A DNA stretch of 64,000 bases from Henriciella marina DSM 19595 (GTDB lineage Bacteria; Pseudomonadota; Alphaproteobacteria; Caulobacterales; Hyphomonadaceae). Of the stretch, positions 1 through 64,000 are shown piece by piece. The notes below the pieces were generated by a model that saw only the letters and a list, made by a program, of their open reading frames with translations, searched no databases and was not told the DNA's origin. A program made the position numbers and the translations under genes. Positions within the stretch are counted from its first letter, which is position 1. Every line of letters begins with the position of its first letter. The DNA lies in NCBI RefSeq assembly GCF_000376805.1, contig NZ_AQXT01000002.1, forward strand, positions 1,860,001 through 1,924,000. Direction: 5' to 3'.

Positions 1-1
1 C

Positions 2-325
2 GAAAACGTCCAGCACGCAGAAAGCCGCGACCTCCCGGGCCACCTGCCGGAAGAGGTCAAAGACGAACGCTGGCATCGCTTCATGGCGGTCCAGGCGGCG
101 GTCTCGGCCGAGCGCGCCGAAGCGCAGATCGGCACCGTGCAGGATGTTATCATTGACGGGCCCGGCGAGGCTGATGGCGAGATGCTTGGGCGCAGCAAGG
201 CCGATGCACCGGAAGTCGACGGCATCGTCTATCTCGACAAGGCCAGCCATCTTCAGCCAGGCGACATCGTCAGCGCCCGCATCACGGACGCCGACGAGTA
301 TGACCTCTACGGCGAGCCTGCCTGA
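2..325 (+). CDS. rimO: Ribosomal protein S12 methylthiotransferase RimO, C-terminal part
   Basis: The reading frame is open from the left edge, so only about the last 107 residues are present. They hold the end of the radical-SAM/linker region ([17 protein letters not shown]) followed by a small beta-rich TRAM domain ending in [13 protein letters not shown], which is the typical RimO tail. RimO adds a methylthio group to an Asp of ribosomal protein S12 with two Fe-S clusters and SAM; the cluster-binding cysteines lie outside the window. The related tRNA enzyme MiaB is the main alternative, but the DADEYDL ending is characteristic of RimO. Confidence 0.8.
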
Positions 326-340
326 TCAGGCGCCACCAAC

Positions 341-372
341 GTCCTCATCCTGAGCGAAGTCGAAGGACGAGG
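341..372. repeat. Intergenic repeat (CCTCATCCTGAGCGAAGTCG type)
   Basis: A 32-base block between rimO and the following lipoprotein gene recurs in opposite orientation at 39538-39569 with essentially one internal difference. Its ends (CCTC and GAGG, TCCT and AGGA) are partly self-complementary, so it can fold as a small hairpin. This looks like a dispersed intergenic repeat of the kind common in alphaproteobacterial genomes; no gene function is implied. Confidence 0.6.
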
Positions 373-400
373 ACGTAGGGCCGCCTGATAGCCGCCTCGC

Positions 401-784
401 CTAGTTGCTCACATCGTTGCGAATGCGCACTACAGCGCCGTCCGGAATGCCAAGCTCTTCAAACGTCCAGCTCAGCGAGACGCCGTCAGGCAGATACGCT
501 TCGCAATAGTCCTGACGCTCCCGATAGAAGCCAACCGAGAACCGGTCATCGCCAGATTTCTTGACGTTTGCGCCGATGAAATCCTTCGTCGTGCAGCCAT
601 TTGATGTCACGCGTATGGTGATAGCGTCTGCGCTGACATCGGCGCCCATCAGCTCTCCATAATCGCGCTCTCCGCTCCAGTCTGCACGGACATGTTCGTC
701 TGCATCGACGATCACGCAGCCGCTCAGCGCGAACGCCCCGACGAGGCCAGCCACCATGGTGGCTTTCAGATATTTTTGACCCAT
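401..784 (-). CDS. Hypothetical small lipoprotein
   Basis: The start chosen gives MGQKYLKATMV and is preceded by a good AAGGAAATAT ribosome site; an upstream in-frame ATG at 850 would put 22 charged residues before the signal peptide. Residues about 1-23 form a lipoprotein signal ending in the lipobox LSGC, so the mature protein of about 105 residues is probably lipid-anchored. The rest has two further Cys (TSNGCTTK, ERQDYCEAYL) and ends in VVRIRNDVSN. I recognise no family. It is divergent from the DUF2807 gene at 889, and a palindrome lies between the two starts, so the pair may be co-regulated. Confidence 0.65.
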   Translation of the reverse strand: MGQKYLKATMVAGLVGAFALSGCVIVDADEHVRADWSGERDYGELMGADVSADAITIRVTSNGCTTKDFIGANVKKSGDDRFSVGFYRERQDYCEAYLPDGVSLSWTFEELGIPDGAVVRIRNDVSN

Positions 785-810
785 TGGATATTTCCTTATT
801 GACTTACGAT

Positions 811-827
811 AATCAATCGTATTGATT
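811..827. promoter_or_regulatory. Palindromic operator candidate between divergent envelope genes
   Basis: The 17 bases AATCAATCGTATTGATT are two perfect 7-base arms (AATCAAT/ATTGATT) around CGT. They lie in the 104-base gap between the divergent lipoprotein (start 784) and DUF2807 gene (start 889). The arrangement matches 13 of 17 positions of the palindrome at 7280-7296 in front of the BlaI-like gene, including the 3-base spacer, so a BlaI-type repressor is a candidate binder. That link is inference. Confidence 0.5.
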
Positions 828-888
828 TTCGATAAATCGAAGTCAAGCAAAATCTTGACAGAGACCGCAACAAGATAAGGAACTTGCC

Positions 889-1584
889 ATGTCCCCTCGC
901 CTCACCCTTGCCGCGCTATCCCTTAGCACCGCGCTGGCACTCCCCGCTCTTGCCGAAACCCGTATCTATGATGTCGCCGGCTTCGACGCGATTGATGTCT
1001 CGGCCGGCATTGAAGTGACGTTCGAAACCGGAACGTCCACATCAGTCATCGTCGAGAATGAAGACGGCGACTTTGACGATATCGTCGTCAGCTCCAAGGA
1101 CGGCACGCTGACGCTGAAGCGCCCTCGCCGCCTCAGCTGGGGGAAAAGACGCCCGTCCTATTCGGTAATGGTTGGCACAGACGCCCTCTCCTCCCTCGAG
1201 GCCTCGTCCGGCTCAAGCCTGACCGGTAATGGCGTCAGCGCAGACGAATTGATGCTTGATGTCTCTTCTGGCGCAAGCATCACTGTTGGCGGCATTGTCG
1301 CCTGCGAAGTCAGCGCAGATTCTTCTTCGGGAGCGAGCATGGAGCTTGACGGCACCTGTGACACGATTTCGGCTGAGGCATCGTCCGGCTCGACGATTTC
1401 CGCCAGCGACCTCGTCTGTGACGCCCTGGACGCCGAAGTCTCATCTGGTGCCTCGATCCGGGCCCACGCGTCGGACCGCGTAAATGCCGAGGCCTCAAGC
1501 GGCGGCAGCGTGCGCGTAAAAGGCGGCGCAACGAATGTCACCATGGACAAGTCCAGCGGCGGCTCGATCCGCGTTTCAAGCTAG
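889..1584 (+). CDS. DUF2807 secreted beta-helix protein (head GIN domain family)
   Basis: This 231-residue exported protein has a signal peptide at about 1-22 (ending LPALA) and then RIYDVAGFDAIDVSAGIEV, the hallmark opening of DUF2807 proteins (putative auto-transporter adhesin, head GIN domain). From about residue 105 the chain repeats a short beta-strand unit with SSGAS, SSGSS or SSGGS turns at least seven times, as expected of a right-handed beta-helix. No transmembrane anchor follows, so it is probably periplasmic or at the surface. The start is supported by AAGGAA six bases upstream. The biochemical role of the family is not settled; the gene is divergent from a lipoprotein gene. Confidence 0.8.
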   Translation: MSPRLTLAALSLSTALALPALAETRIYDVAGFDAIDVSAGIEVTFETGTSTSVIVENEDGDFDDIVVSSKDGTLTLKRPRRLSWGKRRPSYSVMVGTDALSSLEASSGSSLTGNGVSADELMLDVSSGASITVGGIVACEVSADSSSGASMELDGTCDTISAEASSGSTISASDLVCDALDAEVSSGASIRAHASDRVNAEASSGGSVRVKGGATNVTMDKSSGGSIRVSS

Positions 1585-1607
1585 ACGACGTATCACATCG
1601 ACGAATT

Positions 1608-1640
1608 GAAAAGGGCCTGCACCGCATGCGGGCCCTTTTT
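1608..1640 (+). terminator. Rho-independent terminator after the DUF2807 gene
   Basis: AAAAGGGCCTGC pairs with GCGGGCCCTTTTT around a short loop and ends in a T run, 24 bases after the stop codon. Confidence 0.75.
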
Positions 1641-1649
1641 ACCTACGGC

Positions 1650-2477
1650 TCAGCTGAAATCATAGTCTTCAAGCCGAAGACCCGGGTCTGGAAACGCCAG
1701 ATCCATGTCCTCAAGCGCGCCGCGTACAATCCGCGCGATGGCCGCGTTCCGTCGTGTGCGGCTGTCGGCCGGGATGACATGCCAGGGGGCCCACGGCGTG
1801 GAGCAGCGCTCCACCATCGTCTCATAAGCCGCCATGAACTCCGGCCAGAGCTTGCGGTCCTCAAGGTCACCCGGATTGAACTTCCAGCGCTTGTGCGGCT
1901 CGGTAATCCGCTCTTTCAGTCTCTCTCCCTGCTCCTCATGACCGACATGCAGCATGAATTTCAGGATCGTGACCCCGTTTTCGGAGAGGTGTTTTTCGAA
2001 CTGGTTGATCTGCTCATAGCGCTGCTCGATCTGATCGGCGGGCGCAAACTCGCGAACCTTCACGACCAGCACGTCCTCATAGTGAGACCGGTCAAAGATG
2101 CCGATAATGCCCTTGGGCGGCACCGCTTTATGCACACGCCAGAGATAGTCGTGCGCCAGCTCCTCCTTGCTGGGTGCCTTGAAGGCTTTCACCTGCATGC
2201 CGAGCGGGGAGGTCTGCGCGAAAACATTGCGGATGACGCCGCTCTTTCCTGACGTATCCATGCCCTGCAGCACGATCAGAAGCGCACGCTCCTGCGTCGC
2301 GTAGAGAAGATCCTGCAGCTCATCGATCGCGGCCGCGTCGCTCTGAAGCGACTTGCGCGCATGCTTCTTGTCGGGAAAGAGCACCCGGTCGCCACTGTCA
2401 CGCGCGGCAAGGTCGAATGGCTGGCCGGGCACCGCCAGGAAACGCTGACCCACCTCGTCGATTTCGGGTTTCGCCAT
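1650..2477 (-). CDS. Polyphosphate kinase 2 family protein
   Basis: This is a 275-residue PPK2-type kinase, which transfers phosphate between polyphosphate and nucleotides in the cytoplasm. The P-loop GMDTSGKSG lies at about residues 72-80 and the Walker B-like FDRSHYEDV at about 129-137. The lid-region Arg/Lys motifs (ERLKERITEPHKRWKF) follow, and the HDYLWRVHKAVPP block is typical of short one-domain PPK2 enzymes. Length and motifs resemble class III PPK2, which can phosphorylate AMP and ADP, but the subclass is inferred. It stands alone after rpsD on the same strand, separated by the rpsD terminator. Confidence 0.85.
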   Translation of the reverse strand: MAKPEIDEVGQRFLAVPGQPFDLAARDSGDRVLFPDKKHARKSLQSDAAAIDELQDLLYATQERALLIVLQGMDTSGKSGVIRNVFAQTSPLGMQVKAFKAPSKEELAHDYLWRVHKAVPPKGIIGIFDRSHYEDVLVVKVREFAPADQIEQRYEQINQFEKHLSENGVTILKFMLHVGHEEQGERLKERITEPHKRWKFNPGDLEDRKLWPEFMAAYETMVERCSTPWAPWHVIPADSRTRRNAAIARIVRGALEDMDLAFPDPGLRLEDYDFS

Positions 2478-2503
2478 GAAGATATCCTTTCAGTGGAACC
2501 GGC

Positions 2504-2538
2504 CAAAAGAAAAAGCCGCGCCCAGAGGAGCGCGGCTT
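2504..2538 (-). terminator. Rho-independent terminator of rpsD
   Basis: On the minus strand AAGCCGCG and CGCGGCTT form a perfect 8-base stem followed by TTTTTCTTTT, just downstream of the rpsD stop. Confidence 0.85.
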
Positions 2539-2566
2539 GATCAGAACTTCAAGTGCCTGAAACGGC

Positions 2567-3184
2567 TTAGGACGAGTAGAACTCGACCACCTGCGATGGC
2601 TCCATCTTGACGGCATAAGGCACGTCATGGAGTTCAGGCACGCGAACCAGCGTTGCCGTCATCGCTTTTGGATCAACATCGATATAGTCCGGGATATCCC
2701 GCTCAGGCGAACCGAGGGCTTCCAGGACGAGCGCGATGTTGCGGGACTTCTCGCGGATTTCCACGACGTCGCCGACTTTCAGGCGGAAAGAGCCGATATT
2801 GGTCTTTACCCCGTTCACTTTCACGTGGCCGTGATTGACGAACTGACGGGCAGCAAAGACTGTCGGCACGAACTTCGAACGATAGACAAACGCGTCGAGA
2901 CGTGTCTCGAGCAGGCCGATCAGATTCTCTGCCGTGTTGCCCTTTTGACGGTTTGCTTCGTCATAGGTGCGGCGGAACTGCTTCTCGGTGATGTCGCCAT
3001 AATGGAACTTCAGCTTCTGCTTGGCCATAAGCTGAAGACCATAGTCAGACGTCTTCTGACGGCGGCCCTGGCCATGCTGGCCTGGCTTGGTCGGACGCTT
3101 GTTGACTGGCGATTTGGGGCGGCCCCAGATATTTTCACCGACGCGGCGGTCGATCTTGTACTTCGTCGAGTGACGACGTGACAT
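2567..3184 (-). CDS. rpsD: 30S ribosomal protein S4
   Basis: The full 205-residue S4 begins [14 protein letters not shown], has the N-terminal S4 domain, and then the S4 RNA-binding fold with [14 protein letters not shown] and [14 protein letters not shown] at about residues 92-125. It ends in the family's usual VVEFYSS-type tail. S4 binds 16S rRNA early in assembly and contributes to decoding fidelity. The start has an AAGGAAG site. The N-terminus lacks the zinc-type Cys cluster, as in most proteobacterial S4 proteins. It is a single-gene unit here, away from the alpha operon, as is usual in alphaproteobacteria. Confidence 0.97.
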
Positions 3185-3305
3185 ATGTGTCTTCCTTTTA
3201 AGACGTGGGCCGGTGAAGCGTCCCTTGCGAGCTTCACGATCTCAACGGCGGCGCCACACCATCCCGTCCTGAAGCGGGGGGTTAAATGCGAAAAGCCCTG
3301 TCAGG

Positions 3306-4598
<1,293 letters not shown>

Positions 4599-4865
4599 AC
4601 GAATATCTTTCAGTATCTGCCTGATCGCGGACGAATGCCGACGAAAGGCGCCAATGGACGGGCGCAGCAGACCAGCCTGCCGCGTTCGATGATTTGCGCT
4701 GATCAGGGCTTGGGTTCGTCAGGGCAACGATCGGTAAAGGAAAGTCGCTCGACCCGGGCTAACTGGCTCTCGGATCACATGATCGATGCCTGAGGCGTCT
4801 GGGCATCGACATAAGGGTTTTGAACCGCAGCGCAACTTATTATTGCTGCACCGGCGAACAGGCGC

Positions 4866-5561
4866 CTAGATGCCTGGTCCTTCGGTATCGAGATAATCTG
4901 CCATCTTCGTCTTGTCGGCGCGCTCTGCGGCCCATGCCCACACGGTCAGCGTAATGAAGGCGACGAGCAGGCACGTGCCGAGAATGATGGCCAGCCAGCC
5001 CGGGATGGCGCCAATATGGGCCCGCTCAAGCGCCTGACCGATGGAGGCTGCTTCGATCGGATGGATCCATATCTTCGCCAGGTAGGCGGCGTACTGGATT
5101 GCAAAAATCCAGAGATAATTGCGACGCAGTCGCTGGCCGAGCGCCCGGAAAGACGAGATTCGGTGCCGGGGGCGCACATAATCGTCGGACAGCGCCGTGC
5201 CCCTGTCCTGCGGGATCGACGCGCCCTGCCCCCGCAGGATCGGCACCATGACCGCGAGCTCAAGCAGGCGCGCGCGAAACTTCCACACCATGAAGTACCG
5301 GTAGCGGCGCGCCTCGAGAAAAAGGAACATGACTGACAGCATGCCAACCAGAACGATCGGCAGCGGAGACGCGGTCGCGGTCGCGAAACTGACAGAAAGG
5401 GCAATGCCCGTGGACACGACAGCCCAGTTGGTCGTCATATCGAGACGCTGGCGCCAGATCGTCGATCGATAGACCTCTGCCCGGTAAAGATGGGCGAGGG
5501 CACCGATTTCCTTGGACCCGGCATTCGGGTGGTCTGGCTGCAGGGAGGCTTCGTCGGACAT
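4866..5561 (-). CDS. DUF2270 integral membrane protein
   Basis: The 231-residue protein opens with a soluble stretch and the conserved block ALAHLYRAEVYRSTIWRQRLD (first residues given only in part), the signature of DUF2270. Four hydrophobic segments follow at about residues 43-62, 66-82, 150-165 and 184-208. The function of this family is unknown. The coding strand runs toward the helicase gene but a gap of over 260 bases, containing an 8-base stem at 4783-4809 and nothing else I recognise, separates them, so co-transcription is uncertain. Confidence 0.7.
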   Translation of the reverse strand: MSDEASLQPDHPNAGSKEIGALAHLYRAEVYRSTIWRQRLDMTTNWAVVSTGIALSVSFATATASPLPIVLVGMLSVMFLFLEARRYRYFMVWKFRARLLELAVMVPILRGQGASIPQDRGTALSDDYVRPRHRISSFRALGQRLRRNYLWIFAIQYAAYLAKIWIHPIEAASIGQALERAHIGAIPGWLAIILGTCLLVAFITLTVWAWAAERADKTKMADYLDTEGPGI

Positions 5562-5643
5562 GGCCGGACCATAGGGTGCTTCGCGCCTGCGGTCATCAGG
5601 CAGCGATCAGGTTTTGGCGCGATATCTCTCGTCCCGGCAGGGC

Positions 5644-7167
5644 TCAGCTCTCCGTAGCCTTGCAATACCCACGCAGGACGATGACCTCGTACGCGATGAG
5701 CGCGCGTTCCACGCTCGAACGGCGCGCGTCCGGGTTCTCCGCAATTTTCAGGGCGACGCTTGCCGGGTCACCGGTAAAGCGGGCGTTCCACATTTCATAA
5801 GCAGATGTGTCCCGGCTGAAACTGAGGTTTGCGGCCTGATCGAAAACATCACGCTGGCAATGATCGACTGCCCAGCGCGCCACCGTTTCAGCAACGGCAT
5901 AGGCCGCAGAGCCCGTGCCGGATATGCGGGCCCCCTCCATAGCTGCTTCTGCGATCTTCTGCGCGAGAGGAGACGACTTCTCGGTCCGCAAAAGCGCGGC
6001 GACAACGTCACTCCAGTCCTCACTGAAATCAGTGTCCGGCGCGCGTATTTTCGCCAGCAACGCCTCTTCATCCAGGGTGGCAAGCGCCAGTTGAGCTTCT
6101 GATGCGGCATCGCTTCCAGCTGAATAGCCAAAAAGCACCCGCTCAATCGCCGGGACAGGCTCCCTGGGCATATGGATGCGCCCACGGATCTGAGAGAGGC
6201 CTGGCGGCAGCTCCTCTCGCGCCTTGTCGAACGCTTTGAGAAATGCCTTCTGCTCGCGTCCGCGCAGGTTAGCCCCGACCATCAACAGATATCGCGCGAC
6301 CTCGTCATCCTCTGGGTCTACCCGCACTTCCATCAGCCTCTCGAAAAAGCGGTCATCCATTTGTGCGAGCGTCGGCGCGAGATAGATGACTGCGCGGAGA
6401 TACTGGGTTCCATCTGCGCCAAATTCTTTCTCCAGCCGCTCCAGAGCCCTGCTGCGCAACCGCTCGCTGTAGATACTGGATCGCAGAGAAGCGCGCAGTT
6501 CGATTTCGCTTTGCCTGATCTGCCGGAACGCGTCCGTCGGCCAGCTATCCTTCCCGCTTTCGGCCAGAGCCCAGTCACGCGGCGATATGAGCTCGCGACT
6601 ATTGAGGGCGATGTTCTCCATGGCCTGCTCATGCAGCCGCCGGACGGTTTCCGGCGTCCCTTCATCATTCGGGATCGTCGCAGCCATATCTCGCGCAAAC
6701 TCGATCGCGCCGACAGCCGCCAGACCCGAGGCGAGCGCCTCACGGTCGAACATGCCAGGATCATATCCGCGTTCGATCCGGTCGCGGTAATCCAGAAGGG
6801 CCCTGCGATCTTCCCAACGTGCGGCCGTCCTCACCCGGAACGCATTGATCGCAAATTCTGAATTCAGGCCTGTGATCTCTTTCCAGCGCTCAATCAGCTC
6901 TTCGTCCCGCGTCAGGATTGCGGTGCGCATAAAGGCGGCTCGGAAACTCGCCATATCGCTCTTTTCGATCCGCGGTTCATTTTCCCATAGGAGTGCGAGG
7001 ACGCAGGCATGTTCGGGCGCCAGGCGGCACGCGTCTGCCCGTGCCGCATAGCCCTCAGATGGCCCCGACCAGTCCGCAGCAGCCGACATGAAAGACGCAC
7101 ACGCTGCCGACAAAAGGCCGGCAAGCGCAGTTTTCCAACCTCGTCTCAAACGCCCCCCTTTCGACAT
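5644..7167 (-). CDS. Hypothetical exported helical-repeat protein
   Basis: I do not recognise this 507-residue protein. It has an N-terminal basic/hydrophobic segment (about residues 9-30) compatible with a signal peptide, then a long alpha-helical body rich in Ala, Arg, Glu and Leu without catalytic motifs. Recurring helix-turn-helix spacing suggests a TPR- or Sel1-like solenoid, but no canonical repeat is clear by eye. Several Cys (ADACRLAPEHAC, DHCQRD, RGYCKATES) could form disulfides in the periplasm. The ATG used has no strong ribosome site. It ends about 80 bases before the DUF2270 gene on the same strand and may share a transcript. Confidence 0.55.
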   Translation of the reverse strand: MSKGGRLRRGWKTALAGLLSAACASFMSAAADWSGPSEGYAARADACRLAPEHACVLALLWENEPRIEKSDMASFRAAFMRTAILTRDEELIERWKEITGLNSEFAINAFRVRTAARWEDRRALLDYRDRIERGYDPGMFDREALASGLAAVGAIEFARDMAATIPNDEGTPETVRRLHEQAMENIALNSRELISPRDWALAESGKDSWPTDAFRQIRQSEIELRASLRSSIYSERLRSRALERLEKEFGADGTQYLRAVIYLAPTLAQMDDRFFERLMEVRVDPEDDEVARYLLMVGANLRGREQKAFLKAFDKAREELPPGLSQIRGRIHMPREPVPAIERVLFGYSAGSDAASEAQLALATLDEEALLAKIRAPDTDFSEDWSDVVAALLRTEKSSPLAQKIAEAAMEGARISGTGSAAYAVAETVARWAVDHCQRDVFDQAANLSFSRDTSAYEMWNARFTGDPASVALKIAENPDARRSSVERALIAYEVIVLRGYCKATES

Positions 7168-7265
7168 CTCATTAACTTTCAGAGTGATAGCAGCCTGATC
7201 AAGATGGTTAACACTTCATTAGGCACATCGCTCAGGCCTCAACTGACTTTCTGCCCGCCCGGCTA

Positions 7266-7294
7266 TTGACCACAGATGTAATCGATTGTATCGA
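7266..7294 (+). promoter_or_regulatory. Putative sigma-70-type promoter of the blaI/blaR1-like operon
   Basis: TTGACC at 7266-7271 and TATCGA at 7289-7294 are separated by exactly 17 bases, 28 bases before the start codon of the BlaI-like gene. The -10 lies inside the palindrome at 7277-7299, so a bound repressor would block it. The promoter assignment rests on motif match only. Confidence 0.45.
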
Positions 7295-7299
7295 CTACA
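7277..7299. promoter_or_regulatory. BlaI/MecI-type operator candidate
   Basis: Arms TGTAATCGAT and ATCGACTACA flank TGT. Nine of ten positions pair, and the TGTA/TACA outer bases resemble the TACA/TGTA cores of known BlaI/MecI operators. It overlaps the likely -10 of the operon, which fits negative autoregulation by the BlaI-like protein. Binding is inferred. Confidence 0.6.
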
Positions 7300-7321
7300 G
7301 GCGTAATCAAGAGAGTGACCG

Positions 7322-7684
7322 ATGCAGATTGCACCCGCCGAACTCGAAATCATGAATGTCCTCTGGGATCAGCCTGGCCTCGGCGCGAGCGAGATCGCCG
7401 ATGCGCTGGCGTCCGACAAGAGCTGGAACATCCGCACCATCAAGACGATGCTTGGCCGGCTGGTCGAAAAAGGCGCGCTGACGACCGAAGCTGAGGGGCG
7501 TCGCTATCTCTACCGGCCGCTGGTCAAGCCCGGCGACTATCGCCGCAAGGAAGCCCGCCAGTTCGTCGACCGGATGTTTGGGGGACGTGCGGCGCCGCTT
7601 GTTGCTCATCTGGCTGATGGCAAGGGCCTCAGCGACCAGGACATTGCCGAACTTGAAGCGCTTTTGGGGAAACTGAAGAAATGA
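7322..7684 (+). CDS. BlaI/MecI/CopY-family transcriptional repressor
   Basis: This 120-residue winged-helix repressor opens with IAPAELEIMNVLWDQP, the standard BlaI/MecI start. The recognition helix region is NIRTIKTMLGRLVEKGAL (about 38-55), followed by the wing RRYLYRPLV and a C-terminal dimerisation helix. In this family the repressor is inactivated by cleavage after its partner M56 protease is triggered. The stop overlaps the downstream protease start as ATGA, so the two are translationally coupled. A palindrome covers the promoter, suggesting autoregulation. Confidence 0.88.
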   Translation: MQIAPAELEIMNVLWDQPGLGASEIADALASDKSWNIRTIKTMLGRLVEKGALTTEAEGRRYLYRPLVKPGDYRRKEARQFVDRMFGGRAAPLVAHLADGKGLSDQDIAELEALLGKLKK

Positions 7685-9684
7685 CCGTCCTGACCGATCT
7701 GCACCCGCTGTTGCTGAACAGCCTACAGACGAGCCTCGCAGTTGGCGTGCTCTTCGCGCTCGTCCTCCTGGCCCGCCGCCCATTTGCCCGCCAGTTCGGC
7801 GCGAAGGCCGCATATGCGCTCTGGCTGGTGCCACTGGCGCGCCTCGCCATGCCGCCTATTCCAGCGAACTTCTCGATTTTTGGTCTGCTTGGCCCGACCG
7901 AAGCTGTCTCTTCAACGACAGTCACAACCGTACAGGAACGCACGCACGCGCTCGCGATCACAGAGGCCCATTCGGGCCAGCCTCACCTTGCTGATCTGCC
8001 ATCGCTTCCGGCAGTTCCCGTTCCCCCGCCGGTTGAGCTTTCCGAGCCCGGGCTATTGGACGCCTTCGTTCAGGTCGCCCCGCAGCTGATCCTGCCTGTC
8101 TGGATTGCGGGTGTCGTGATGATGCTGGGCGTCGCCTGGCGCAGGCAGGCGGTTTTCCATCAGCTCATCCGCGACGATTCCGATGAGGCATCCGAGCGCA
8201 TCGCTGCAATGACGAATGAGATCGCTGGCGAGCTAGGCGTCAAGCGCGGCTTCGACGTCCGCACCAGCCTGCTTAATGGCAGCCCGCTGGTGACCGGTCT
8301 CATCCGGCCCGTCATCCTGCTGCCGGCCTGGATCGAAGAAGACTATTCACCACGCGAACAACGCGATGCGCTGACCCACGAGCTGATGCACGTGAAGCGC
8401 AATGACCTCCTTGCCCTGCAGGCCGCCCAGCTCGTACTGGCGCTGCAGTGGTTCAACCCACTTGCTCACCTCGCCATGCGGGCTTTCCGCGTGGATCAGG
8501 AGGCAGCTTGTGACGCCGATGTGCTTCGGGCGGGAACATCGTCGGCGTTCTCCTATGGCCAGACCCTTATCAAGGCGGCGCGCCTTGCAGGACCGGCCGA
8601 TGGTGCCTTCCGGGGCGCCAATCTGACCCTGACGCATCCCATAAAAGAAAGACTTATCCTGATGCAGAATGCCGCCCCAACGCTCCGCCGCCGCCTTCTC
8701 GGTTCCACTCTCGCGCTGACGCTCGGCTCCGCCGCCATCGTTGCGACCGCCTCCTGCGCCGCCTCTGCCGCGCCGATGCAGGCTGGCGACAATGAACTCG
8801 CAGGGGGTGAGGAAAAAATCGAACGTCACACCAGGGTTTATCGCTTCGGCTCGACCGGCGGTGATGAAGACCGGCAGTTTGTCCTGTTAAGCGATCCATT
8901 CCAGAAACTGGAACCTCGCCTCAAGAAGCTTGAGGCACTGGACCTCTCCGACCTCGAATCGGAAATGGAAGTGCTGTCCCTCGAAATGGGAGACCTCAGC
9001 GAGCTGACCGAGCTTCAAAGTCTCGCCGAGCTGGAAGCACTGGGTGAATTAGGGGAGCTTGGTATGCTCGCCGGATTGGGGGCCCTTGGAAGCCTCGGCG
9101 ACGTCAACCTCGACATTTCATTGTCCGAAATCGGTGAGCTCAACATCAAGAGCGTCGAAACAGAAGATGGCGTCAGGATCATGCTCGCCCGTCCCGGTGC
9201 AGAAACGATCAGCATCGACCCCGACGAGATGGAAGAGATGATCGAGGCACATGCCGAAAAAATCGAAGCGTATGCCGAGCGTCATGAAGAACGCGCCGAA
9301 ATCATCTCCGTCAGGCTGGCTGAACGTATGGAAAGCCGCGCCCAAAGGATGGAAGAGCTCGGCGAGAAAATGGAACTTCGCATTGAGCGCGCCTTTGAAG
9401 ACGGTCTCGAGGATGACCTGAAATCAGCCGGCGAAGTCGTCGAAGAAATGGCCGAGCAATGCGAAGATCGTGAGCTTTCTCTGAACGCCCCGACCATCAT
9501 AAGCTATACCGCCGAAGACGGAGAGACCTATCGCGCCCTTTGCGTGACCGGCGCCCCCGACCGGCTTGCCGATGAGGATGTCATCAGCTTCGTCCAGACC
9601 ACGCCCGAACTAAGCGATGAGGAACGTGGCCGTTTCGGCGAGACCCGCACCTATAGCTATTCCTATTCCTCGTCCGAGAACTGA
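7681..9684 (+). CDS. BlaR1-like M56 metallopeptidase with unusual C-terminal region
   Basis: This is a 667-residue membrane metalloprotease. Hydrophobic segments lie near residues 10-32, 38-58, 135-155 and 335-358. The zinc site HELMH is at 233-237 and the third ligand lies in VDQEAACDADV. The protease half matches BlaR1/MecR1, which cleave the cognate repressor after an extracytoplasmic signal. The C-terminal half after the last membrane segment is not a penicillin-binding domain. It is an acidic, Leu-rich stretch (repeats such as LGELGELGML, about 410-470) followed by charged helices (about 510-590) and a short Cys-containing tail. The signal sensed is therefore unlikely to be a beta-lactam. 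It overlaps the BlaI-like gene by four bases. Confidence 0.82.
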   Translation: MTVLTDLHPLLLNSLQTSLAVGVLFALVLLARRPFARQFGAKAAYALWLVPLARLAMPPIPANFSIFGLLGPTEAVSSTTVTTVQERTHALAITEAHSGQPHLADLPSLPAVPVPPPVELSEPGLLDAFVQVAPQLILPVWIAGVVMMLGVAWRRQAVFHQLIRDDSDEASERIAAMTNEIAGELGVKRGFDVRTSLLNGSPLVTGLIRPVILLPAWIEEDYSPREQRDALTHELMHVKRNDLLALQAAQLVLALQWFNPLAHLAMRAFRVDQEAACDADVLRAGTSSAFSYGQTLIKAARLAGPADGAFRGANLTLTHPIKERLILMQNAAPTLRRRLLGSTLALTLGSAAIVATASCAASAAPMQAGDNELAGGEEKIERHTRVYRFGSTGGDEDRQFVLLSDPFQKLEPRLKKLEALDLSDLESEMEVLSLEMGDLSELTELQSLAELEALGELGELGMLAGLGALGSLGDVNLDISLSEIGELNIKSVETEDGVRIMLARPGAETISIDPDEMEEMIEAHAEKIEAYAERHEERAEIISVRLAERMESRAQRMEELGEKMELRIERAFEDGLEDDLKSAGEVVEEMAEQCEDRELSLNAPTIISYTAEDGETYRALCVTGAPDRLADEDVISFVQTTPELSDEERGRFGETRTYSYSYSSSEN

Positions 9685-9724
9685 TCTTTCTTCTCACACA
9701 CAGCGAGACGTTTTCGGCAGGAAG

Positions 9725-9755
9725 AAGGCCCTTGTCCCGACCCGGCAAGGGCCTT
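9725..9755. terminator. Hairpin between convergent genes
   Basis: AAGGCCCTTG and CAAGGGCCTT form a perfect 10-base stem with an 11-base loop between the M56 protease gene and the Nudix gene, which converge here. There is no clear T run on either side, so termination in both directions is only probable. Confidence 0.5.
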
Positions 9756-9757
9756 CG

Positions 9758-10360
9758 CTATATCAGATATCTTGAAACCGCGCCGGGCAACTCTCCGCGC
9801 TTCGCCCGCGCAATCGACGCAAAAACCATAAGATGGGTGAAGGCGTCCGTAATCTCACCCGACAGGCAAAGGTCACGCAGATCGGCAAATGGTAGTCGCC
9901 TTATCTGAAGGTCCTCTGATGGCTCCGGCTTTGCCTCGCCTTCTGTCAGCCCCCAGGCGAGATAGCCAACCGCCTTCTCATCGCTGACGGAATTGGAAAG
10001 GTCCCAGCGCCCGATTTCCTGCCAGTGTGCGGCGGCTAATCCGGTCTCCTCTGCCAGTTCCCTGCCGGCAGCCGCCAACGGGTCCTCGCCCTTCGGCCCG
10101 CCACCCTCCGGCAGCTCCCAGCTATATGCGTCGAAGGGAAATCTGTGCTGGCCAACGATCCAGGTCTGGCCGGTCGCATCTATCGGCAGGACGCCGATCG
10201 CAAGGTTCGCATATCGCACGACGCCATAGATGCCAGGGCTGCCATCGGGATGCGCAACCTTGCTGGTCTCGACGCGGATCCAGGGGTTCTCATAGGAAAG
10301 CTCAGTGGAATGGACGGTCCAGGGGCCATTGCGGGTGGGGCGCTCTTTGTCTTTGGACAT
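9758..10360 (-). CDS. Nudix hydrolase (ADP-ribose pyrophosphatase-like)
   Basis: A 200-residue Nudix enzyme with a complete box from GGGPKGE through REL to AEETGL, with Gly and Glu residues in consensus spacing. The region before it (VRYANLAIGVLPID and the WIVGQHRFPF block) resembles ADP-ribose/nucleoside-diphosphate-sugar pyrophosphatases of the NudF/YffH type. The likely reaction is cleavage of a nucleoside diphosphate linked to another moiety, in the cytoplasm. Substrate cannot be fixed from sequence. It is a single-gene unit divergent from the TSUP transporter. Confidence 0.82.
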   Translation of the reverse strand: MSKDKERPTRNGPWTVHSTELSYENPWIRVETSKVAHPDGSPGIYGVVRYANLAIGVLPIDATGQTWIVGQHRFPFDAYSWELPEGGGPKGEDPLAAAGRELAEETGLAAAHWQEIGRWDLSNSVSDEKAVGYLAWGLTEGEAKPEPSEDLQIRRLPFADLRDLCLSGEITDAFTHLMVFASIARAKRGELPGAVSRYLI

Positions 10361-10456
10361 CTTTCCGCATTAGGCCGCGAGGCTCTGAAGGGAAAGAGGC
10401 TTCAAAGGCCCCCGCCCAACTGGCGCTCATCTCACAATCGGCGTATCGCCAACCGC

Positions 10457-11203
10457 ATGAGCTGGGTGAGCGCCGTCATCATTCTTCTTGCAACGCTTCT
10501 GACAGCGTTCATCTCCGGCATTTTCGGCATGGCGGGCGGGCTCATTCTGATGGGCGTGCTGACCGCGCTCCTGCCTGTCGCCAGCGCGATGATTGTCCAC
10601 GGCGCCATCCAGATGGTCTCAAACGGATGGCGCGCTTTTCTCTTACGGCGGCACATAAAATGGGGCATCTTCATGCGCTATGCGGCGGGGTCTGCTGGCG
10701 CCGTCATTCTTCTAGTCCTGCTTGCCTGGCGACCTGACAAGACCATCGTCTATCTCCTGCTGGGCCTGACGCCGCTCATGGTCTGGATCCCGCGCAAGGT
10801 CTTCGATCTCGACATCCAGAAGCGCGGACAGGCCGAGGCAGCAGGCTTCATCGTTCAGGCCCTCAACACGCTGGCAGGTGTTGCGGGCCCGCTGCTCGAC
10901 CTTTTTTTCGTGCGCACCGACATGACCCGTCAGGCGATCGTGGCAACGAAATCCGCGACGCAGGTCCTGGCACACCTCGTCAAGATCGCTTTCTGGAGCC
11001 TGCCGATCCTCGCCGCTGCGGGCAGTGTCCATATCCCGCCGCTCTGGCTTTTCGCGCTCGCCATTCCCCTCTCGATGACGGGGACATGGCTGGGCGGCCT
11101 GGTTCTGGACCGGATGAGCGACGTCAATTTCAAACGCTGGATGCGCTGGCTCGTGACCGTGATCGGCCTTGTCTATCTCGCCCGAGCAGCAGGCCTTCTC
11201 TGA
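10457..11203 (+). CDS. TauE/SafE (TSUP) family membrane transporter
   Basis: Starting at the ATG that gives MSWVSAVIILLATLL, the protein has 248 residues and about seven to eight hydrophobic segments. The first contains the TSUP-typical SGIFGMAGGLILMG. An upstream in-frame extension overlaps the divergent Nudix gene and has no membrane character, so it was rejected. Members export or import sulfur-containing anions or other organic anions; no neighbour indicates the substrate. A hairpin terminator follows. Confidence 0.8.
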   Translation: MSWVSAVIILLATLLTAFISGIFGMAGGLILMGVLTALLPVASAMIVHGAIQMVSNGWRAFLLRRHIKWGIFMRYAAGSAGAVILLVLLAWRPDKTIVYLLLGLTPLMVWIPRKVFDLDIQKRGQAEAAGFIVQALNTLAGVAGPLLDLFFVRTDMTRQAIVATKSATQVLAHLVKIAFWSLPILAAAGSVHIPPLWLFALAIPLSMTGTWLGGLVLDRMSDVNFKRWMRWLVTVIGLVYLARAAGLL

Positions 11204-11216
11204 TCGACTTACAAAA

Positions 11217-11246
11217 AAACGCCGGCACCCGCAGGTACCGGCGTTT
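11217..11246. terminator. Bidirectional terminator between convergent genes
   Basis: AAACGCCGG and CCGGCGTTT pair perfectly over a 12-base loop. A run of A precedes and TTT follows, so the hairpin can terminate the TSUP gene on the plus strand and the beta-barrel gene on the minus strand. Confidence 0.75.
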
Positions 11247-11270
11247 CTCCTCGTTCAGAGTCTCAAAAGA

Positions 11271-11903
11271 CTAGAACTTGTAGCCCGCTGAAACCATAGC
11301 AGCATGGGTGTCGGTATTGCCGAACCCATACCAGGTGTACTCACCGCGCAGATTCCAGTCTTCGGTCAGCGCATAGTCGAGACCGCCGCCCAGCGCTGCG
11401 CCGTCTTCAGAGTCTTCGATGGTGGTGAGCGTCGTGCCGCCAGGTGTCTGGATGTTTGCGTCCAGATCAATGAAGGCATAGCCCGCGCGGCCGAAGGCAT
11501 CGAGACGCTCGGTCACTGGGACTTCAGCCTTGCCGTAGACGCCAACCAGATAGTTGAGGCCGATGTCACCTGACCCGGCAATCAGGTCATTGAAGTCACC
11601 ATCATTATTGTCATCGAGATCGAAGTCGTCTTCGTCGACATTGTAGTCGAATTCGCCGTCATCGATACCCGTGGTAATGTCGGATTCGAGGCTGAACCAG
11701 TCATTGAACTGATAACCGGCACGCGCGGTGATCGCATTCGTGTCGACGCCGCTATCTGCGCCATCCGGCTGAATGTCGAGATAGCTGTAGCCGCCTTGCA
11801 GGTAGAAGCCCTGGTCCTCGGAATAGGATTGAGCATTGGCCGTACCAGCGGCGGCGATCATGGCACCTGCTGCAGTGGCGCCGATAAGCATGGTCTTCAA
11901 CAT
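11271..11903 (-). CDS. Small outer-membrane beta-barrel protein (OmpA/OmpW-like porin family)
   Basis: The 210-residue precursor has a signal peptide cleaved after about residue 24 (AGTANA|QSY). The mature chain alternates amphipathic strands (GFYLQGGYSYLDI, ITARAGYQFNDWFSLE, WNLRGEYTWYGF) and ends in a terminal Phe (VSAGYKF), the sorting signal for outer-membrane barrels. An Asp-rich loop at about residues 80-105 (many D, N and G) may bind divalent cations or lie at the cell surface. The size fits an 8-stranded barrel. Function beyond outer-membrane structure is not evident. Confidence 0.78.
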   Translation of the reverse strand: MLKTMLIGATAAGAMIAAAGTANAQSYSEDQGFYLQGGYSYLDIQPDGADSGVDTNAITARAGYQFNDWFSLESDITTGIDDGEFDYNVDEDDFDLDDNNDGDFNDLIAGSGDIGLNYLVGVYGKAEVPVTERLDAFGRAGYAFIDLDANIQTPGGTTLTTIEDSEDGAALGGGLDYALTEDWNLRGEYTWYGFGNTDTHAAMVSAGYKF

Positions 11904-12064
11904 GGGAGGTTTCCTTGTTCATTTACTCTACGCTCCGGTTCTCATGACCGGAACTGAGGATGAAACGGTGCCAAAGAAACCTCGTTCCTGCGTTGCAGAC
12001 ACCCAAACGCACGTGTGGCAAACGTGCATCACTTTCTGTAATTTAATTTAACAATTCCAGAAGG

Positions 12065-12322
12065 TTAACGACGCTCGCCCGCGTCAGCCGGAACGTACTC
12101 CAGCAGCTCTCCTGGCGTGCAGTCCAGCGCGTGGCAAAGGCGGATCATCGTGTCGAACCTGACACCTTTGACCTTGCCTGATTTCAACAGCGAGAGGTTG
12201 GCTTCTGTCATCCCGATCTCAGCAGCGACGTCTTTCGCCTTACGCTTGCGAAGCGCGAGCATGACGTCCAGCCGCACAATGATTTCGCCAGGCAGCTCAT
12301 CTGCCTCAGACGAACTGGTCAT
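12065..12322 (-). CDS. XRE-family HTH regulator (YozG-like)
   Basis: This 85-residue protein is almost entirely a Cro/CI helix-turn-helix: KAKDVAAEIGMTEANLSLLK is the HTH and FDTMIRLCHALDCTPGELLEY the supporting helices. Such short regulators are usually encoded with a DUF2975 membrane protein, as here, where the genes overlap by 17 bases. It probably represses its own operon; a palindrome at 12866-12886 upstream is the natural candidate site. Target genes are unknown. Confidence 0.82.
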   Translation of the reverse strand: MTSSSEADELPGEIIVRLDVMLALRKRKAKDVAAEIGMTEANLSLLKSGKVKGVRFDTMIRLCHALDCTPGELLEYVPADAGERR

Positions 12323-12824
12323 TGTCGTCCTTCAAGGCGACTGCATCGCTGAACACACTTGAAAGGCCATGCAGCGCAATTCCCATAAGCCCGACACCAA
12401 GCGCCAGATCGGTGAAACGAAGAATGCGATAGCCGTCTTCAATCCCCGCAAAGCCCAGTACGGTGGGAATGACGATTGCGCTTGTGACCGCGGCCCAGAT
12501 CAGGCTGTCAGCCCCGTCCCGCAACGTCTTCAAATTCTTTCGGGTGAAGATATCGCCCTTGCCGCAGCGGCTGAAGAAGAATGCAAAGTCGATCAGGGCC
12601 AGCGCGATGAAGATTGTCGGGCCCGCTTTCAGCATGCCTATCGAGAAGCTTCTGAGGATAGCTCCCAGGTCAGCGCCGCTGCGATAAAACTCACCGCCGA
12701 CTTCCCCGCCAACGACGAACGAGACGTTTAAGAACAGCGTCGCAACCGCAATCCAGGCAAAAATGGACAAGGTCTCATAAGAGCCAGACTTCCCGGACGC
12801 CTCTGTCTTGCTTTCATTCACCAT
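12306..12824 (-). CDS. DUF2975 membrane protein
   Basis: The 172-residue protein has four hydrophobic segments (about residues 20-42, 66-86, 108-126 and 135-155) with the DUF2975 signature GDIFTRKNLKTLRDGADSL between the second and third. It is the first gene of a two-gene operon with the overlapping XRE regulator. Pairs of this kind are widespread but functionally uncharacterised; a membrane partner controlling the regulator is a plausible inference. Confidence 0.75.
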   Translation of the reverse strand: MVNESKTEASGKSGSYETLSIFAWIAVATLFLNVSFVVGGEVGGEFYRSGADLGAILRSFSIGMLKAGPTIFIALALIDFAFFFSRCGKGDIFTRKNLKTLRDGADSLIWAAVTSAIVIPTVLGFAGIEDGYRILRFTDLALGVGLMGIALHGLSSVFSDAVALKDDNDQFV

Positions 12825-12865
12825 GGCTTACCCCCATCAATTCAACTTGGGGCAATATATCTAAT

Positions 12866-12886
12866 AATTATTGTTTGGCAATAATT
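12866..12886. promoter_or_regulatory. Operator candidate of the DUF2975/XRE operon
   Basis: AATTATTG and CAATAATT form a perfect 8-base inverted repeat around TTTGG, 42 bases upstream of the DUF2975 start, in a markedly AT-rich patch that also carries TATATCT, a -10-like element. Autoregulation by the XRE protein is the likely use. Confidence 0.45.
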
Positions 12887-12899
12887 TATTTCTGCCAAT

Positions 12900-13220
12900 C
12901 TAGTTTCGGGTGCCTTCTGCCAGGCAGTCAGCTTCGCCGACGTCAAGCTCGTAAGGGCGCGGGCCGGCCCAGCCATTCAGCATGCGCTCGCCCGGCGAAA
13001 TTATCTGAACGCTCACCCGGCAATCGCCGCCCCGGACCACATAGGAATCGGTGCCATCCGCCTCGATCGCATCGATCGGGCGGCCCTTGAGCGCGTCGGC
13101 AACATCGCCGCTCTCGATGATGCTCACCAGTTCGCGCTGGCGCTGAAAGTGCGGTGGCAGGGCCGCGCTCGCCAGCAGAGGGAAGCCGACCAGCATTGAG
13201 AGAAGCGTTGCGGATTTCAT
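12900..13220 (-). CDS. Hypothetical small exported protein
   Basis: A 106-residue precursor with a short signal peptide (about 1-19, LLASAALPP) and a mature part with two Cys (GGDCRVSV and EADCLAEG) that may form a disulfide. I recognise no family. It lies on the same strand as tadA and about 75 bases upstream of the XRE/DUF2975 operon start, from which it is separated by AT-rich DNA, so it is probably its own unit. Confidence 0.5.
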   Translation of the reverse strand: MKSATLLSMLVGFPLLASAALPPHFQRQRELVSIIESGDVADALKGRPIDAIEADGTDSYVVRGGDCRVSVQIISPGERMLNGWAGPRPYELDVGEADCLAEGTRN

Positions 13221-13278
13221 CTGATCGTCCCCTTTTTCAGATCACCTTCGACAGCAGTCGTATGACAAGAAGGCCATT

Positions 13279-13740
13279 TTATGCCCGGCGGGACCGGAAA
13301 AAGTCTCGCAGCAGCTGCGCCGCCTCTTCTACACGCCCCTGATCCTGCATGATTTCAGGGCGCCAGTGACATGTCGGCTGCTCAAAGAAGCGCGGTCCGT
13401 GAACCACCCCGCCGCCCTTGGGATCCTCTGCCGCAAAGATCAGCCGTCCCAGCCGTGCAAAGGAGATCGCGCCTGCGCACATAGCGCAAGGTTCCAGTGT
13501 GACGTACAGCGAAAGTCCCGTCAGCCGGTAGTTTCGCCTGTTCATACCGGCCTGGCGGATCGCGACGATTTCCGCATGCGCAGTCGGGTCGTGAATACCG
13601 ATGGGGCCATTGCGACCTTCGGCGACCACTTCATCGGTGCGCGGATCCACGATCACAGCGCCGACAGGCACCTCCCCCGCCGCCGCCGCTTGCCGGGCAA
13701 GTTCCAGGGCCCGCGTCATATGATCGGTGGCTGTATTCAT
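13279..13740 (-). CDS. tadA: tRNA-specific adenosine-34 deaminase TadA
   Basis: The 153-residue deaminase has the zinc and proton-shuttle motif HAE at residues 55-57 and PCAMC at 84-88. The TadA-specific EVPVGAVIV, HDPTAHAEI and NYRLTGLSLYVTLEP blocks are all present. It converts A34 of tRNA-Arg(ACG) to inosine, an essential step. The window gene is named for this tRNA enzyme and is unrelated to the pilus ATPase sometimes also called TadA. It is divergent from rsmD. Confidence 0.92.
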   Translation of the reverse strand: MNTATDHMTRALELARQAAAAGEVPVGAVIVDPRTDEVVAEGRNGPIGIHDPTAHAEIVAIRQAGMNRRNYRLTGLSLYVTLEPCAMCAGAISFARLGRLIFAAEDPKGGGVVHGPRFFEQPTCHWRPEIMQDQGRVEEAAQLLRDFFRSRRA

Positions 13741-13802
13741 ATTTTGCTCATACAGGTGCGCGCGCTTTTCGCCACCCCCGCGTGATGCTAAGCGCCTTGG
13801 CC

Positions 13803-14369
13803 ATGCGGATCATATCTGGAAAATTCAAAGGTCAACCGATCGACGCGCCGGCCGGACGCGATACGCGGCCAACCTCCGACCGTGCCCGTGAGAGTCTGTT
13901 CAATGTCCTCGCCCACGCCTCCTGGGCGCCAGACCTTGAAGGCGCGCGGGTCATAGATCTCTTCGCTGGCTCGGGCGCGCTCGGCTTTGAGGCCATATCG
14001 CGCGGGGCAAGTTTCTGCCTGTTCGTCGAAACAGATAGCGCGGCACGCGGCACAATCCGCAACAATGTCGAACACTTCCAGCTTTTTGGAAACACCCGCA
14101 TTCATCGCCGCAGCGCGACCGACCTTGGTCCGAAACCGTCAGGCGTCGGCGCCCCTTTCACGCTGGCCTTCATGGATCCACCATATAATAAAGGCCTCGT
14201 CGAACCCTGCCTGAATACACTTCTGACAGGCCAATGGCTCGCGCCCGGTGCCACAATCGTCGTTGAGACCGATTCCAGGGAAGACTTCGCGCATGAGGGC
14301 TTCCGCCTGATCGATATGCGGGAGGCGGGCAAGGCAAAACTCAGCATGCTCCAGCTGGACCTGGCCTAG
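13803..14369 (+). CDS. rsmD: 16S rRNA (guanine(966)-N2)-methyltransferase RsmD
   Basis: From the ATG giving MRIISGKFKG the protein has 188 residues; this start matches the family better than the ATG seven codons earlier. The TRPTSDRARESLFNVL block, the SAM-binding VIDLFAGSGALGFEA and the catalytic DPPY motif (FMDPPYNKG) are all typical of RsmD. Its stop codon and that of the convergent patatin gene share the palindrome CTAG, so the two genes overlap by four bases. Confidence 0.93.
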   Translation: MRIISGKFKGQPIDAPAGRDTRPTSDRARESLFNVLAHASWAPDLEGARVIDLFAGSGALGFEAISRGASFCLFVETDSAARGTIRNNVEHFQLFGNTRIHRRSATDLGPKPSGVGAPFTLAFMDPPYNKGLVEPCLNTLLTGQWLAPGATIVVETDSREDFAHEGFRLIDMREAGKAKLSMLQLDLA

Positions 14370-15412
14370 CTGTCCAGAAACGTCTCGTGAATATCGATGC
14401 TGGATGACCGGCCGACACTGTCCTGACACGTGTCCAGCCAGGTCTGCGCATGCTCGCGGCCTTTCTCGCGCAGCTCGGTCAGGAAACGCCAGCTTGTGTC
14501 ATATTTCGTCTCCAGACGAAGGTCGCATAGCACCTCTCCGCCCCGGATCGCGTGAATATTGAGATTGCGGTACTGGCTACGCACTGCCTTGTTGAGCAGG
14601 CTCTCATTCAAAAGCTTCTGGACAAAGGCAATGGAGCGCAGCTCCCCCATAAGCGATGCATTGAACGTGATCTCGTTCAGCCGGTCCTGGATCTCGCCTG
14701 CCGTGCGCGGCGTGCCATCCCGTTTGATCGGATTTAGCGTGACGAGGACAATATCGTTTGGCGCATTCGTATAGAAAAGCGGAAAGAGGGAGGGATTACC
14801 GAGATAGCCGCCATCCCAATAGGGCGTTCCACCGATTTCCACCGCCTTGAATGTCTGCGGCAGGCAGGCCGAGGCGAGCACCGCGTCAATCGTGATCTCA
14901 TCTTCCTTGAATATGCGCACGCGGCCGGTTTCAACATTGGTCGCCGCGATGAACAGCTGCACGCCGGAGGTGCGGACAGCCTCGAAATCCACCGTTTCGG
15001 CAACTGCGTCCTTTAGCGGATTCACATCGAAAACATTGAGGTCATACGGGCTCAGAACGGCAGACATGGCAGCCGCGAAGCTGTGCGGCGTCCATGCGGT
15101 GAACGGGTTGGCCGCCATCATCTCCGAACCTAGCGAGGAGGCCGGCATCGCATTGAACACCCTGCCCTTGTTAGCCATCGACTTCCAGAAGGTCTCCAGA
15201 GCCGCCCGGGCGCCCGCCTTGCCGCCATGCTTCAAACCGGAAAGATAGGCCACCGCATTCATCGCCCCGGCCGACGTCGCCGTGATCGCCTGGATATCCA
15301 GCGTCTCGCATTCGCTGAGCCGCTCCAGCACGCCCCATGTAAATGCCCCATGCGCACCTCCGCCCTGAAGGGCCAGGCTGACAGGTTTTGCTTTCGCTGG
15401 GGATCGCGCCAT
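14366..15412 (-). CDS. Patatin-like phospholipase
   Basis: The start giving MARSPAKAKPVSLALQGGG yields 348 residues; a longer start at 15460 would overlap the divergent Nudix gene. The oxyanion Gly-rich loop QGGGAHG is near residue 14. The nucleophile elbow is ATSAG rather than the usual GTSAG, and the catalytic Asp lies in WDGGYLGNPS. The enzyme is expected to be a Ser-Asp dyad acyl hydrolase acting on lipids. The C-terminal part (NPIKRDGTPRTAGEIQDRLNEI) is like that of the DUF3734-type subgroup, an assignment I hold loosely. No signal peptide is visible, so it is probably cytoplasmic or membrane-associated. Confidence 0.85.
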   Translation of the reverse strand: MARSPAKAKPVSLALQGGGAHGAFTWGVLERLSECETLDIQAITATSAGAMNAVAYLSGLKHGGKAGARAALETFWKSMANKGRVFNAMPASSLGSEMMAANPFTAWTPHSFAAAMSAVLSPYDLNVFDVNPLKDAVAETVDFEAVRTSGVQLFIAATNVETGRVRIFKEDEITIDAVLASACLPQTFKAVEIGGTPYWDGGYLGNPSLFPLFYTNAPNDIVLVTLNPIKRDGTPRTAGEIQDRLNEITFNASLMGELRSIAFVQKLLNESLLNKAVRSQYRNLNIHAIRGGEVLCDLRLETKYDTSWRFLTELREKGREHAQTWLDTCQDSVGRSSSIDIHETFLDS

Positions 15413-15459
15413 AGAAGCTCCTATAGAGGCTTCGCTAGATGGAACGGGGCAGGAGCACA

Positions 15460-15933
15460 ATGAATAGAGACGCGCAAACGCCCAGACCGGTCGACGGACT
15501 GAAGCCGCAGCCAGCCGCCGGCGTGGTCTGCATCAAGTCTGACCACGTCCTTCTCATCAGGCGCGGAACCCCGCCAATGACAGGCGAGTGGTCTCTACCA
15601 GGTGGTCGTATCGAACCCGGCGAAACCGCACGCGCTGCCGCGCTCCGAGAGCTGATGGAAGAAACCGGCATAGAGGCAGAGATCACTGGCCTCATCGACG
15701 TCGTCGATGCCATCATCACCAACCGGGAAAAGACGCTGATTACCCGCCACTATGTACTTTGCGACTATGCCGCCATCTGGACAGACGGAGAGCCCATTGC
15801 TGGCGATGACGCGGCAGATGCGCGCTGGTTCCCATTGGCTGACATTGCCAGCCTAGAGTTGTGGGAAGAGACCGTGCGGATCATAGAAACCGGCGCCCGG
15901 CTCGTCGGTGCCCTTCCTGAAAGAGGCCATTGA
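15460..15933 (+). CDS. Nudix hydrolase
   Basis: Starting at the ATG after AGGAGCACA, the protein has 157 residues. The Nudix box runs from GGRIEPGE through RELMEETGI in the consensus spacing. The flanking MTGEWSLPG and DARWFPLADI are typical of the broad MutT/ADP-ribose group of small Nudix proteins. Substrate is not predictable. A retropepsin-like gene follows 58 bases downstream in the same direction, which may make an operon. Confidence 0.85.
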   Translation: MNRDAQTPRPVDGLKPQPAAGVVCIKSDHVLLIRRGTPPMTGEWSLPGGRIEPGETARAAALRELMEETGIEAEITGLIDVVDAIITNREKTLITRHYVLCDYAAIWTDGEPIAGDDAADARWFPLADIASLELWEETVRIIETGARLVGALPERGH

Positions 15934-15991
15934 TGGCATGGTGCCTCTTTAGCGTTCCGGAAAAGAGAACGCATGAAGGGAGATAAAAGAG

Positions 15992-16921
15992 GTGAGACGC
16001 GCCTCTCTCATATCGGTTTTGGCGGCACTTGTTTTTGCTGCCGGACCGCCTGCGTTTGCGACGCAAAGCGACCAGCTACGTTTTGATATCACCGAGACCG
16101 GCCACATGGTCGTGGATATCGCGATCAATCGCGACACCGACGCCCTCGCCATAGTCGACACAGCCGCGACCTTTCCGATCATCGACCGGAAAACCGCCGA
16201 CTTGGCGAAGATCGAGCTGCCGGTCAGCCCTGCCATGATCGACATTGTCGGTCTTGGCGAAGTGCGCACCTTTCCGGTCGTGCAGGTCGGCCAGCTGACG
16301 CTTGGCGCACTGGAAATACAGAACGTCCCTGCCGCCTATAATGCGAAGATACGGTTTCCATCGACAGGCAACGTCATTCCGGCAAACAGCCTGCCCTATA
16401 GGACGCTCGACTTCGACTTCCGAAACACGCGTCTGCGCTTGTACGACGCCCCTCCCAGAACGGTTCGCGGCGCGCATACCGGTCGACTGAAGATCATCCG
16501 GTACGGCGGCCTGCCCTTCATCGAGGTCAGGGTGAACGGCGTCGATGGTCTGGCGCTGATTGATACCGGCGCGAGCATCACCTTCGTCAACTCAGCCTTT
16601 GCTCAGGGGGCCGCATCGTCGGCCCGCGCCGTGCGGACAGTCGAGCTCATCGGCGCAACGGGAAATGTCACGCCAGTGAAAATCCTTTACAGCCGACGCT
16701 TCCAGATAAGCGACTACACGGTGGACAGGTTCAATGTCGTCGTGTCCGATCCCGAATTCCTTCAGATGCTTGGGCTCGGCGACACACCCGTCATGGTGCT
16801 CGGGCTCGACGTCCTGAAAAGCTTCAGGATGCAGATCGACAGGCAATCGGAGCAGCTGCGCCTGTCCATGCCAGGCAATAGCCTCGGGCGCGGCGCAGGC
16901 ATGTCGCTCCGCACACGCTGA
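15992..16921 (+). CDS. Exported retropepsin-like aspartic protease with two protease domains
   Basis: The start is GTG with AGGGAG about ten bases upstream. Residues 1-23 form a signal peptide. Two retropepsin-like repeats follow. The first carries LAIVDTAATFPI (about residues 51-62), with Ala in place of the usual Gly of DTG. The second carries the canonical LALIDTGASITFVN (about 188-201) and a matching VLGLDVL flap-end motif. Viral and bacterial enzymes usually dimerise single domains, so one chain with two copies could form an internal pseudo-dimer. A periplasmic location is likely; no substrate is known. Confidence 0.75.
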   Translation: MRRASLISVLAALVFAAGPPAFATQSDQLRFDITETGHMVVDIAINRDTDALAIVDTAATFPIIDRKTADLAKIELPVSPAMIDIVGLGEVRTFPVVQVGQLTLGALEIQNVPAAYNAKIRFPSTGNVIPANSLPYRTLDFDFRNTRLRLYDAPPRTVRGAHTGRLKIIRYGGLPFIEVRVNGVDGLALIDTGASITFVNSAFAQGAASSARAVRTVELIGATGNVTPVKILYSRRFQISDYTVDRFNVVVSDPEFLQMLGLGDTPVMVLGLDVLKSFRMQIDRQSEQLRLSMPGNSLGRGAGMSLRTR

Positions 16922-17017
16922 TCCAGCGCCGGGGCGCCTCGCTTTCCCCTTCGTCATCATTGAAATCGAGAAGGGCATCCATCTTTATGCGCCCAAACAC
17001 TCAGGGAGATTATCTGC

Positions 17018-17803
17018 ATGGCTTACGCACCTTTTGACCTCACAGGGAAAGTCGCGCTCGTTACCGGCGGCAATCGCGGGATTGGCTATGGCATGGCCGA
17101 AGCGCTGGCTGCCTCGAACGCCCATGTCGCCATCTGGGGGCGCAAGGATGCGGCCAACAAGGAAGCAGTCGAGGCCTTGTCGAAGCTCGGGACCGGCAAT
17201 GTGAAAGCCTGGAGCGTCGACGTGGCCGACGAAGCCGCTGTCGTCGACGCCATGAAAGCCACCGTTGAGGGGCTCGGCCGTGTGGACACGTGTATCGCCA
17301 ATGCGGGCGTCGGCTTCGGGGCCTCAAGCTTTGCTGAGATGGACACCGAAACCTGGAACAAGAACATGGCCGTCAATCTGGACGGCGCGTTCTGGACCCT
17401 GCGCGAAGCAACCAAGCACATCACTGAACGCGCCAAGGCAGGCGATCCGGGCGGCTCACTTGTTGGTGTGGCGTCGCTCGCCGCCATTGAAGGCGCGGCC
17501 CGCAATCAGGCCTACGCCGCCACCAAGGGCGGGCTGATTTCCATGCTGAAAGCCATCGCGGTCGAAACGGCCCGTTATGGCATTCGCGCCAACGCCATCC
17601 TGCCAGGCTGGATCGCGACCGACATGACGCAAAGCGCGCAGGACACCGAGGTATTCCATACCAAGGTCATCTCGCGCGTTCCGGCCCGCCGCTGGGGCGA
17701 GCCGAAGGATTTTGGGGGTGTGGCTGTCTATCTCGCCTCCGACGCATCTTCCTACCATTCTGGCGGGACGTTCGTCATCGATGGCGGGTATTCGATCTTC
17801 TAG
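17018..17803 (+). CDS. SDR-family oxidoreductase
   Basis: A 261-residue classical short-chain dehydrogenase: nucleotide motif TGGNRGIGYG near residue 16, NAG at about 92-94 and the catalytic YAATKGG near 165, with the Ser in VGVASLAA. The C-terminal FVIDGGYSIF is typical of glucose 1-dehydrogenase/3-oxoacyl reductase-like SDRs. Cofactor preference and substrate cannot be read confidently. The ribosome site GGGAG supports the start. It lies near a nitronate monooxygenase and another SDR, perhaps a scattered catabolic group. Confidence 0.85.
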   Translation: MAYAPFDLTGKVALVTGGNRGIGYGMAEALAASNAHVAIWGRKDAANKEAVEALSKLGTGNVKAWSVDVADEAAVVDAMKATVEGLGRVDTCIANAGVGFGASSFAEMDTETWNKNMAVNLDGAFWTLREATKHITERAKAGDPGGSLVGVASLAAIEGAARNQAYAATKGGLISMLKAIAVETARYGIRANAILPGWIATDMTQSAQDTEVFHTKVISRVPARRWGEPKDFGGVAVYLASDASSYHSGGTFVIDGGYSIF

Positions 17804-17805
17804 GC

Positions 17806-18147
17806 CTATTGCGGGGTGGTCTCGTCCGTGGTTTCGGGCGAACCATCCTGCATCGGCATCGTAGAACCGGTATCAAGATCGTCTTCCGGTGTTGGAATGC
17901 CGCCTTCTGTCTCAAGATTGGCCGGACCAGTATCCTGCCGGGTATCGACAATCGCATTGTCATTTGGACGTTCCGAGCCATCGCCCTCGATCAGGTCAGG
18001 CGCTTCGGTATCATCGGTCTGCTCGCCATAGACATAGTCAGGCGTCTCAACCTCTTCACCGACTTCCTGTGCGACGTCCTGATCGTTGCCACCACACGCG
18101 CCCATCAGGAGCGCGGATGCTGCGAGAAGTATGATCTTGAAGTTCAT
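17806..18147 (-). CDS. Hypothetical acidic lipoprotein
   Basis: The 113-residue protein has a lipoprotein signal (MNFKIILLAASALLMGAC) and a mature part that is extremely rich in Asp, Glu, Thr and Pro with no hydrophobic core, so it is probably disordered. The start has AAGGAG. I recognise no family. The gene converges with the SDR, whose stop is two bases away from its own. Confidence 0.6.
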   Translation of the reverse strand: MNFKIILLAASALLMGACGGNDQDVAQEVGEEVETPDYVYGEQTDDTEAPDLIEGDGSERPNDNAIVDTRQDTGPANLETEGGIPTPEDDLDTGSTMPMQDGSPETTDETTPQ

Positions 18148-18325
18148 TCTAAACTCCTTTGGCCATAGGGCCGGGCACTGTTCGTGTTAATCTGTGTGAA
18201 TAATCGGTGAACCGGCCAGAGGTTCCGAACCAAGACGTTAACACCTCAGTCCTGCCGTTGCGGGACGGCTTCACAATCAGCGCAAGATCGCCTTCCATGA
18301 CCCCATACAGTCAGGGAGAGACATT

Positions 18326-19309
18326 ATGAGCTTGCACACACCGCTTTGCGATTTTCTGGGCGTGAAATATCCGATCATGCTGGCAGGCATGGGCGGGGTT
18401 TCCTACGCTGAGCTTGCGGCCGCGATGTCGAATGCGGGCGGGTATGGCGTGCTTGGCATGGCCGGCACCACGCCCGATTTCATCGAGAGCCAGATGAAGC
18501 GCGTGCGCGAGCTGACCGACAAGCCGTTCGGCGTAGATCTGCTCGCCGCGTCCCCTGAAAGTCTCGAACAGTCCGTCGATGTCATCATCAATAATGGCGC
18601 CGACAGCTTCGTTGCCGGACTTGGCGTGCCCATGCCGATCATGGAGCGGCTGAAAAAGGCCGGCGTAAAGGTCATGGTGGTCGGCGGCGCGGTGAAACAC
18701 GCCATCAAGGCTGAACAGGCTGGCTGCGACGCCGTCATCCTGCAGGGCGGCGAAGGCGGCGGGCATACCGGCCTTGTCGGCACCATGCCGCTGGTGGCGC
18801 AGGCGGTTGAGGCCGTGAACATCCCCGTCATCGCCGCAGGCGGCATCTATGATGGGCGCGGGCTTGCCGCTTCGCTTGCCCTTGGCGCGGTCGGTGTGTG
18901 GATGGGCACGCGCTTCATCGCGTCTGAAGAAGCCCACGCGGCCAATCTCTACAAGCAGACCATCGTCAGCGCGGGTGATACCGACACCACCCGCACCCGC
19001 TGCTATTCCGGCAAACCCATGCGTTGCCGCACCAATGAGTATATCAATGACTGGGAAAGCCGCCCCGAAGACATCCAGCCCTTCCCGCAGCAGGCGATCC
19101 ACTCGCACCAGACCGGCGTCATTGGCGGCATTGGCGGCATCACTGATGAGGCCAAGCTCGACGCAGACACGTCCTGCTTTGCGATGGGCCAGTCGGCAGG
19201 CGGGGTAAAAGACGTTCGCCCCGTCAAGGACATTGTCGAGAGCATCATCAAGGAAGCAGATAAAAGCATCTCCCGGATCGCAGGCTACCGGTCAGAAGTG
19301 ACAGCTTGA
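18326..19309 (+). CDS. Nitronate monooxygenase family protein
   Basis: This is a 327-residue FMN-dependent TIM-barrel enzyme of the 2-nitropropane dioxygenase family. It opens with CDFLGVKYPIMLAGMGGVS and contains the FMN/catalytic QGGEGGGHTG (His near residue 152) and the phosphate-binding VIAAGGIYDGRG with GAVGVWMGTRF. It oxidises alkyl nitronates, although many members may act in fatty-acid or aromatic metabolism. GGGAG precedes the start. Neighbouring SDR genes are compatible with a catabolic role. Confidence 0.88.
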   Translation: MSLHTPLCDFLGVKYPIMLAGMGGVSYAELAAAMSNAGGYGVLGMAGTTPDFIESQMKRVRELTDKPFGVDLLAASPESLEQSVDVIINNGADSFVAGLGVPMPIMERLKKAGVKVMVVGGAVKHAIKAEQAGCDAVILQGGEGGGHTGLVGTMPLVAQAVEAVNIPVIAAGGIYDGRGLAASLALGAVGVWMGTRFIASEEAHAANLYKQTIVSAGDTDTTRTRCYSGKPMRCRTNEYINDWESRPEDIQPFPQQAIHSHQTGVIGGIGGITDEAKLDADTSCFAMGQSAGGVKDVRPVKDIVESIIKEADKSISRIAGYRSEVTA

Positions 19310-19310
19310 G

Positions 19311-19377
19311 TCAGATCTCTCCGGCGATTATTGGTACATGTTATAAATTTGATCGTACCGATCGCCGGAGGGTCTGA
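19311..19377. repeat. Long imperfect inverted repeat covering a ribosome site
   Basis: TCAGATCTCTCCGGCGAT plus GGTAC at 19311-19337 pairs with GTACC plus ATCGCCGGAGGGTCTGA at 19355-19377, with a bulge and a few mismatches and an AT-rich loop. It begins two bases after the nitronate monooxygenase stop. It could be its terminator, although no T run follows, or a translation-control hairpin, because the GGAGG in its 3' arm lies just ahead of the small reading frame at 19382. Confidence 0.5.
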
Positions 19378-19381
19378 CCCC

Positions 19382-19582
19382 GTGCAGAAACTGACATCCT
19401 ATCTGGCGGCGATGGCGATCAGGACGATGGGGCGTCTCGCCGACCACACGCCGATAAAAGCGAGCCCGCCCGCCGACGCCGCCGTCCGCCTCGGCCTGCC
19501 ATGGAATTTCGCCTGGAAGAGCGAGGCTCGAAAAGCCCGCCTGCTTGCCGCGCGCCGCACCGCGAGCGTCGTTGCTGAATAA
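19382..19582 (+). CDS. Possible small hypothetical protein
   Basis: A 66-residue frame with a GTG start nine bases after GGAGGG. Third positions are strongly GC-rich, like real genes here. The product is basic (WKSEARKARLLAARR near the C-terminus) with no membrane segment and no recognised family. It fills much of the 388-base gap between the nitronate monooxygenase and the next SDR; the remainder of that gap shows nothing I recognise. Confidence 0.35.
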   Translation: MQKLTSYLAAMAIRTMGRLADHTPIKASPPADAAVRLGLPWNFAWKSEARKARLLAARRTASVVAE

Positions 19583-19697
19583 GCAGCCGACCGGACGATA
19601 GCGGCAATACGCCCGCGCCGAAGCGACTTGCCAAGCTTTGCCTGAAGGTGTTGGAACGCAGTCAAACCTTTAGACAAAGCGACCTTAGGAGGAATTG

Positions 19698-20615
19698 ATG
19701 GGCGTTCTCGACGGAAAAGTGATTCTTGTCACTGGCGGTGGCAATGGCATCGGCAAGGAATGCGCGCTGCTGGCCGCAAGAGAAGGCGCAAAGATCGTGG
19801 TCAACGATCTCGGCGGCACGCTGTCAGGCGACGATTCGGGCGACGCAGGCCCGGCAGAGAAAGTGGCGCAGGAAATCCGCGCAGCGGGCGGCGAAGCGGT
19901 CTCGAACTCCGACAGCGTCACCGACTACAAAGCCGTCGAAGGCATGATCGAGCAGGCCAAGGATGAGTTTGGCGGCCTGCACGGCATCATGAACCCGGCC
20001 GGCATCCTGCGCGACGGCATGTTCCACAAGATGTCGGAAGAAGACTGGAAAGCCGTCATCGACGTCCATCTCAATGGCTCGTTCAACGTGACCCGTGCGT
20101 CGGTCAATCATTTCCGCGATCAGGAAGAAGGCTCCTACGTCCTCTTCACCTCGACCACGGGCCTTATCGGCAATATCGGTCAGGCCAACTATGGCGCCGC
20201 CAAGCTTGGTATCGCCAGCCTCTCGCGCATCATCGCCATGGAAGGCGAGCGCAAGAATGTCCGCTCCAACGTCATCGCGCCCTTCGCCTGGACGCGCATG
20301 ATCGCCTCTATCCCGGTCAAGGATGAGGCTGGTAAGGAACGTGTCGAGCGGATGAAGAACGGCATGCGCGCCGATCAGGTCGCCCAGCTCGCCGTCGCGC
20401 TCTGCGCCGACAAGTCCAAGGACGTCTCCGGCCAGATCTTCTCGGTCCGCGGCAATGAGGTCGTCCTGTTCGACCAGCCTCGTCCGGTAAAATCCGTCGC
20501 CCGCCTTGAAGGCTGGACGCCGGAAACGCTGCTCGACCAGGGCCTGCCATCGATGAAGGGCAGCTTCATGGATCTCGGCGCGACGACCACCGTCTTCCCT
20601 TATGAGCCTATCTAA
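19698..20615 (+). CDS. SDR-family dehydrogenase, MFE-2 (3-hydroxyacyl-CoA) like
   Basis: The ATG after AGGAGGAATTG gives 305 residues; a TTG one codon earlier is possible. Motifs are TGGGNGIGKE (about 11-20), NDLGG, NPAG and NYGAAKLG (catalytic Tyr near 162), with Ser in FTSTTG. The NDLGGTLSGDD insert and the C-terminal extension resemble the dehydrogenase domain of peroxisomal multifunctional enzyme type 2. A 3-hydroxyacyl-CoA-type substrate is therefore suggested, but this is inference. A 12-base perfect stem follows the gene. Confidence 0.82.
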   Translation: MGVLDGKVILVTGGGNGIGKECALLAAREGAKIVVNDLGGTLSGDDSGDAGPAEKVAQEIRAAGGEAVSNSDSVTDYKAVEGMIEQAKDEFGGLHGIMNPAGILRDGMFHKMSEEDWKAVIDVHLNGSFNVTRASVNHFRDQEEGSYVLFTSTTGLIGNIGQANYGAAKLGIASLSRIIAMEGERKNVRSNVIAPFAWTRMIASIPVKDEAGKERVERMKNGMRADQVAQLAVALCADKSKDVSGQIFSVRGNEVVLFDQPRPVKSVARLEGWTPETLLDQGLPSMKGSFMDLGATTTVFPYEPI

Positions 20616-20623
20616 AAGACACT

Positions 20624-20657
20624 ATGCGAGGCGCGGTCATTGATACGCGCCTCGCAT
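20624..20657 (+). terminator. Perfect 12-base hairpin after the SDR gene
   Basis: ATGCGAGGCGCG and CGCGCCTCGCAT pair completely over a 10-base loop, 9 bases after the stop. No T run follows, so this is either a terminator of low intrinsic type or an mRNA-stabilising stem. Confidence 0.5.
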
Positions 20658-20744
20658 AAGTCATCTGCAAGACATCCCATTGGCGCGGCGGCCACGCCGC
20701 GCCATTTCTGTTTCCGGAACACGAAAAACCCCGGAGACAGACCC

Positions 20745-21443
20745 ATGATTGATATCAGACGTTTCGACGGGCTCGGCACATTCAGAAATGAGTGGCTCGA
20801 CGCCCATTATCATTTCTCATTCTCTCAGTATTACGACCCGTCCCGCATGGGGCATGGCAAGCTGCGCGTCTGGAATGACGACAAGGTCAGGCCACAGACC
20901 GGCTTTCCGCCACACGGCCACCGGGACATGGAAATCATCACCTATGTCCGCTCTGGCGCGATCACCCACCAGGACTCCATGGGTAATAAAGGCCGCACCG
21001 AAGCAGGCGACGTCCAGGTGATGAGCGCCGGCCGCGGCGTCCAGCATTCGGAATGGAATGCCGAAGATGAGGAAACCACCCTCTTCCAGATCTGGATCGA
21101 ACCTGCAGAAGCCGGCGGTGCCCCAGGCTGGGGGGCGCAGAAGTTTCCCAAGGCGGACCGCTCGGGAAGCTGGGCGACGCTCGCCAGCGGCGACGCGAGC
21201 GACAAGGCCCTGCCGATCCGTCAGGACGCCAAGGTTCTGGGCGCAACCGTGAAAGACGGCGAAACACTCGAATACTGCGTAAGCGCGGGCCGCCATGCGT
21301 ATCTCGTCCTCGCCGATGGGTCGGTTCGTCTCAATGACGGCGAAACCCTGAATGCCCGTGACGGGGTCGCGATAACAGGCCCTGAAAAGCTGACGATCAA
21401 AGGTGTGGCGAACGCTGAAATTGTCCTCGTTGATACGATCTGA
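20745..21443 (+). CDS. Pirin family protein
   Basis: The start giving MIDIRRFDGLGTF (232 residues) has GGAGA upstream; a longer frame runs into the preceding hairpin. The bicupin pirin fold shows the metal ligands of PPHGHRDMEIITYV (His residues near 56-60) and VQHSEWN with Glu. Members of the YhhW type have quercetinase activity in vitro, but their physiological role is open. A 16-base perfect stem follows the stop. Confidence 0.88.
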   Translation: MIDIRRFDGLGTFRNEWLDAHYHFSFSQYYDPSRMGHGKLRVWNDDKVRPQTGFPPHGHRDMEIITYVRSGAITHQDSMGNKGRTEAGDVQVMSAGRGVQHSEWNAEDEETTLFQIWIEPAEAGGAPGWGAQKFPKADRSGSWATLASGDASDKALPIRQDAKVLGATVKDGETLEYCVSAGRHAYLVLADGSVRLNDGETLNARDGVAITGPEKLTIKGVANAEIVLVDTI

Positions 21444-21448
21444 CGTGA

Positions 21449-21490
21449 CGAACGACGCTGTCTGGTGGCCTCGACAGACAGCGTCGTTCG
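21449..21490. terminator. Perfect 16-base hairpin after the pirin gene
   Basis: CGAACGACGCTGTCTG and CAGACAGCGTCGTTCG pair at all 16 positions around a 10-base loop. It starts 6 bases after the pirin stop. There is no T run, so factor-dependent termination or 3'-end protection is as likely as intrinsic termination. Confidence 0.5.
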
Positions 21491-21556
21491 CAACCAGCTC
21501 TGCGCAACTAACGTTTCTATGTTATATTCGCATCTGCCTTTAAAGGAGGTCAGTTC

Positions 21557-22030
21557 ATGAAAACCGCCCTTATTGCTCTTGCCGCGCTCACCCTCGCACC
21601 TGTCGCAGCGGCGGCCGAAATCGTCATCGACTACTCCCCGGACTTTCAGGAAAAGCTGGAAGACGATTACGGCGTCAAGGAAGGCGACAAGCTGCAAAGC
21701 GACATTCGCAGCGACCTTGAGCGCGAGCTTGGCAAAGCCAATGTGGACCCTGCCCGCGTCAGTGTCACGATCATCGATGCCAAGCCAAATCGCCCAACCA
21801 TGGAGCAGCTCAGCCAGCAACCCGGCCTCGACATGCTGCGGTCAAGATCCATCGGCGGTATGGAGCTGAGCGGCGTTGCCTATGACGCCTCCGGCACCGC
21901 TATCGCAGAGGTCGAATACGAATGGTTCGAAAGTGATATCACGCAGGTCGTCGCAGCAGGCGTCTGGAGTGATGCAAACCGGGCATCGCGCCGGTTCGCC
22001 CAGCGTTTTGCTGAAGAGCTGACAGACTAG
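21557..22030 (+). CDS. Hypothetical exported protein
   Basis: The 157-residue precursor has a clear signal peptide (1-20, cleaved near AAA|EIV) and AAAGGAGG at the ideal distance. The mature domain alternates strands and helices (IVIDYSPDFQEKL, VSVTIIDAKPNRP, VAYDASGTAIAEVEYEW) and ends in a helix (RASRRFAQRFAEEL). I cannot name the family; it may be periplasmic. It is a single-gene unit bounded by strong hairpins. Confidence 0.6.
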   Translation: MKTALIALAALTLAPVAAAAEIVIDYSPDFQEKLEDDYGVKEGDKLQSDIRSDLERELGKANVDPARVSVTIIDAKPNRPTMEQLSQQPGLDMLRSRSIGGMELSGVAYDASGTAIAEVEYEWFESDITQVVAAGVWSDANRASRRFAQRFAEELTD

Positions 22031-22053
22031 AGCGCTCAACGAAATCCAATTAT

Positions 22054-22090
22054 GAAAAGCGGCTGGGAAGATCTCCCGGCCGCTTTTTTA
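22054..22090. terminator. Bidirectional intrinsic terminator
   Basis: AAAAGCGGC-T-GGGA pairs with TCCC-G-GCCGCTTTT, with A's on one side and TTTTTT on the other, between the convergent hypothetical gene and queD. It can stop transcription in both directions. Confidence 0.8.
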
Positions 22091-22513
22091 TTGGGTGATT
22101 TCCAGCGTGCAGCTCTCATTGAGGCTCGGACGCGACAGCGTGATCCGGCTGAGCCCCGGCAGCTGCACCTTCATCTCGCGCGCGGCCCAGAGGCAGATGC
22201 GCTCCAGCGTCGGCACGGACAGCCCGTCGATCTCGTTCAGCAGCGAATGATCGAGCTTTTCGGCGGTCGCTTTGAGAGCCTCGGTCAGCTTGCTGAAATC
22301 CTCGACCCATTCCTCGCCCGGCTTCACCTTGCCACGCACGGCTGCTTCCAGCCTGAAGGAATGACCATGCAGATTGCGGTAAGGGTGGCCTTCGGGCTTA
22401 CCGCCCATGAAATGCGCAGCCTCAAAGGTTACCGCCTTTGAGATCTCGAACACTTCGCCTGACGGGCTCAGGGCAGCCCGATCAGTTTGTGGGTTTGTAA
22501 GCTCAGTCGCCAT
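22088..22513 (-). CDS. queD: 6-carboxytetrahydropterin synthase QueD
   Basis: The 141-residue enzyme of the 6-pyruvoyl-tetrahydropterin synthase family has zinc ligands in FEAAHFMGG and LHGHSF and the Asp-His pair in LDHSLLNEIDGLSVPTLE, with Glu near the end. It makes 6-carboxytetrahydropterin from dihydroneopterin triphosphate in queuosine synthesis. The Cys that normally sits four residues before LHGH is Tyr here (HPYRNLHGH), a notable substitution. It overlaps queE by 46 bases at its start, in the operon queC-queE-queD. Confidence 0.85.
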   Translation of the reverse strand: MATELTNPQTDRAALSPSGEVFEISKAVTFEAAHFMGGKPEGHPYRNLHGHSFRLEAAVRGKVKPGEEWVEDFSKLTEALKATAEKLDHSLLNEIDGLSVPTLERICLWAAREMKVQLPGLSRITLSRPSLNESCTLEITQ

Positions 22514-23139
22514 TCCGGATGCTTCATGCAGTAGGCCGCCGCAGCGGCAATATTATCGGCCTGCCTGTTATCATCTTTGGGCTGAAGGAAGAAGTGCTCG
22601 AACTGCAGCGCAGCAAAACGCTCCGGCTGGGCTTCCGGCTCGATCTGCGGATATACGAGTTTGAGTTCATTTCCGCGCGTCTGGACAATCGCTGCATTCG
22701 CTTTGGGCGAGACGCAGATCCAGTCGAGACCGTCTGGCGCCGCCAGCGTCCCGTTGGTCTCCACACCGACCTCAAATCCGCGCGCGTGCAGCGCGTCGAT
22801 CGCAGGGGCGTCCAGCTGCAGAAGCGGTTCGCCGCCCGTACAGACGACATAACCTTTCGGCCCGCTATCACCGGTCTTCTCGCGCCAGACCGCCTCGATG
22901 TGGTCGGCGAGCGCCTCCGCGCCGCGAAACTTGCCGCCATTCTCGCCGTCAGTTCCAACGAAATCGGTGTCGCAGAACTGGCAGACGGCCTTGGCGCGGT
23001 CGCGTTCAAGACCGCTCCAGAGATTGCAGCCGGCAAAGCGCAGGAACACAGCCGCACGGCCGGTCTGCGCGCCCTCGCCCTGCAAGGTCACATAGGCTTC
23101 TTTCACCGAATAGGTTTTCACCCCTGGCGCTCCTGCCAT
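22468..23139 (-). CDS. queE: 7-carboxy-7-deazaguanine synthase QueE
   Basis: Starting at [20 protein letters not shown] the protein has 223 residues and overlaps queC by 22 bases. It is a radical-SAM enzyme that rearranges 6-carboxytetrahydropterin to CDG. The cluster-binding cysteines have spacing C-x14-C-x2-C (CNLWSG...VCQFC) instead of C-x3-C-x2-C, a variant known from Burkholderia QueE. TGGEPLLQ binds SAM. Order and overlaps indicate one transcript with queC and queD. Confidence 0.92.
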
Positions 23140-23825
23140 TTTCGATAGCCGTTCGCCCGCAGCGTGCAGGCGGGACACTTGCCGCAGCCATAGCCCCACT
23201 CATGCCGGGTGCGATTGTCGCCGATATAGCAGCTATGGGTCTTCTCGATGATGAGATCGGTCAGTGCCTTGCCGCCAATGTCCCAGGCGAGCTGCCAGGT
23301 CTCTGCCTTGTCGAGCCACATCAGCGGCGTCTTCAGGGTGAACTGGCGATCCATACCCAGCGACAGGGCCTTCTGCTGCGCGTCGATCGTATCGCGGCGG
23401 CAGTCGGGATATCCCGAATAGTCCGTCTCACACATGCCGCCGATGATGACGTCGATGTCGCGCCGCCAGGCCAGAGCCGCGGCCAGCGTCAGGAAGACGA
23501 GATTGCGCCCCGGCACGAAGGTCGACGGCAGGCCCGCCTCATCCTCTGTAATCTCGGTCTCGCGCGTCAGCGACGTTTCACTGATCTGTCCGAGCACGCC
23601 AAGATCGATGAGATGGTCGTCGGCCAGACGCTCAGCCCATTGCGGAAAGTCCTGGCGGATCGCGCTCAGCACATGCTCGCGCGCGTCCAGTTCCACCCTG
23701 TGTCGCTGGCCATAGTCGAAACCGATCGTTTCGACATGGCGATAGCTCTTCAGCGCAGAGGCCAGGCAAGTTGTGGAGTCCTGTCCACCGGAGAATAGGA
23801 CAAGCGCAGAGGTGGGTCGCGTCAT
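23118..23825 (-). CDS. queC: 7-cyano-7-deazaguanine synthase QueC
   Basis: From [17 protein letters not shown] the enzyme has 235 residues; a start 12 codons earlier is possible. The ATP-binding PP-loop SGGQDSTT, the [13 protein letters not shown] block and the C-terminal zinc site with Cys at THSCYI and GCGKCPAC are all present. It converts CDG to preQ0 using ATP and ammonia. It is the first gene of the que operon. Confidence 0.94.
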
Positions 23826-23942
23826 AGCCCGCGCAATAGCAGAGCCACGGGGCGGCTCCAAGCTAATCCTTCCTTAGCGTCAGCTCTTAGTTACCGAAAA
23901 AACACGGCAAATAGGCAAGTTCCCGCAAGCCGAGTATGTGGT

Positions 23943-23955
23943 TGACAATTTGTCA
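23943..23955. promoter_or_regulatory. Palindrome TGACAA-T-TTGTCA upstream of the TonB receptor gene
   Basis: A perfect 6-base inverted repeat around one base lies in the gap between divergent queC and the TonB-dependent receptor gene, 114 bases before the latter. It includes a TTGACA match. It may be an operator, but no regulator can be assigned. Confidence 0.3.
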
Positions 23956-24068
23956 CATCTGCCGATCAACTGATTGCCGGGGCACAGCCAGAAAAAGGCT
24001 GGCCCATGAGGAAACGCAACAATTGGGACGGCTCATAAAAAAGAGCTGCCCTCCTGGGAGGAGCTGAG

Positions 24069-26975
24069 ATGACTAAGAAAACACCCGAAAAATATCTAAT
24101 GCTTGCGGGCGCTTCGGCGATCGCTTTGAGCCTTTTTGCGCCGGTCGCGACCGCGCAGGATGATGGCGGCGGCGATGTAGAAGTCCGCCGGACGCTTGGT
24201 ACCGTTCTCGTGACGACGCAGAAGACCGAGGAATCCATTCAGGACGTTCCGATCGCTGTGTCGGCCTTCGATGAAGAAGCGCTGGAAAAGCTCCAGCTGA
24301 CAGGTGGTCCTGACCTCGTCCGCTCCATTCCGAACGTGTCCTTCACCAAGGGCAATTTCGGCGGCTCCTATAACTTCAAGATCCGCGGCATCGGTGTCGA
24401 CCTTGTGGCCCAGTCCGGTGACGCCGGCGTCGGTGTCCACCAGAACGATGTACCGCTGACCGCGAACCGCCTGTTCGAAGCGGAATTCTTTGACGTGGAA
24501 CGCGTTGAAACGCTGCGCGGCCCGCAAGGCACGCTGTACGGCCGGAACGCCACTGGCGGCGTGATCAACGTGATTACTGCCAAGCCAGTGTTTGAGGAAT
24601 TCCAGGCCGACCTCAACCTGACCTATGGCAACTACAATACGTTCAAGGCCAAAGGCATGCTGAACGTGCCACTGGGTGATCGCGCCGCCCTTCGCGTTGC
24701 CGGCTCGCTGCTTCAGCGTGACGGCTATGTGGACAATATTGTTACCGGCAACGACATTGACGACCGGGACCTCTATGGCATCCGCGCGACGCTGGCGGTT
24801 GAGCCGACAGACCGGCTTCGCGGCTGGATCTCGTACGACTATTTCGAAGAAGACGATTCGCGTCTGCGCTCGGGCAAACAGCTCTGCGACAAGGATCCAT
24901 TCATGACGAGCTTCGGGGGCGTCCCGATCGGCGGCGCCGATCAGATCTATACCAGCCTTGGCTGTCAGGAAGCCCCGCTCAGCCAGTCGACGGATCGTGT
25001 GAACTCTGCCGGTACGCTTGGCGGCGGCCTGGGTATCGCTGCCGGCCTTCTGAATGGCGACGCGTTCACCACGCCGCTCATCCAGGATCTGCGCACGATC
25101 GAGTCGGCCTTCGATCCAGCCTATAAAGCGGACCAGGAACTCTTTACCTGGAAAGCTGAGTTCGACCTCACTGACTCGCTGCTGCTGACCTATCTCGGTA
25201 GCTATAATGAAACCTCGGCCGTGTCCGTTGAGGACTATAACAAGATCGCGCCGAACGTAGCGTTCAACGATCTCTCAGCTGTGCCTCCTGGCATCAGCCC
25301 GGCCGCTGACCTCTACAACGCCCTCTTCCCTGGCGGCGTCGTGAGCGATCCTCAGCTCGGCGCATCGAACATCTTCAGAACGTTCGATATTTCGGGCGGC
25401 GGTAGCGAACAGACGACACACGAACTTCGTCTCCAGTCGGATTACGATGGCCGGTTCAACTTCAATCTCGGCGCCATCTCCGTCGATTTCGAAGCCATCG
25501 ACCCTGCTGACCCGACGGCTGGCTATGTCGTTCTGTCCAACACGCTGACAGCCCTCACCCAGTTCAACAATGCAACTGGCGGCGGCGTCTTCGGCGGGCC
25601 TGTTCCGATCGACACGGCTGGCCCATCGGTGGGACCGGTTAGCAATTTCGGCGGGTTCGGCGGCAACTATTTCCGCTCGCTGTCGCCTTACACTCTCGAA
25701 TCCTTCGCCATCTTCGGCGAGGGCTATTTCGACATCACCCAGGACCTCCAGCTGACCGTCGGCCTGCGCTACACTGATGACAAGAAGGAGCAGGCAAATA
25801 TTCCGACCGCTCTCTTCGTGCCAAACCCAGCCGCGCAGGCAGATCTGTCGCCGCAGCCAATCCCGGGCAACGCGCCTGATGATGCTGGCGATGGCACCTA
25901 CAATGTCGCCTTCGAGGAAACCACGGGACGGATCGGTCTCGACTGGCAGCCAGCCCTGGACTTCACCGAGGATACGCTGCTCTACGCCTTCTACTCACGA
26001 GGCTACAAAGGCGGCGGCATCAACCCGCCACAACCGGCAGGGGCCAACAACTTCCCGCAGACCTTCGATCCGGAGTTCATCAACTCCTACGAACTCGGCA
26101 CGAAGAACACGCTGGCTGGGGGAGCACTTCAGCTCAACGCAACTGGCTTCTACTATGACTATGAAGGCTACCAGATCACGCAAATCGTGAACCGGTCTTC
26201 GGCTAACTTCAACATCGATGCCCAGATCAAGGGCTTCGAGCTTGAGACAGTCTGGAACCCGGCTTCCACCTTCGTGATCAACGCCAATCTCGGCCTCCTC
26301 GATACCGAGATTAAAGACACATTTGCCATTGATGTGCTTGATCGTACCAATAGCCGGGCTGACCTCGTGACACTGAAGAATGCGTCGAGCTATTCGAACT
26401 GTGTTGTGTCGGCTCAGGGCTACGCCACGGTTCTCGGTGCAATCCAGGGCGGCATCCTCGCACCTGGTTCCACTGCGGGCCTCTGCGTCGGGGCCTTTGC
26501 CGGACAGGAAGCAGCCTTCGGGGTGCCCACAGTTTCCTACACCGACTCCAATGGCCAGACCCGGACCATTGGCGGCCTGACCCCGTTCGACGGCGAAGCG
26601 AAGGATCTGGAGGGCAACGCCATCCCGGGCGCGCCTGAGACGACCTTCAGCTTCGGTGCAGAATACACCTTCGAAGGTCTCTTCAACGGTGCATGGGCCG
26701 CCCGTATCCGGGGCGACTACTACTATCAGGGTGACAGCTTCAGCCGCGTCTGGAACACCGGAAGCGACGAGCTCGACAGCTGGAACAACCTCAACCTCGC
26801 TCTCCAGTTCTACAATGACGAGAACGGTCTCGAGTTTGAAATCTTCGGCAAGAACGTCACCGATGAGGAAGTTGTCACCGGCCGTTACCTGACCGATGAC
26901 TCCTCGGGTCTGTTCTCCAACATCTTCCTGACCGAACCACGCCTCTACGGTGTGCGGGTCCGCAAGAGCTGGTAG
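24069..26975 (+). CDS. TonB-dependent outer-membrane receptor
   Basis: The 968-residue receptor has a signal peptide (about 1-29) and a plug domain opening with TVLVTTQKTEESIQDVPIAVSAF, in which the TonB box lies. The GPQGTLYGRNATGGVINV motif at about 155-172 is standard for the FecA/CirA-like family. The remaining 22-stranded barrel ends in LYGVRVRKSW with the terminal aromatic residue. Large extracellular loops with Cys pairs (QLCDKD...LGCQEA and YSNCVV...GLCVGA) are visible. No siderophore gene is near, so the substrate may be an organic molecule such as a plant polymer fragment. GGAGGAG precedes the start, in a potential stem with upstream CCTCC. Confidence 0.93.
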   Translation: MTKKTPEKYLMLAGASAIALSLFAPVATAQDDGGGDVEVRRTLGTVLVTTQKTEESIQDVPIAVSAFDEEALEKLQLTGGPDLVRSIPNVSFTKGNFGGSYNFKIRGIGVDLVAQSGDAGVGVHQNDVPLTANRLFEAEFFDVERVETLRGPQGTLYGRNATGGVINVITAKPVFEEFQADLNLTYGNYNTFKAKGMLNVPLGDRAALRVAGSLLQRDGYVDNIVTGNDIDDRDLYGIRATLAVEPTDRLRGWISYDYFEEDDSRLRSGKQLCDKDPFMTSFGGVPIGGADQIYTSLGCQEAPLSQSTDRVNSAGTLGGGLGIAAGLLNGDAFTTPLIQDLRTIESAFDPAYKADQELFTWKAEFDLTDSLLLTYLGSYNETSAVSVEDYNKIAPNVAFNDLSAVPPGISPAADLYNALFPGGVVSDPQLGASNIFRTFDISGGGSEQTTHELRLQSDYDGRFNFNLGAISVDFEAIDPADPTAGYVVLSNTLTALTQFNNATGGGVFGGPVPIDTAGPSVGPVSNFGGFGGNYFRSLSPYTLESFAIFGEGYFDITQDLQLTVGLRYTDDKKEQANIPTALFVPNPAAQADLSPQPIPGNAPDDAGDGTYNVAFEETTGRIGLDWQPALDFTEDTLLYAFYSRGYKGGGINPPQPAGANNFPQTFDPEFINSYELGTKNTLAGGALQLNATGFYYDYEGYQITQIVNRSSANFNIDAQIKGFELETVWNPASTFVINANLGLLDTEIKDTFAIDVLDRTNSRADLVTLKNASSYSNCVVSAQGYATVLGAIQGGILAPGSTAGLCVGAFAGQEAAFGVPTVSYTDSNGQTRTIGGLTPFDGEAKDLEGNAIPGAPETTFSFGAEYTFEGLFNGAWAARIRGDYYYQGDSFSRVWNTGSDELDSWNNLNLALQFYNDENGLEFEIFGKNVTDEEVVTGRYLTDDSSGLFSNIFLTEPRLYGVRVRKSW

Positions 26976-27001
26976 AGCCTGACGTAACATCTGACTGAAT
27001 G

Positions 27002-27038
27002 AGGGGCGGTCCTGGACAAGGGCCGCCCCTTTTCTTTT
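27002..27038 (+). terminator. Terminator of the TonB receptor gene
   Basis: AGGGGCGG and CCGCCCCT form an 8-base stem, extended by CC/GG, followed by TTTTCTTTT. Confidence 0.85.
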
Positions 27039-27104
27039 GTCCCGCCTGTTTGCGTTACCCCGCCGAGCACCTAGATTGAGCGCGACAGTCTTGAGGAAAA
27101 TGCC

Positions 27105-28325
27105 ATGAAAACCCTGCTAGTGACCGCGAGCGCCCTGCTCCTGGCGACCGCCTGCTCGCCATCTTCAGATGAGGCGCCGGCATCAGGCGGCGACAGTGCA
27201 ATTACGGACGCTTCCGATAACACGACCGGAGCGGAGACAGGCGAGACGACCGCAAGCGCGGCGCTGGTCAGCGAAGACGGGTTTCGCCTGACCCCGGTCG
27301 CAGAAGGCCTCGGCTTTCCATGGGACATGCTGTTCCTGCCAGACGGCACGATGCTGATCACAGAGCGGGATGGAAACATTCGCATCCTGCGGGATGGTGA
27401 GCTTGTCGAAACACCGGTGGCCGGCGCACCAGAGCCCCTGGTCAACGCACAGGGCGGCTATTTCGCCATGGCGCTCGACCCGGATTTTGCGTCCAACCGG
27501 AAACTCTACCTCGCCTATGCCAAGGGCACGGAGGCCGAAAATTCGACGGCCGTCGTGTCTGGCACCCTTTCCGAAGATGCAAGCGAGCTGACCGAGGTTC
27601 AGGAAATCTTCTCGTCCACCCCGCGCGAAACTTCCCACCATTTCGGGGGACGGCTCGCTTTCCTTCCCGATGGAACGCTCATTCTCACCCTCGGTGAAGG
27701 CTTCCGCTATATGGATGAAGCCCAGAACCCGATGAACTACCACGGCACGACCGTGCGCATAAACGCGGACGGGTCCTTTCCTGAAGACAATCCATTCGCC
27801 GATGGCAGTGAGGGCGCGCCAGGCGTCTGGACCTATGGGAACCGCAATGTGCAGGGCCTTGTCTGGGACGATGCCCGCGAGATCCTCTGGGCACACGAAC
27901 ATGGGCCGAAGGGCGGCGATGAGCTTAACCGCCTCGAGGCCGGTAATAATTATGGGTGGCCAGCGATCACCTATGGTGTGAACTATGACGGCACCATTCT
28001 CACCGAAGAAACCGAAGCGCCTGGCATGGAACAGCCTGTCGTAAAGTGGGTCCCCTCCATCGCGCCATCAGGCATGGCTCTGGTGACCGGTGATGTCTGG
28101 TCTGAGTGGCAGGGCGATCTCATCATCGGGGCCATGAATGGTCCGCGGGGCCGAAAACTCGTTCATGTGATGCTGGATGAGGACGGCAATGTCACCGGCC
28201 AGGCCGACCTCATGGCCGATCTCGAAATCCCGTTCCGCGATGTCGCCATCGGTCCGGACGGCAACCTCTATGCAGCGACCGCCAATATGGACGGCGTCGT
28301 CTACCGCATCGACCGTAACGAATAG
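27105..28325 (+). CDS. PQQ-dependent soluble aldose sugar dehydrogenase (YliI-type) lipoprotein
   Basis: The 406-residue protein has a lipoprotein signal with lipobox LLATAC (Cys 17), a Thr/Ser-rich linker to about residue 50, and a six-bladed GSDH beta-propeller. Landmarks are LGFPWDMLFLPDG, TSHHFGGRLAFLPDG (active-site His pair), PEDNPFADG and GNRNVQGLVWD with WAHEHGPKGGDELN. The family oxidises aldoses to lactones with PQQ in the periplasm. No PQQ synthesis genes are in the window. GAGGA supports the start. The GST gene follows 17 bases downstream, so both are probably on one transcript. Confidence 0.87.
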   Translation: MKTLLVTASALLLATACSPSSDEAPASGGDSAITDASDNTTGAETGETTASAALVSEDGFRLTPVAEGLGFPWDMLFLPDGTMLITERDGNIRILRDGELVETPVAGAPEPLVNAQGGYFAMALDPDFASNRKLYLAYAKGTEAENSTAVVSGTLSEDASELTEVQEIFSSTPRETSHHFGGRLAFLPDGTLILTLGEGFRYMDEAQNPMNYHGTTVRINADGSFPEDNPFADGSEGAPGVWTYGNRNVQGLVWDDAREILWAHEHGPKGGDELNRLEAGNNYGWPAITYGVNYDGTILTEETEAPGMEQPVVKWVPSIAPSGMALVTGDVWSEWQGDLIIGAMNGPRGRKLVHVMLDEDGNVTGQADLMADLEIPFRDVAIGPDGNLYAATANMDGVVYRIDRNE

Positions 28326-28342
28326 GCCAGGGAGCCACTCGA

Positions 28343-28963
28343 ATGATCAAACTCCATCACCTGCGCATCGGGCGCTCGATCTTCACGGTCTGGCTGCTGG
28401 AAGAGCTTGGCCTCGATTATGAACTGGAGGTCTATCACCGCCATCCGGAGACCTTCCGTTCACAGGAAGATCTGAAGAACGCCACGCCGCTCGGCAAATC
28501 ACCAACGCTCGAAGTCGACGGTGTCATGCTGACCGAGTCCGGCGCGATCGCGGCCTATCTGGTCGACCATTATGACCCGGACGGCAGACTCGCGCCGCCG
28601 CGGTCTGACAAGAAAGCCTGGGCCGAATACCAGCGCTGGCTGCATTACCCCGAAGGCTCGGCCTTCCTGCCGCTCTTCATGCGCATGTTGCAGGCCCGCG
28701 AAGGCGATAATCCTTCTCCGGTTCACAAGGCGTTTGCTGATGGCGAGGTGCCGCTTCACCTCGGCCTTCTGGACAAGCACCTTGCCGACCGCGAGTTCAT
28801 CCTTGGCGACAAGTTCCAGGCCCCTGATATCGGCGTGACCTATATCGCCAACATGGCCGAACGCCTCGGGGAACTCGCGCCCTACAAGAACCTCAAGGCC
28901 TATTACGACCGCAATCTGAACCGCCCTGCCTGGAAACGGGCCAAGGAACGCGCTGTCGAATAG
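28343..28963 (+). CDS. Glutathione S-transferase family protein
   Basis: A 206-residue GST: N-terminal thioredoxin-like domain opening IKLHHLRIGRSIFTVWLLEEL with the NATPLGKSPTLE cis-Pro motif and LTESGAIAAYLVDHY glutathione-binding Glu-Ser, then the all-helical domain containing FILGDKFQAPDIGVTY. The likely catalytic Ser is in the RSIF segment near residue 12. Function may be detoxification or a metabolic step. AGGGAG is upstream. It is followed by an intergenic palindromic repeat. Confidence 0.86.
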   Translation: MIKLHHLRIGRSIFTVWLLEELGLDYELEVYHRHPETFRSQEDLKNATPLGKSPTLEVDGVMLTESGAIAAYLVDHYDPDGRLAPPRSDKKAWAEYQRWLHYPEGSAFLPLFMRMLQAREGDNPSPVHKAFADGEVPLHLGLLDKHLADREFILGDKFQAPDIGVTYIANMAERLGELAPYKNLKAYYDRNLNRPAWKRAKERAVE

Positions 28964-28990
28964 TCGAACCTGCATTTTATTCCCTGAAAA

Positions 28991-29107
28991 CCCCACCCTA
29001 ACCCTCCCCGCAAGCGGGGAGGGGATGCCGGTTCGCAGCGCTTAGAGCTTACGCTTACCAGTGTGAGCATCGCCCCCTCCCCGCTTGCGGGGAGGGTCGG
29101 GGTGGGG
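28991..29107. repeat. Large intergenic palindromic repeat (CCCTCCCCGC type)
   Basis: Two 34-base G/C-rich arms (28991-29024 and 29073-29107), each itself a hairpin with CCTCCCCGC and GCGGGGAGG, face each other around a 48-base unique core. A related element with the same outer CCCCACCC and GGGTGGGG lies at 33413-33526. The layout resembles REP/BIME pairs. It sits between convergent GST and recR genes and could also act as a bidirectional terminator. Confidence 0.8.
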
Positions 29108-29112
29108 CCTTA

Positions 29113-29712
29113 CTACCGCCGGGACCGCATCGCAGCGGCCAGCGTGCCTTCATCGAGATGATCAAGCTCACCGCCATGCGGCACGCCCTGGGCGAGCCGC
29201 GTGGTCGTGACATCCAACCCCTCGAGCCGGTCGCGGACATAATCGACCGTGATCTGGCCATCGAGCGTGGCGCTGAGCGCAAAGATCACTTCGCGAACCT
29301 CGCCGCCCTTCACCCGGTCGACAAGCATGCCAATGGTAAGGTCTTCTGGCTCCACGCCATCGAGCGGCGACAGCACACCGCCGAGCACGTGATAGCGCCC
29401 ACGAAAGGCGCTCGCGCGTTCAAGTGCCCAGAGGTCCGGCACATCCTCGACCACGCAGATGACGCTGTCGTCCCGGCCCGTATTCTGACAGACGGCGCAG
29501 GGCTGCAGCGTGTCGTAATTCCCGCACGTCCTGCACTGCTCAATCCGGTTACCGGCGTCCGCCAGCGCATCGGCTAGCGGCATGAGGAGCTGGTCCTTGC
29601 GCTTTAACAGGTGCAGCGCAGCGCGGCGGGCCGAACGCGGCCCCAGACCGGGAAGCCTCCCGATCAGCTCAATCATTTTCAGTATTTCAGGTCCGGCGCT
29701 CTTCTGGCTCAT
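29113..29712 (-). CDS. recR: Recombination protein RecR
   Basis: The 199-residue protein has the helix-hairpin-helix [23 protein letters not shown], a four-Cys zinc finger (CRTCG...CAVCQ), and the Toprim domain with [14 protein letters not shown] and GGVLSPLDG. It acts with RecF and RecO in loading RecA at gaps. It is the third gene of dnaX-ybaB-recR, 6 bases after ybaB. Confidence 0.96.
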
Positions 29713-29718
29713 TGAAGG

Positions 29719-30042
29719 CTAGAAAGGCATCTTGAAGCCAGGCATCAAACCGCCGAAGCCGGATGTGGCTTCCTTCATCGCCTTTTCCATTTCCTCGTCC
29801 AGACGCTTGCGGGCATCGCCATGGGCGGCCTTCACAAGGTCTTCGATGATTTCGGCTTCATCTTTGAGGAGGGACGGATCGATGCTGAGGCCAATCATCT
29901 CGCCCTTGCCCTTCAGGCGAACCTTCACCAGTCCGGCTCCGGCAACACCTTCAGCTTCGATCTGTTCGACCTTTTGCTGGGCTTCCTGCATCTTGGCCTG
30001 CATTTCCTGGGCCTGCTGCATGATCTTCGAGAGGTCTTTCAT
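29719..30042 (-). CDS. ybaB: YbaB/EbfC family nucleoid-associated protein
   Basis: The 107-residue protein starts MKDLSKIMQQAQEMQAKMQ, with a helical N-terminus rich in Gln and Met and the family core VKVRLKGKGEMIGLSIDP. A GTG two codons upstream is an alternative start. It binds DNA as a dimer and is nearly always between dnaX and recR, as here. Confidence 0.92.
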   Translation of the reverse strand: MKDLSKIMQQAQEMQAKMQEAQQKVEQIEAEGVAGAGLVKVRLKGKGEMIGLSIDPSLLKDEAEIIEDLVKAAHGDARKRLDEEMEKAMKEATSGFGGLMPGFKMPF

Positions 30043-30051
30043 TCCCACGAC

Positions 30052-31812
30052 CTACCCTTTCCTTTGGTTGGCGACGCGCAAGGGGACGACATTGTCCTCC
30101 ACGGGCGGCTGTTCAAGGCTGTCACTGCCGCGAACATCCAGAATCTGAAGCCCCGGAATAGCTTCGATCGCCGCCGCAACGTCGGTATCGGCCCGAACGG
30201 CTTCGATCCGCTCCTGCTTCAGCCGGTCCTCGCGCTCACTGACGGTTTCGCCGGGCGCGTCGGGCCGCGATTTGCGCACATCCCACTCATGCCCGGTCGA
30301 GATTTCAAGAAAATCTGTGAGGCGTCGAAGCAGGTCCACCGGCGCGCCGTCTTTCAGGTCGCAGCTTATCGTCCCGTCGGCAAAGACCGATGGCCGGATA
30401 TAGGCCTTCGCCTCGCCCCATAGGACGGGTTCACGTTCTTTCTCCAGCAAGTCGAGGACATCGTCGAACTTGGAAAGCTTCGCGCCCGGCTCGCCGCCAA
30501 CCGGCACCACGTTCGGGTCTTCCTTGCCGCCCCGGCCCCGGCCGCTTGATCCGTTATTGCTGCCCCCGCCGCCCTGGGCGATCAGCCTTGCGGCATCCTC
30601 GGGCGATGGCAGGCTGGCAGCTGTCACAAGCCGCAGGATAACCATGCGAAGCGCCACATCTGCCTCCGGCGCGCTCTGGGTGTCGCGATAGCCCGACAGC
30701 AGGATCTGCCAGTTGCGCTGGGCCTGCGCCGGGGTCACACTGTCAGCGATCTGCCGGGTGCGGGTGGTCCAGTCGGACGGGCCGGGCAGGACATAATTAT
30801 CGCCCATCGCCTGAACCGTGGCGACGTCTGCGGCGATCTCAAGCAGATCCTTCATCAGGATCAGCGGATCTGCGCCGATCTGGATCTGATCGGTAATCTC
30901 GCTGACCGCCTCACTCGCCTTGCCAGTGACAGCGTATTCAAAGGCATCTAGCAGACGCAGCCGGTCGCCAAGGCCGAGCATGTCGCGAACGGCTGCGCCG
31001 GTAATTTCGCCGCCATCGAGACCCTGCACGATGGCCTGGTCGAGGATGGAAAGCCCGTCACGGACGGAGCCTTCTGCAGCGCGGGCGATCAGTGTGATGC
31101 CCTCTTCGGAAATCTTTGCGCCTTCGCGGCCAGCAATCTTACCAAGGTGCGCGGCCAGTTCGCCGGTATCGAGCCGTTTCAGGTCAAACCGCTGACAGCG
31201 CGAGAGAACCGTGACGGGCACTTTGCGAATTTCGGTCGTCGCGAAGATGAACTTCACATGTGGCGGCGGCTCTTCGAGGGTCTTCAGGAGCGCATTGAAG
31301 GACGCCGTCGACAGCATGTGAACTTCGTCGATGATGTAGACCTTGTAGCGCGCCGACTGGGGCGAGTAGCGCACGCCGTCCAGCAGGTCGCGCATATCGG
31401 CGACACCGGTTCTGGAGGCTGCATCGAGCTCAAGCACGTCAGGGTGGCGGCTCTCCATGATGGCCTTGCAGTGCTCCCCCGGCGGGTCGAGCTTGAGGCT
31501 AGGCCCCGCATGATCGGGACCGTCATAGTTGAAAGCACGCGCGAGCAACCTCGCTGTCGTTGTCTTGCCGACGCCGCGAACGCCGGTCAGCATGAAGGCG
31601 TGGGCGATGCGGTTCAGCTCGAACGCATTGCGCATCGTGCGAACCATCGCTTCCTGGCCGATCAGGTCAGAGAAAAGCTTCGGTCGGTATTTGCGCGCCA
31701 GCACCTGATAGGACGCGCCAGCCTTTGCGGGGGCCGCTTCCTCCTCCGCGAACATGGAGAAGGTAGCGTCGTCGCGCTCTTCGGCGCCGGGAAGGTCTGT
31801 CTCATCGCTCAT
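30052..31812 (-). CDS. dnaX: DNA polymerase III subunit gamma/tau DnaX
   Basis: A 586-residue clamp-loader ATPase. An acidic N-terminal extension of about 30 residues precedes YQVLARKYRPKLFSDLIG. Walker A is GVRGVGKTTTAR, the DEVHMLS motif contains Walker B, and the sensor 1 region is FIFATTEIRKVP. The usual Cys cluster of the zinc module is reduced to one Cys (GEHCKAI). C-terminal to residue 400 a low-complexity Gly/Asn linker leads to the tau-specific domain that contacts DnaE. No frameshift heptamer for a gamma form was seen. It is the first gene of the dnaX-ybaB-recR operon. Confidence 0.95.
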   Translation of the reverse strand: MSDETDLPGAEERDDATFSMFAEEEAAPAKAGASYQVLARKYRPKLFSDLIGQEAMVRTMRNAFELNRIAHAFMLTGVRGVGKTTTARLLARAFNYDGPDHAGPSLKLDPPGEHCKAIMESRHPDVLELDAASRTGVADMRDLLDGVRYSPQSARYKVYIIDEVHMLSTASFNALLKTLEEPPPHVKFIFATTEIRKVPVTVLSRCQRFDLKRLDTGELAAHLGKIAGREGAKISEEGITLIARAAEGSVRDGLSILDQAIVQGLDGGEITGAAVRDMLGLGDRLRLLDAFEYAVTGKASEAVSEITDQIQIGADPLILMKDLLEIAADVATVQAMGDNYVLPGPSDWTTRTRQIADSVTPAQAQRNWQILLSGYRDTQSAPEADVALRMVILRLVTAASLPSPEDAARLIAQGGGGSNNGSSGRGRGGKEDPNVVPVGGEPGAKLSKFDDVLDLLEKEREPVLWGEAKAYIRPSVFADGTISCDLKDGAPVDLLRRLTDFLEISTGHEWDVRKSRPDAPGETVSEREDRLKQERIEAVRADTDVAAAIEAIPGLQILDVRGSDSLEQPPVEDNVVPLRVANQRKG

Positions 31813-31912
31813 GCCCGTTTACTAATGGCAGGGACTCGGGGGTCTCGGCAATGGCATGCGGGCGGTTTTGCAGCCTTTGCCTGCGAACCGATCGCCCTAG
31901 CTCCAGCAAGCG

Positions 31913-33406
31913 ATGACCAAGGCACTCCTGATCTTCCCGCACCAGCTTTTCAACAACCATCCGGGGCTCGACAAGCGCCCGGACCGGATCTGCCTTGTCG
32001 AGGACACGCTGCTCTTTGGCGACCGGCAATATCCCATGCGCTTTCACAAGCAGAAACTCTGGCTGCACCGGGCCTCGATGTCGCGCTATGCCAAGCGGCT
32101 CGAAGGACTGAAACCGGACTTTGAGTATATTCGCTATGACGCCGGCAAGCCGCTTCTCAAGCCAACAATCGCGCGCCTCGCCAGGGCCGGTTTCGATGAG
32201 GTGATGACCTGCGACCCATCTGATTTCATTCTGGAAAAACGGCTCAAATCCTATTGCGACGCTGAAGGCCTAGAGCTGACGCTGATCAACACCCCGCTTT
32301 TCCTGAACACGCCGGGCGAGAACCGGGCGTGGCGGGAAGATCACAAGTCGTGGTTCCAGGCGGAGTTCTACAAACGCCAGCGCCGCCAGTTCGATGTCCT
32401 CATGAACGGCGACAAGCCCAAGGGCGACCAGTGGAGCTTTGACGATGAGAACCGCAAGAAGGTGCCGAAGAAGCTCAGAGAGAGCGTTCCCCAGCTGCCC
32501 GCCAAAGAGCCTGACGAGATCGAGGAAGAGGCGCGGCGGTCGGTCGAAAAGGACTTCCCGGACAATTACGGCTCGCTCGACACCCTCTACTGGCCGACCA
32601 GCCATGAGGATGCCGAGAGCTGGCTTGGGCAATTCCTGAATGAGCGCTTCGAGCTGTTCGGCCCCTATGAGGACGCCATTCTGGAGGGCGAGACCCTCCT
32701 CTGGCATTCGGCGATCACGCCGATGCTGAATATCGGACTTCTGACGCCGCAGCTGGTGCTGGATGCGGCGAAAGCCTTCATCGTGACCAAAGACATCCCG
32801 ATGAATTCGGCCGAAGGCTTCCTCCGGCAGGTCATTGGCTGGCGCGAGTTCATGCGCGCGACTTATGAGGATATCGGCGTCCCGATGCGCACCACGAACC
32901 ATTGGGGCCATACGCGCAGTTTGCCGGAAAGCTTCTGGACCGGTGAGACGGGGATCGGCCCCATTGATGATGTCATCAAGCGCATCCTCAAGACCGGCTA
33001 CTGCCACCATATCGAGCGGCTGATGGTGCTCGGCGGGTTCATGTTCATCTGCGAGATCGACCCGGACGATATCTACAGATGGTTCATGGAGATGTTCGCC
33101 GACAGCTATGACTGGGTCATGGTGCCGAACGCCTATGCGATGAGCCAGAACGCCGATGGCGGGCGCATCACGACGAAGCCTTACTTCTCCGGCTCAGCCT
33201 ATATCCGCAAGATGGGCAACCATGAGACAGGCGAGTGGTGCGACATCTGGGATGGCCTTTACTGGCGCTGGATCTGGCGTAATCGCGAGGCACTGGCGGG
33301 CAATCCGCGTTGGGCGATGATGGTCTCGATGGCCGAGAAGATGGACGGGGAGAAACGTCAGAAGCATCTGGATGTGGCGGCGAACTTTTTGCGGGGATTG
33401 GGGTAG
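31913..33406 (+). CDS. Cryptochrome/photolyase-related protein (FeS-BCP/DPRP family)
   Basis: The 497-residue protein opens with LIFPHQLFNNHPGL and FHKQKLWLHRASM, the N-terminal alpha/beta domain of deoxyribodipyrimidine photolyase-related proteins, and continues with the FAD-binding helical domain (EGFLRQVIGWREFMRATY, HHIERLMVLGGFMFI, WVMVPNAYAMSQNADGG). The family includes the 4Fe-4S (6-4) photolyase PhrB. The C-x2-C cluster ligands found there between GAYIxxM and the LYW motif are absent; instead one finds YIRKMGNHETGEWCDIWDGL. DNA repair of UV (6-4) products or a light-sensing role is possible. It is divergent from dnaX. Confidence 0.8.
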   Translation: MTKALLIFPHQLFNNHPGLDKRPDRICLVEDTLLFGDRQYPMRFHKQKLWLHRASMSRYAKRLEGLKPDFEYIRYDAGKPLLKPTIARLARAGFDEVMTCDPSDFILEKRLKSYCDAEGLELTLINTPLFLNTPGENRAWREDHKSWFQAEFYKRQRRQFDVLMNGDKPKGDQWSFDDENRKKVPKKLRESVPQLPAKEPDEIEEEARRSVEKDFPDNYGSLDTLYWPTSHEDAESWLGQFLNERFELFGPYEDAILEGETLLWHSAITPMLNIGLLTPQLVLDAAKAFIVTKDIPMNSAEGFLRQVIGWREFMRATYEDIGVPMRTTNHWGHTRSLPESFWTGETGIGPIDDVIKRILKTGYCHHIERLMVLGGFMFICEIDPDDIYRWFMEMFADSYDWVMVPNAYAMSQNADGGRITTKPYFSGSAYIRKMGNHETGEWCDIWDGLYWRWIWRNREALAGNPRWAMMVSMAEKMDGEKRQKHLDVAANFLRGLG

Positions 33407-33412
33407 CTGCTT

Positions 33413-33526
33413 CCCCACCCCGACCCTCCCCAGCGGGAGGGGGATGGCGTCGCATAGGGTTTTCAGGAAAGCGCCTTACTTTTCGGGGTTTGCGCCCCCT
33501 CCCCTCTGGGGAGGGTCGTGGTGGGG
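33413..33526. repeat. Large intergenic palindromic repeat, second copy
   Basis: Arms 33413-33443 and 33493-33526 share CCCCACCC, GACCCTCCC and GGGAGGG with the element at 28991-29107, but the core differs. It begins seven bases after the photolyase stop, again directly between convergent genes. Confidence 0.75.
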
Positions 33527-33592
33527 CCAGCACCAGCGGCCGCAGACCCATCGCGGGTGCGGCTGGAAAACCCTGGATTTTTCCCGCAGGCC

Positions 33593-33985
33593 CTAAGGCG
33601 GCACCAGCACATGCGGCAGGCCGGTGAGCAGACCGCCCTGCCCGGCCAGCACGGCGCCCAGCCCCGTCGCCGCAATGATGATGCCAATCCCCTCGCCAGC
33701 CCGCGCCATCAGGGCGCTTGCGCGCGCCTCGGGGTCGAGCTTTTCCCAAGGGGTGCGCGCGGCAAAGACAGTCCAGTCATTGGCAGGTTTTCGGTCCCCG
33801 CGCACGTCCAGCGTGATAATGATGCGGCCGGTCTTCAGCACGCTATAGCCCACCAGACCGGACCCGCCCTTGGCGCGCTCCGCCTTGAGGTACCGGTCGA
33901 GCCGGTAAACCTCGACCAGGAAAATGGGCCAGACCCATATTTCGAGGGCGGCAAGCGTGTCGAGGATGAAGTCGCGGTCGATCAT
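33593..33985 (-). CDS. Hypothetical membrane-associated protein
   Basis: Starting at MIDRDFILDTLAALEIWVWP the protein has 130 residues; a longer frame adds a Pro-rich, unlikely N-terminus. It shows a hydrophobic stretch at the start (EIWVWPIFLVEVY) and a second near the C-terminus (IGIIIAATGLGAVLAGQGGLLTG). Between them lies a basic/acidic soluble segment. No family is recognised. Confidence 0.5.
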   Translation of the reverse strand: MIDRDFILDTLAALEIWVWPIFLVEVYRLDRYLKAERAKGGSGLVGYSVLKTGRIIITLDVRGDRKPANDWTVFAARTPWEKLDPEARASALMARAGEGIGIIIAATGLGAVLAGQGGLLTGLPHVLVPP

Positions 33986-34116
33986 GGAGGCGGAGCCTAG
34001 ACGGGCGCGCCGGGGGGCGGATGTTTTTGGTGCGCTCGGGGTGGTTGCACGGTGTACCGGCGGTGTCTGGGCGGTGTTTTGGGGTGGGGGTTCTGCGGGA
34101 TGAGGGAAGCTGGAGG

Positions 34117-34210
34117 TCGTCATCCCGGAATTTGCGCCAGCACATATCCGGGACCGAGCGCGTTTTTAAGCGGCTGGGTCCCGGATCGCCTGCGGCGTCC
34201 GGGATGACGA
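34117..34210. repeat. Intergenic palindromic repeat (TCATCCCGGA type)
   Basis: Outer arms TCGTCATCCCGGA and TCCGGGATGACGA (13 bases, perfect) enclose an inner perfect pair ATCCGGGACC/GGTCCCGGAT. The GTCATCCCGGA/TCCGGGATGAC ends are those of a dispersed alphaproteobacterial repeat. It marks the GC-rich side of the boundary to the AT-rich region. Confidence 0.75.
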
Positions 34211-34600
34211 AAAGCGGGAAGAGCACACCTGACCGTGGATGCGCTCATTCGTGCGAAGGCTGGCATTAGTTCGTAACACCCGAGAATCAGTTGAGTGGAC
34301 GGATTTCAGTTAAGAGATAAGGGGGCCCATCAAAAGTCTGTGAATTTAGCAGATAGAGCTTGCGCGTGGCTGAATAAGCAGAGGAACCTCGCTAACTTGC
34401 GACGCCTAAAGCCTATGTCTGAATCTCCGTCGCGGCCAGCGCGTCGGCATCGTCCTAGCCGTTTCGTCGACGATAAGCTGACGTCAGATGTGTAACTATA
34501 GTAAAGTTTGTCGGGTGACAGTTGGCTAGCCTGGAAGAAACATCAATGCTTGAATGATCTAATGTTCTATCCATTTCGGGGTAAACGTGGGGCCTTATAA
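34211..34600. other. Non-coding transition into AT-rich DNA
   Basis: After the palindromic repeat about 390 bases hold no convincing gene. A 66-residue GTG-started frame at 34295-34495 has no ribosome site, and its product resembles nothing I know. From about 34480 base composition shifts visibly to AT-rich, continuing through the next gene. No att site, integrase or transposase remnant was recognised. Confidence 0.5.
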
Positions 34601-35746
34601 ATGCAGAAGCGGGACTCTGGAAGCGAGAACGAAGCCTTTATATCGTTAAAGTCGCTCTTCTTCGTAGGCGGCGCCCTAATTTGGGCAGCCAATCAAAACT
34701 GGCTGCAGATGGCTCAGTTTTACGATGAGTTTCTTGTGTTATGGCGAGATTTCATAAGGGCATTATGGTCCGAATTTTTTTCTCTGCTGCATTTACCATT
34801 CGACCTCCGAGGCTATCAAAAAGACATTCTAAGCATCATAGCCGTTTTGCTAGGATCTGCGGTTACCCGTGCATTTTTTAAGAAACCACCACCCACACTT
34901 TTTAAGAAAAATCTTCTTCGCATAAGGAAAGAAGCAGAGGAAAAATACAAAAGAGCAAGCTTTTACCACTCTCTTCTCAGAGTTACACACCGAGCATTGC
35001 TCTCTGTGCATATTATTGCCGCCGGATCCATACTATATTTTTTGTTGATACTTCCATTCTTAGATACTTTTGAGTTCACGCACGAATTTAAATTCTTATT
35101 GTTTGCGGCAATAGTTTTTTATACTATAATTGTTTCAATATTATTGATAGCGATATCTATACTTATTTGGAGAAAGATAGATACAATAAGCGCGAAGGCA
35201 ATAAGGGCAAAAGTAATCTATATCCAAGAACTATTCAAAAAAACTTGGAAATATATACGTAGAGGTGGATGGAAAAATATTTTTTCCCACAGATTTAGAT
35301 CTATATTTATATTGTATTTAGTAAATATGGGATTGATCATAATTGTTGTTAAAGTGTATCAAATTTTTGGACATGAAAGAATAAAACAATATTTTACTAA
35401 AAGTATTGATCATTCTAAATTTAATCCAGCTGAATATGTGATGAGCATTCTAAATGGCGATTACATAGATTTGCTTCTTATAATACTATGTTTTGTAACT
35501 CTTTTCTTTGCCTCCGGCAGAAGCCTTAGACCAATTGCGCAGTTTGTAACAATCGGACTGATAATAGTGGCGATAGGCGTGGCTTCTCGAGCAGTGCTAA
35601 AAATAAGCCCCTCATTGAATGAGCAGACGGCACAGACTGTCGTGCATGCCGAATCGTGGACATCGCCAATCTCATTAGCTGATATTTTCGAAACACTTGT
35701 AGACAGCCAGCAGAGCTCTGCAGTGAACTGCACTCAGAAGGAATAG
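34601..35746 (+). CDS. Orphan AT-rich multi-pass membrane protein
   Basis: The 381-residue protein has about seven hydrophobic segments (near residues 17-32, 75-92, 132-155, 164-190, 236-256, 290-310 and 315-335) with basic cytoplasmic stretches (KKPPPTLFKKNLLRIRKE, RAKVIYIQELFKKTWKY). I recognise no family. Codon use is strikingly unlike the rest of the window: ATA, AAA, TTT and TTA are common, while neighbours are dominated by GC-ending codons. This is a sign of recent acquisition. It stands alone, reading toward a truncated SRP RNA copy 31 bases downstream. Confidence 0.6.
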   Translation: MQKRDSGSENEAFISLKSLFFVGGALIWAANQNWLQMAQFYDEFLVLWRDFIRALWSEFFSLLHLPFDLRGYQKDILSIIAVLLGSAVTRAFFKKPPPTLFKKNLLRIRKEAEEKYKRASFYHSLLRVTHRALLSVHIIAAGSILYFLLILPFLDTFEFTHEFKFLLFAAIVFYTIIVSILLIAISILIWRKIDTISAKAIRAKVIYIQELFKKTWKYIRRGGWKNIFSHRFRSIFILYLVNMGLIIIVVKVYQIFGHERIKQYFTKSIDHSKFNPAEYVMSILNGDYIDLLLIILCFVTLFFASGRSLRPIAQFVTIGLIIVAIGVASRAVLKISPSLNEQTAQTVVHAESWTSPISLADIFETLVDSQQSSAVNCTQKE

Positions 35747-35776
35747 GTATCTAGTGAAGTCAAAACAAACCGAAGC

Positions 35777-35847
35777 GGAGACTGAACCGCAACTCGAAAC
35801 GAAAGTCGTTAGGGCCGCTTCGTTCCCGACCTGACCCGGTTAGCGAG
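35777..35847 (-). pseudogene. 5'-truncated second copy of the SRP RNA gene
   Basis: These 71 bases align without gaps to 36319-36389 of the intact ffs gene, with 9 differences by my count. They include the GGAA tetraloop and the CAGG side of the symmetric loop, but the opposite side reads AGCG instead of AGCA. The match stops abruptly at the start of the 5' arm of the long helix, so the RNA could not fold. The TIMP-like gene begins just beyond (its stop is at 35854). Confidence 0.7.
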
Positions 35848-35853
35848 AGCTAG

Positions 35854-36282
35854 TTATTCGGGCGATTGCGTGGCTTCCAGCGCGGTGCGCACATTTTGTC
35901 CGTATCGTGTGTAGCCGTGTAAGGCGCAGGCGTTCGTCGCAGGAAAATAATCTGTGCCGTCGCTCGCGAATACTAATCGCTCTTCACCCGGTTCAAAGCT
36001 GACCTTGCAAGACGAAAATTCCGAAGGGTGACGCACATAAATGCGCGCTCCGGATGCGCCCTTGTAGGCCTGCGTGATTTTGAAAGAGGTTACATACCCG
36101 GATGAGCCTCGTTCATCACCTTCTGTCGCGATACGGAGGGTCTCTTCAGCCACGCCGACGAAAACATGATCGGCACCGCCCACCTTCTCGCTAACAGTTT
36201 TCGGCGGCAAACAAGAGCAGGCTTCAGCGGCGACTGACAGGCTGGCAAAGGCCGCGGTGAGCGCAAACGATTTTGCAATCAT
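35854..36282 (-). CDS. Secreted TIMP/NTR-like protein
   Basis: The 142-residue precursor has a signal peptide ending at about VAAEA, so the mature chain begins CSCLPPKTVSEKVGGADHVF. An N-terminal Cys-x-Cys followed by an 'A-D-x-V-F-x-G' strand is the layout of tissue-inhibitor-of-metalloproteinase/netrin-like domains. Two more Cys (FSSCKVSF and TNACALHG) can pair with them. Whether it inhibits proteases is not known; bacterial members are uncharacterised. The gene lies exactly between the truncated and the intact SRP RNA copies, on the same strand as both. Confidence 0.6.
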   Translation of the reverse strand: MIAKSFALTAAFASLSVAAEACSCLPPKTVSEKVGGADHVFVGVAEETLRIATEGDERGSSGYVTSFKITQAYKGASGARIYVRHPSEFSSCKVSFEPGEERLVFASDGTDYFPATNACALHGYTRYGQNVRTALEATQSPE

Positions 36283-36318
36283 CCGCGCAGACTAGATCGG
36301 AATTCAGGAATTGAAAGC

Positions 36319-36413
36319 GGAGACTGGACAGTGACCCGAAGCGAAACTCGTTAGGGCTGCTTCGTTCCCGACCTGACCCGGTTGGCGAGGACTTCGTCCA
36401 CCGCCAGCCTCCT
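36319..36413 (-). ncRNA. ffs: 4.5S-type signal recognition particle RNA
   Basis: On the minus strand the hallmark GGTCAGG-TCG-GGAA-CGA-AGCAGCC is complete: GGAA tetraloop on a UCG/CGA stem, CAGG/AGCA symmetric loop, GGGU/GCCC stem. The arms continue as CUCG/CGAG, CGAAG/CUUCG, CGGUGG/UCACUG and GGAGGCUGG/CCAGUCUCC, giving one long hairpin of about 95 nt, the normal size of the small bacterial SRP RNA. It binds Ffh and targets membrane proteins to FtsY. End positions are set by the last base pairs and may be a few bases off. Confidence 0.92.
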
Positions 36414-36419
36414 GATGCC

Positions 36420-36448
36420 CATATCGCGTTTTGAAAGCGGGGTGACAA
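36420..36448 (-). promoter_or_regulatory. Promoter of ffs
   Basis: TTGTCA (36448-36443) and GATATG (36425-36420) on the minus strand are separated by 17 bases. The SRP RNA 5' end lies seven bases further on, the expected distance to the start of transcription. Confidence 0.6.
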
Positions 36449-36476
36449 GGGGGCGATTGCTGATAGGTCTGTGTGC

Positions 36477-37406
36477 ATGACTGCAACAACCACCAATTCC
36501 GAATTCATATCGCTGGGCGCGCGCCCGATTGACCGGGCGGGCCATCACCGCACCGATGCTGACTGGCTGGCCGCCGCCTATGCCCGCGACGATGTGCTTG
36601 TCCTGCTGATGCAAGGGGGGCTGCCCCTGCTGGCCCGGGATGGCGGGCTTGTCTGGCTGGGGCCGGAAGCGGCAAAGCTCGCGCCGGACAGTGAGCCGCT
36701 CTTTCTTGGCCTCGACAAGAACAAGACGCCTATCTTTGCCGTGGAGATGCCGAGGGATTTCGATGTCGAAGCCTCGCTGATTGCGGGCACGGGCGAGTTC
36801 ACCGATTTCCGCATGGCGATGGGCCTGATGAGTGAGATGGAGGCCAATCTGGCGTCCACCGCGCGGTCGCTCTTCGAGTGGCACCGCTCGCACCGGTTCT
36901 GTTCGCGCTGCGGCGCTGAGAGTGGGCGGGTGGAAGCGGGCTGGAAGCGGGCCTGCACTGAGTGTTTTGCCGAGCATTTCCCGAGGACGGACCCGGTCGC
37001 CATCATGCTGGCGACGCGCGGCGACAAGTGCCTGCTGGGCCGCCAGAAGATGTGGCCGAAGGGGATGTGGAGCTGCCTTGCCGGCTTTATCGAGCCGGGC
37101 GAGACGCTGGAACAGGGGGCCGCGCGCGAGGTGCATGAGGAAGCGGGCATCCACTGTGACCCGGCCAAGACCGAATACCTGTTCTGCCAGCCTTGGCCGT
37201 TCCCGTCCTCGCTGATGATCGGGCTGATCCTGCCGGCTGAGACCGACGAGATCGCCGTCGACAAGAATGAGCTGGAGACCGCGCGCTGGTTCACCCGCGA
37301 GGAGATGCGGGCCGTGTTTGCAGGCGAGCACAAGGAGGTGTTCGCGCCGCCGCCCTTTGCCGTGGCGCACCACATCATGAAGGAATGGGCCGAGCGGGAG
37401 GATTAG
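36477..37406 (+). CDS. nudC: NAD(+) diphosphatase / NAD-cap RNA decapping hydrolase NudC
   Basis: The 309-residue protein has an N-terminal domain, a zinc ribbon (CSRCG...CTEC) at about residues 140-165 and a Nudix domain with GFIEPGETLEQGAAREVHEEAG in part, plus the family-specific QPWPFPSSLM (here CQPWPFPSS). A GTG two codons upstream is an alternative start. It hydrolyses NADH/NAD+ to NMN and AMP and removes NAD caps from RNA. It is divergent from ffs, the two starts being only about 65 bases apart. Confidence 0.9.
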   Translation: MTATTTNSEFISLGARPIDRAGHHRTDADWLAAAYARDDVLVLLMQGGLPLLARDGGLVWLGPEAAKLAPDSEPLFLGLDKNKTPIFAVEMPRDFDVEASLIAGTGEFTDFRMAMGLMSEMEANLASTARSLFEWHRSHRFCSRCGAESGRVEAGWKRACTECFAEHFPRTDPVAIMLATRGDKCLLGRQKMWPKGMWSCLAGFIEPGETLEQGAAREVHEEAGIHCDPAKTEYLFCQPWPFPSSLMIGLILPAETDEIAVDKNELETARWFTREEMRAVFAGEHKEVFAPPPFAVAHHIMKEWAERED

Positions 37407-37419
37407 GTCTTTCTTAGAC

Positions 37420-37506
37420 CGCTCATCCCCGCGCAGGCGGGGATCTCGTGAAGCGGTCGTTGCGCCCTGACTGGCTGAGACCCCCGCCTGCGCGGGGGTG
37501 AGCGGC
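37420..37506. repeat. Intergenic palindromic repeat (CATCCCCGCGCAGGCGGGGA type)
   Basis: CCGCTCATCCCCGCGCAGGC and the following GGGATCT pair with AGACCCCCGCCTGCGC and the following GGGGTGAGCGG around a 32-base core; each arm is also a short hairpin. It is a third palindrome family, located between nudC and the YqaE-like gene. Confidence 0.75.
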
Positions 37507-37574
37507 GTGGAGATATGCAGCGGAACGAGACGCTTGAGCTGGCGTTTGTGTCTCTTTAAACGAGAGACAACTTC

Positions 37575-37733
37575 ATGGATCTTATCCGCATTCTTCTTTC
37601 TATCCTTATCCCGCCGCTGGGTGTGTTCCTGCAGGTCGGGATTGGCCTTCACTTCTGGCTGAATATCGTGCTGACGCTGCTTGGCTATGTGCCGGGCCTC
37701 ATCCACGCGATCTGGATCATCCTGCGCAAATAG
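37575..37733 (+). CDS. YqaE/Pmp3 family small membrane protein
   Basis: A 52-residue hydrophobic peptide beginning MDLIRILLSILIPPLGVFLQ. It has two membrane helices and the YqaE/Pmp3 (UPF0057) signatures IPPLGVFLQVG in the first half and LGYVPGLIHAIWII in the second. Homologues affect membrane potential and stress tolerance. The ribosome site GAGAG is weak. A terminator follows. Confidence 0.9.
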   Translation: MDLIRILLSILIPPLGVFLQVGIGLHFWLNIVLTLLGYVPGLIHAIWIILRK

Positions 37734-37762
37734 GCATGCAGCAGACATTGCAGACTGGCGAG

Positions 37763-37794
37763 CGGCCAGGCCTCATCAGGGCCTGGCCGTTTCT
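37763..37794 (+). terminator. Terminator after the YqaE-like gene
   Basis: CGGCCAGGCC and GGCCTGGCCG pair perfectly over a 7-base loop and are followed by TTTCT. Confidence 0.75.
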
Positions 37795-37830
37795 CTGTGC
37801 GTTGCGAATTTACTGGGGCCTGAAACGAGG

Positions 37831-37864
37831 AAGACCCTGCACTGAGGGGGGAGTGCAGGGTCTT
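37831..37864 (-). terminator. Hairpin downstream of the YHS gene
   Basis: AAGACCCTGCACT and AGTGCAGGGTCTT form a perfect 13-base stem with an 8-base loop, about 50 bases beyond the YHS stop on its transcribed strand. No long T run is present. Confidence 0.6.
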
Positions 37865-37912
37865 CGAGCCGGAAGTGGCAAGGCGAGGTGAGGGGAGGAG
37901 GGATTTGCCTTG

Positions 37913-38374
37913 TTACTTCAGAACCTCCGGCCAGTTCGTATTCGCTTTATCAATGTGCTCGGCGCGGTCTTGTTCCCAGCGGGTCTGAATATTTTTGTTG
38001 TAGTTGAGATAGAGCCTGTCATCGACGATGGCCCAGTGGTCTGCGTCGCCTTTTGCGGTGTAGCCTTCCGAGATGGCCCAGGCGCAGTAACCCCCGAATT
38101 GTGGGGCATATTTTTCCGGGTCGAGGAGGAACGTCTCGAGGTTTTCCTGACTGGCGAAGCGGAACTCAGCGCCCTCATATTCGGTGGTAAAATCGCGGCT
38201 GCCTTTGACGGGGCGACCCTCTGTGAAATAGGCGACCGGGTCGTGGCCCTGGACGGCGGTGTTGGAGAAGGTGCCGGTATAGACGGGCGCCTTGTCGGCA
38301 TGGGCCGGGGCCGCGAAGGCGAGGCCTGTGAGGGCGATGGCGGCGGCAGCTACTGCGTGTCTGATCCGGTTCAT
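37913..38374 (-). CDS. Exported YHS-domain protein
   Basis: The 153-residue precursor has a signal peptide (1-26, AHA|DKA). The YHS domain follows: NTAVQGHDPVAYFTEGRPVKGS, FRFASQENLETFLLDPEKYAPQFGGYCAWAI (shown in part elsewhere) with the conserved Tyr, His and Ser residues. Such periplasmic YHS proteins may bind metals. It is divergent from the LysR gene, which could regulate it. Confidence 0.82.
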   Translation of the reverse strand: MNRIRHAVAAAAIALTGLAFAAPAHADKAPVYTGTFSNTAVQGHDPVAYFTEGRPVKGSRDFTTEYEGAEFRFASQENLETFLLDPEKYAPQFGGYCAWAISEGYTAKGDADHWAIVDDRLYLNYNKNIQTRWEQDRAEHIDKANTNWPEVLK

Positions 38375-38574
38375 CTGTGGCGTGTCCCCGTGGTGTTCTG
38401 GCTTGGGCTTGAAGTAGCGCTTCTTCGGGAGATGCGCGAATGACGCGTGCGTGACGAGGGCTCACGAATGGGTGAGAGATGCCGTGATGAGGCGCGTTAG
38501 CGGCCTGCCCCCTCGCGGTCCGCGGCGCGCGTGTCTATATGGAGGGGCGCGAGGCGATATGGAGGCGAGCGGCG

Positions 38575-39489
38575 ATGGACCGGCTGGATGCAATGCGGCT
38601 CTTCATCAGGGTGGCGGATACGGGGAGTTTCTCGAAAGCGGCAGCCGACCTCGAGATCGGCCAGCCCACCGTGTCGCGCCGCATACAGGACCTTGAGGCG
38701 CAGCTTGGCGCGGAGCTTTTCCTGCGCACGACGCGGGCGCTCAGCCTGACGGAGTCTGGTGCGAAATTCTATGATCGCGCGCGGTCCATCCTCGAAGCCT
38801 TCGAGGCGGCAGAGGCAGAGGTGCGCGGGCTGGACAATGATGCCGTCGGCCAGCTGCGCATCAGCGTGCCGCATTCGCTGTCGCGCGTGGTGATCGCCCC
38901 GGCGCTGGCGAGTTTCATGCGGCGCTATCCCGACCTCTCGCTCGATGTGATGTCGGACGATTCCTATACCGATATCGTGCAGGAGGGCGTCGATCTGGCC
39001 TTCCGGCTGGGCGAGCTTGCCGATTCCAGCCTGATGGCAAAGCGGATCGCGCTCAGCCCGCGAAAGCTCTGGGCCTCGCCCATCTATATCGCCCAGCAGA
39101 AAGACGTGTCGCGGCCAGGGGAGCTCTCCCCCGAAGACGCGCTGCACCTTCGCCAGCAAACCGGCGCGGCTGTCTGGGAGATGACCCATAAGGAAAGCGG
39201 CGAGGTCGAGACGCTGCGCGCGGCAGGCCGGTTCAGGGCCTCGTCAGGCGACGTGCTGATACAGGGCGCGCAGGACGCGCTCGGCTATATCCTGGCGCCG
39301 GACTGGCTGGTCTGCGAGAAAGTCCGCGATGGCCAGCTGGCGCGGCTCTTGCCGGAGTGGGAGGCGGCCGAACTGCCGCTTCATGTCGTCTGGTCCGGCG
39401 GCAAGCTGAAAGGCAAGGCGCGGCTCCTGGCCGATCATATCGGCGAGGCGATGAAGGCAAAAGAGTTGCAGGAGCCGGCGGCGGCGTAA
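38575..39489 (+). CDS. LysR-family transcriptional regulator
   Basis: From the ATG giving MDRLDAMRLFIRV (304 residues) the HTH is SFSKAAADLEIGQPTVSRRI at about 18-37, followed by the linker helix and a substrate-binding domain (LRISVPHSLSRVVIAP, YTDIVQEGVDLAFRLG). The layout fits regulators of the AaeR/DmlR type. It is divergent from the YHS gene with 200 bases between, where its own binding site is probable but not identified. A terminator follows directly. Confidence 0.9.
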   Translation: MDRLDAMRLFIRVADTGSFSKAAADLEIGQPTVSRRIQDLEAQLGAELFLRTTRALSLTESGAKFYDRARSILEAFEAAEAEVRGLDNDAVGQLRISVPHSLSRVVIAPALASFMRRYPDLSLDVMSDDSYTDIVQEGVDLAFRLGELADSSLMAKRIALSPRKLWASPIYIAQQKDVSRPGELSPEDALHLRQQTGAAVWEMTHKESGEVETLRAAGRFRASSGDVLIQGAQDALGYILAPDWLVCEKVRDGQLARLLPEWEAAELPLHVVWSGGKLKGKARLLADHIGEAMKAKELQEPAAA

Positions 39490-39527
39490 AAAAGCCCCAC
39501 AGCGCCAGCTGCGGGGCTTCTGTTTCG
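39488..39527 (+). terminator. Terminator of the LysR gene
   Basis: AAAAAAGCCCC pairs with GGGGCTTCTGTTT over an inner CAGCGCCAGCTG that is itself nearly self-complementary; the stop codon of the LysR gene lies in its first bases. Confidence 0.75.
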
Positions 39528-39537
39528 TGTCCTGCGC

Positions 39538-39569
39538 CCTCGTCCTTCGACGTCGCTCAGGATGAGGGA
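39538..39569. repeat. Second copy of the 341-372 intergenic repeat, inverted
   Basis: The block reads CCTCGTCCTTCGACGTCGCT and on to AGGATGAGG; its reverse complement differs at one internal base from 341-372. It lies between LysR and the convergent DUF885 gene. Confidence 0.6.
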
Positions 39570-39596
39570 GCGGGCGTGCGGAAATAGGCGGAAAGC

Positions 39597-41558
39597 CTAC
39601 TCTTCCAGTTCCATCGTTTCAGTTTCAGTCTCGACCTCGGTCGTGGCGGCCGTATCGGCTTCGCCGGCCTTCACGTCTTCGATCCAGGTGTTGACGCGGC
39701 GTTCGAGGATTTCGAGCGGGAGGGCGCCGCCGCCGAGGATGGTGTCGTGGAAGCCCTTGATGTCGAAATCATCGCCAAGTTCCTCGCGGGCGTGTTCGCG
39801 CAGTTCGAGGATCTTGATCATGCCGATCTTGTAGGCCGTCGCCTGGCCCGGCATCACGATGTAACGCTGGATTTCAGAGCGGGCCTGCGCGTCGGTGACG
39901 GCAGCGTTTTCGGTGAAGTATTCGAACGCTTCCTGCTCGGTCCAGCCCTTGGAGTGAAGGCCTGTATCCACGACGAGACGGATGGCACGCCAGATTTCAG
40001 AGCCGAGGCGGCCAAATTCCGATTGCGGGGTTTCAAACGTGCCCGGCATTTCGCTGGCGAGACGTTCTGAATAGAGGCCCCAGCCTTCGGAATAGGCGGT
40101 GAAGCCCGCCTGGGTACGGAATTGCGGAATGTCCTGCAGCTCCTGCGCGATGGAAATCTGCATGTGGTGGCCCGGAAGGCCCTCATGATAGGCGATCACT
40201 TCAAGCTCACGCTTCGGCATGGCGCTCATGTCGGAGAGGTGGGCGTAATAGGTGCCCGGACGCGAGCCATCCGGTGTGCCCGGGTAGTAATGCTGGGCGG
40301 CGCCGTCCTGCTCGCGGAAGGACTCGACACGCTTCACGATGAGGTCGGCTTGCGGAAGGATGCCGAAATAGTCTGGCAGCTGGCCTTCGATATTGTCGAT
40401 GGCGGCGGTTGCATCAGCGATGTACTGGTCGGCCCCTTCGTCATTGTTCTCGTAATAGAGCTCACGGTCATCCGTGTTTTCTCGCAGATAGACGAAGAAT
40501 TCCTGCAGCGTGCCATCGAAACCGAACTCTTCCTTGACCGCTTCCATCTCGCCCTGCAGGCGCTCGACCTCGTCGAGGCCGATCTGGTGGATTTCGTCAG
40601 CGGTCAGGTCTGTCGTGGTCGAGACTTTGAGGCGGTAATCGTAATACTCCGCGCCGCCTGGCTGTGAGGTGAGGCCGGTCGGGTTTTCCGGGGCGTCCTC
40701 GAGCTCTGCCTCGGCCCATTCGATCAGACGCTCATAAGCTGGCTGGAATTCCTCAACGAGGGCAGTTTCTGCCGCCGCTCTCAACTCTTCAGCGCGTGCT
40801 TCGTCGATCTCGCCGGCTTCCTGAAGATTGGAGATTTCCATCTGTACGTCGGCCCAGAGGTCAGAAGGCTCACCGTCAGTGAAAGGGGCGCCGGTGATGA
40901 CGTTGCGGGCCTGTTCGATCACGCCTTCGAGCGCGAAATCAGGGGTTTCGACGCCGCGGCTGGCGCTTTCCTTCGCGATGGCGACAAGCTGGTCGCCTGC
41001 ACGGGCGCCTTCGCTGATCCGCGAGATGTAGGCTTCCATGTCGGCTTCATTTTCGACACGGTGAAACTGGATGAGAACGGTTGGCAGGAAGCTCTGCGCG
41101 CCGTTCATCTGGTCGAAGGTGAAGCCGTTATAGAAGTACTCCATGCCTTCTTCGGCCTGCTCTGCCTGGTATTTCCAGATGTCCCAGGAATTCTTCGCTT
41201 CTGGTGTCAGCTTCGCATAATCGAAGTTGGCTTCCATCTCGGCGACGGTGTCGAGGCGCCACTGCAGCTGTTCCTGCGCGGCTTCATAGGACATGTCGTC
41301 AATCTCGTCATTGCGTTCCTTGCGGCCAAGGAAGGTGAGCCGGATCGGGCTCATCATGACCTGTTCTTCGTACTTTTCGTCGAACCATGCATTCAGGCGG
41401 GCAGTTTCTGCCTCAATCTCTGCATCGGTCGCGGCGGCCGTTTCTGTCGTCTCGGCGCCCGCCTCCGGGTTGTTGCCCTGTTGAGGCGCTGAAGTCTCAC
41501 CACAGGCAGCAAGGATGAGGGCTAGGGCGGTGGCAGTCGCTGACAGCTTGACGCGCAT
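39597..41558 (-). CDS. DUF885-family lipoprotein, probable metallopeptidase
   Basis: The 653-residue lipoprotein has a signal with lipobox ILAAC (Cys near 19) and an Ala/Thr/Glu-rich linker. The core carries HEGLPGHHMQ (near 462) and the following EGWGLYSERL, which together form the metal site of the DUF885 family, related to the M32-type and other HEXXH peptidases. An acidic Glu/Thr tail ends the chain. Peptide hydrolysis outside the cytoplasm is likely but unproven. AGGAG supports the start. Confidence 0.85.
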   Translation of the reverse strand: MRVKLSATATALALILAACGETSAPQQGNNPEAGAETTETAAATDAEIEAETARLNAWFDEKYEEQVMMSPIRLTFLGRKERNDEIDDMSYEAAQEQLQWRLDTVAEMEANFDYAKLTPEAKNSWDIWKYQAEQAEEGMEYFYNGFTFDQMNGAQSFLPTVLIQFHRVENEADMEAYISRISEGARAGDQLVAIAKESASRGVETPDFALEGVIEQARNVITGAPFTDGEPSDLWADVQMEISNLQEAGEIDEARAEELRAAAETALVEEFQPAYERLIEWAEAELEDAPENPTGLTSQPGGAEYYDYRLKVSTTTDLTADEIHQIGLDEVERLQGEMEAVKEEFGFDGTLQEFFVYLRENTDDRELYYENNDEGADQYIADATAAIDNIEGQLPDYFGILPQADLIVKRVESFREQDGAAQHYYPGTPDGSRPGTYYAHLSDMSAMPKRELEVIAYHEGLPGHHMQISIAQELQDIPQFRTQAGFTAYSEGWGLYSERLASEMPGTFETPQSEFGRLGSEIWRAIRLVVDTGLHSKGWTEQEAFEYFTENAAVTDAQARSEIQRYIVMPGQATAYKIGMIKILELREHAREELGDDFDIKGFHDTILGGGALPLEILERRVNTWIEDVKAGEADTAATTEVETETETMELEE

Positions 41559-41655
41559 GAAGAAAAACTCCTGATATTATCGAATTTCGCTATGAAGCAG
41601 GAATTTTGTTCTTATGCAAGGCAGGAGGGCGCGTTCACCCTCCCGCCCTGCCATT

Positions 41656-43017
41656 TCAGGCATAACGTGTGCGCAGCATTGCCCAGATCGCGCGAAGGCC
41701 ACAGGCGGCGGCGCCTTCGGGGCGGCCAAATTTTGACTGGCGCCAACCCCAGACATCGAGATGCACCCAGCGGCGCGCCTCAACGAACTGTTTGAGGAAA
41801 ATTGCTGCGGTAATAGAGCCGGCAAAGCGCCCGCCTGAGTTCTGAATGTCGGCAACCGAGCTTTTCAGCATGGATTTGTAGGGGTCCCAGAGCGGCATGC
41901 GCCAGACTGGATCGCCAGCGACGGCGCCAGCTGCAGTGATCGCGTCGGCCAGATCGCCGTCATCTGTATAGAAGGGCGCAAGGTCCGGGCCGAGGGCGAC
42001 GCGTGCCGCGCCAGTGAGCGTGGCGAAATCAACGAGGAGGTCCGGGTCACTTTCGCAGGCGCGGGTCAGCGCATCACCAAGAATGAGACGGCCTTCTGCG
42101 TCGGTGTTGTCAATCTCGACCGTGAGCCCCTTGCGGGTCTGCAGGATGTCGCTTGGGCGGAAGGCATCGCGGCCGATCGCATTTTCGACGGCCGGAACGT
42201 AGAGTTTCAGCCGGACCGGCAGGTTCGAGCTCATTACCAGCTTGGCAAGCGCGATGACATGAGCCGAGCCGCCCATATCCTTTTTCATCAGCTTCATGCC
42301 AGCGCCTGGTTTCAGGTTCAGCCCACCCGTGTCGAAGGCGACGCCCTTGCCGACGAGCGCAAGTTCCGGGTGGTCCGGATTGCCCCAGGAAAGCTCCATG
42401 AAGCGCGGGGCTTCAGGCGCGGCGCGGCCCACGGCATGCACCATGGGGTAGTTTTCTTTCAGGAGATCGTCGCCCGTGATGACCGAGAGTTCGGCGCTGT
42501 ATTGTTCGGCCAGCACGCGGATCGCAGCTTCGATGCCGGCCGGGCCCATATCCTGCGCCGGCGTGTTGATGAGGTCCCGAAGGAGCGCAATCGCGTCAGC
42601 TTCGCGATCCAGCGCTTCGGCATCGCCGCCATCGCCAACCACGAGACGCGGCGGCGTGGCCTTGTCTTTCAGGTATCGGTCGAAGCGGTACGCGCCATCA
42701 GCCCAGCCTGCCGCGATGTTCGCCATCGGCATGCCGCCATCGCGGGAGACCTGATAGTCGCCTTCAGGAAGTTTTGCAGACAGGGCTGCAACAGCCAGCG
42801 CGTCGCTGGTGTCGCCAAGTCCGAAAAGCACGTCCGCGATCCCGCCCTTGGCGTCAGCCAGGATGACCATGTCGCCGGTGCCAGCCTTGAACCCCTGCGC
42901 GCTTGCCTGGGCCTTCAGGCCGTCAGAGAGGTCGCCAGATCCATCGCTCCATTGGCTTGCGCGGAAGAAGTGCAGTTTTGCGGGGCTGTCGGCGCTGGCG
43001 GTGAACGCTTTGTGCAT
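41656..43017 (-). CDS. Leucyl aminopeptidase (M17) family protein
   Basis: The 453-residue enzyme has a divergent N-terminal domain and a catalytic domain with VGKGVAFDTGGLNLKPGAG and KKDMGGSA, metal-binding Asp and Lys, and the M17 signature NTDAEGRL. It is a two-metal cytosolic aminopeptidase. Length and shorter N-domain resemble the PepB-like subgroup more than PepA. It stands alone, upstream of and divergent from the tadD gene. Confidence 0.9.
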   Translation of the reverse strand: MHKAFTASADSPAKLHFFRASQWSDGSGDLSDGLKAQASAQGFKAGTGDMVILADAKGGIADVLFGLGDTSDALAVAALSAKLPEGDYQVSRDGGMPMANIAAGWADGAYRFDRYLKDKATPPRLVVGDGGDAEALDREADAIALLRDLINTPAQDMGPAGIEAAIRVLAEQYSAELSVITGDDLLKENYPMVHAVGRAAPEAPRFMELSWGNPDHPELALVGKGVAFDTGGLNLKPGAGMKLMKKDMGGSAHVIALAKLVMSSNLPVRLKLYVPAVENAIGRDAFRPSDILQTRKGLTVEIDNTDAEGRLILGDALTRACESDPDLLVDFATLTGAARVALGPDLAPFYTDDGDLADAITAAGAVAGDPVWRMPLWDPYKSMLKSSVADIQNSGGRFAGSITAAIFLKQFVEARRWVHLDVWGWRQSKFGRPEGAAACGLRAIWAMLRTRYA

Positions 43018-43134
43018 AGGGGATCAACTCTTCGAAGGTCTAACAGGTTAAGGCAATGGTCACCTCAGTTAACTGATCCTTGAGGCTTGGCCGTGCAAGG
43101 TCGCGCCATGAATCAGTTCGGCAGAGGGTGCCCG

Positions 43135-44043
43135 ATGTTTTCCAAACGCGCAGCTCTTTATCCAGTTTCCCTTATGGCGCTGGCGCTAACAACGGCCTGC
43201 GCCTCAAGCGAGGCGGCGCGGAGCACGGCAGAGGCGGAAACAACGCTGGAAGCCGCCTATGCCGAGGAACTGGCGCCTGCGACCCCTGAAGAGATCGCCG
43301 AGATCGAGCGCGCAGATGCGCTGACGCGGGCAAATTTCTGGGCCGCCGAGTTCCGCAAGGACCCGAGCCGTCTCGACACCACGATCAGATTTGCGAGCGT
43401 CCTGCGCGAGATTGGCAGCCATGAACGCGCCATCGATGTTTTGTCGCGAACCATTCCGGCGCATCCGGCCTCGCATGAGTTGCAGCTTATCATGGGCCGC
43501 GCACTCCTGACCGAAAACCGGGCCGGTGAAGCGGCCGAGGCCTTTTACAAGGCGACGGTCATCGCGCCGCAAGAAGCCACAGCGCATGCCGCGCTTGGCG
43601 TCGCGCTGGACAGGCTGGAGCGTCACCGCGACGCCCAAAACGCCTATGCCCGCGCACTGGAGCTTGAGCCGACCCGGGCCTCGACGCTGGCCAATTACGG
43701 GCTGTCGCTGGCACTGACGGGTGATCTTGCCGGTGCCGAAGCGCGCCTTCGTGCCGCGCACAATCTGCCAGACGCTGATGCTCGCGTGCGCCAGAACCTG
43801 GCACTGATCCTTGGTCTTCAGGGCGAGTTCGATGAGATGCGCGCGGTCGACCCGCACGCCCCTGCCCGCACGGTCGAGGCCAATCTATCGACGATCCGCG
43901 ATATGCTGAGCCCGGCGCGCAGCTATGACGCGCTGAAGCGCGATGAAGCGGCGACGCCGGCCCCGCAGGTCCAGCAAGTGCCGGAACGCGCCGAACCGGC
44001 GCAACGCACGCTGCCGCAATTGCGTGGCTCGCTTAGCGGGTAA
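43135..44043 (+). CDS. tadD: TadD-like TPR lipoprotein of the Tad pilus
   Basis: From MFSKRAALYPVSLMALAL the protein has 302 residues with a lipobox LTTAC (Cys near 22); starts 16 or 9 codons upstream would weaken the signal. Four to five TPR-like repeats follow (ASVLREIGSHERAIDVLSR, AFYKATVIAPQEATAH, ALGVALDRLERHRDA). TadD acts as pilotin or scaffold for the secretin. It is convergent with tadC and 68 bases from it, so it is expressed separately from the rest of the cluster. Confidence 0.8.
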   Translation: MFSKRAALYPVSLMALALTTACASSEAARSTAEAETTLEAAYAEELAPATPEEIAEIERADALTRANFWAAEFRKDPSRLDTTIRFASVLREIGSHERAIDVLSRTIPAHPASHELQLIMGRALLTENRAGEAAEAFYKATVIAPQEATAHAALGVALDRLERHRDAQNAYARALELEPTRASTLANYGLSLALTGDLAGAEARLRAAHNLPDADARVRQNLALILGLQGEFDEMRAVDPHAPARTVEANLSTIRDMLSPARSYDALKRDEAATPAPQVQQVPERAEPAQRTLPQLRGSLSG

Positions 44044-44111
44044 GGCTGGCGCGCACGCGACCTAGTTTCAGTTAAAGCCAGACTCAGGTCCGCTTCGGCG
44101 GGATGCGAGCT

Positions 44112-45107
44112 CTAGTCGCCCACTTCGGTGGTGGCGTAGTTCTTAGCCTGCATTTCCTGATACTTGATATAGGCTGGACCGAGCACGACCAGGAACAGGA
44201 CCGGCAGGAAAAAGAGGATCATCGGCACGGTGAGCTTCGCCGGGAGTGCGGCAGCCTTTTTCTCGGCCTCTGACATGCGCATGTCGCGGTTTTCCTTGGC
44301 CATGACGCGCAGGGCATCGCCGAGCGGTGTCCCGTAGCGCTCAGCTTGCATCAGCGCCATACAGACAGACTTCACGCCTTCATGACCGGTCCGCATGGCG
44401 AGGTTTTCGTAAGCGGTGCGGCGTTCCTGGAGATAGGCAAGCTCTGCCGTGGTGAGCTGGAACTCCTCGGCGAGCTCTACTGAAACCGCGCCGATCTCCG
44501 CGCCGACCTTGGCGAAGGCGAGCTCGATGGACATGCCGGATTCAACGCAGATCAGAAGCATGTCGAGCGCGTCCGGGAAAGCGCGCATGATGGAGTGCTG
44601 GCGCTTCTGGGCCTTGTTCGAGACGTAGAGGTTCGGCGCGTAGAAGCCAAAGGCGGCCCCGAACACCACGCCACCGATCTTCATCTGGGGATTGAGCCCC
44701 AGATCGTTGACGAAGAAGATGTAGAGAAAGGAGACAAGCGCCATCGCCATGGGCAGGACGAACCGGCAGAAATAGAAGATGGCGAGCGGGCGTGGCCCGC
44801 GCATGCCGGCCTGAATCAGCTTGCGCTCGACGTTCGGGTCTTCGAGCATCTTCTGGAGGTTCAGCTTGCCGGTAATCTCGCTGATGCGGCCGGAATTGTC
44901 TTTCTTGAGACCGCGCTTTTCCAGCGCGTCGCGGTTGGCACGGCGCAGACGTTCGCGCTGGGTGGTGACCTGTTTCAGGCGTGTCTCAAGCCGGTCCCCT
45001 TTCAGGAGGGGCATGGTCAACGACAGAATGGTGGCGAACATGGCGAGCGCGGCGAGAACCGAGGCCAGCATTGCCGGATCAGAGAGAGAGGTGATGAAGC
45101 CGGTCAT
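44112..45107 (-). CDS. tadC: Tad pilus inner-membrane platform protein TadC
   Basis: The 331-residue T2SSF-type protein has membrane segments near residues 12-33, 105-140 and 295-318. The T2SSF domain contains FPDALDMLLICVESGMSIE with the GMSIELAF core and RYGTPLGDALRVMAKENRD. It partners TadB in the platform on which the ATPase CpaF acts. It is the last gene of the minus-strand pilus cluster, 9 bases after tadB. Confidence 0.9.
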   Translation of the reverse strand: MTGFITSLSDPAMLASVLAALAMFATILSLTMPLLKGDRLETRLKQVTTQRERLRRANRDALEKRGLKKDNSGRISEITGKLNLQKMLEDPNVERKLIQAGMRGPRPLAIFYFCRFVLPMAMALVSFLYIFFVNDLGLNPQMKIGGVVFGAAFGFYAPNLYVSNKAQKRQHSIMRAFPDALDMLLICVESGMSIELAFAKVGAEIGAVSVELAEEFQLTTAELAYLQERRTAYENLAMRTGHEGVKSVCMALMQAERYGTPLGDALRVMAKENRDMRMSEAEKKAAALPAKLTVPMILFFLPVLFLVVLGPAYIKYQEMQAKNYATTEVGD

Positions 45108-45116
45108 GTCTCTCCC

Positions 45117-46148
45117 CTAGATATCGAAGCTGATCATGCGGCGCATGACCGTGATGCCGGTGAACATGAGGCCTGCGCCCATGAAGAGTATCATGTGGCC
45201 TGTCGGCTTTACGAAAAGCTCCATCATGTAGCTGGGAGTGGTCATGAAAACCATTGTGCCGACCGCAAAGGGCAGCGACGCGATGATGCCGGCAGACGCC
45301 TTGGCTTCCGACGACATGGCTTTGACCTTTTCGCGCATCATCTTGCGTTCGCGGATCACCTTGGAGAGGTTGCCGAGCGCTTCGGAGAGGTTGCCGCCGG
45401 ACTTGGCCTGAATGGTCAACACGATGACGAAAAAGTTCACCTCTGGCAGGGGCACGCGCTTGTAGAATTGCTGGAGGGCGCGTTCCACCGTGGTGCCCAT
45501 CTGGATGTTATCTGTCAGGGTCTTGAACTCATTGCCCAGCGGAGAAGGGCTTTCGCGGGCAATGATGCGCAGACATTCGGTCAGCGGCAGGCCGGACTTC
45601 ACACCGCGCACGATGATATCGATGGCGTCGGCGAACTGGGCGGTCATCTTCTTGTAACGGCGCTTGGTCATCATGTCGAGGACCCAGCGCGGCACGCCAA
45701 GGAAGCCGACGATCGAGGCCACAATAATCATGGCAGGCCGCGACTTGATTTCGATGCCGGCGATTGGCGGAGGACCTTCGGCGCCGGAGATGAAGGCGAG
45801 CAGGGCAAAGGCGACGGCGAGACCGGCGGAGACCGCCCAGAACACTTCCGGTTTAATGTCGAGACCGGCCTGAAGAAGCTTGCCGCGAACATCCTGCGGG
45901 ACGAGAGATTTGCGCCGCGCTTCATCCTGCTCACGCAGCTTGTCGAGCATCTGCTGGGTCTGGCGGCGACGCTGGGAGGTCGCGTCCTGTTTCTGGTTGG
46001 CCTTGCCGCCATTGCGGCCTTCCTGGATCTGTTTTGCCCGTTTGACCGCGCTATCACCGCCATCACCTGTGAGCACGAAGCCGAGGCCCGCCAGCGCAAC
46101 AAAGGCGAGCCCTGCGACGAGATAGATGAGGAGGTCACCGCCGAGCAT
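45117..46148 (-). CDS. tadB: Tad pilus inner-membrane platform protein TadB
   Basis: A 343-residue T2SSF-family membrane protein, with an N-terminal helix (IYLVAGLAFVALAGLGFVL), a long basic linker, two central helices and the T2SSF domain (FADAIDIIVRGVKSGLPL, IQAKSGGNLSEALGNLSKVI). Its ATG overlaps the cpaF stop as TGATG, so the two are translationally coupled. Confidence 0.92.
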   Translation of the reverse strand: MLGGDLLIYLVAGLAFVALAGLGFVLTGDGGDSAVKRAKQIQEGRNGGKANQKQDATSQRRRQTQQMLDKLREQDEARRKSLVPQDVRGKLLQAGLDIKPEVFWAVSAGLAVAFALLAFISGAEGPPPIAGIEIKSRPAMIIVASIVGFLGVPRWVLDMMTKRRYKKMTAQFADAIDIIVRGVKSGLPLTECLRIIARESPSPLGNEFKTLTDNIQMGTTVERALQQFYKRVPLPEVNFFVIVLTIQAKSGGNLSEALGNLSKVIRERKMMREKVKAMSSEAKASAGIIASLPFAVGTMVFMTTPSYMMELFVKPTGHMILFMGAGLMFTGITVMRRMISFDI

Positions 46149-47641
46149 CAGGTGTCCAGCGCATCGATCGCCTTGGCGAGGTCGCGCTCCATATTGTAGT
46201 AGGACGCGCGCTCCCAGAAACGTGGCCGGCCGATGCCGGTGCCGCGGTGACGGCCCTTGACCCGGCCGTCTTCATCTTCGCCCTCGACCTCGTACTTCAG
46301 CACATCCTGAAGAATGATCGTGTCGCCTTCGAGACCCATGACTTCGGTGATCTGCATGATCCGGCGCGAGCCGTCGCGAAGACGGGAGGCCTGGACCACC
46401 ACATCGATAGAGCCGACGATCATTTCGCGGATCGTACGGGCAGGAAGCGAGAAGCCGCCCATCGTGATCATGGATTCCACACGGCTGAGGGCTTCGCGCG
46501 GGGAGTTGGCGTGCAGCGTGCCCATCGAGCCGTCGTGACCGGTGTTCATGGCCTGAAGAAGGTCAAACGCTTCGGGGCCACGAACCTCGCCGACAATAAT
46601 GCGTTCAGGGCGCATACGCAGACAGTTCTTCACAAGGTCACGCATCGAAACCTCGCCTGAGCCTTCAATGTTTGGCGGGCGTGTTTCGAGGCGGACAACG
46701 TGTGGCTGCTGGAGCTGGAGTTCAGCAGAGTCTTCGCAGGTGATGACGCGCTCTGTCGGGTCGATGAAGCCGGTGAGACAATTGAGCAGCGTCGTCTTGC
46801 CCGAACCGGTACCGCCAGAGATCAGGACGTTGCAGCGCGAATGGCCGATGATGCGGAGGATTTCCGCGCCGGGCTCCGAGATGGACCCGAAATTCACGAG
46901 GTCCTTGAGCCGCAGCTTATCCTTCTTGAACTTACGAATGGTGAGCGTCGGGCCATCGATCGCGAGCGGCGGCGCGATAACGTTCACACGAGACCCGTCA
47001 AGCAGACGCGCGTCACAGATCGGAGAGCTTTCATCGACGCGGCGGCCGACCTGCGACACGATCCGCTGACAGATGTTCATCAGCTGGGCATTGTCACGAA
47101 AGCGGATATTGGTCCGCTCGATCTTGCCGTTCACTTCGATATACGTGGTGTCGGCGCCGTTCACCATGATGTCGGCGATGTCGTCGCGCGCCAGCAGCGG
47201 CTCCAGCGGACCATAGCCCAGCACATCGTTACAGATATCATCGAGCAGGTGTTCCTGCTCCGAGATCGACATGACGACATTCTTGATACTGATGATTTCC
47301 ACGACGATGTCGCGGATTTCCTCGCGCGCGCTTTCAGCATCGAGCTGGGCGAGCTGGCCGAGGTCGATCGTGTCGATCAGGGCGTTGAAGATGGTCGTCT
47401 TGGTGGCGTAATATTCTTCAGAGCGCGTATCGACCTTGTGGACGCGCTCTTTCTCCATGTCTGGCGGCGGCTTCAGCGCGACAGGCTTCTGTGCGGATTT
47501 CGAAGCGCCTGGCAAAGGCGGTGGACCGGACGCGGCCTTGGGCGCAGCAGGTTGCTGCGCCGGACGCGCAGCGGGCTTTGCCGACTGCGGGGATTGCGGC
47601 GGCGGCTTTAGTGCATTTGCTGAACGTTTGCCGAAGGACAT
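46148..47641 (-). CDS. cpaF: Tad pilus ATPase CpaF/TadA
   Basis: The 497-residue type II/IV secretion ATPase has a Pro/Ala-rich N-terminal tail (about 1-60), an N-terminal domain (DICNDVLGYGPLEPLLARDD, VNG) and the RecA-like core with Walker A SGGTGSGKTT, the Asp box ITCEDSAELQ, Walker B PERIIVGEVRG and the His box TGHDGSMGTLHAN. It powers both pilus extension and retraction in Tad systems. Confidence 0.95.
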   Translation of the reverse strand: MSFGKRSANALKPPPQSPQSAKPAARPAQQPAAPKAASGPPPLPGASKSAQKPVALKPPPDMEKERVHKVDTRSEEYYATKTTIFNALIDTIDLGQLAQLDAESAREEIRDIVVEIISIKNVVMSISEQEHLLDDICNDVLGYGPLEPLLARDDIADIMVNGADTTYIEVNGKIERTNIRFRDNAQLMNICQRIVSQVGRRVDESSPICDARLLDGSRVNVIAPPLAIDGPTLTIRKFKKDKLRLKDLVNFGSISEPGAEILRIIGHSRCNVLISGGTGSGKTTLLNCLTGFIDPTERVITCEDSAELQLQQPHVVRLETRPPNIEGSGEVSMRDLVKNCLRMRPERIIVGEVRGPEAFDLLQAMNTGHDGSMGTLHANSPREALSRVESMITMGGFSLPARTIREMIVGSIDVVVQASRLRDGSRRIMQITEVMGLEGDTIILQDVLKYEVEGEDEDGRVKGRHRGTGIGRPRFWERASYYNMERDLAKAIDALDT

Positions 47642-47660
47642 GGCCTCTTTCTAGCCCCGA

Positions 47661-49004
47661 TTACTTTCCGAGGAGTTTCTTGAGCAGGGACTTCTCTGGC
47701 TGAACGGTTTCGCGGCCAGACAGCATGGTGGCGAGCTGGTCGATCGCGACAGCGGACTTTGATTGAGGGTCGGCTTCCGAGATCATCTGGCCTTTATTGG
47801 ATGCGGTCCCGAAAAGATGCGGGTCGAATGGCAGGACGATTTCCGGCTCTGCCTCAATGGCGGCGGCGAAGTCCTTGATCGGAATTTCAGGGCGTTTGGG
47901 AACGCCCATCATATTGATAACCAGACGCGGCGGACGGTCATTCGGGCGCTGGGATTTCAGCTGGTCCAGCATGTTCTTGCCATTGCGAAGCGAGGCGAGA
48001 TCCGGCTGGCAGACGAGGATTACCTCATCGGAGGTCATCAGCGTGGAATAAATCCACTGCGACCAGCCATGTGGCAGGTCGAGCACCACGTACGGCATGA
48101 GCCGGCGCACGCCTTCGATGACCGTCGAATAGGCTTTCGGATCAATGTCCATGATCTGGTTGACACTGGCGGGCGCGGTAAAGAGCGAAAGCCGGTCGGT
48201 TGCCTTGGCAAGAAGCCTCGAGATGACAGCGTCATCGGCGCGGTCTGGCGCAAGCAGCGCATCGGCAACCGTCTGCGAGGTCTCATGATTGAAGTCGAGC
48301 GATGTGGTCCCGAATGAGAGGTCGAGATCGACAAGCGAGGTGCTGACGCGCGCATTCTCTGCGAGCGACCAGGCCAGATTGTGGGCAATGGTCGAGGCCC
48401 CTACCCCACCCTTTGCGCCGACCACCGAGATCGACTTGCCAACAAAAGGCGCGTCCGGGTCGTTGAAGATATTGGCGATGGAGCGGACCATCTGAACCGG
48501 CTCAATCGGTGGCACGAGATACTCGCTGACGCCGCGCGCAACGAGCTGGCGATAGAGCGCGATGTCATTGGTCGCGCCGACCACCATAACCTCGACGCCT
48601 TCTTCACAGAGGCCGGCGAGTTCATCGATCTGGCCGATCATTTCACTGGAGGGCGCAGAGGATTCGACGATCAGCAGGTTCGGGGTTGGATGCTCTGCAA
48701 GATGCTCAATCGCTGCCGGAATGCCGCCGGGAATGATGCTGACCGTCGCATTAGCCATGCGCCTGTCCATCTGAACCCGGTCAATGATCGAGGAGACGCG
48801 CTTTGTTTCGCAGAACGCCAGAACCGAGATGGCCGGGATTGCCCGGTCCCCGCCTTCATAGGCTTCCATTGGCGGAAGCTCGACCCGCGAAACGGCGTCG
48901 TCCTCGTCGCGCGCGCCAGTGAGCTGGCCCACGAGATCGTCGGATCCGAAGCTATCATCTCCAAGATCAAATTCTTCTTCGAAAAGTGCGTTTTCGTTGC
49001 TCAT
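47661..49004 (-). CDS. cpaE: Tad pilus localisation protein CpaE/TadZ
   Basis: The 447-residue protein has an acidic N-terminal stretch, an atypical receiver-like domain (about 70-180, SIIPGGIPAAIEHLAEHPTP) and a MinD/ParA-like ATPase with deviant Walker KGGVGAST and VDLDLSFGTT. CpaE positions the pilus machine at the pole. It precedes cpaF with a 20-base gap. Confidence 0.93.
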   Translation of the reverse strand: MSNENALFEEEFDLGDDSFGSDDLVGQLTGARDEDDAVSRVELPPMEAYEGGDRAIPAISVLAFCETKRVSSIIDRVQMDRRMANATVSIIPGGIPAAIEHLAEHPTPNLLIVESSAPSSEMIGQIDELAGLCEEGVEVMVVGATNDIALYRQLVARGVSEYLVPPIEPVQMVRSIANIFNDPDAPFVGKSISVVGAKGGVGASTIAHNLAWSLAENARVSTSLVDLDLSFGTTSLDFNHETSQTVADALLAPDRADDAVISRLLAKATDRLSLFTAPASVNQIMDIDPKAYSTVIEGVRRLMPYVVLDLPHGWSQWIYSTLMTSDEVILVCQPDLASLRNGKNMLDQLKSQRPNDRPPRLVINMMGVPKRPEIPIKDFAAAIEAEPEIVLPFDPHLFGTASNKGQMISEADPQSKSAVAIDQLATMLSGRETVQPEKSLLKKLLGK

Positions 49005-49034
49005 TTTCGTCAGGCCTTCGACCTTCTATCAAAT

Positions 49035-49739
49035 TCAGTTCACGGCAGTGGAAACGGCGCCTGTTTCATTCTCGCCTCGTTCAGCCCCGGTTGGCTGGCC
49101 TTCGCGATAAAGCTCGAGCTGTGTCTGGCGGCGGCTTACGTCACCTGGATCCAGCGGACGATTGCCGAGGATGTCTGCAGGGTCGGCAATCATCGCGGCC
49201 TGATTGACACGGACGGAACAGCCAAGCGTCGTCATGTCATTATTGCTGGTGATGTCTGAGAAGCTGACCTGCGACTTCTGCGGACAATAGGGCGCGATAG
49301 CCGTGTAGGCGGTGTAGGACATGAGCAGCGGCGCATCGCGCAACCCTTCGGCGTTGTAGGCGCGGGCCCGAACGTCGTCATAGGCGACCCCTTCGGCCCA
49401 GGCGATGTCGCGCGCTTCCGATACGGCGGCCACCGCATAGGGGTCTGCGCCGTATTTTGACGGGACAGAGACGATGAGAAGACCGTGGCCACGCCGACGA
49501 TAGTCTGCCACGAAGGCCCGCACGCGGTTCTCCTGACCGTCGCGCAGCCAGGCGGTGCGCGTATCTATGGCAAGCTCGAGAGACTGGCTGACCTCGCCGA
49601 CACCGATCGCGTTCCGGTCAAGCGTCGTGCCTGTCAGATATTCCGCGGGGACATGGCCGGGCGGACCGGACGCACATCCGGCTATCAGGCCGGACGCAGC
49701 AAGGGCGAGGACACAAAGCGGTGTTTTCAGATGACGCAT
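49035..49739 (-). CDS. cpaD: Tad pilus lipoprotein CpaD
   Basis: The 234-residue lipoprotein has lipobox LIAGC (Cys near 22) and the CpaD domain: ELAIDTRTAWLRDGQENRVRAFVADYRRRG in part and the C-terminal NNDMTTLGCSVRVNQAAMIADP with a second Cys. CpaD is an outer-membrane partner of the secretin CpaC. A ribosome site AAAAGG lies just ahead. Confidence 0.9.
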   Translation of the reverse strand: MRHLKTPLCVLALAASGLIAGCASGPPGHVPAEYLTGTTLDRNAIGVGEVSQSLELAIDTRTAWLRDGQENRVRAFVADYRRRGHGLLIVSVPSKYGADPYAVAAVSEARDIAWAEGVAYDDVRARAYNAEGLRDAPLLMSYTAYTAIAPYCPQKSQVSFSDITSNNDMTTLGCSVRVNQAAMIADPADILGNRPLDPGDVSRRQTQLELYREGQPTGAERGENETGAVSTAVN

Positions 49740-49750
49740 CCTTTTGTCTC

Positions 49751-51220
49751 CTATTCCTCGATGAAGCCAACGGGGGCGTTATAGTTTTCGCGGCTGAGCC
49801 CCTGTCCGTCGCGGCCATAGACCGAGTTCAGGGCGCCGAAGAAGACCGACTGCGCGTCCGATGCGTTGACATAGCCGTCTGCGGGCGTGCGAAGCTGGTT
49901 CGGATTGGCCGGATCGACGAGATAGGGCGTGATGATCACGACCAGCTCTGTTTCCTCATTGAGGAAGTCGCGCGACTGGAATAGCGCGCCCAGAACAGGC
50001 AGGCGCTTGAGGCCTGGAAGCTGGTCAAGCGACTGGCGCGAGCGGCTTTGTATGAGACCCGCAAGCATCATCGACCCGCCGCTTGGCAGCTCAACGGTGC
50101 TTTCGGCGCGGCGAACCGTCAGGGCTGGAATGGTTAGCGCTTCGGTCGTCACGACATTGCCGTCGCCATCGACGCCTGCAACCGACTGGCCCTGGAAAGC
50201 GCCCTGATTGGTGAGCTCGGACACTTCGGTCGAGACTTTCAGGGAGATACGGCCTTCAGACAGAACGATCGGGGTGAAGGCGAGGCCGACACCATAAGGT
50301 TTGAATTCTATTGTGACGCGGCCATTGTCATCCTGTCCGACGGGGACCGGGAACTCACCACCTGCGAGGAATTTCGCGCTCTCGCCGGAAATGGCCGAGA
50401 TGTTCGGCTCTGCCAGCGTGCGTACGATGCCAATCCGCTCGAGCGCATCAATGCCTGCGCCAATTGTGGTCTGACGGCCGTTTGCATCGGTTGTCGTGTA
50501 ATTTGGATTGAAGCTCAGACCGCCGAGCGAAGCCCCCTGAACGGCCAGGCCCGTGGTAGATGCGAGGTCGAAATTCACGACGTCTTCAAGGCTACCGATC
50601 GAACGGCCCGCAATGTCGATACCGAGCTGTTTGACGACTGAGCGCTGCATCTCGACGATGCGCACTTCCAGCATGACCTGGTCCTTGGCGGCGACGCTCA
50701 GCATGTTGACCGGTTCAAGTTCTTCATCGCCGGAATAGGCGCGGATGAGGCGCATGATCTGGTCGGACTGGAGAATGTTGTCGACATTGCCGCTGACGAC
50801 CATGTTGCCGCCAATGCTTTCGATACCGACGCGCACACCTGGCACGTAGCGTTCGACGAGGCGTTCAAGCGCGGCAGTGTCGGCGTTGACCACGATCTCC
50901 AGATTGAGGATCGGCCGGCCATTGCGGTCGAACAGGAAGGCGTTTGTCTCGCCGACCTCAATGCCGCGAAAGATCAGGCGTTGTGCGGTCTGGACGACAG
51001 CATCGGCGATTGACGGATTTGTGATGACGACATCGGCGACCGGCCGATCAAGCTCGATGACGGTCGATTTATTCAGGCCGAGCCTGATTGTCTGGGAGAC
51101 GTTGGTCTCGCCGGGCTCCATGATGGACACGCCAGACATGCCCTGTGCGCCGGCCGGAACCGGCGCGGACATCAGTCCGGCTGCACAGGCAGCCCCCAGT
51201 GTGCGCCAGATTGCGCTCAT
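49751..51220 (-). CDS. cpaC: Tad pilus secretin CpaC/RcpA
   Basis: The 489-residue precursor has a signal peptide (1-25), the pilus N-terminal domain (INKSTVIELDRPVADVVITNPSIADAVV in part), a BON-like region and the secretin core (VPVGQDDNGRVTIEFKPYGVGL in part, LPGLKRLPVLGALFQS), ending in a typical tail. It forms the outer-membrane pore for the pilus. Its ATG overlaps the cpaB stop as TGATG. Confidence 0.94.
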   Translation of the reverse strand: MSAIWRTLGAACAAGLMSAPVPAGAQGMSGVSIMEPGETNVSQTIRLGLNKSTVIELDRPVADVVITNPSIADAVVQTAQRLIFRGIEVGETNAFLFDRNGRPILNLEIVVNADTAALERLVERYVPGVRVGIESIGGNMVVSGNVDNILQSDQIMRLIRAYSGDEELEPVNMLSVAAKDQVMLEVRIVEMQRSVVKQLGIDIAGRSIGSLEDVVNFDLASTTGLAVQGASLGGLSFNPNYTTTDANGRQTTIGAGIDALERIGIVRTLAEPNISAISGESAKFLAGGEFPVPVGQDDNGRVTIEFKPYGVGLAFTPIVLSEGRISLKVSTEVSELTNQGAFQGQSVAGVDGDGNVVTTEALTIPALTVRRAESTVELPSGGSMMLAGLIQSRSRQSLDQLPGLKRLPVLGALFQSRDFLNEETELVVIITPYLVDPANPNQLRTPADGYVNASDAQSVFFGALNSVYGRDGQGLSRENYNAPVGFIEE

Positions 51221-52053
51221 CAGCTACCCCCGCTCAGGCTGCCATTCTTGAAGACGCGCACGCCGCTGCCCCCTTCGGCGCCATTGCCGTCCAGAATGCT
51301 GGTATTGGCCGTTGGCTGGCCGTCATTATCATCGGTGTCAGCAACGCTGCGCAGAGAGAGCGCGATGGAGCCAAGCCGGCTCGCATGAGCCAGAAGCTCT
51401 GCCTGACGCGGCTCAAGTTCAAGCGTGGCCGTGGAGCCTGTCAGGGCCGGCACGCCGTCCGTCTCACCGAACATCTGGTCGATGGCGAGGACGCGGGCAT
51501 TCTTGATCACGGTCCGGGTCAGCATGGTGTCACTCATGCCGCGCTCGCTCATGACTTCGACATCATAGGTCAGGATTACGTCGACGCGATCATCGGGCAG
51601 GATGAAGCCGGCCGAGGCCGATTCAGGTGAAATCTCGACGGAAATGGCCCGCATGCCCGGGGCAAGGAGCGCTGCCATGAAGCCGGTCTCGCCTTTCAGG
51701 ACGATTTTCTGCGCGACGATCGGTTCACCTTGCAGGAGCGGGGTCTTCACGACACTGCCGGAAAGCTCCTCGACCGCGTCGGGCGACGTCTCCTGCGTAA
51801 AGTATGCGTTGTTGAGCGCGCGCTCGGGCCAGTCGGACCATTCGAAATCATCCGGGGTCAGCAGCGTGCCGGTGCGCATGGCATCGCGGGCGACGAGAAC
51901 TTTTGTCGAGGAGACCTCAACCTCGCGCTCAATCACCTGCGGCTCCAGCTGGACCTGCTGGGTGGGCTCATTCGACATGCCGCGCACAAGGAATGCAGCC
52001 CCGATCGCCGCCATCGCAGCGACAAGCAGTATGATCAGACGCATGGGAGACAT
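51220..52053 (-). CDS. cpaB: Tad pilus assembly protein CpaB/RcpC
   Basis: The 277-residue protein has one N-terminal membrane helix (LIILLVAAMAAIGAAFLV), an SAF domain (VLVARDAMRTGTLLTPDDFEW) and the RcpC/CpaB domain (LLAPGMRAISVEISPESASAGFILP in part, DRVDVILTYD). It is a periplasmic companion of the secretin. GAGGGG precedes the start. Confidence 0.92.
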   Translation of the reverse strand: MSPMRLIILLVAAMAAIGAAFLVRGMSNEPTQQVQLEPQVIEREVEVSSTKVLVARDAMRTGTLLTPDDFEWSDWPERALNNAYFTQETSPDAVEELSGSVVKTPLLQGEPIVAQKIVLKGETGFMAALLAPGMRAISVEISPESASAGFILPDDRVDVILTYDVEVMSERGMSDTMLTRTVIKNARVLAIDQMFGETDGVPALTGSTATLELEPRQAELLAHASRLGSIALSLRSVADTDDNDGQPTANTSILDGNGAEGGSGVRVFKNGSLSGGS

Positions 52054-52153
52054 CGTACACCCCTCCGGCTCGAATCGGCTTCGCGAAATCGGAAGCCCTC
52101 AGCCTGCAATTTTGCACCCACAGACTAAGGCATAGTTAACCCGCTGGATTCAG

Positions 52154-52651
52154 CTAGATATTCAGTGATGACAACAGTGGCGAGAACGGGATCGCATAGA
52201 CCGCGCCGCCTGCGATTGCGACGCCATAGGGCACGCCATTCCCCGCTTGCATGGTCTCTCTGGCAAAGCCTGGGGCGGCGTCCGCCGGGACCAGCCTGCG
52301 CGCCAGGATCACGGTTAGTGCCAGCGCACCGCCAATGACGGCCATCGCTGTGAGGAAGGGCATGGTGGCGGACGGGCCAAGCCACAACATGACGCCGGGG
52401 ATCATCTTTGCGTCCCCGCCGCCGAATACGCCAAAGCCGAACAGCAGGATCGACACGGCGAAAGCGGCAATGCCTGCGAGCAGATGTGCGCCTGCAACAT
52501 CCCAGCCCGGGGCGGTGATGATCACCGCAGGAATGAAGAGAAAGGCGATAATGGCGTTGAGGCCATTGGAAATCGTCAGGGTCTCAATGTCGCGCACCGC
52601 CGCATAGACGCAGAGGACTAGAAACACGCTGGCAAAAATAGCCGGGATCAT
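52154..52651 (-). CDS. cpaA: Prepilin peptidase CpaA
   Basis: The start ATG after TGGAG gives 165 residues; an earlier GTG adds five. Five to six hydrophobic segments surround two catalytic Asp residues: one after the first segment (YAAVRDIETLTISN) and one in FGFGVFGGGDAKM. It belongs to the short A24 peptidases that process Flp pilins. It lies between the pilin gene and cpaB. Confidence 0.9.
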   Translation of the reverse strand: MIPAIFASVFLVLCVYAAVRDIETLTISNGLNAIIAFLFIPAVIITAPGWDVAGAHLLAGIAAFAVSILLFGFGVFGGGDAKMIPGVMLWLGPSATMPFLTAMAVIGGALALTVILARRLVPADAAPGFARETMQAGNGVPYGVAIAGGAVYAIPFSPLLSSLNI

Positions 52652-52721
52652 CGGCGTCGGCTCCACTTGCAGGACATCGGACTGGCAAGAGCGTAGGTCA
52701 TAAAACTTGACATCACTCTAA

Positions 52722-52756
52722 TGAAAAGAGCCGCCGGGAGGCCCCGACGGCTCTTG
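52722..52756 (-). terminator. Terminator/attenuator after the Flp pilin gene
   Basis: On the minus strand AAGAGCCG and CGGCTCTT form a perfect stem followed by TTTTCATTAG. It lies between the pilin gene and cpaA, so most transcripts should end after the pilin with some read-through into the assembly genes. Confidence 0.8.
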
Positions 52757-52803
52757 ATCAATCGGCCAGTGAGGCTGGCCTGTCCCCTAACTACCGGCGT
52801 GCC

Positions 52804-52962
52804 TTACAGGGCGTTCGCAACAGTGTTGAAGGTATCGGAGGTGCTGGAACCAAGCGCGGAAACAGCGCTGATGATCGCAACGGCGATCAGGGCAGCAATG
52901 AGACCATACTCGATAGCAGTGGCACCCGACTCATTCTTGAAAAAACGTACAAGCTTTTGCAT
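52804..52962 (-). CDS. flp: Flp/Fap-type pilin
   Basis: The 52-residue prepilin reads MQKLVRFFKNESGATAIEYG at the start. The processing site is G-ATAIEYG, with the conserved Glu 5 and Tyr 6 of the mature protein, then a single hydrophobic helix (LIAALIAVAIISAVSAL). It is the structural subunit of the Tad pilus. GGAG precedes the ATG. The gene heads the minus-strand cluster. Confidence 0.95.
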   Translation of the reverse strand: MQKLVRFFKNESGATAIEYGLIAALIAVAIISAVSALGSSTSDTFNTVANAL

Positions 52963-53217
52963 TTGGAAACTCCATCATCATGCGTTTATGACGTTCCGAA
53001 TTGCATTTGTTTTTGCCGGAACACGGTTAGCTCTACACGTTGCAAATAAATATCGCGTAAATCGGTCCATCAAATTTCTGAACAGTTTGCGCGATTGGAT
53101 TAACCAAATCCCTGTGGTGACCGCGCAACCAGCCGGTGCATGGGCGTTAGGCTTCGCGAAACCTTCTAGCCTGTAAGTATTGCGTAATGATTGCAGGCTG
53201 CACGAGGATCGCGCGCA

Positions 53218-53658
53218 ATGAAACTCTTTCCAAAGACACTGGCCGCAGCGCTGGCCGCCAGCACGGTAACCCTCACCGCCGCGGCGCAGCAGATGACTGT
53301 GGAGACCGGGACAACAGAGCCGGTGCGCCTGTCACGGGCCGCCGCGAATGTCGTCATCGGCAACCAGAACATCGCCGATGTGGCCGTCGCCGACCCGCAC
53401 ATGATCTTCCTGACAGGCAAGAGCTTCGGCACGACCAATCTCATCGTGCTCGACGCCAACAATAATATAATCCTGTCGACCGATGTCGTGGTGACCACGA
53501 ACGCAGCCAACCTCGTTACGATTAATCGCGGTGGCAGTTCCTATACCTATGACTGCGTGGGTGAATGCCGCGATGCGCCGGTGCTTGGCGACAATGCCGA
53601 CCATTTTGGCCGCTCGCTGGATCAGGCCGAGCAGCTTCAGCGCCTCACCGACAACTAA
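53218..53658 (+). CDS. Stand-alone pilus N-terminal-domain protein (CpaC N-domain like)
   Basis: From MKLFPKTLAAALAASTVTL the protein has 146 residues with a signal peptide (about 1-25). The mature part matches the pilus formation N-terminal domain of CpaC secretins (PVRLSRAAANVVIGNQNIAD, GKSFGTTNLIVLDANNNII) but has no secretin core. A C-x3-C pair (YDCVGECRD) follows. It may interact with the secretin or pilus base. It is divergent from the pilin gene over a 255-base gap, where I could not assign CtrA or sigma-54 sites. Confidence 0.8.
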   Translation: MKLFPKTLAAALAASTVTLTAAAQQMTVETGTTEPVRLSRAAANVVIGNQNIADVAVADPHMIFLTGKSFGTTNLIVLDANNNIILSTDVVVTTNAANLVTINRGGSSYTYDCVGECRDAPVLGDNADHFGRSLDQAEQLQRLTDN

Positions 53659-53681
53659 GGCCGCCAGCCTGGCAGAATAGC

Positions 53682-53712
53682 AAAAGCCAGCCTTTTCGGG
53701 CTGGCTTTTCTC
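53682..53712. terminator. Bidirectional intrinsic terminator
   Basis: AAAAGCCAGCC and GGCTGGCTTTT pair over a 6-base loop between convergent genes, with T runs in both directions. Confidence 0.85.
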
Positions 53713-53730
53713 GTCTCTGATGAAAAAGCC

Positions 53731-54705
53731 CTAGCGGCTTGGGCGGCTATTGGAAGTCGCTGCCAGCGTCGGCTCGTTTTGTTCGGCGGCAAGGGCTGCG
53801 GCTTCATCGATACTGGCCGAATAGATCGGCGCAGGCGTTTCAGACAGACTGCCGACGGACCGGCCATCGATGCGCCACTCAAACGCCGTTCCATCGCGCA
53901 CGGTGATGGTCCAGTCAGCTCCGACGCGAGGATAATAGATCTCGCCGCGCGCCATTGTCCGGCTGCGGAAGATCGTGCCGTCAGGACCGCGCACTTCGAT
54001 CCATTCAGGGCGGGTCGCGATGATCGACAGGTCAAGATCGTCCGATTGCGACGTTTCCAGGGGCGAGCGGGCAAAAAGGCTTTCCTGCGCGGTATTCACC
54101 GCGACGACGCGTTCTGCCACTGACGGCGCGGACCGGCCGGATGCGTATTCGCCGGGCTGGATCATGAAGGCAATCGCCCCGCCAAGCACAACGACGCACG
54201 CCATGACGGCGGCTGGGATGGCATAACGCCGGCCGGGGCTGGGCGCTGTGTCGGATACGGATGAGCGCGGCACAGCTGTCGCAAACCGGGGCTGCTCGTC
54301 GGTTGGGAAATCGGCAAGAACCGCATCGGGCGGGATGCCGAGATATTTGGCATAGCTTTTCGCGGCGATGCGCGTGCGGCCCATGTCATAGCCTGGCGGC
54401 TGGGTCGTGCGCTCAAGGCATTCGATGACGCGGTGGTTCAGAAGGAGCGCGTTGGACACAGCCTCAATGCTGAGTTCCTGACGCTCACGGGCTGCGCGCA
54501 GAATGCCGCCGCCGGTAAAATTATCGATCAGACTATCGCTGGCCGCACCCGCAACGCTCTCATCAGAGATCGTGATATGGGTCTCGGCAGCGCTTACGGC
54601 ATCTGTCCCGTTTTCGTCTCGCGATTGCTGCGCCTCGCCGGATTGTCCGGAAAATGTATCATTTTCGGAAAAACTATTTTCGGCTTTACGCTCGTCGTCG
54701 TTCAT
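53731..54705 (-). CDS. RodZ-like helix-turn-helix membrane protein
   Basis: Starting at MNDDERKAENSF the protein has 324 residues: an acidic N-terminus, an HTH_25-type domain (about 70-135, ILRAARERQELSIEAVSNAL with YAKYLGIP), one transmembrane segment (IPAAVMACVVVLGGAIAFMI, about 170-190) and a C-terminal DUF4115-like periplasmic domain (RPEWIEVRGPDGTIFRSRTM). This is the RodZ architecture of cytoskeleton-linked cell-shape proteins. It is the conserved upstream neighbour of ptsP in alphaproteobacteria, which here follows on the same strand in reverse order. RodZ proper is the best guess. Confidence 0.75.
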   Translation of the reverse strand: MNDDERKAENSFSENDTFSGQSGEAQQSRDENGTDAVSAAETHITISDESVAGAASDSLIDNFTGGGILRAARERQELSIEAVSNALLLNHRVIECLERTTQPPGYDMGRTRIAAKSYAKYLGIPPDAVLADFPTDEQPRFATAVPRSSVSDTAPSPGRRYAIPAAVMACVVVLGGAIAFMIQPGEYASGRSAPSVAERVVAVNTAQESLFARSPLETSQSDDLDLSIIATRPEWIEVRGPDGTIFRSRTMARGEIYYPRVGADWTITVRDGTAFEWRIDGRSVGSLSETPAPIYSASIDEAAALAAEQNEPTLAATSNSRPSR

Positions 54706-54790
54706 GACGCGATTATCCAATCGATGACCGGCAGATTAATTGTGGGAACTGCATACCCCATGCCACGCAGCATATTGAGGTATACGTTGC

Positions 54791-57070
54791 CTATCGACTA
54801 TCTTTCAAGGCAATTTTTTGTATGCCCGCAATAGATAATACTTCGTTACGCAAGTCTGCATTTGAGCTAAACAGCGCCGCACGGAATTCCGGCACGAAGG
54901 TGGAGAGGTCGAGCGACCGCAACATGCGCTTGACCGGCCCGATGCCCGCCGCCGGCATGGAAAGCGACCGATAGCCAAGCCCGAGGAGGCAGAGTGCCTC
55001 AAGCGGGTGGGAGGCGATTTCTCCGCATACGGATACTGGCAGGTCGTGCAAATCGCACTGCTCGCGGATCATATCGAGAAAACGCAGCGCCGGACGGCTG
55101 ACAAAATCGTACCTTTCCGACACGGACGGAACCATCCGGTCGGCGGCGTGAAAGAACTGCATCAGGTCATTCGTGCCAACCGAGATGAAGTCGACTTCTG
55201 CTGCGATTTCCTGCAGCGCAAAGGCAAGCGCCGGGGCTTCCAGCATGGCGCCGGTGTGGAGCTCGCATGGGGCGGCAAAGCCGCGATTTACGCTCCAGTC
55301 GATCTCGTCCATCAAAAGCGCCTTGGCCTCGAAGAACTCTTCAGGCTTCGTCACCATCGGGAACATGACGCTGAGCGGGCCGCCATCTGCCGCGCGCACA
55401 AGCGCCCGCAATTGTCGCCGGAAGAGACCCGGACGGTCTAGCGCGAAGCGGATCGAGCGCCAGCCGAGGGCGGGATTTTCCTCTTCGCCCCGATTGGCGT
55501 TGGGCAGCATCTTGTCGCCGCCAAGGTCGAGCGTGCGGAAATGGACCGGGCGGTTGCCTGCGATATCCAGCACCTGGCGATAGAGGCCGATCTGGGACTC
55601 CATCTTCGGCAAGGTGTCCGAGACGAGAAACTGAAACTCTGTCCGGAAAAGACCGATACCCTCGGCGCCCGTCTTGTCCATTGTCTCAAGGTCCAGCGCG
55701 AGGCCGGCATTGAGGAGCAGTCGGATTTCGACGCCATCGCGGGTACGGGAGGGCTGATCGCGAAGAGCGGTGAAGGCCGCCTGGCGCTCCGTGCGCATGA
55801 CGCGGCGCGACTCGTAGGCATTGAGAAGGTCCTGGTCGGGCCGGATGTGCAGCGTGCCTTCTTCTGCATCCACAATGACCTGATCACCGGGCGAGATGGC
55901 ATCGGTAAGGCCAGACACACCGCCTAGCGTCGGAATCCCAAGGGCCCGCGCAACGATTGCGGCGTGGCTGGATGGAGCGACTTCCTCAAGGATGATCGCC
56001 GCAAGCCCGGAGCCGCGATACTCAAGGAGCTCTGCGGGCCCAAGCCGGCGTGCAATCAGGACTTCTCCGCCATTTTCCGTCCCATTGGCGCTGGCGGCGG
56101 ATCCAGGGCCATCGTCACCGGCAAGGATACGCAGCAGGCGATTGTCTAGGTCTTCAAGGTCATTGAGGCGCTCGCGAAGATAAGGGTCGGGCGCGTTTTC
56201 GAGCTTGTTGCGGTGTTCGCGCCGGGAGCGGTCGACGGCCGCCTCGGCCGAGAGGCCGGAGCGGACGGCCTCTTCAAGCCTTGCCGCCCACATCGGGTCC
56301 CCAGCCAGCATCTTGAAGGCTTCCAGCACTTCGCGCGGCTCGCCGAAGATCGCGCTGACATCGCTGGTCAGCATGCGATCTATGGAGGTCTGCAGTTTGC
56401 GAAGGGCGACGCGTAGACGGACCGCTTCGGCGTCCGGGTCTTCGGTGAAATAGCGGGCGGGCGAGACGACAGGATCATGCAGCCTTGCGGTGCCAAGGCC
56501 GAGCCCCTCACCCAGAACACGTCCGCGCAGGGTGACAGAGCGGCTTTCGCGTTGATCACTGGCGCTTGGCTGGGTTTGCGCATCGGCGGCAACGACCTCG
56601 GCCAGCACCATCGCGATGGTCTGGAGGCTGTCGACCTCGTCTTCCTCATAGAGCCGTTCGGTCCGGTTCTGGACGGTCAGGACACCAATGACACGACCGC
56701 CGCGCAGGATCGGCACACCGAGAAAGGCATGATAAGGATCCTCTCCGGTTTCAGGGCGATAGGAGAAGGCCCGGTGGCGCGGGGCATCCTGTATAGATAG
56801 CGGCTCCCCCGAGAGCGCGATCTGGCCAACGAGGCCTTCGTTGAAGGCCAGACGGGTCTGGTGCACGGCGCTAACCGACAGACCTTCGGTCGCGACCAGT
56901 TCAAGTTCGTCAGAATCAGTTCGCTTGTAGATCGAACAGACGTCGGCAACCATTGTACCAGCGACAAGCGTCACGACCTTTTGCAGCCTCGTATCCGCTT
57001 CCATGTCGCCCGCCATGACATTGCGGAGGCGATTGATAAGAAGACGAGGGACCGAGAAACTCTGGGGCAT
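54791..57070 (-). CDS. ptsP: Phosphoenolpyruvate-protein phosphotransferase PtsP (EI-Ntr)
   Basis: The 759-residue enzyme has an N-terminal GAF domain (about 20-165), then the PTS EI N-domain with the phosphorylated His in SSHAAIVARALGIPT, and the TIM-barrel PEP-binding domain with EGIGLFRTEFQFL, LDLGGDKMLP and the active Cys in LPVSVCGEIASHP. It phosphorylates NPr in the nitrogen PTS. NPr and EIIA-Ntr genes are not in the window. It lies between lysC and the RodZ-like gene, all on the minus strand. Confidence 0.95.
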   Translation of the reverse strand: MPQSFSVPRLLINRLRNVMAGDMEADTRLQKVVTLVAGTMVADVCSIYKRTDSDELELVATEGLSVSAVHQTRLAFNEGLVGQIALSGEPLSIQDAPRHRAFSYRPETGEDPYHAFLGVPILRGGRVIGVLTVQNRTERLYEEDEVDSLQTIAMVLAEVVAADAQTQPSASDQRESRSVTLRGRVLGEGLGLGTARLHDPVVSPARYFTEDPDAEAVRLRVALRKLQTSIDRMLTSDVSAIFGEPREVLEAFKMLAGDPMWAARLEEAVRSGLSAEAAVDRSRREHRNKLENAPDPYLRERLNDLEDLDNRLLRILAGDDGPGSAASANGTENGGEVLIARRLGPAELLEYRGSGLAAIILEEVAPSSHAAIVARALGIPTLGGVSGLTDAISPGDQVIVDAEEGTLHIRPDQDLLNAYESRRVMRTERQAAFTALRDQPSRTRDGVEIRLLLNAGLALDLETMDKTGAEGIGLFRTEFQFLVSDTLPKMESQIGLYRQVLDIAGNRPVHFRTLDLGGDKMLPNANRGEEENPALGWRSIRFALDRPGLFRRQLRALVRAADGGPLSVMFPMVTKPEEFFEAKALLMDEIDWSVNRGFAAPCELHTGAMLEAPALAFALQEIAAEVDFISVGTNDLMQFFHAADRMVPSVSERYDFVSRPALRFLDMIREQCDLHDLPVSVCGEIASHPLEALCLLGLGYRSLSMPAAGIGPVKRMLRSLDLSTFVPEFRAALFSSNADLRNEVLSIAGIQKIALKDSR

Positions 57071-57096
57071 GGCTGAGGCGCAATTGGCGCGCCGGG

Positions 57097-58344
57097 CTAC
57101 GTAGCGTCAAGCCCGAATGCCGTGTGCAGGGCACGAACGGCAAGTTCGGTGTAGGCGGCATTGATCAGGACAGAGATCTTGATCTCTGACGTCGAGATGA
57201 CGTCGATATTGATGCCTTTCCTGTAAAGCGCGTCAAACATGATGCCGGCAACGCCCGTATGGCTCTTCATGCCGACGCCGATGACCGACACTTTCGCCAC
57301 GTCGCGGGCGACCGAAAGGCTTTCGAAGCCAATCTCGTCTTTATTGTCGAGCAGCAGCTTTTCAGCTTTCTCGCTATCCGCGCTGGTGCAGGTGAAGACC
57401 ATGTTGGCACGTTCCGGTCCGCGCGCATTGGCCTGGACGATCATGTCGACATTGACGCCCGCCTCGGCCAGCATCGAGAAGAGGCGCGCCGACACACCCG
57501 GCTTGTCTTCAACGCCGTAGAGCGTGATCTTGGCTTCGTCGCGTGAATACGTCACGCCATTGACGACCTGTTTTTCCACGATTTCATCCTCACTGCAGAC
57601 ATAGGTGCCTGGATTGTCTTCTCCGGGTGCCGCGAAGCTTGAAAGAACGCGCACACGGACATGATGGTTCATGGCAAGCTCGACGGAACGGGTCTGAAGG
57701 ACCTTGGCACCGAGCGAGGCCATTTCGAGCATTTCTTCATAGGAAATCTTGTCGAGCCGGCGGGCCTGCGGAACGATCCGCGGATCGGTCGTGTAGACCC
57801 CGTCGACATCTGTATAGATATCGCAGCAATCGGCACCGAGCGCCGCAGCGACAGCGACCGCGCTGGTGTCGGAGCCGCCGCGTCCAAGTGTCGAAACACG
57901 GCCCTCATCGGTGACGCCCTGGAAGCCAGCGATCACGGCGATTTCACCGCTATCGACCGCATCGGTGAGCCCCGAGTTCTCAAAGCCCATAATGCGGGCC
58001 TTGCCGTGGGCGGAACTGGTTTTCATGGCAAGCTGCCAGCCAAGCCAGCTGCGCGCCTTCAGACCGCGCTTGCGGAGGGCAAGGGCAAGAAGCCCGCTGG
58101 TCACCTGCTCGCCGGATGAGACGACTACATCATATTCATCGTCAAAGGAGGTGCCACTGAGACCGTCACCAGCTGCGCCGCGCGCAAAGCTGACAAGTTT
58201 GTTGGTTTCGCCGGCCATGGCCGATACAATAACGGCAAGTTTCTCGCCCTGGCTGGCCCGCCAGGATACAAGATCAGCCACGTGCGCGATCCGGTCCAGA
58301 TCGCCAACCGAAGTGCCGCCAAATTTCAGAACTGTGCGCTGCAT
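57097..58344 (-). CDS. lysC: Aspartate kinase LysC
   Basis: From MQRTVLKFGGTSVGDLDRI the enzyme has 415 residues; an ATG eight codons upstream is possible. The kinase domain has KFGGTS, GRGGSDTSAVAVAAAL and TDVDGVYTTDPR, followed by two ACT domains (KITLYGVEDKPGVSARLF, VSVIGVGMKSHTGVAG). This single-function, two-ACT form phosphorylates aspartate for lysine, threonine and methionine synthesis and is normally feedback-inhibited. It is divergent from ubiG. Confidence 0.96.
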   Translation of the reverse strand: MQRTVLKFGGTSVGDLDRIAHVADLVSWRASQGEKLAVIVSAMAGETNKLVSFARGAAGDGLSGTSFDDEYDVVVSSGEQVTSGLLALALRKRGLKARSWLGWQLAMKTSSAHGKARIMGFENSGLTDAVDSGEIAVIAGFQGVTDEGRVSTLGRGGSDTSAVAVAAALGADCCDIYTDVDGVYTTDPRIVPQARRLDKISYEEMLEMASLGAKVLQTRSVELAMNHHVRVRVLSSFAAPGEDNPGTYVCSEDEIVEKQVVNGVTYSRDEAKITLYGVEDKPGVSARLFSMLAEAGVNVDMIVQANARGPERANMVFTCTSADSEKAEKLLLDNKDEIGFESLSVARDVAKVSVIGVGMKSHTGVAGIMFDALYRKGINIDVISTSEIKISVLINAAYTELAVRALHTAFGLDAT

Positions 58345-58474
58345 TGCCTCGCCGCCAAGCCTTACCATCTAGTGAGCAGGCTAATTAAGAGTTCGGGTCG
58401 TAAGGACATCAAGGATGCCCCGGGCGCCTCTGTAGTCGTGTCAGGGTGTAAGCGCAAACAGGATTGCTAAAGAG

Positions 58475-59263
58475 ATGGATGAATTCGCAGAAAGCCAGAC
58501 AGACCAGCCGCGCCGCCCGAGCATTGATGCAGACGAGGTCGAAAAGTTCTCTGCCATGGCCGCTGAATGGTGGGACCCGAAGGGAAAGTTCCGCCCACTG
58601 CACAAGTTCAACCCGGTCCGGCTCAGCTTTATCCGCGACACAGCCGTCAGCCATTTCGACCTGGATGACAGCGACCGAAAGCCGCTGACCGGGCTGCGCG
58701 TGCTTGATATCGGCTGCGGCGGCGGACTGGTGAGCGAACCCATGGCGAGGCTCGGCGCAAGTGTGACCGGCGTGGATGCCAGCGAAGCCAACATAAAGAC
58801 CGCGCTCACACATGCGCGCGAGGGCGGGGTCGAAATCGACTTCCGCGCCGGAACAGCCGAGGGCCTGCTTGAGGCGGGCGTCGAGCCATTCGATATCGTA
58901 CTGAACCTGGAAGTGGTTGAGCATGTCGCAGACCCTGCGCAGTTCATGAAGGACACCGCGGCCCTGCTGCGGCCAGGCGGGCTGATGATCGCTGCGACGC
59001 TGAACCGGACCCCGAAGGCGTTTGCGCTGGCAATCGTCGGCGCAGAATATGTGCTGCGCTGGCTGCCGCGCGGCACGCATGAGTTTGCAAAATTCCTGAC
59101 GCCGGCCGAAATCGCAGCGCCGCTACAGGTGGCGGGGCTGGAGACAGAGCGGCCGCAAGGCGTCTCGTATAATCCGATCGCCGATAGCTGGCGCCTGTCT
59201 GGCGACACGCAGGTCAATTACATGCTTGTGGCGCGGCGCCCAGCGTCGCCAGGAGGTGGTTGA
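58475..59263 (+). CDS. ubiG: Ubiquinone biosynthesis O-methyltransferase UbiG
   Basis: The 262-residue SAM methyltransferase has the UbiG-specific [22 protein letters not shown] in part, SAM motif [20 protein letters not shown] and motif [18 protein letters not shown]. It catalyses two O-methylations in ubiquinone synthesis. Its TGA overlaps the start of the next gene as TGATG. Confidence 0.95.
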
Positions 59264-59865
59264 TGGTCACACCAGAAGAGGTTCTAGATTACTGGCTGGG
59301 CGATTCGCCGACCTCTCCAGAAAGCCTGAAAGAGAAAAACAAGCTCTGGTTCACCAAGAGTTTCGACACCGATCAGGAGATCGCCGACCGGTTCCTGCCG
59401 GTGATCGGCGCCCTGGCGGCCGGGCTTGCGGCCGACTGGGCAGATCAGGGCCCGCGTGGCCGGCTGGCGGCGATCATCGTGCTGGACCAGTTCAGCCGGA
59501 ACATCTTTCGCGGCCACCGCTACAGCTTCATGCATGACCCGCTCAGCCACTATCTGATGCAGAGCGGTCTTTCGCGCGGCGAAGACAAGGAATTGAGCGA
59601 ACCCGAGCGGGTGTTCTTCTACCTGCCCGCCGAGCACGCAGAGACGATGGCGGATCAGGACCTGTCGTTGAAGCTTTTCAAAAACCTGGCGGCAGAGGCC
59701 CGTGAAGGCTACCGGGACTTTTGCGAGGCAACGCTGGATTATGCGCACAAGCACCGCGAGGTCATTCAGCGCTTTGGCCGGTTCCCGCATCGCAACGAGG
59801 TCCTGCAACGCACCTCGACCCCTGCCGAGGAAGAGTATCTTTCCCAGCCGGGCGCAGGCTTCTGA
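59263..59865 (+). CDS. DUF924 family protein
   Basis: The 200-residue protein starts [16 protein letters not shown] after AGGAGG; the ATG overlaps the ubiG stop. It is a helical TPR-like protein with the DUF924 hallmarks WFTKSFDTDQEI, IIVLDQFSRNIFRG, FFYLPAEHAE and FPHRNEVLQR. No biochemical function is established. Translational coupling with ubiG suggests co-expression, not a shared pathway. Confidence 0.9.
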   Translation: MVTPEEVLDYWLGDSPTSPESLKEKNKLWFTKSFDTDQEIADRFLPVIGALAAGLAADWADQGPRGRLAAIIVLDQFSRNIFRGHRYSFMHDPLSHYLMQSGLSRGEDKELSEPERVFFYLPAEHAETMADQDLSLKLFKNLAAEAREGYRDFCEATLDYAHKHREVIQRFGRFPHRNEVLQRTSTPAEEEYLSQPGAGF

Positions 59866-59907
59866 GCGGAGACTAAATTTCCGCCTCCCCCTCGGTCAGC
59901 GCTTGCA

Positions 59908-59938
59908 GCTATGCAATAGCGGTGGTTGCAATCGCAAC
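59908..59938. promoter_or_regulatory. Two small palindromes upstream of the MFS exporter
   Basis: GCTAT-GCA-ATAGC (59908-59920) and GTTGC-AATC-GCAAC (59925-59938) lie 46-76 bases before the start codon. Either may be an operator for a local repressor; no regulator gene is adjacent. Confidence 0.3.
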
Positions 59939-59983
59939 GTAGTGCGCCAACTAGCCGTGCTGGACCATAAACGAGACCCCGTA

Positions 59984-61246
59984 ATGCAAGCCGATACAGG
60001 CCAGACACTGAAGCCTGCGATCCGCCCTGAGCTGCCGATGCCGCTCTGGGAGTTCGTCGGCATGATCGCCGCGATGATGGCGCTGAATGCACTGGCCATC
60101 GATACGATGCTGCCAGCGCTGCACGACATTGCGCAGTCCTATACGCTTGAGGCAGCCAATGATCAGCAGCTTGTCATCTTTGCCTATGTGCTGGGGTTCG
60201 GCGCGCCGCAGCTGGTCTTCGGGCCGATTTCCGACAGTGTCGGGCGCAAGAAGATCGTGCTGGGCTGTATCGCCTTTTACACCATCACCGGCTTTGCCTG
60301 CATGGCGGCGACGAGCTTTTCGATGCTGCTCATCATCCGCTTCCTGCAGGGCATCGCCGCCTCCGGGATCCGGGTGATCGCCGTATCGGTCGTGCGCGAC
60401 CTGATGGGTGGGCGCGCCATGGCCCGGCTCATGTCCCTGGTCATGACCGTTTTCATGGTGGTGCCCATTCTCGCCCCGTCGCTTGGCCAGGGCATAATGC
60501 TGTTTGCGCCATGGCAATGGACGTTCGGTGTGCTCGGCATTGCCGGCATCCTCATGATGGTGTGGATTACGCTGCGCCTGCCCGAAACGCTGCCAGCCGA
60601 AGACCGGCCACCGCTGAACCTTGGCGGATCGTTCAGGGCTTACAAGCAGGTGCTGACGACCCGCGTGACGTTCGGGTATATGTGCGCGAGCGGCGTCATC
60701 TTCGGGGCGCTCTTTTCCTATGTCGCCTCATCAGAGCAGGTGTTCCGCGATGTTTTTGACAAGGCGGACACCTTCGTCCTGTGGTTCGCGGGGATTGCAG
60801 GCGCGCTATCGGTCGCGAACTTCATGAACTCGCGGATCGTCGAGCGGATTGGCATGCGCCGGGTCAGCCACACAGTGCTGCTGGGCTTCATCGTGCTGGC
60901 CGGGGTCAATACGATCGCCATGATCCAGTTCGGCGAGCATCTCGTCATCTTCTATCCGCTCTTTGCGCTGACCTTTGCCTGTTTCGGGCTCATAGGGGCG
61001 AACTTCTCGGCCCTCGCCATGGAACCGCTGGGCAAGATCGCCGGCACGGGCAGCGCTGCCTATGGCTTCATGACGACGACTGTGGCGAGCTTCTTTGGCT
61101 GGATGGTGGCAAGCCGTTTCGACGGATCGGTCGTGCCGATCCTCGAGGGTTATGTCGGCCTTGGCCTCGGCTGTCTCGCCATCGTTCTTGTGACCGAAAA
61201 GGGGCGCCTCTTCGGCAGCCGGGACGATCCGGAGTACGAGGCCTGA
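59984..61246 (+). CDS. Bcr/CflA-type multidrug efflux MFS transporter
   Basis: The ATG giving MQADTGQTLKPAIRPELPMP yields 420 residues with 12 hydrophobic segments; the frame upstream overlaps DUF924 and has no membrane character. Motifs are LAIDTMLPALHDIA in the first helix, the loop GPISDSVGRKKIVLG and GIAASGIRVIAVSVVRDL, typical of the drug:H+ antiporter-1 (12-TM) family. Two short palindromes lie just upstream. Exported substrate is unknown. Confidence 0.87.
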   Translation: MQADTGQTLKPAIRPELPMPLWEFVGMIAAMMALNALAIDTMLPALHDIAQSYTLEAANDQQLVIFAYVLGFGAPQLVFGPISDSVGRKKIVLGCIAFYTITGFACMAATSFSMLLIIRFLQGIAASGIRVIAVSVVRDLMGGRAMARLMSLVMTVFMVVPILAPSLGQGIMLFAPWQWTFGVLGIAGILMMVWITLRLPETLPAEDRPPLNLGGSFRAYKQVLTTRVTFGYMCASGVIFGALFSYVASSEQVFRDVFDKADTFVLWFAGIAGALSVANFMNSRIVERIGMRRVSHTVLLGFIVLAGVNTIAMIQFGEHLVIFYPLFALTFACFGLIGANFSALAMEPLGKIAGTGSAAYGFMTTTVASFFGWMVASRFDGSVVPILEGYVGLGLGCLAIVLVTEKGRLFGSRDDPEYEA

Positions 61247-61266
61247 ATTTGGCGAGCCCTGCAGTA

Positions 61267-61296
61267 GCGGGACGGCATTCGGGATTCTCGTCCCGC
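61267..61296 (+). terminator. Hairpin after the MFS exporter gene
   Basis: GCGGGACG and CGTCCCGC pair perfectly over a 14-base loop, 21 bases after the stop. No T run follows. Confidence 0.45.
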
Positions 61297-61394
61297 CAGA
61301 GTCTGTGACACACGCAGAGGTTGCGGTTTGGCGACGTCATGCGGGAATTCTGAGATAAATTTGAACTCCTGCCTCAGTAGTCTATTGTTGTCGT

Positions 61395-62777
61395 ATGCAT
61401 GATAAAGTTCGCATTAGCTTCCTAGCTGGCGCGACGATCCTCGCAGGGCTGAGCACAACCAGATGCAATTCTGCGCCAGAGACGAACAACGTTGTTCAAA
61501 ACGGGTCCGTCGAAACCATCCAGCAGGATGGAGATTTGATCGTTTTAACGCTTGAAGGTCCGACCACGTTCAGTGCAACGCGGGAGGGGGCCATCGGGTA
61601 TGAAGCCGACCTGGTCCAGAAATTCGCAGATGACCTTGGCGTGACGCCGAGGTTTATCCAAATGGACAGTATCGATGAGATGCTGGACGCCATGGATGAA
61701 GGCCGCGCGCATCTCGCCGCCGCCAATCTGACCATGACCGAGACCAGGCAAGATGACCTTGCTTTCGGTCCCGCCTACCGGAATGTCGCCGAAAGCGTCG
61801 TCTGCCACCAGGGCGGCCCGGCCCCAAAAACGCTGGACCAGCTGACGGGTGTGAACCTCGAAGTCCTGGCAGGCTCTTCCTATGTCGAAACCCTGGAAGA
61901 TGCCGCCACCAATCATCCCGAGCTGACATGGGAGACGGAGACCGCAGGGTCTGCCCTGCCGATGTTGCGCGATGTTGCCGAGCAACGGCTCGACTGTACG
62001 GTCGCCGACTCTCACCTCGCAGAATATGCGCGCCGCCTCTATCCTGACCTCATCATTCCAATGAGCCTGACAGAAACCCGTCCGATGGGCTGGGTCTATA
62101 ATTCCAACATTTCCGGAATGGATCAGGCACTTGCCGGCTGGTTCATGGAAGCTCACGCAAGCGGCTACCTTGAAGAGCTGGACGAGCACTGGTTCGGCCA
62201 CCTCGATGAGTTCGACTATGTCGAGGTTCTGCGCTTTGTTGAGCGGATCGAAGAACGCCTGCCGCGCTACAGGACCTATTTTGAGGCTGCGGCGGAAGAG
62301 AAGCCTTTCGACTGGATCCTGCTTGCCGCCCAAGCCTATCAGGAGTCTCACTGGGATGAGAATGCCGTCAGCCCGACTGGCGTTCGGGGACTGATGATGC
62401 TGACGCGGCCAACGGCCCGCGAGGTTGGCATTGAAGACAGGCTGGACCCGGCTCAAAGCGTTGATGGCGGTGCCCGCTATCTGCAGCGGCTTTATAACCG
62501 CCTGCCAGAGGCCATTGATGGATCTGACAGGCTCTGGTTTGCGCTTGCCGCTTACAATGTGGGTATGGGTCACGTTTACGACGCCCGAACGCTTGCCCGC
62601 AGGCAAGGCCTTGATCCCAACAACTGGGAAACGATGGAGCGTATGCTGCCACTGCTGACGCGGCCAAAATACTACGGTTCGGTGAAACACGGCTATGCAC
62701 GCGGCTATGAGCCGGTCCGTTATGTCGAACGCATCCGCGACTATTACAATATGCTCCGGGCAAACGTCCCGGTCTGA
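61395..62777 (+). CDS. MltF-like membrane-bound lytic transglycosylase
   Basis: The 460-residue exported protein has an N-terminal hydrophobic segment with a poor lipobox (LSTTRC) and an ABC solute-binding-like domain (about 45-270, IVLTLEGPTTFSATREGAIGYE in part). A lytic transglycosylase domain follows with the catalytic Glu 317 in YQESHWDENAVSPTGVRGLMMLT (given in part). The last part (ALAAYNVGMGHVYDARTLA) is the GEWL-like helix. The enzyme cleaves peptidoglycan with 1,6-anhydro ends. It is flanked by terminators and stands alone. Confidence 0.88.
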   Translation: MHDKVRISFLAGATILAGLSTTRCNSAPETNNVVQNGSVETIQQDGDLIVLTLEGPTTFSATREGAIGYEADLVQKFADDLGVTPRFIQMDSIDEMLDAMDEGRAHLAAANLTMTETRQDDLAFGPAYRNVAESVVCHQGGPAPKTLDQLTGVNLEVLAGSSYVETLEDAATNHPELTWETETAGSALPMLRDVAEQRLDCTVADSHLAEYARRLYPDLIIPMSLTETRPMGWVYNSNISGMDQALAGWFMEAHASGYLEELDEHWFGHLDEFDYVEVLRFVERIEERLPRYRTYFEAAAEEKPFDWILLAAQAYQESHWDENAVSPTGVRGLMMLTRPTAREVGIEDRLDPAQSVDGGARYLQRLYNRLPEAIDGSDRLWFALAAYNVGMGHVYDARTLARRQGLDPNNWETMERMLPLLTRPKYYGSVKHGYARGYEPVRYVERIRDYYNMLRANVPV

Positions 62778-62819
62778 ATTGCCGCCCGCACCGATCTTCC
62801 GAAAGGCGGGGTATGAGGG

Positions 62820-62855
62820 GCCCGTCTCGCCTGTTAGGCGGGACGGGCATTTTTA
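62820..62855 (+). terminator. Terminator of the mltF-like gene
   Basis: GCCCGTC-T-CGCC pairs with GGCG-G-GACGGGC over TGTTA and is followed by ATTTTTA. Confidence 0.85.
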
Positions 62856-62947
62856 TGGGCCAGATCTTTTCCAGCCAGGCGCCTTCGGCGGCACCGGTGA
62901 CGTCGTCCATGATTTGCGTAATCCGGACATCTTTCGTCAGGTGAAAT

Positions 62948-63013
62948 GCGCAACTTATTGGTTGCGCTTTCTAAAGATGCGGTTACAAGATAAGCAACCA
63001 AGGAGTTGCTTAT
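62948..63013. promoter_or_regulatory. Two GCAAC-N6-GTTGC palindromes before the SRPBCC/ArsR operon
   Basis: Site 1 (62948-62967) is GCGCAAC-TTATTG-GTTGCGC; site 2 (62990-63013) is ATAAGCAAC-CAAGGA-GTTGCTTAT. They share the core and six-base spacer. Site 2 holds the ribosome site AAGGAG in its loop and the AT of the start codon in its arm, so it could act both as an ArsR operator and as an mRNA hairpin. Binding by the ArsR protein downstream is inferred. Confidence 0.55.
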
Positions 63014-63455
63014 GGCCGACCGCATTGAGAAATCCGTGTCCTTGAAGTCGTCCATCGAGCAGGTCTGGGACGCGATCACCGATCATCGAAAGTTTGGGGA
63101 ATGGTTCAGGGTGGACCTGCATCAGCCCTTCGTCGAAGGGCAAACATCCCACGGCCAGATGACCTATCCAGGCTATGAGCATTTCAAATGGGAAAGCCGG
63201 ACGATTGCCATCGTGCCGAAATCCTATTTTTCCTTTGTCTGGTACCACGACAATCTAGAAACAGGCCCAGACACGCCGCGGCTGGAAACGCTCGTAGAGT
63301 TCAAGCTGAGGCCGGACGGAAATGGCACGCAACTGACAATCATCGAATCCGGTTTCGACGATTTCCCCCCCGAAGTCGGAAAGGTCGCGCTCGAAAGCAA
63401 CACCGGGGGCTGGGAAGAGCAGATCAGCAATATCCGCAAATTTGTCGATGGGTGA
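63012..63455 (+). CDS. SRPBCC (AHSA1-like) family protein
   Basis: The ATG six bases after AAGGAG gives 147 residues; a TTG two codons earlier was not preferred. The START/Bet v1-like fold shows IEKSVSLKSSIEQVWDAITD, FGEWFRVDL and the long C-terminal helix after LTIIESGFDDFP. Such proteins may bind hydrophobic ligands. It overlaps the ArsR gene, and the pair is a frequent arrangement. Confidence 0.85.
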   Translation: MADRIEKSVSLKSSIEQVWDAITDHRKFGEWFRVDLHQPFVEGQTSHGQMTYPGYEHFKWESRTIAIVPKSYFSFVWYHDNLETGPDTPRLETLVEFKLRPDGNGTQLTIIESGFDDFPPEVGKVALESNTGGWEEQISNIRKFVDG

Positions 63456-63780
63456 AATGTCTATAGGGACCGGCCGGTCTGACGTATTCAGCGCCCTCGG
63501 CGACCCAACCCGGCTCGCTATTGTCGAAAGACTTAGTGATGGCCAAAGCCGGTCAATATCAGAGCTGGCGCTGGGTGCCGGAATGAGCCGACAAGCCGTG
63601 ACCAAGCATTTGAGAGCACTGGAAACGGCTGGCCTTGTTGCCAATGACCGTATCGGACGCGAAAGCCGCTACACACTCGATCCACGCAAGCTCGACGACC
63701 TGGCGAGCTATCTTCAGTCTGTGTCACGCCACTGGGACGAGGCGATCAGTCGGCTGAAAGCATTTCTGGGCGAGGACTAG
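63448..63780 (+). CDS. ArsR-family HTH regulator
   Basis: Starting at MGEMSIGTGRSDVF the protein has 110 residues; an ATG three codons further is possible. The winged helix is DPTRLAIVERLSDGQSRSIS and MSRQAVTKHLRALETAGLV, with the wing RESRYTLDPRKL. No Cys metal site is visible, so it is of the non-metal ArsR type usually encoded with SRPBCC proteins. Autoregulation through the two upstream palindromes is likely. Confidence 0.87.
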   Translation: MGEMSIGTGRSDVFSALGDPTRLAIVERLSDGQSRSISELALGAGMSRQAVTKHLRALETAGLVANDRIGRESRYTLDPRKLDDLASYLQSVSRHWDEAISRLKAFLGED

Positions 63781-63812
63781 CCATTGAGGCGGCCCGAAGC
63801 CCCAGTAAAGGG

Positions 63813-64000
63813 CTAATTCCTGGATGTGTCGTCGAGCAGGTCAGCGTTGATACCCATGGAGCCCATGCGCTCTTTCCAGCGTTGGCGGGCAAGCTTCTGC
63901 ATATCTTCAACGACATCCTGTTCATCGATGATTTCGAGACCAAGCAGGGTTTCGACGATGTCTTCAAGCGTCACGAGGCCGAGGACGGTCCCGAACTCAT
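63813..64000 (-). CDS. CNNM/DUF21-CBS domain protein, C-terminal end
   Basis: Only the last 62 residues are present; the frame is open to the right edge. They read FGTVLGLVTLEDIVETLLGLEI in part, which is the end of a CBS pair, followed by a basic helix (EDMQKLARQRWKERMG) and a short tail. The motif is typical of membrane CNNM/hemolysin-family proteins with a DUF21 domain, thought to act in magnesium or other divalent cation transport. The membrane part lies outside the window. Confidence 0.8.
   Translation of the reverse strand, partial: EFGTVLGLVTLEDIVETLLGLEIIDEQDVVEDMQKLARQRWKERMGSMGINADLLDDTSRN

Follow-up and report, generated by a model that had tools for sequence, protein, structure and literature searches.

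The window analysed here, a stretch of 64,000 nucleotides of Henriciella marina DSM 19595, carries an intact 4.5S SRP RNA gene (ffs) and, downstream of it, a broken second copy that stands between two protein-coding ORFs. No tRNA was found in the 64,000-nt window, and no promoter-like sites were listed between ffs and the ORF that follows it. The features of the locus, from left to right, are:

30052..31812, minus strand: dnaX-like gene, named by eye; a left anchor
31913..33406, plus strand: photolyase-related gene (PF04244); left anchor in many relatives
33593..34123, minus strand: ORF m176, which matches no family; left neighbour common to the sister genomes
34118..34315, no strand: putative left edge of the swapped segment; pieces shared with sister genomes, where they lie between m176 and cargo
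34601..35746, plus strand: orphan membrane-protein ORF of 381 aa, GC 0.38; convergent with the ffs fragment and 26 bp from its 3' end
35773..35847, minus strand: ffs 3' fragment, a putative pseudogene scar; 66/75 identical to 36315-36389, fold lost
35854..36282, minus strand: ORF of 142 aa for a predicted TIMP/netrin-like secreted protein; 33 bp downstream of ffs on the same strand
36316..36412, minus strand: intact ffs; RF00169 60.4 bits
36471..37406, plus strand: NADH-pyrophosphatase-type NUDIX gene (nudC-like); right anchor adjoining ffs

The original prediction, made from the letters of the sequence, had placed an intact SRP RNA gene at 36319-36413 and a 5'-truncated copy about 540 bases downstream on the same strand, with exactly one small gene between them. 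All of this holds, the covariance model RF00169 (Bacteria_small_SRP) placing the gene at 36316-36412 and the copy, at an offset of 542, corresponding to ffs nt 24-97, approximately, plus one base. The copy had been described as 71 bases, ungapped and with nine mismatches; the ungapped alignment and the nine mismatches stand, and the length is 75 nt (66/75 identical, 12% divergence). The fragment scores 37.9 bits in RF00169, with E 4.7e-6 in a search of 1,801 bases and 2.0e-6 in the whole genome. This score lies below the gathering score of 40; the fragment is therefore missing from the first RF00169 scan and falls outside the family as a working gene. The sequence similarity between the two copies is nevertheless too strong for chance, and the fragment derives from ffs. 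Its being a member of a dispersed repeat family is ruled out, as only two copies score in the genome and the third RF00169 match has E 6.56.

Two properties of a working SRP RNA are gone from the fragment. The predicted change of AGCA to AGCG in the Ffh-contacting loop is present, at position 32, where A occurs in 54/54 other ffs genes of the family that were compared, and the hairpin fold is lost (z +0.6, with 141/200 shuffles folding at least as well, against z -2.5 for the intact gene). The nine changed states comprise two that occur in the genus and four that occur in the family, the others being private among the 54 family ffs genes compared. Changes fall at genus-variable columns in 4/9 cases, compared with 20/75 columns overall (p 0.19; rank test p 0.08), and the same test for family-variable columns gives p 0.28 (rank test p 0.10). 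Because enrichment at variable columns is not clear, origin from a donor and decay in place both fit. At one end, the homology of the fragment stops at the same 3' edge at which ffs meets unrelated DNA in relatives; at the other (ffs nt 23/24), it joins the end of the TIMP-like gene without visible homology.

Comparison with relatives places this edge in a wider context. On the ffs 5' side, the nudC-like gene is found in 28/28 relatives of the genus, within 481 bp as measured by alignment start. On the 3' side, the contigs of 5/28 relatives end before the left anchor; among the remaining 23, the distance from ffs to dnaX or the photolyase-like gene is no more than 265 bp in eight, and other DNA of 666 to 4711 bp lies between ffs and the left anchor in 15. 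When the 14 nearer of the 29 genus genomes are compared position by position without gaps, mean pairwise identity is 0.98 in ffs, 0.65 and 0.73 in the 50 nt upstream, and 0.28, 0.25 and 0.25 at 3-10, 10-30 and 30-60 nt downstream, where about 25% is chance; for the seven sister genomes among these 14, the values are 77-79% upstream, 100% in ffs and 23-25% downstream. Even three genomes whose genes in the region are 89-96% identical (G001, G011 and G016) have different DNA next to ffs. GC content is often reduced in the variable DNA. In 11/19 genomes examined, the cargo ORF closest to ffs, counting those of 120 aa or more, is convergent with it and stops at a distance of 2-173 bp.

The cargo varies by genome and often resembles defence genes. 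It includes a CBASS-like pair of a CD-NTase and a Cap15-type effector directly beside ffs (L064 in G005), a PDC-S19 candidate (G003), an HNH protein (G016), a weak PDC-S32/AbiJ match (G006), a methyltransferase (G017), deaminases (G002 and G026) and a Fic protein (G010). Hotspot proteins for family searches were selected by eye among mechanically listed ORFs: 9/10 match a Pfam model at E up to 0.01, one of them below its cut-off, and 7/8 of those from relatives match PADLOC at the same E limit, the matches being weak or partial in two cases (G006 and G026). A related 130-aa protein ending in NSIPFQPGSS lies next to ffs in G004 and G011 (L063 and L070; 49% identical), and the one searched has no Pfam match. 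Conserved flanks around unrelated cargo, the pattern by which we recognize a hotspot, are thus found at ffs, and we read these DNA differences as repeated swapping, with the ffs 3' end as one edge of a swap hotspot in the genus.

The gene between the two copies had been called TIMP-like, and that description holds for a predicted fold taken from a low-confidence model. The Pfam TIMP model (PF00965) gives 11.9, below its gathering score of 23.1, and matches 1/3 of the TIMP homologues at E up to 1. A structure search with the weak model (pLDDT 59) places TIMP-2 first of 653 matches (E 1.3e-4), and the 16 matches with E up to 0.001 are nearly all TIMP, NTR or agrin NtA, such that the closest modelled resemblance would be to the OB-folds of TIMP-2, the PCOLCE1 NTR domain, agrin NtA and TIMP-1. 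TIMPs start with CxC; the mature N-terminus of the H. marina protein would, after the presumed signal cleavage, be CSC, and four cysteines are common to three TIMP-like homologues. Unlike established TIMP/NTR proteins, the ORF is bacterial, with the low Pfam score and model confidence given above. Further weak matches are to tail-fibre and tail-spike proteins (E 0.039 and 0.033) and to DUF1889 (E 0.12).

Homologues occur in 4 of the 28 genus relatives. In G024, the homologue lies 34 bp from a single ffs, much as in H. marina, and the two proteins are 36% identical; the TIMP-like gene is therefore not defined by bracketing repeats, contrary to the proposal that the two ffs copies mark the ends of a TIMP insert. 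In G007, the homologue lies beside the photolyase-like gene and ffs is on another contig, and in G004 and G026 the TIMP-like genes are more than 150 kb from ffs, so this type of gene is not tied to ffs. Given the low identity with G024 and the distant genes in G004 and G026, TIMP-ffs adjacency may have arisen repeatedly. Both homologues end in KWWW, which the H. marina protein lacks, as though it had been truncated where its gene joins the fragment. A 21-nt direct repeat (35577-35597 and 35868-35888, 81% identical) connects the 3' part of the 381-aa gene with the end of the TIMP-like gene and may be due to chance.

The 381-aa ORF on the far side of the fragment is an orphan. No relatives were found in 104 family relatives or, by six peptide patterns, in the genome contig collection; PADLOC and NCBIfam gave no match, Pfam and PHROGs gave weak matches only (E 0.011 and 0.016), and the structure model is poor (pLDDT 51). 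GC3 is 0.37 in this ORF and 0.57 in the TIMP-like ORF, versus 0.75-0.83 in three core genes. To its left, one piece (34118-34210) recurs in G003 and G016 and another (34252-34315) in G003 and G005, in each case between m176 and cargo; these stretches, recurring in three sister genomes, are perhaps a dispersed repeat. The order in the three sisters is photolyase-like gene, m176, one or both shared pieces, cargo and ffs, G016 having additional genes interspersed, while that in H. marina is photolyase-like gene, m176, shared pieces, 381-aa gene, broken ffs, TIMP-like gene and intact ffs. In position, the broken ffs therefore corresponds to the ffs of the sister genomes, and we take the 381-aa ORF as cargo that formerly abutted ffs.

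Altogether, the comparison with sister species suggests that the broken ffs is a leftover of gene swapping. In our preferred model, which we consider reasonably probable, the fragment is the remnant of a former junction between ffs and cargo, left behind by an exchange of cargo with one non-homologous end. Two arrangements would have preceded it, one in which ffs was followed by the convergent 381-aa cargo gene and one in which ffs was followed by a TIMP-like gene, the latter still existing in G024. The exchange would have been anchored by homology on one side, at either ffs/nudC or photolyase/dnaX, and non-homologous on the other, joining the end of the TIMP-like gene to nt 24 of ffs and generating the order ffs, TIMP, broken ffs, cargo. 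Bereft of promoter and 5' strand, the broken piece may then have decayed as a pseudogene, with the decay presumably following the event; either the TIMP-like gene or the 381-aa cargo could have been the later arrival. The fragment has diverged by 12%, less than the dS values between H. marina and four sister species (0.35-0.86, from four genes), and so fits an event in this lineage only. The 381-aa ORF, 26 bp from the fragment, has the same stance as the convergent cargo that faces ffs in relatives, although the 26-bp spacing could be coincidence. Against the fusion of two arrangements, a sharp ffs edge would also follow from site-specific insertion, the pair of ffs and fragment is seen in one genome only, and 0/104 family relatives qualify as a donor in which the 381-aa gene adjoins ffs.

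Site-specific integration, which the original prediction favoured, is unlikely in our view. An element with an attachment site at the ffs 3' end would have inserted and restored the gene, the displaced 3' end becoming the distal repeat, and everything except the TIMP-like gene, integrase included, would later have been deleted. The geometry fits, with the intact gene proximal and a 3' fragment distal on the same strand; element-free alleles exist, as 28/28 genus relatives have just one ffs match with E no higher than 0.1; and unrelated DNA repeatedly begins at the ffs 3' end. The general island pattern consists of an intact gene plus a displaced 3' piece, as the abstract of PMC4383910 states, and according to passages of PMC8637289, ffs is the integration site of the pneumococcal prophage group PPH015. 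The H. marina locus resembles these islands and prophages in having ffs as target and an intact gene with a 3' piece, and differs from them in its tiny insert, its diverged repeat, the absence of an integrase from our searches and the absence of a second example from the genus. With PF00589 (tyrosine integrases) as the only model, the nearest of four matches in the genome is at least 400 kb away, and among the PF00589 matches listed for relatives none has an ffs close by on its contig. Attachment repeats are expected to be near-identical, whereas these are 88% identical, which could be decay after integration, and the unit is small (542 bp, one gene). No 3' ffs repeat was found within up to 5 kb downstream in 27 relatives (four over less than 2 kb, G019 left out), the best ungapped stretches scoring 9-13, presumably at chance level. 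Viral contigs with either exact ffs pattern numbered 0, and no phage record was found; the 12 matches of ffs to plasmid records (80-90% identity) are to records of 1.2-4.6 Mb that we take as chromosome-like. With the TIMP homologue beside a single ffs in G024 as a further point against it, site-specific integration has only partial support at this locus: geometry, copy-free alleles and recurrent edge fit, but an integrase, clean repeats and a second example are wanting.

Segmental duplication, the alternative named alongside integration, appears quite unlikely. Here, the 75-nt ffs piece would have been copied downstream of the TIMP-like gene by template switching, apart from any exchange of cargo, and this would be a simple one-step event, in keeping with a dead copy. 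However, it leaves unexplained both the 3' edge that the fragment shares with the cargo junctions and the convergent cargo gene 26 bp away, and no other such pair was found among the 105 family genomes searched. It is also tempting to speculate that small, often anti-phage cargo cassettes attach at the ffs 3' end throughout the genus, with an integrase acting in trans or lost, and that the fragment is the only surviving trace of a displaced target end; we regard this as doubtful. Finally, we give almost no credence to the fragment being a functional small RNA or a 3' hairpin of the TIMP mRNA, for which one might cite its position just downstream of and co-directional with the TIMP-like gene and the presence of only 2 of the 9 changes in its first 42 nt, since it folds no better than shuffled sequence, has lost the invariant AGCA and is found in 0/28 genus relatives.

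The closest known counterparts include hotspots of horizontal transfer. Passages of Oliveira et al. (2017, PMC5635113) describe these as being renewed when the core genes on either side undergo homologous recombination, and as commonly being without integrases. As far as those passages characterize them, the ffs locus is similar in its conserved flanks, unrelated cargo, defence-like functions and lack of an integrase seen nearby, and different in that a small RNA gene forms one edge and one genome keeps a broken copy; the likeness is one of flanks and gene content. In the titles, abstract beginnings and passages that we searched, we found no report of an ffs hotspot in this genus, and a single paper in which prophages use ffs as their site (PMC8637289); passages of PMC12637031, PMC10383233 and PMC10763512 have no bearing on an ffs hotspot. 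Single exchange events are rarely visible, and one may be recorded in the broken ffs that two cargo genes flank. This putative scar is a useful local marker of an ordinary kind, not a new kind of system, and a search for defence genes in this genus could usefully start at the ffs edge.

The arrangement is rare. Two RF00169 matches at E up to 0.1 occur in 1/29 genus genomes, that of H. marina, and two at E up to 0.01 occur in 6/398 genomes of the order, in a survey with stricter filters that lose some weak matches and with the table read by eye; after inspection, a truncated copy beside an intact ffs was found only in H. marina (G000) among the 398. Other candidates were set aside: pieces that overlap but belong to separate contigs, with three of the four placed at the start of a contig (G097 and G305); full copies on different contigs of draft genomes (G322 and G348); a second piece ending exactly at a contig end, which we read as an assembly break (G019); and an extra full ffs 5 nt from a contig end (L088, G076:C2:2730001-2739872). 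This last copy lies beside ORFs read by eye as dnaX and recR and is perhaps foreign or misassembled. Draft assemblies also break inside ffs at L105 (G019:C216 end), L114, L119 and L120, giving short overlapping pieces on two contigs. In another genus of the same family, 31-nt matches to the ffs 5' part lie away from the gene (G067:C6:92975-93005, G050:C19:168580-168610 and G072:C3:69028-69058), with 87-90% identity and a best E of 1.7e-4.
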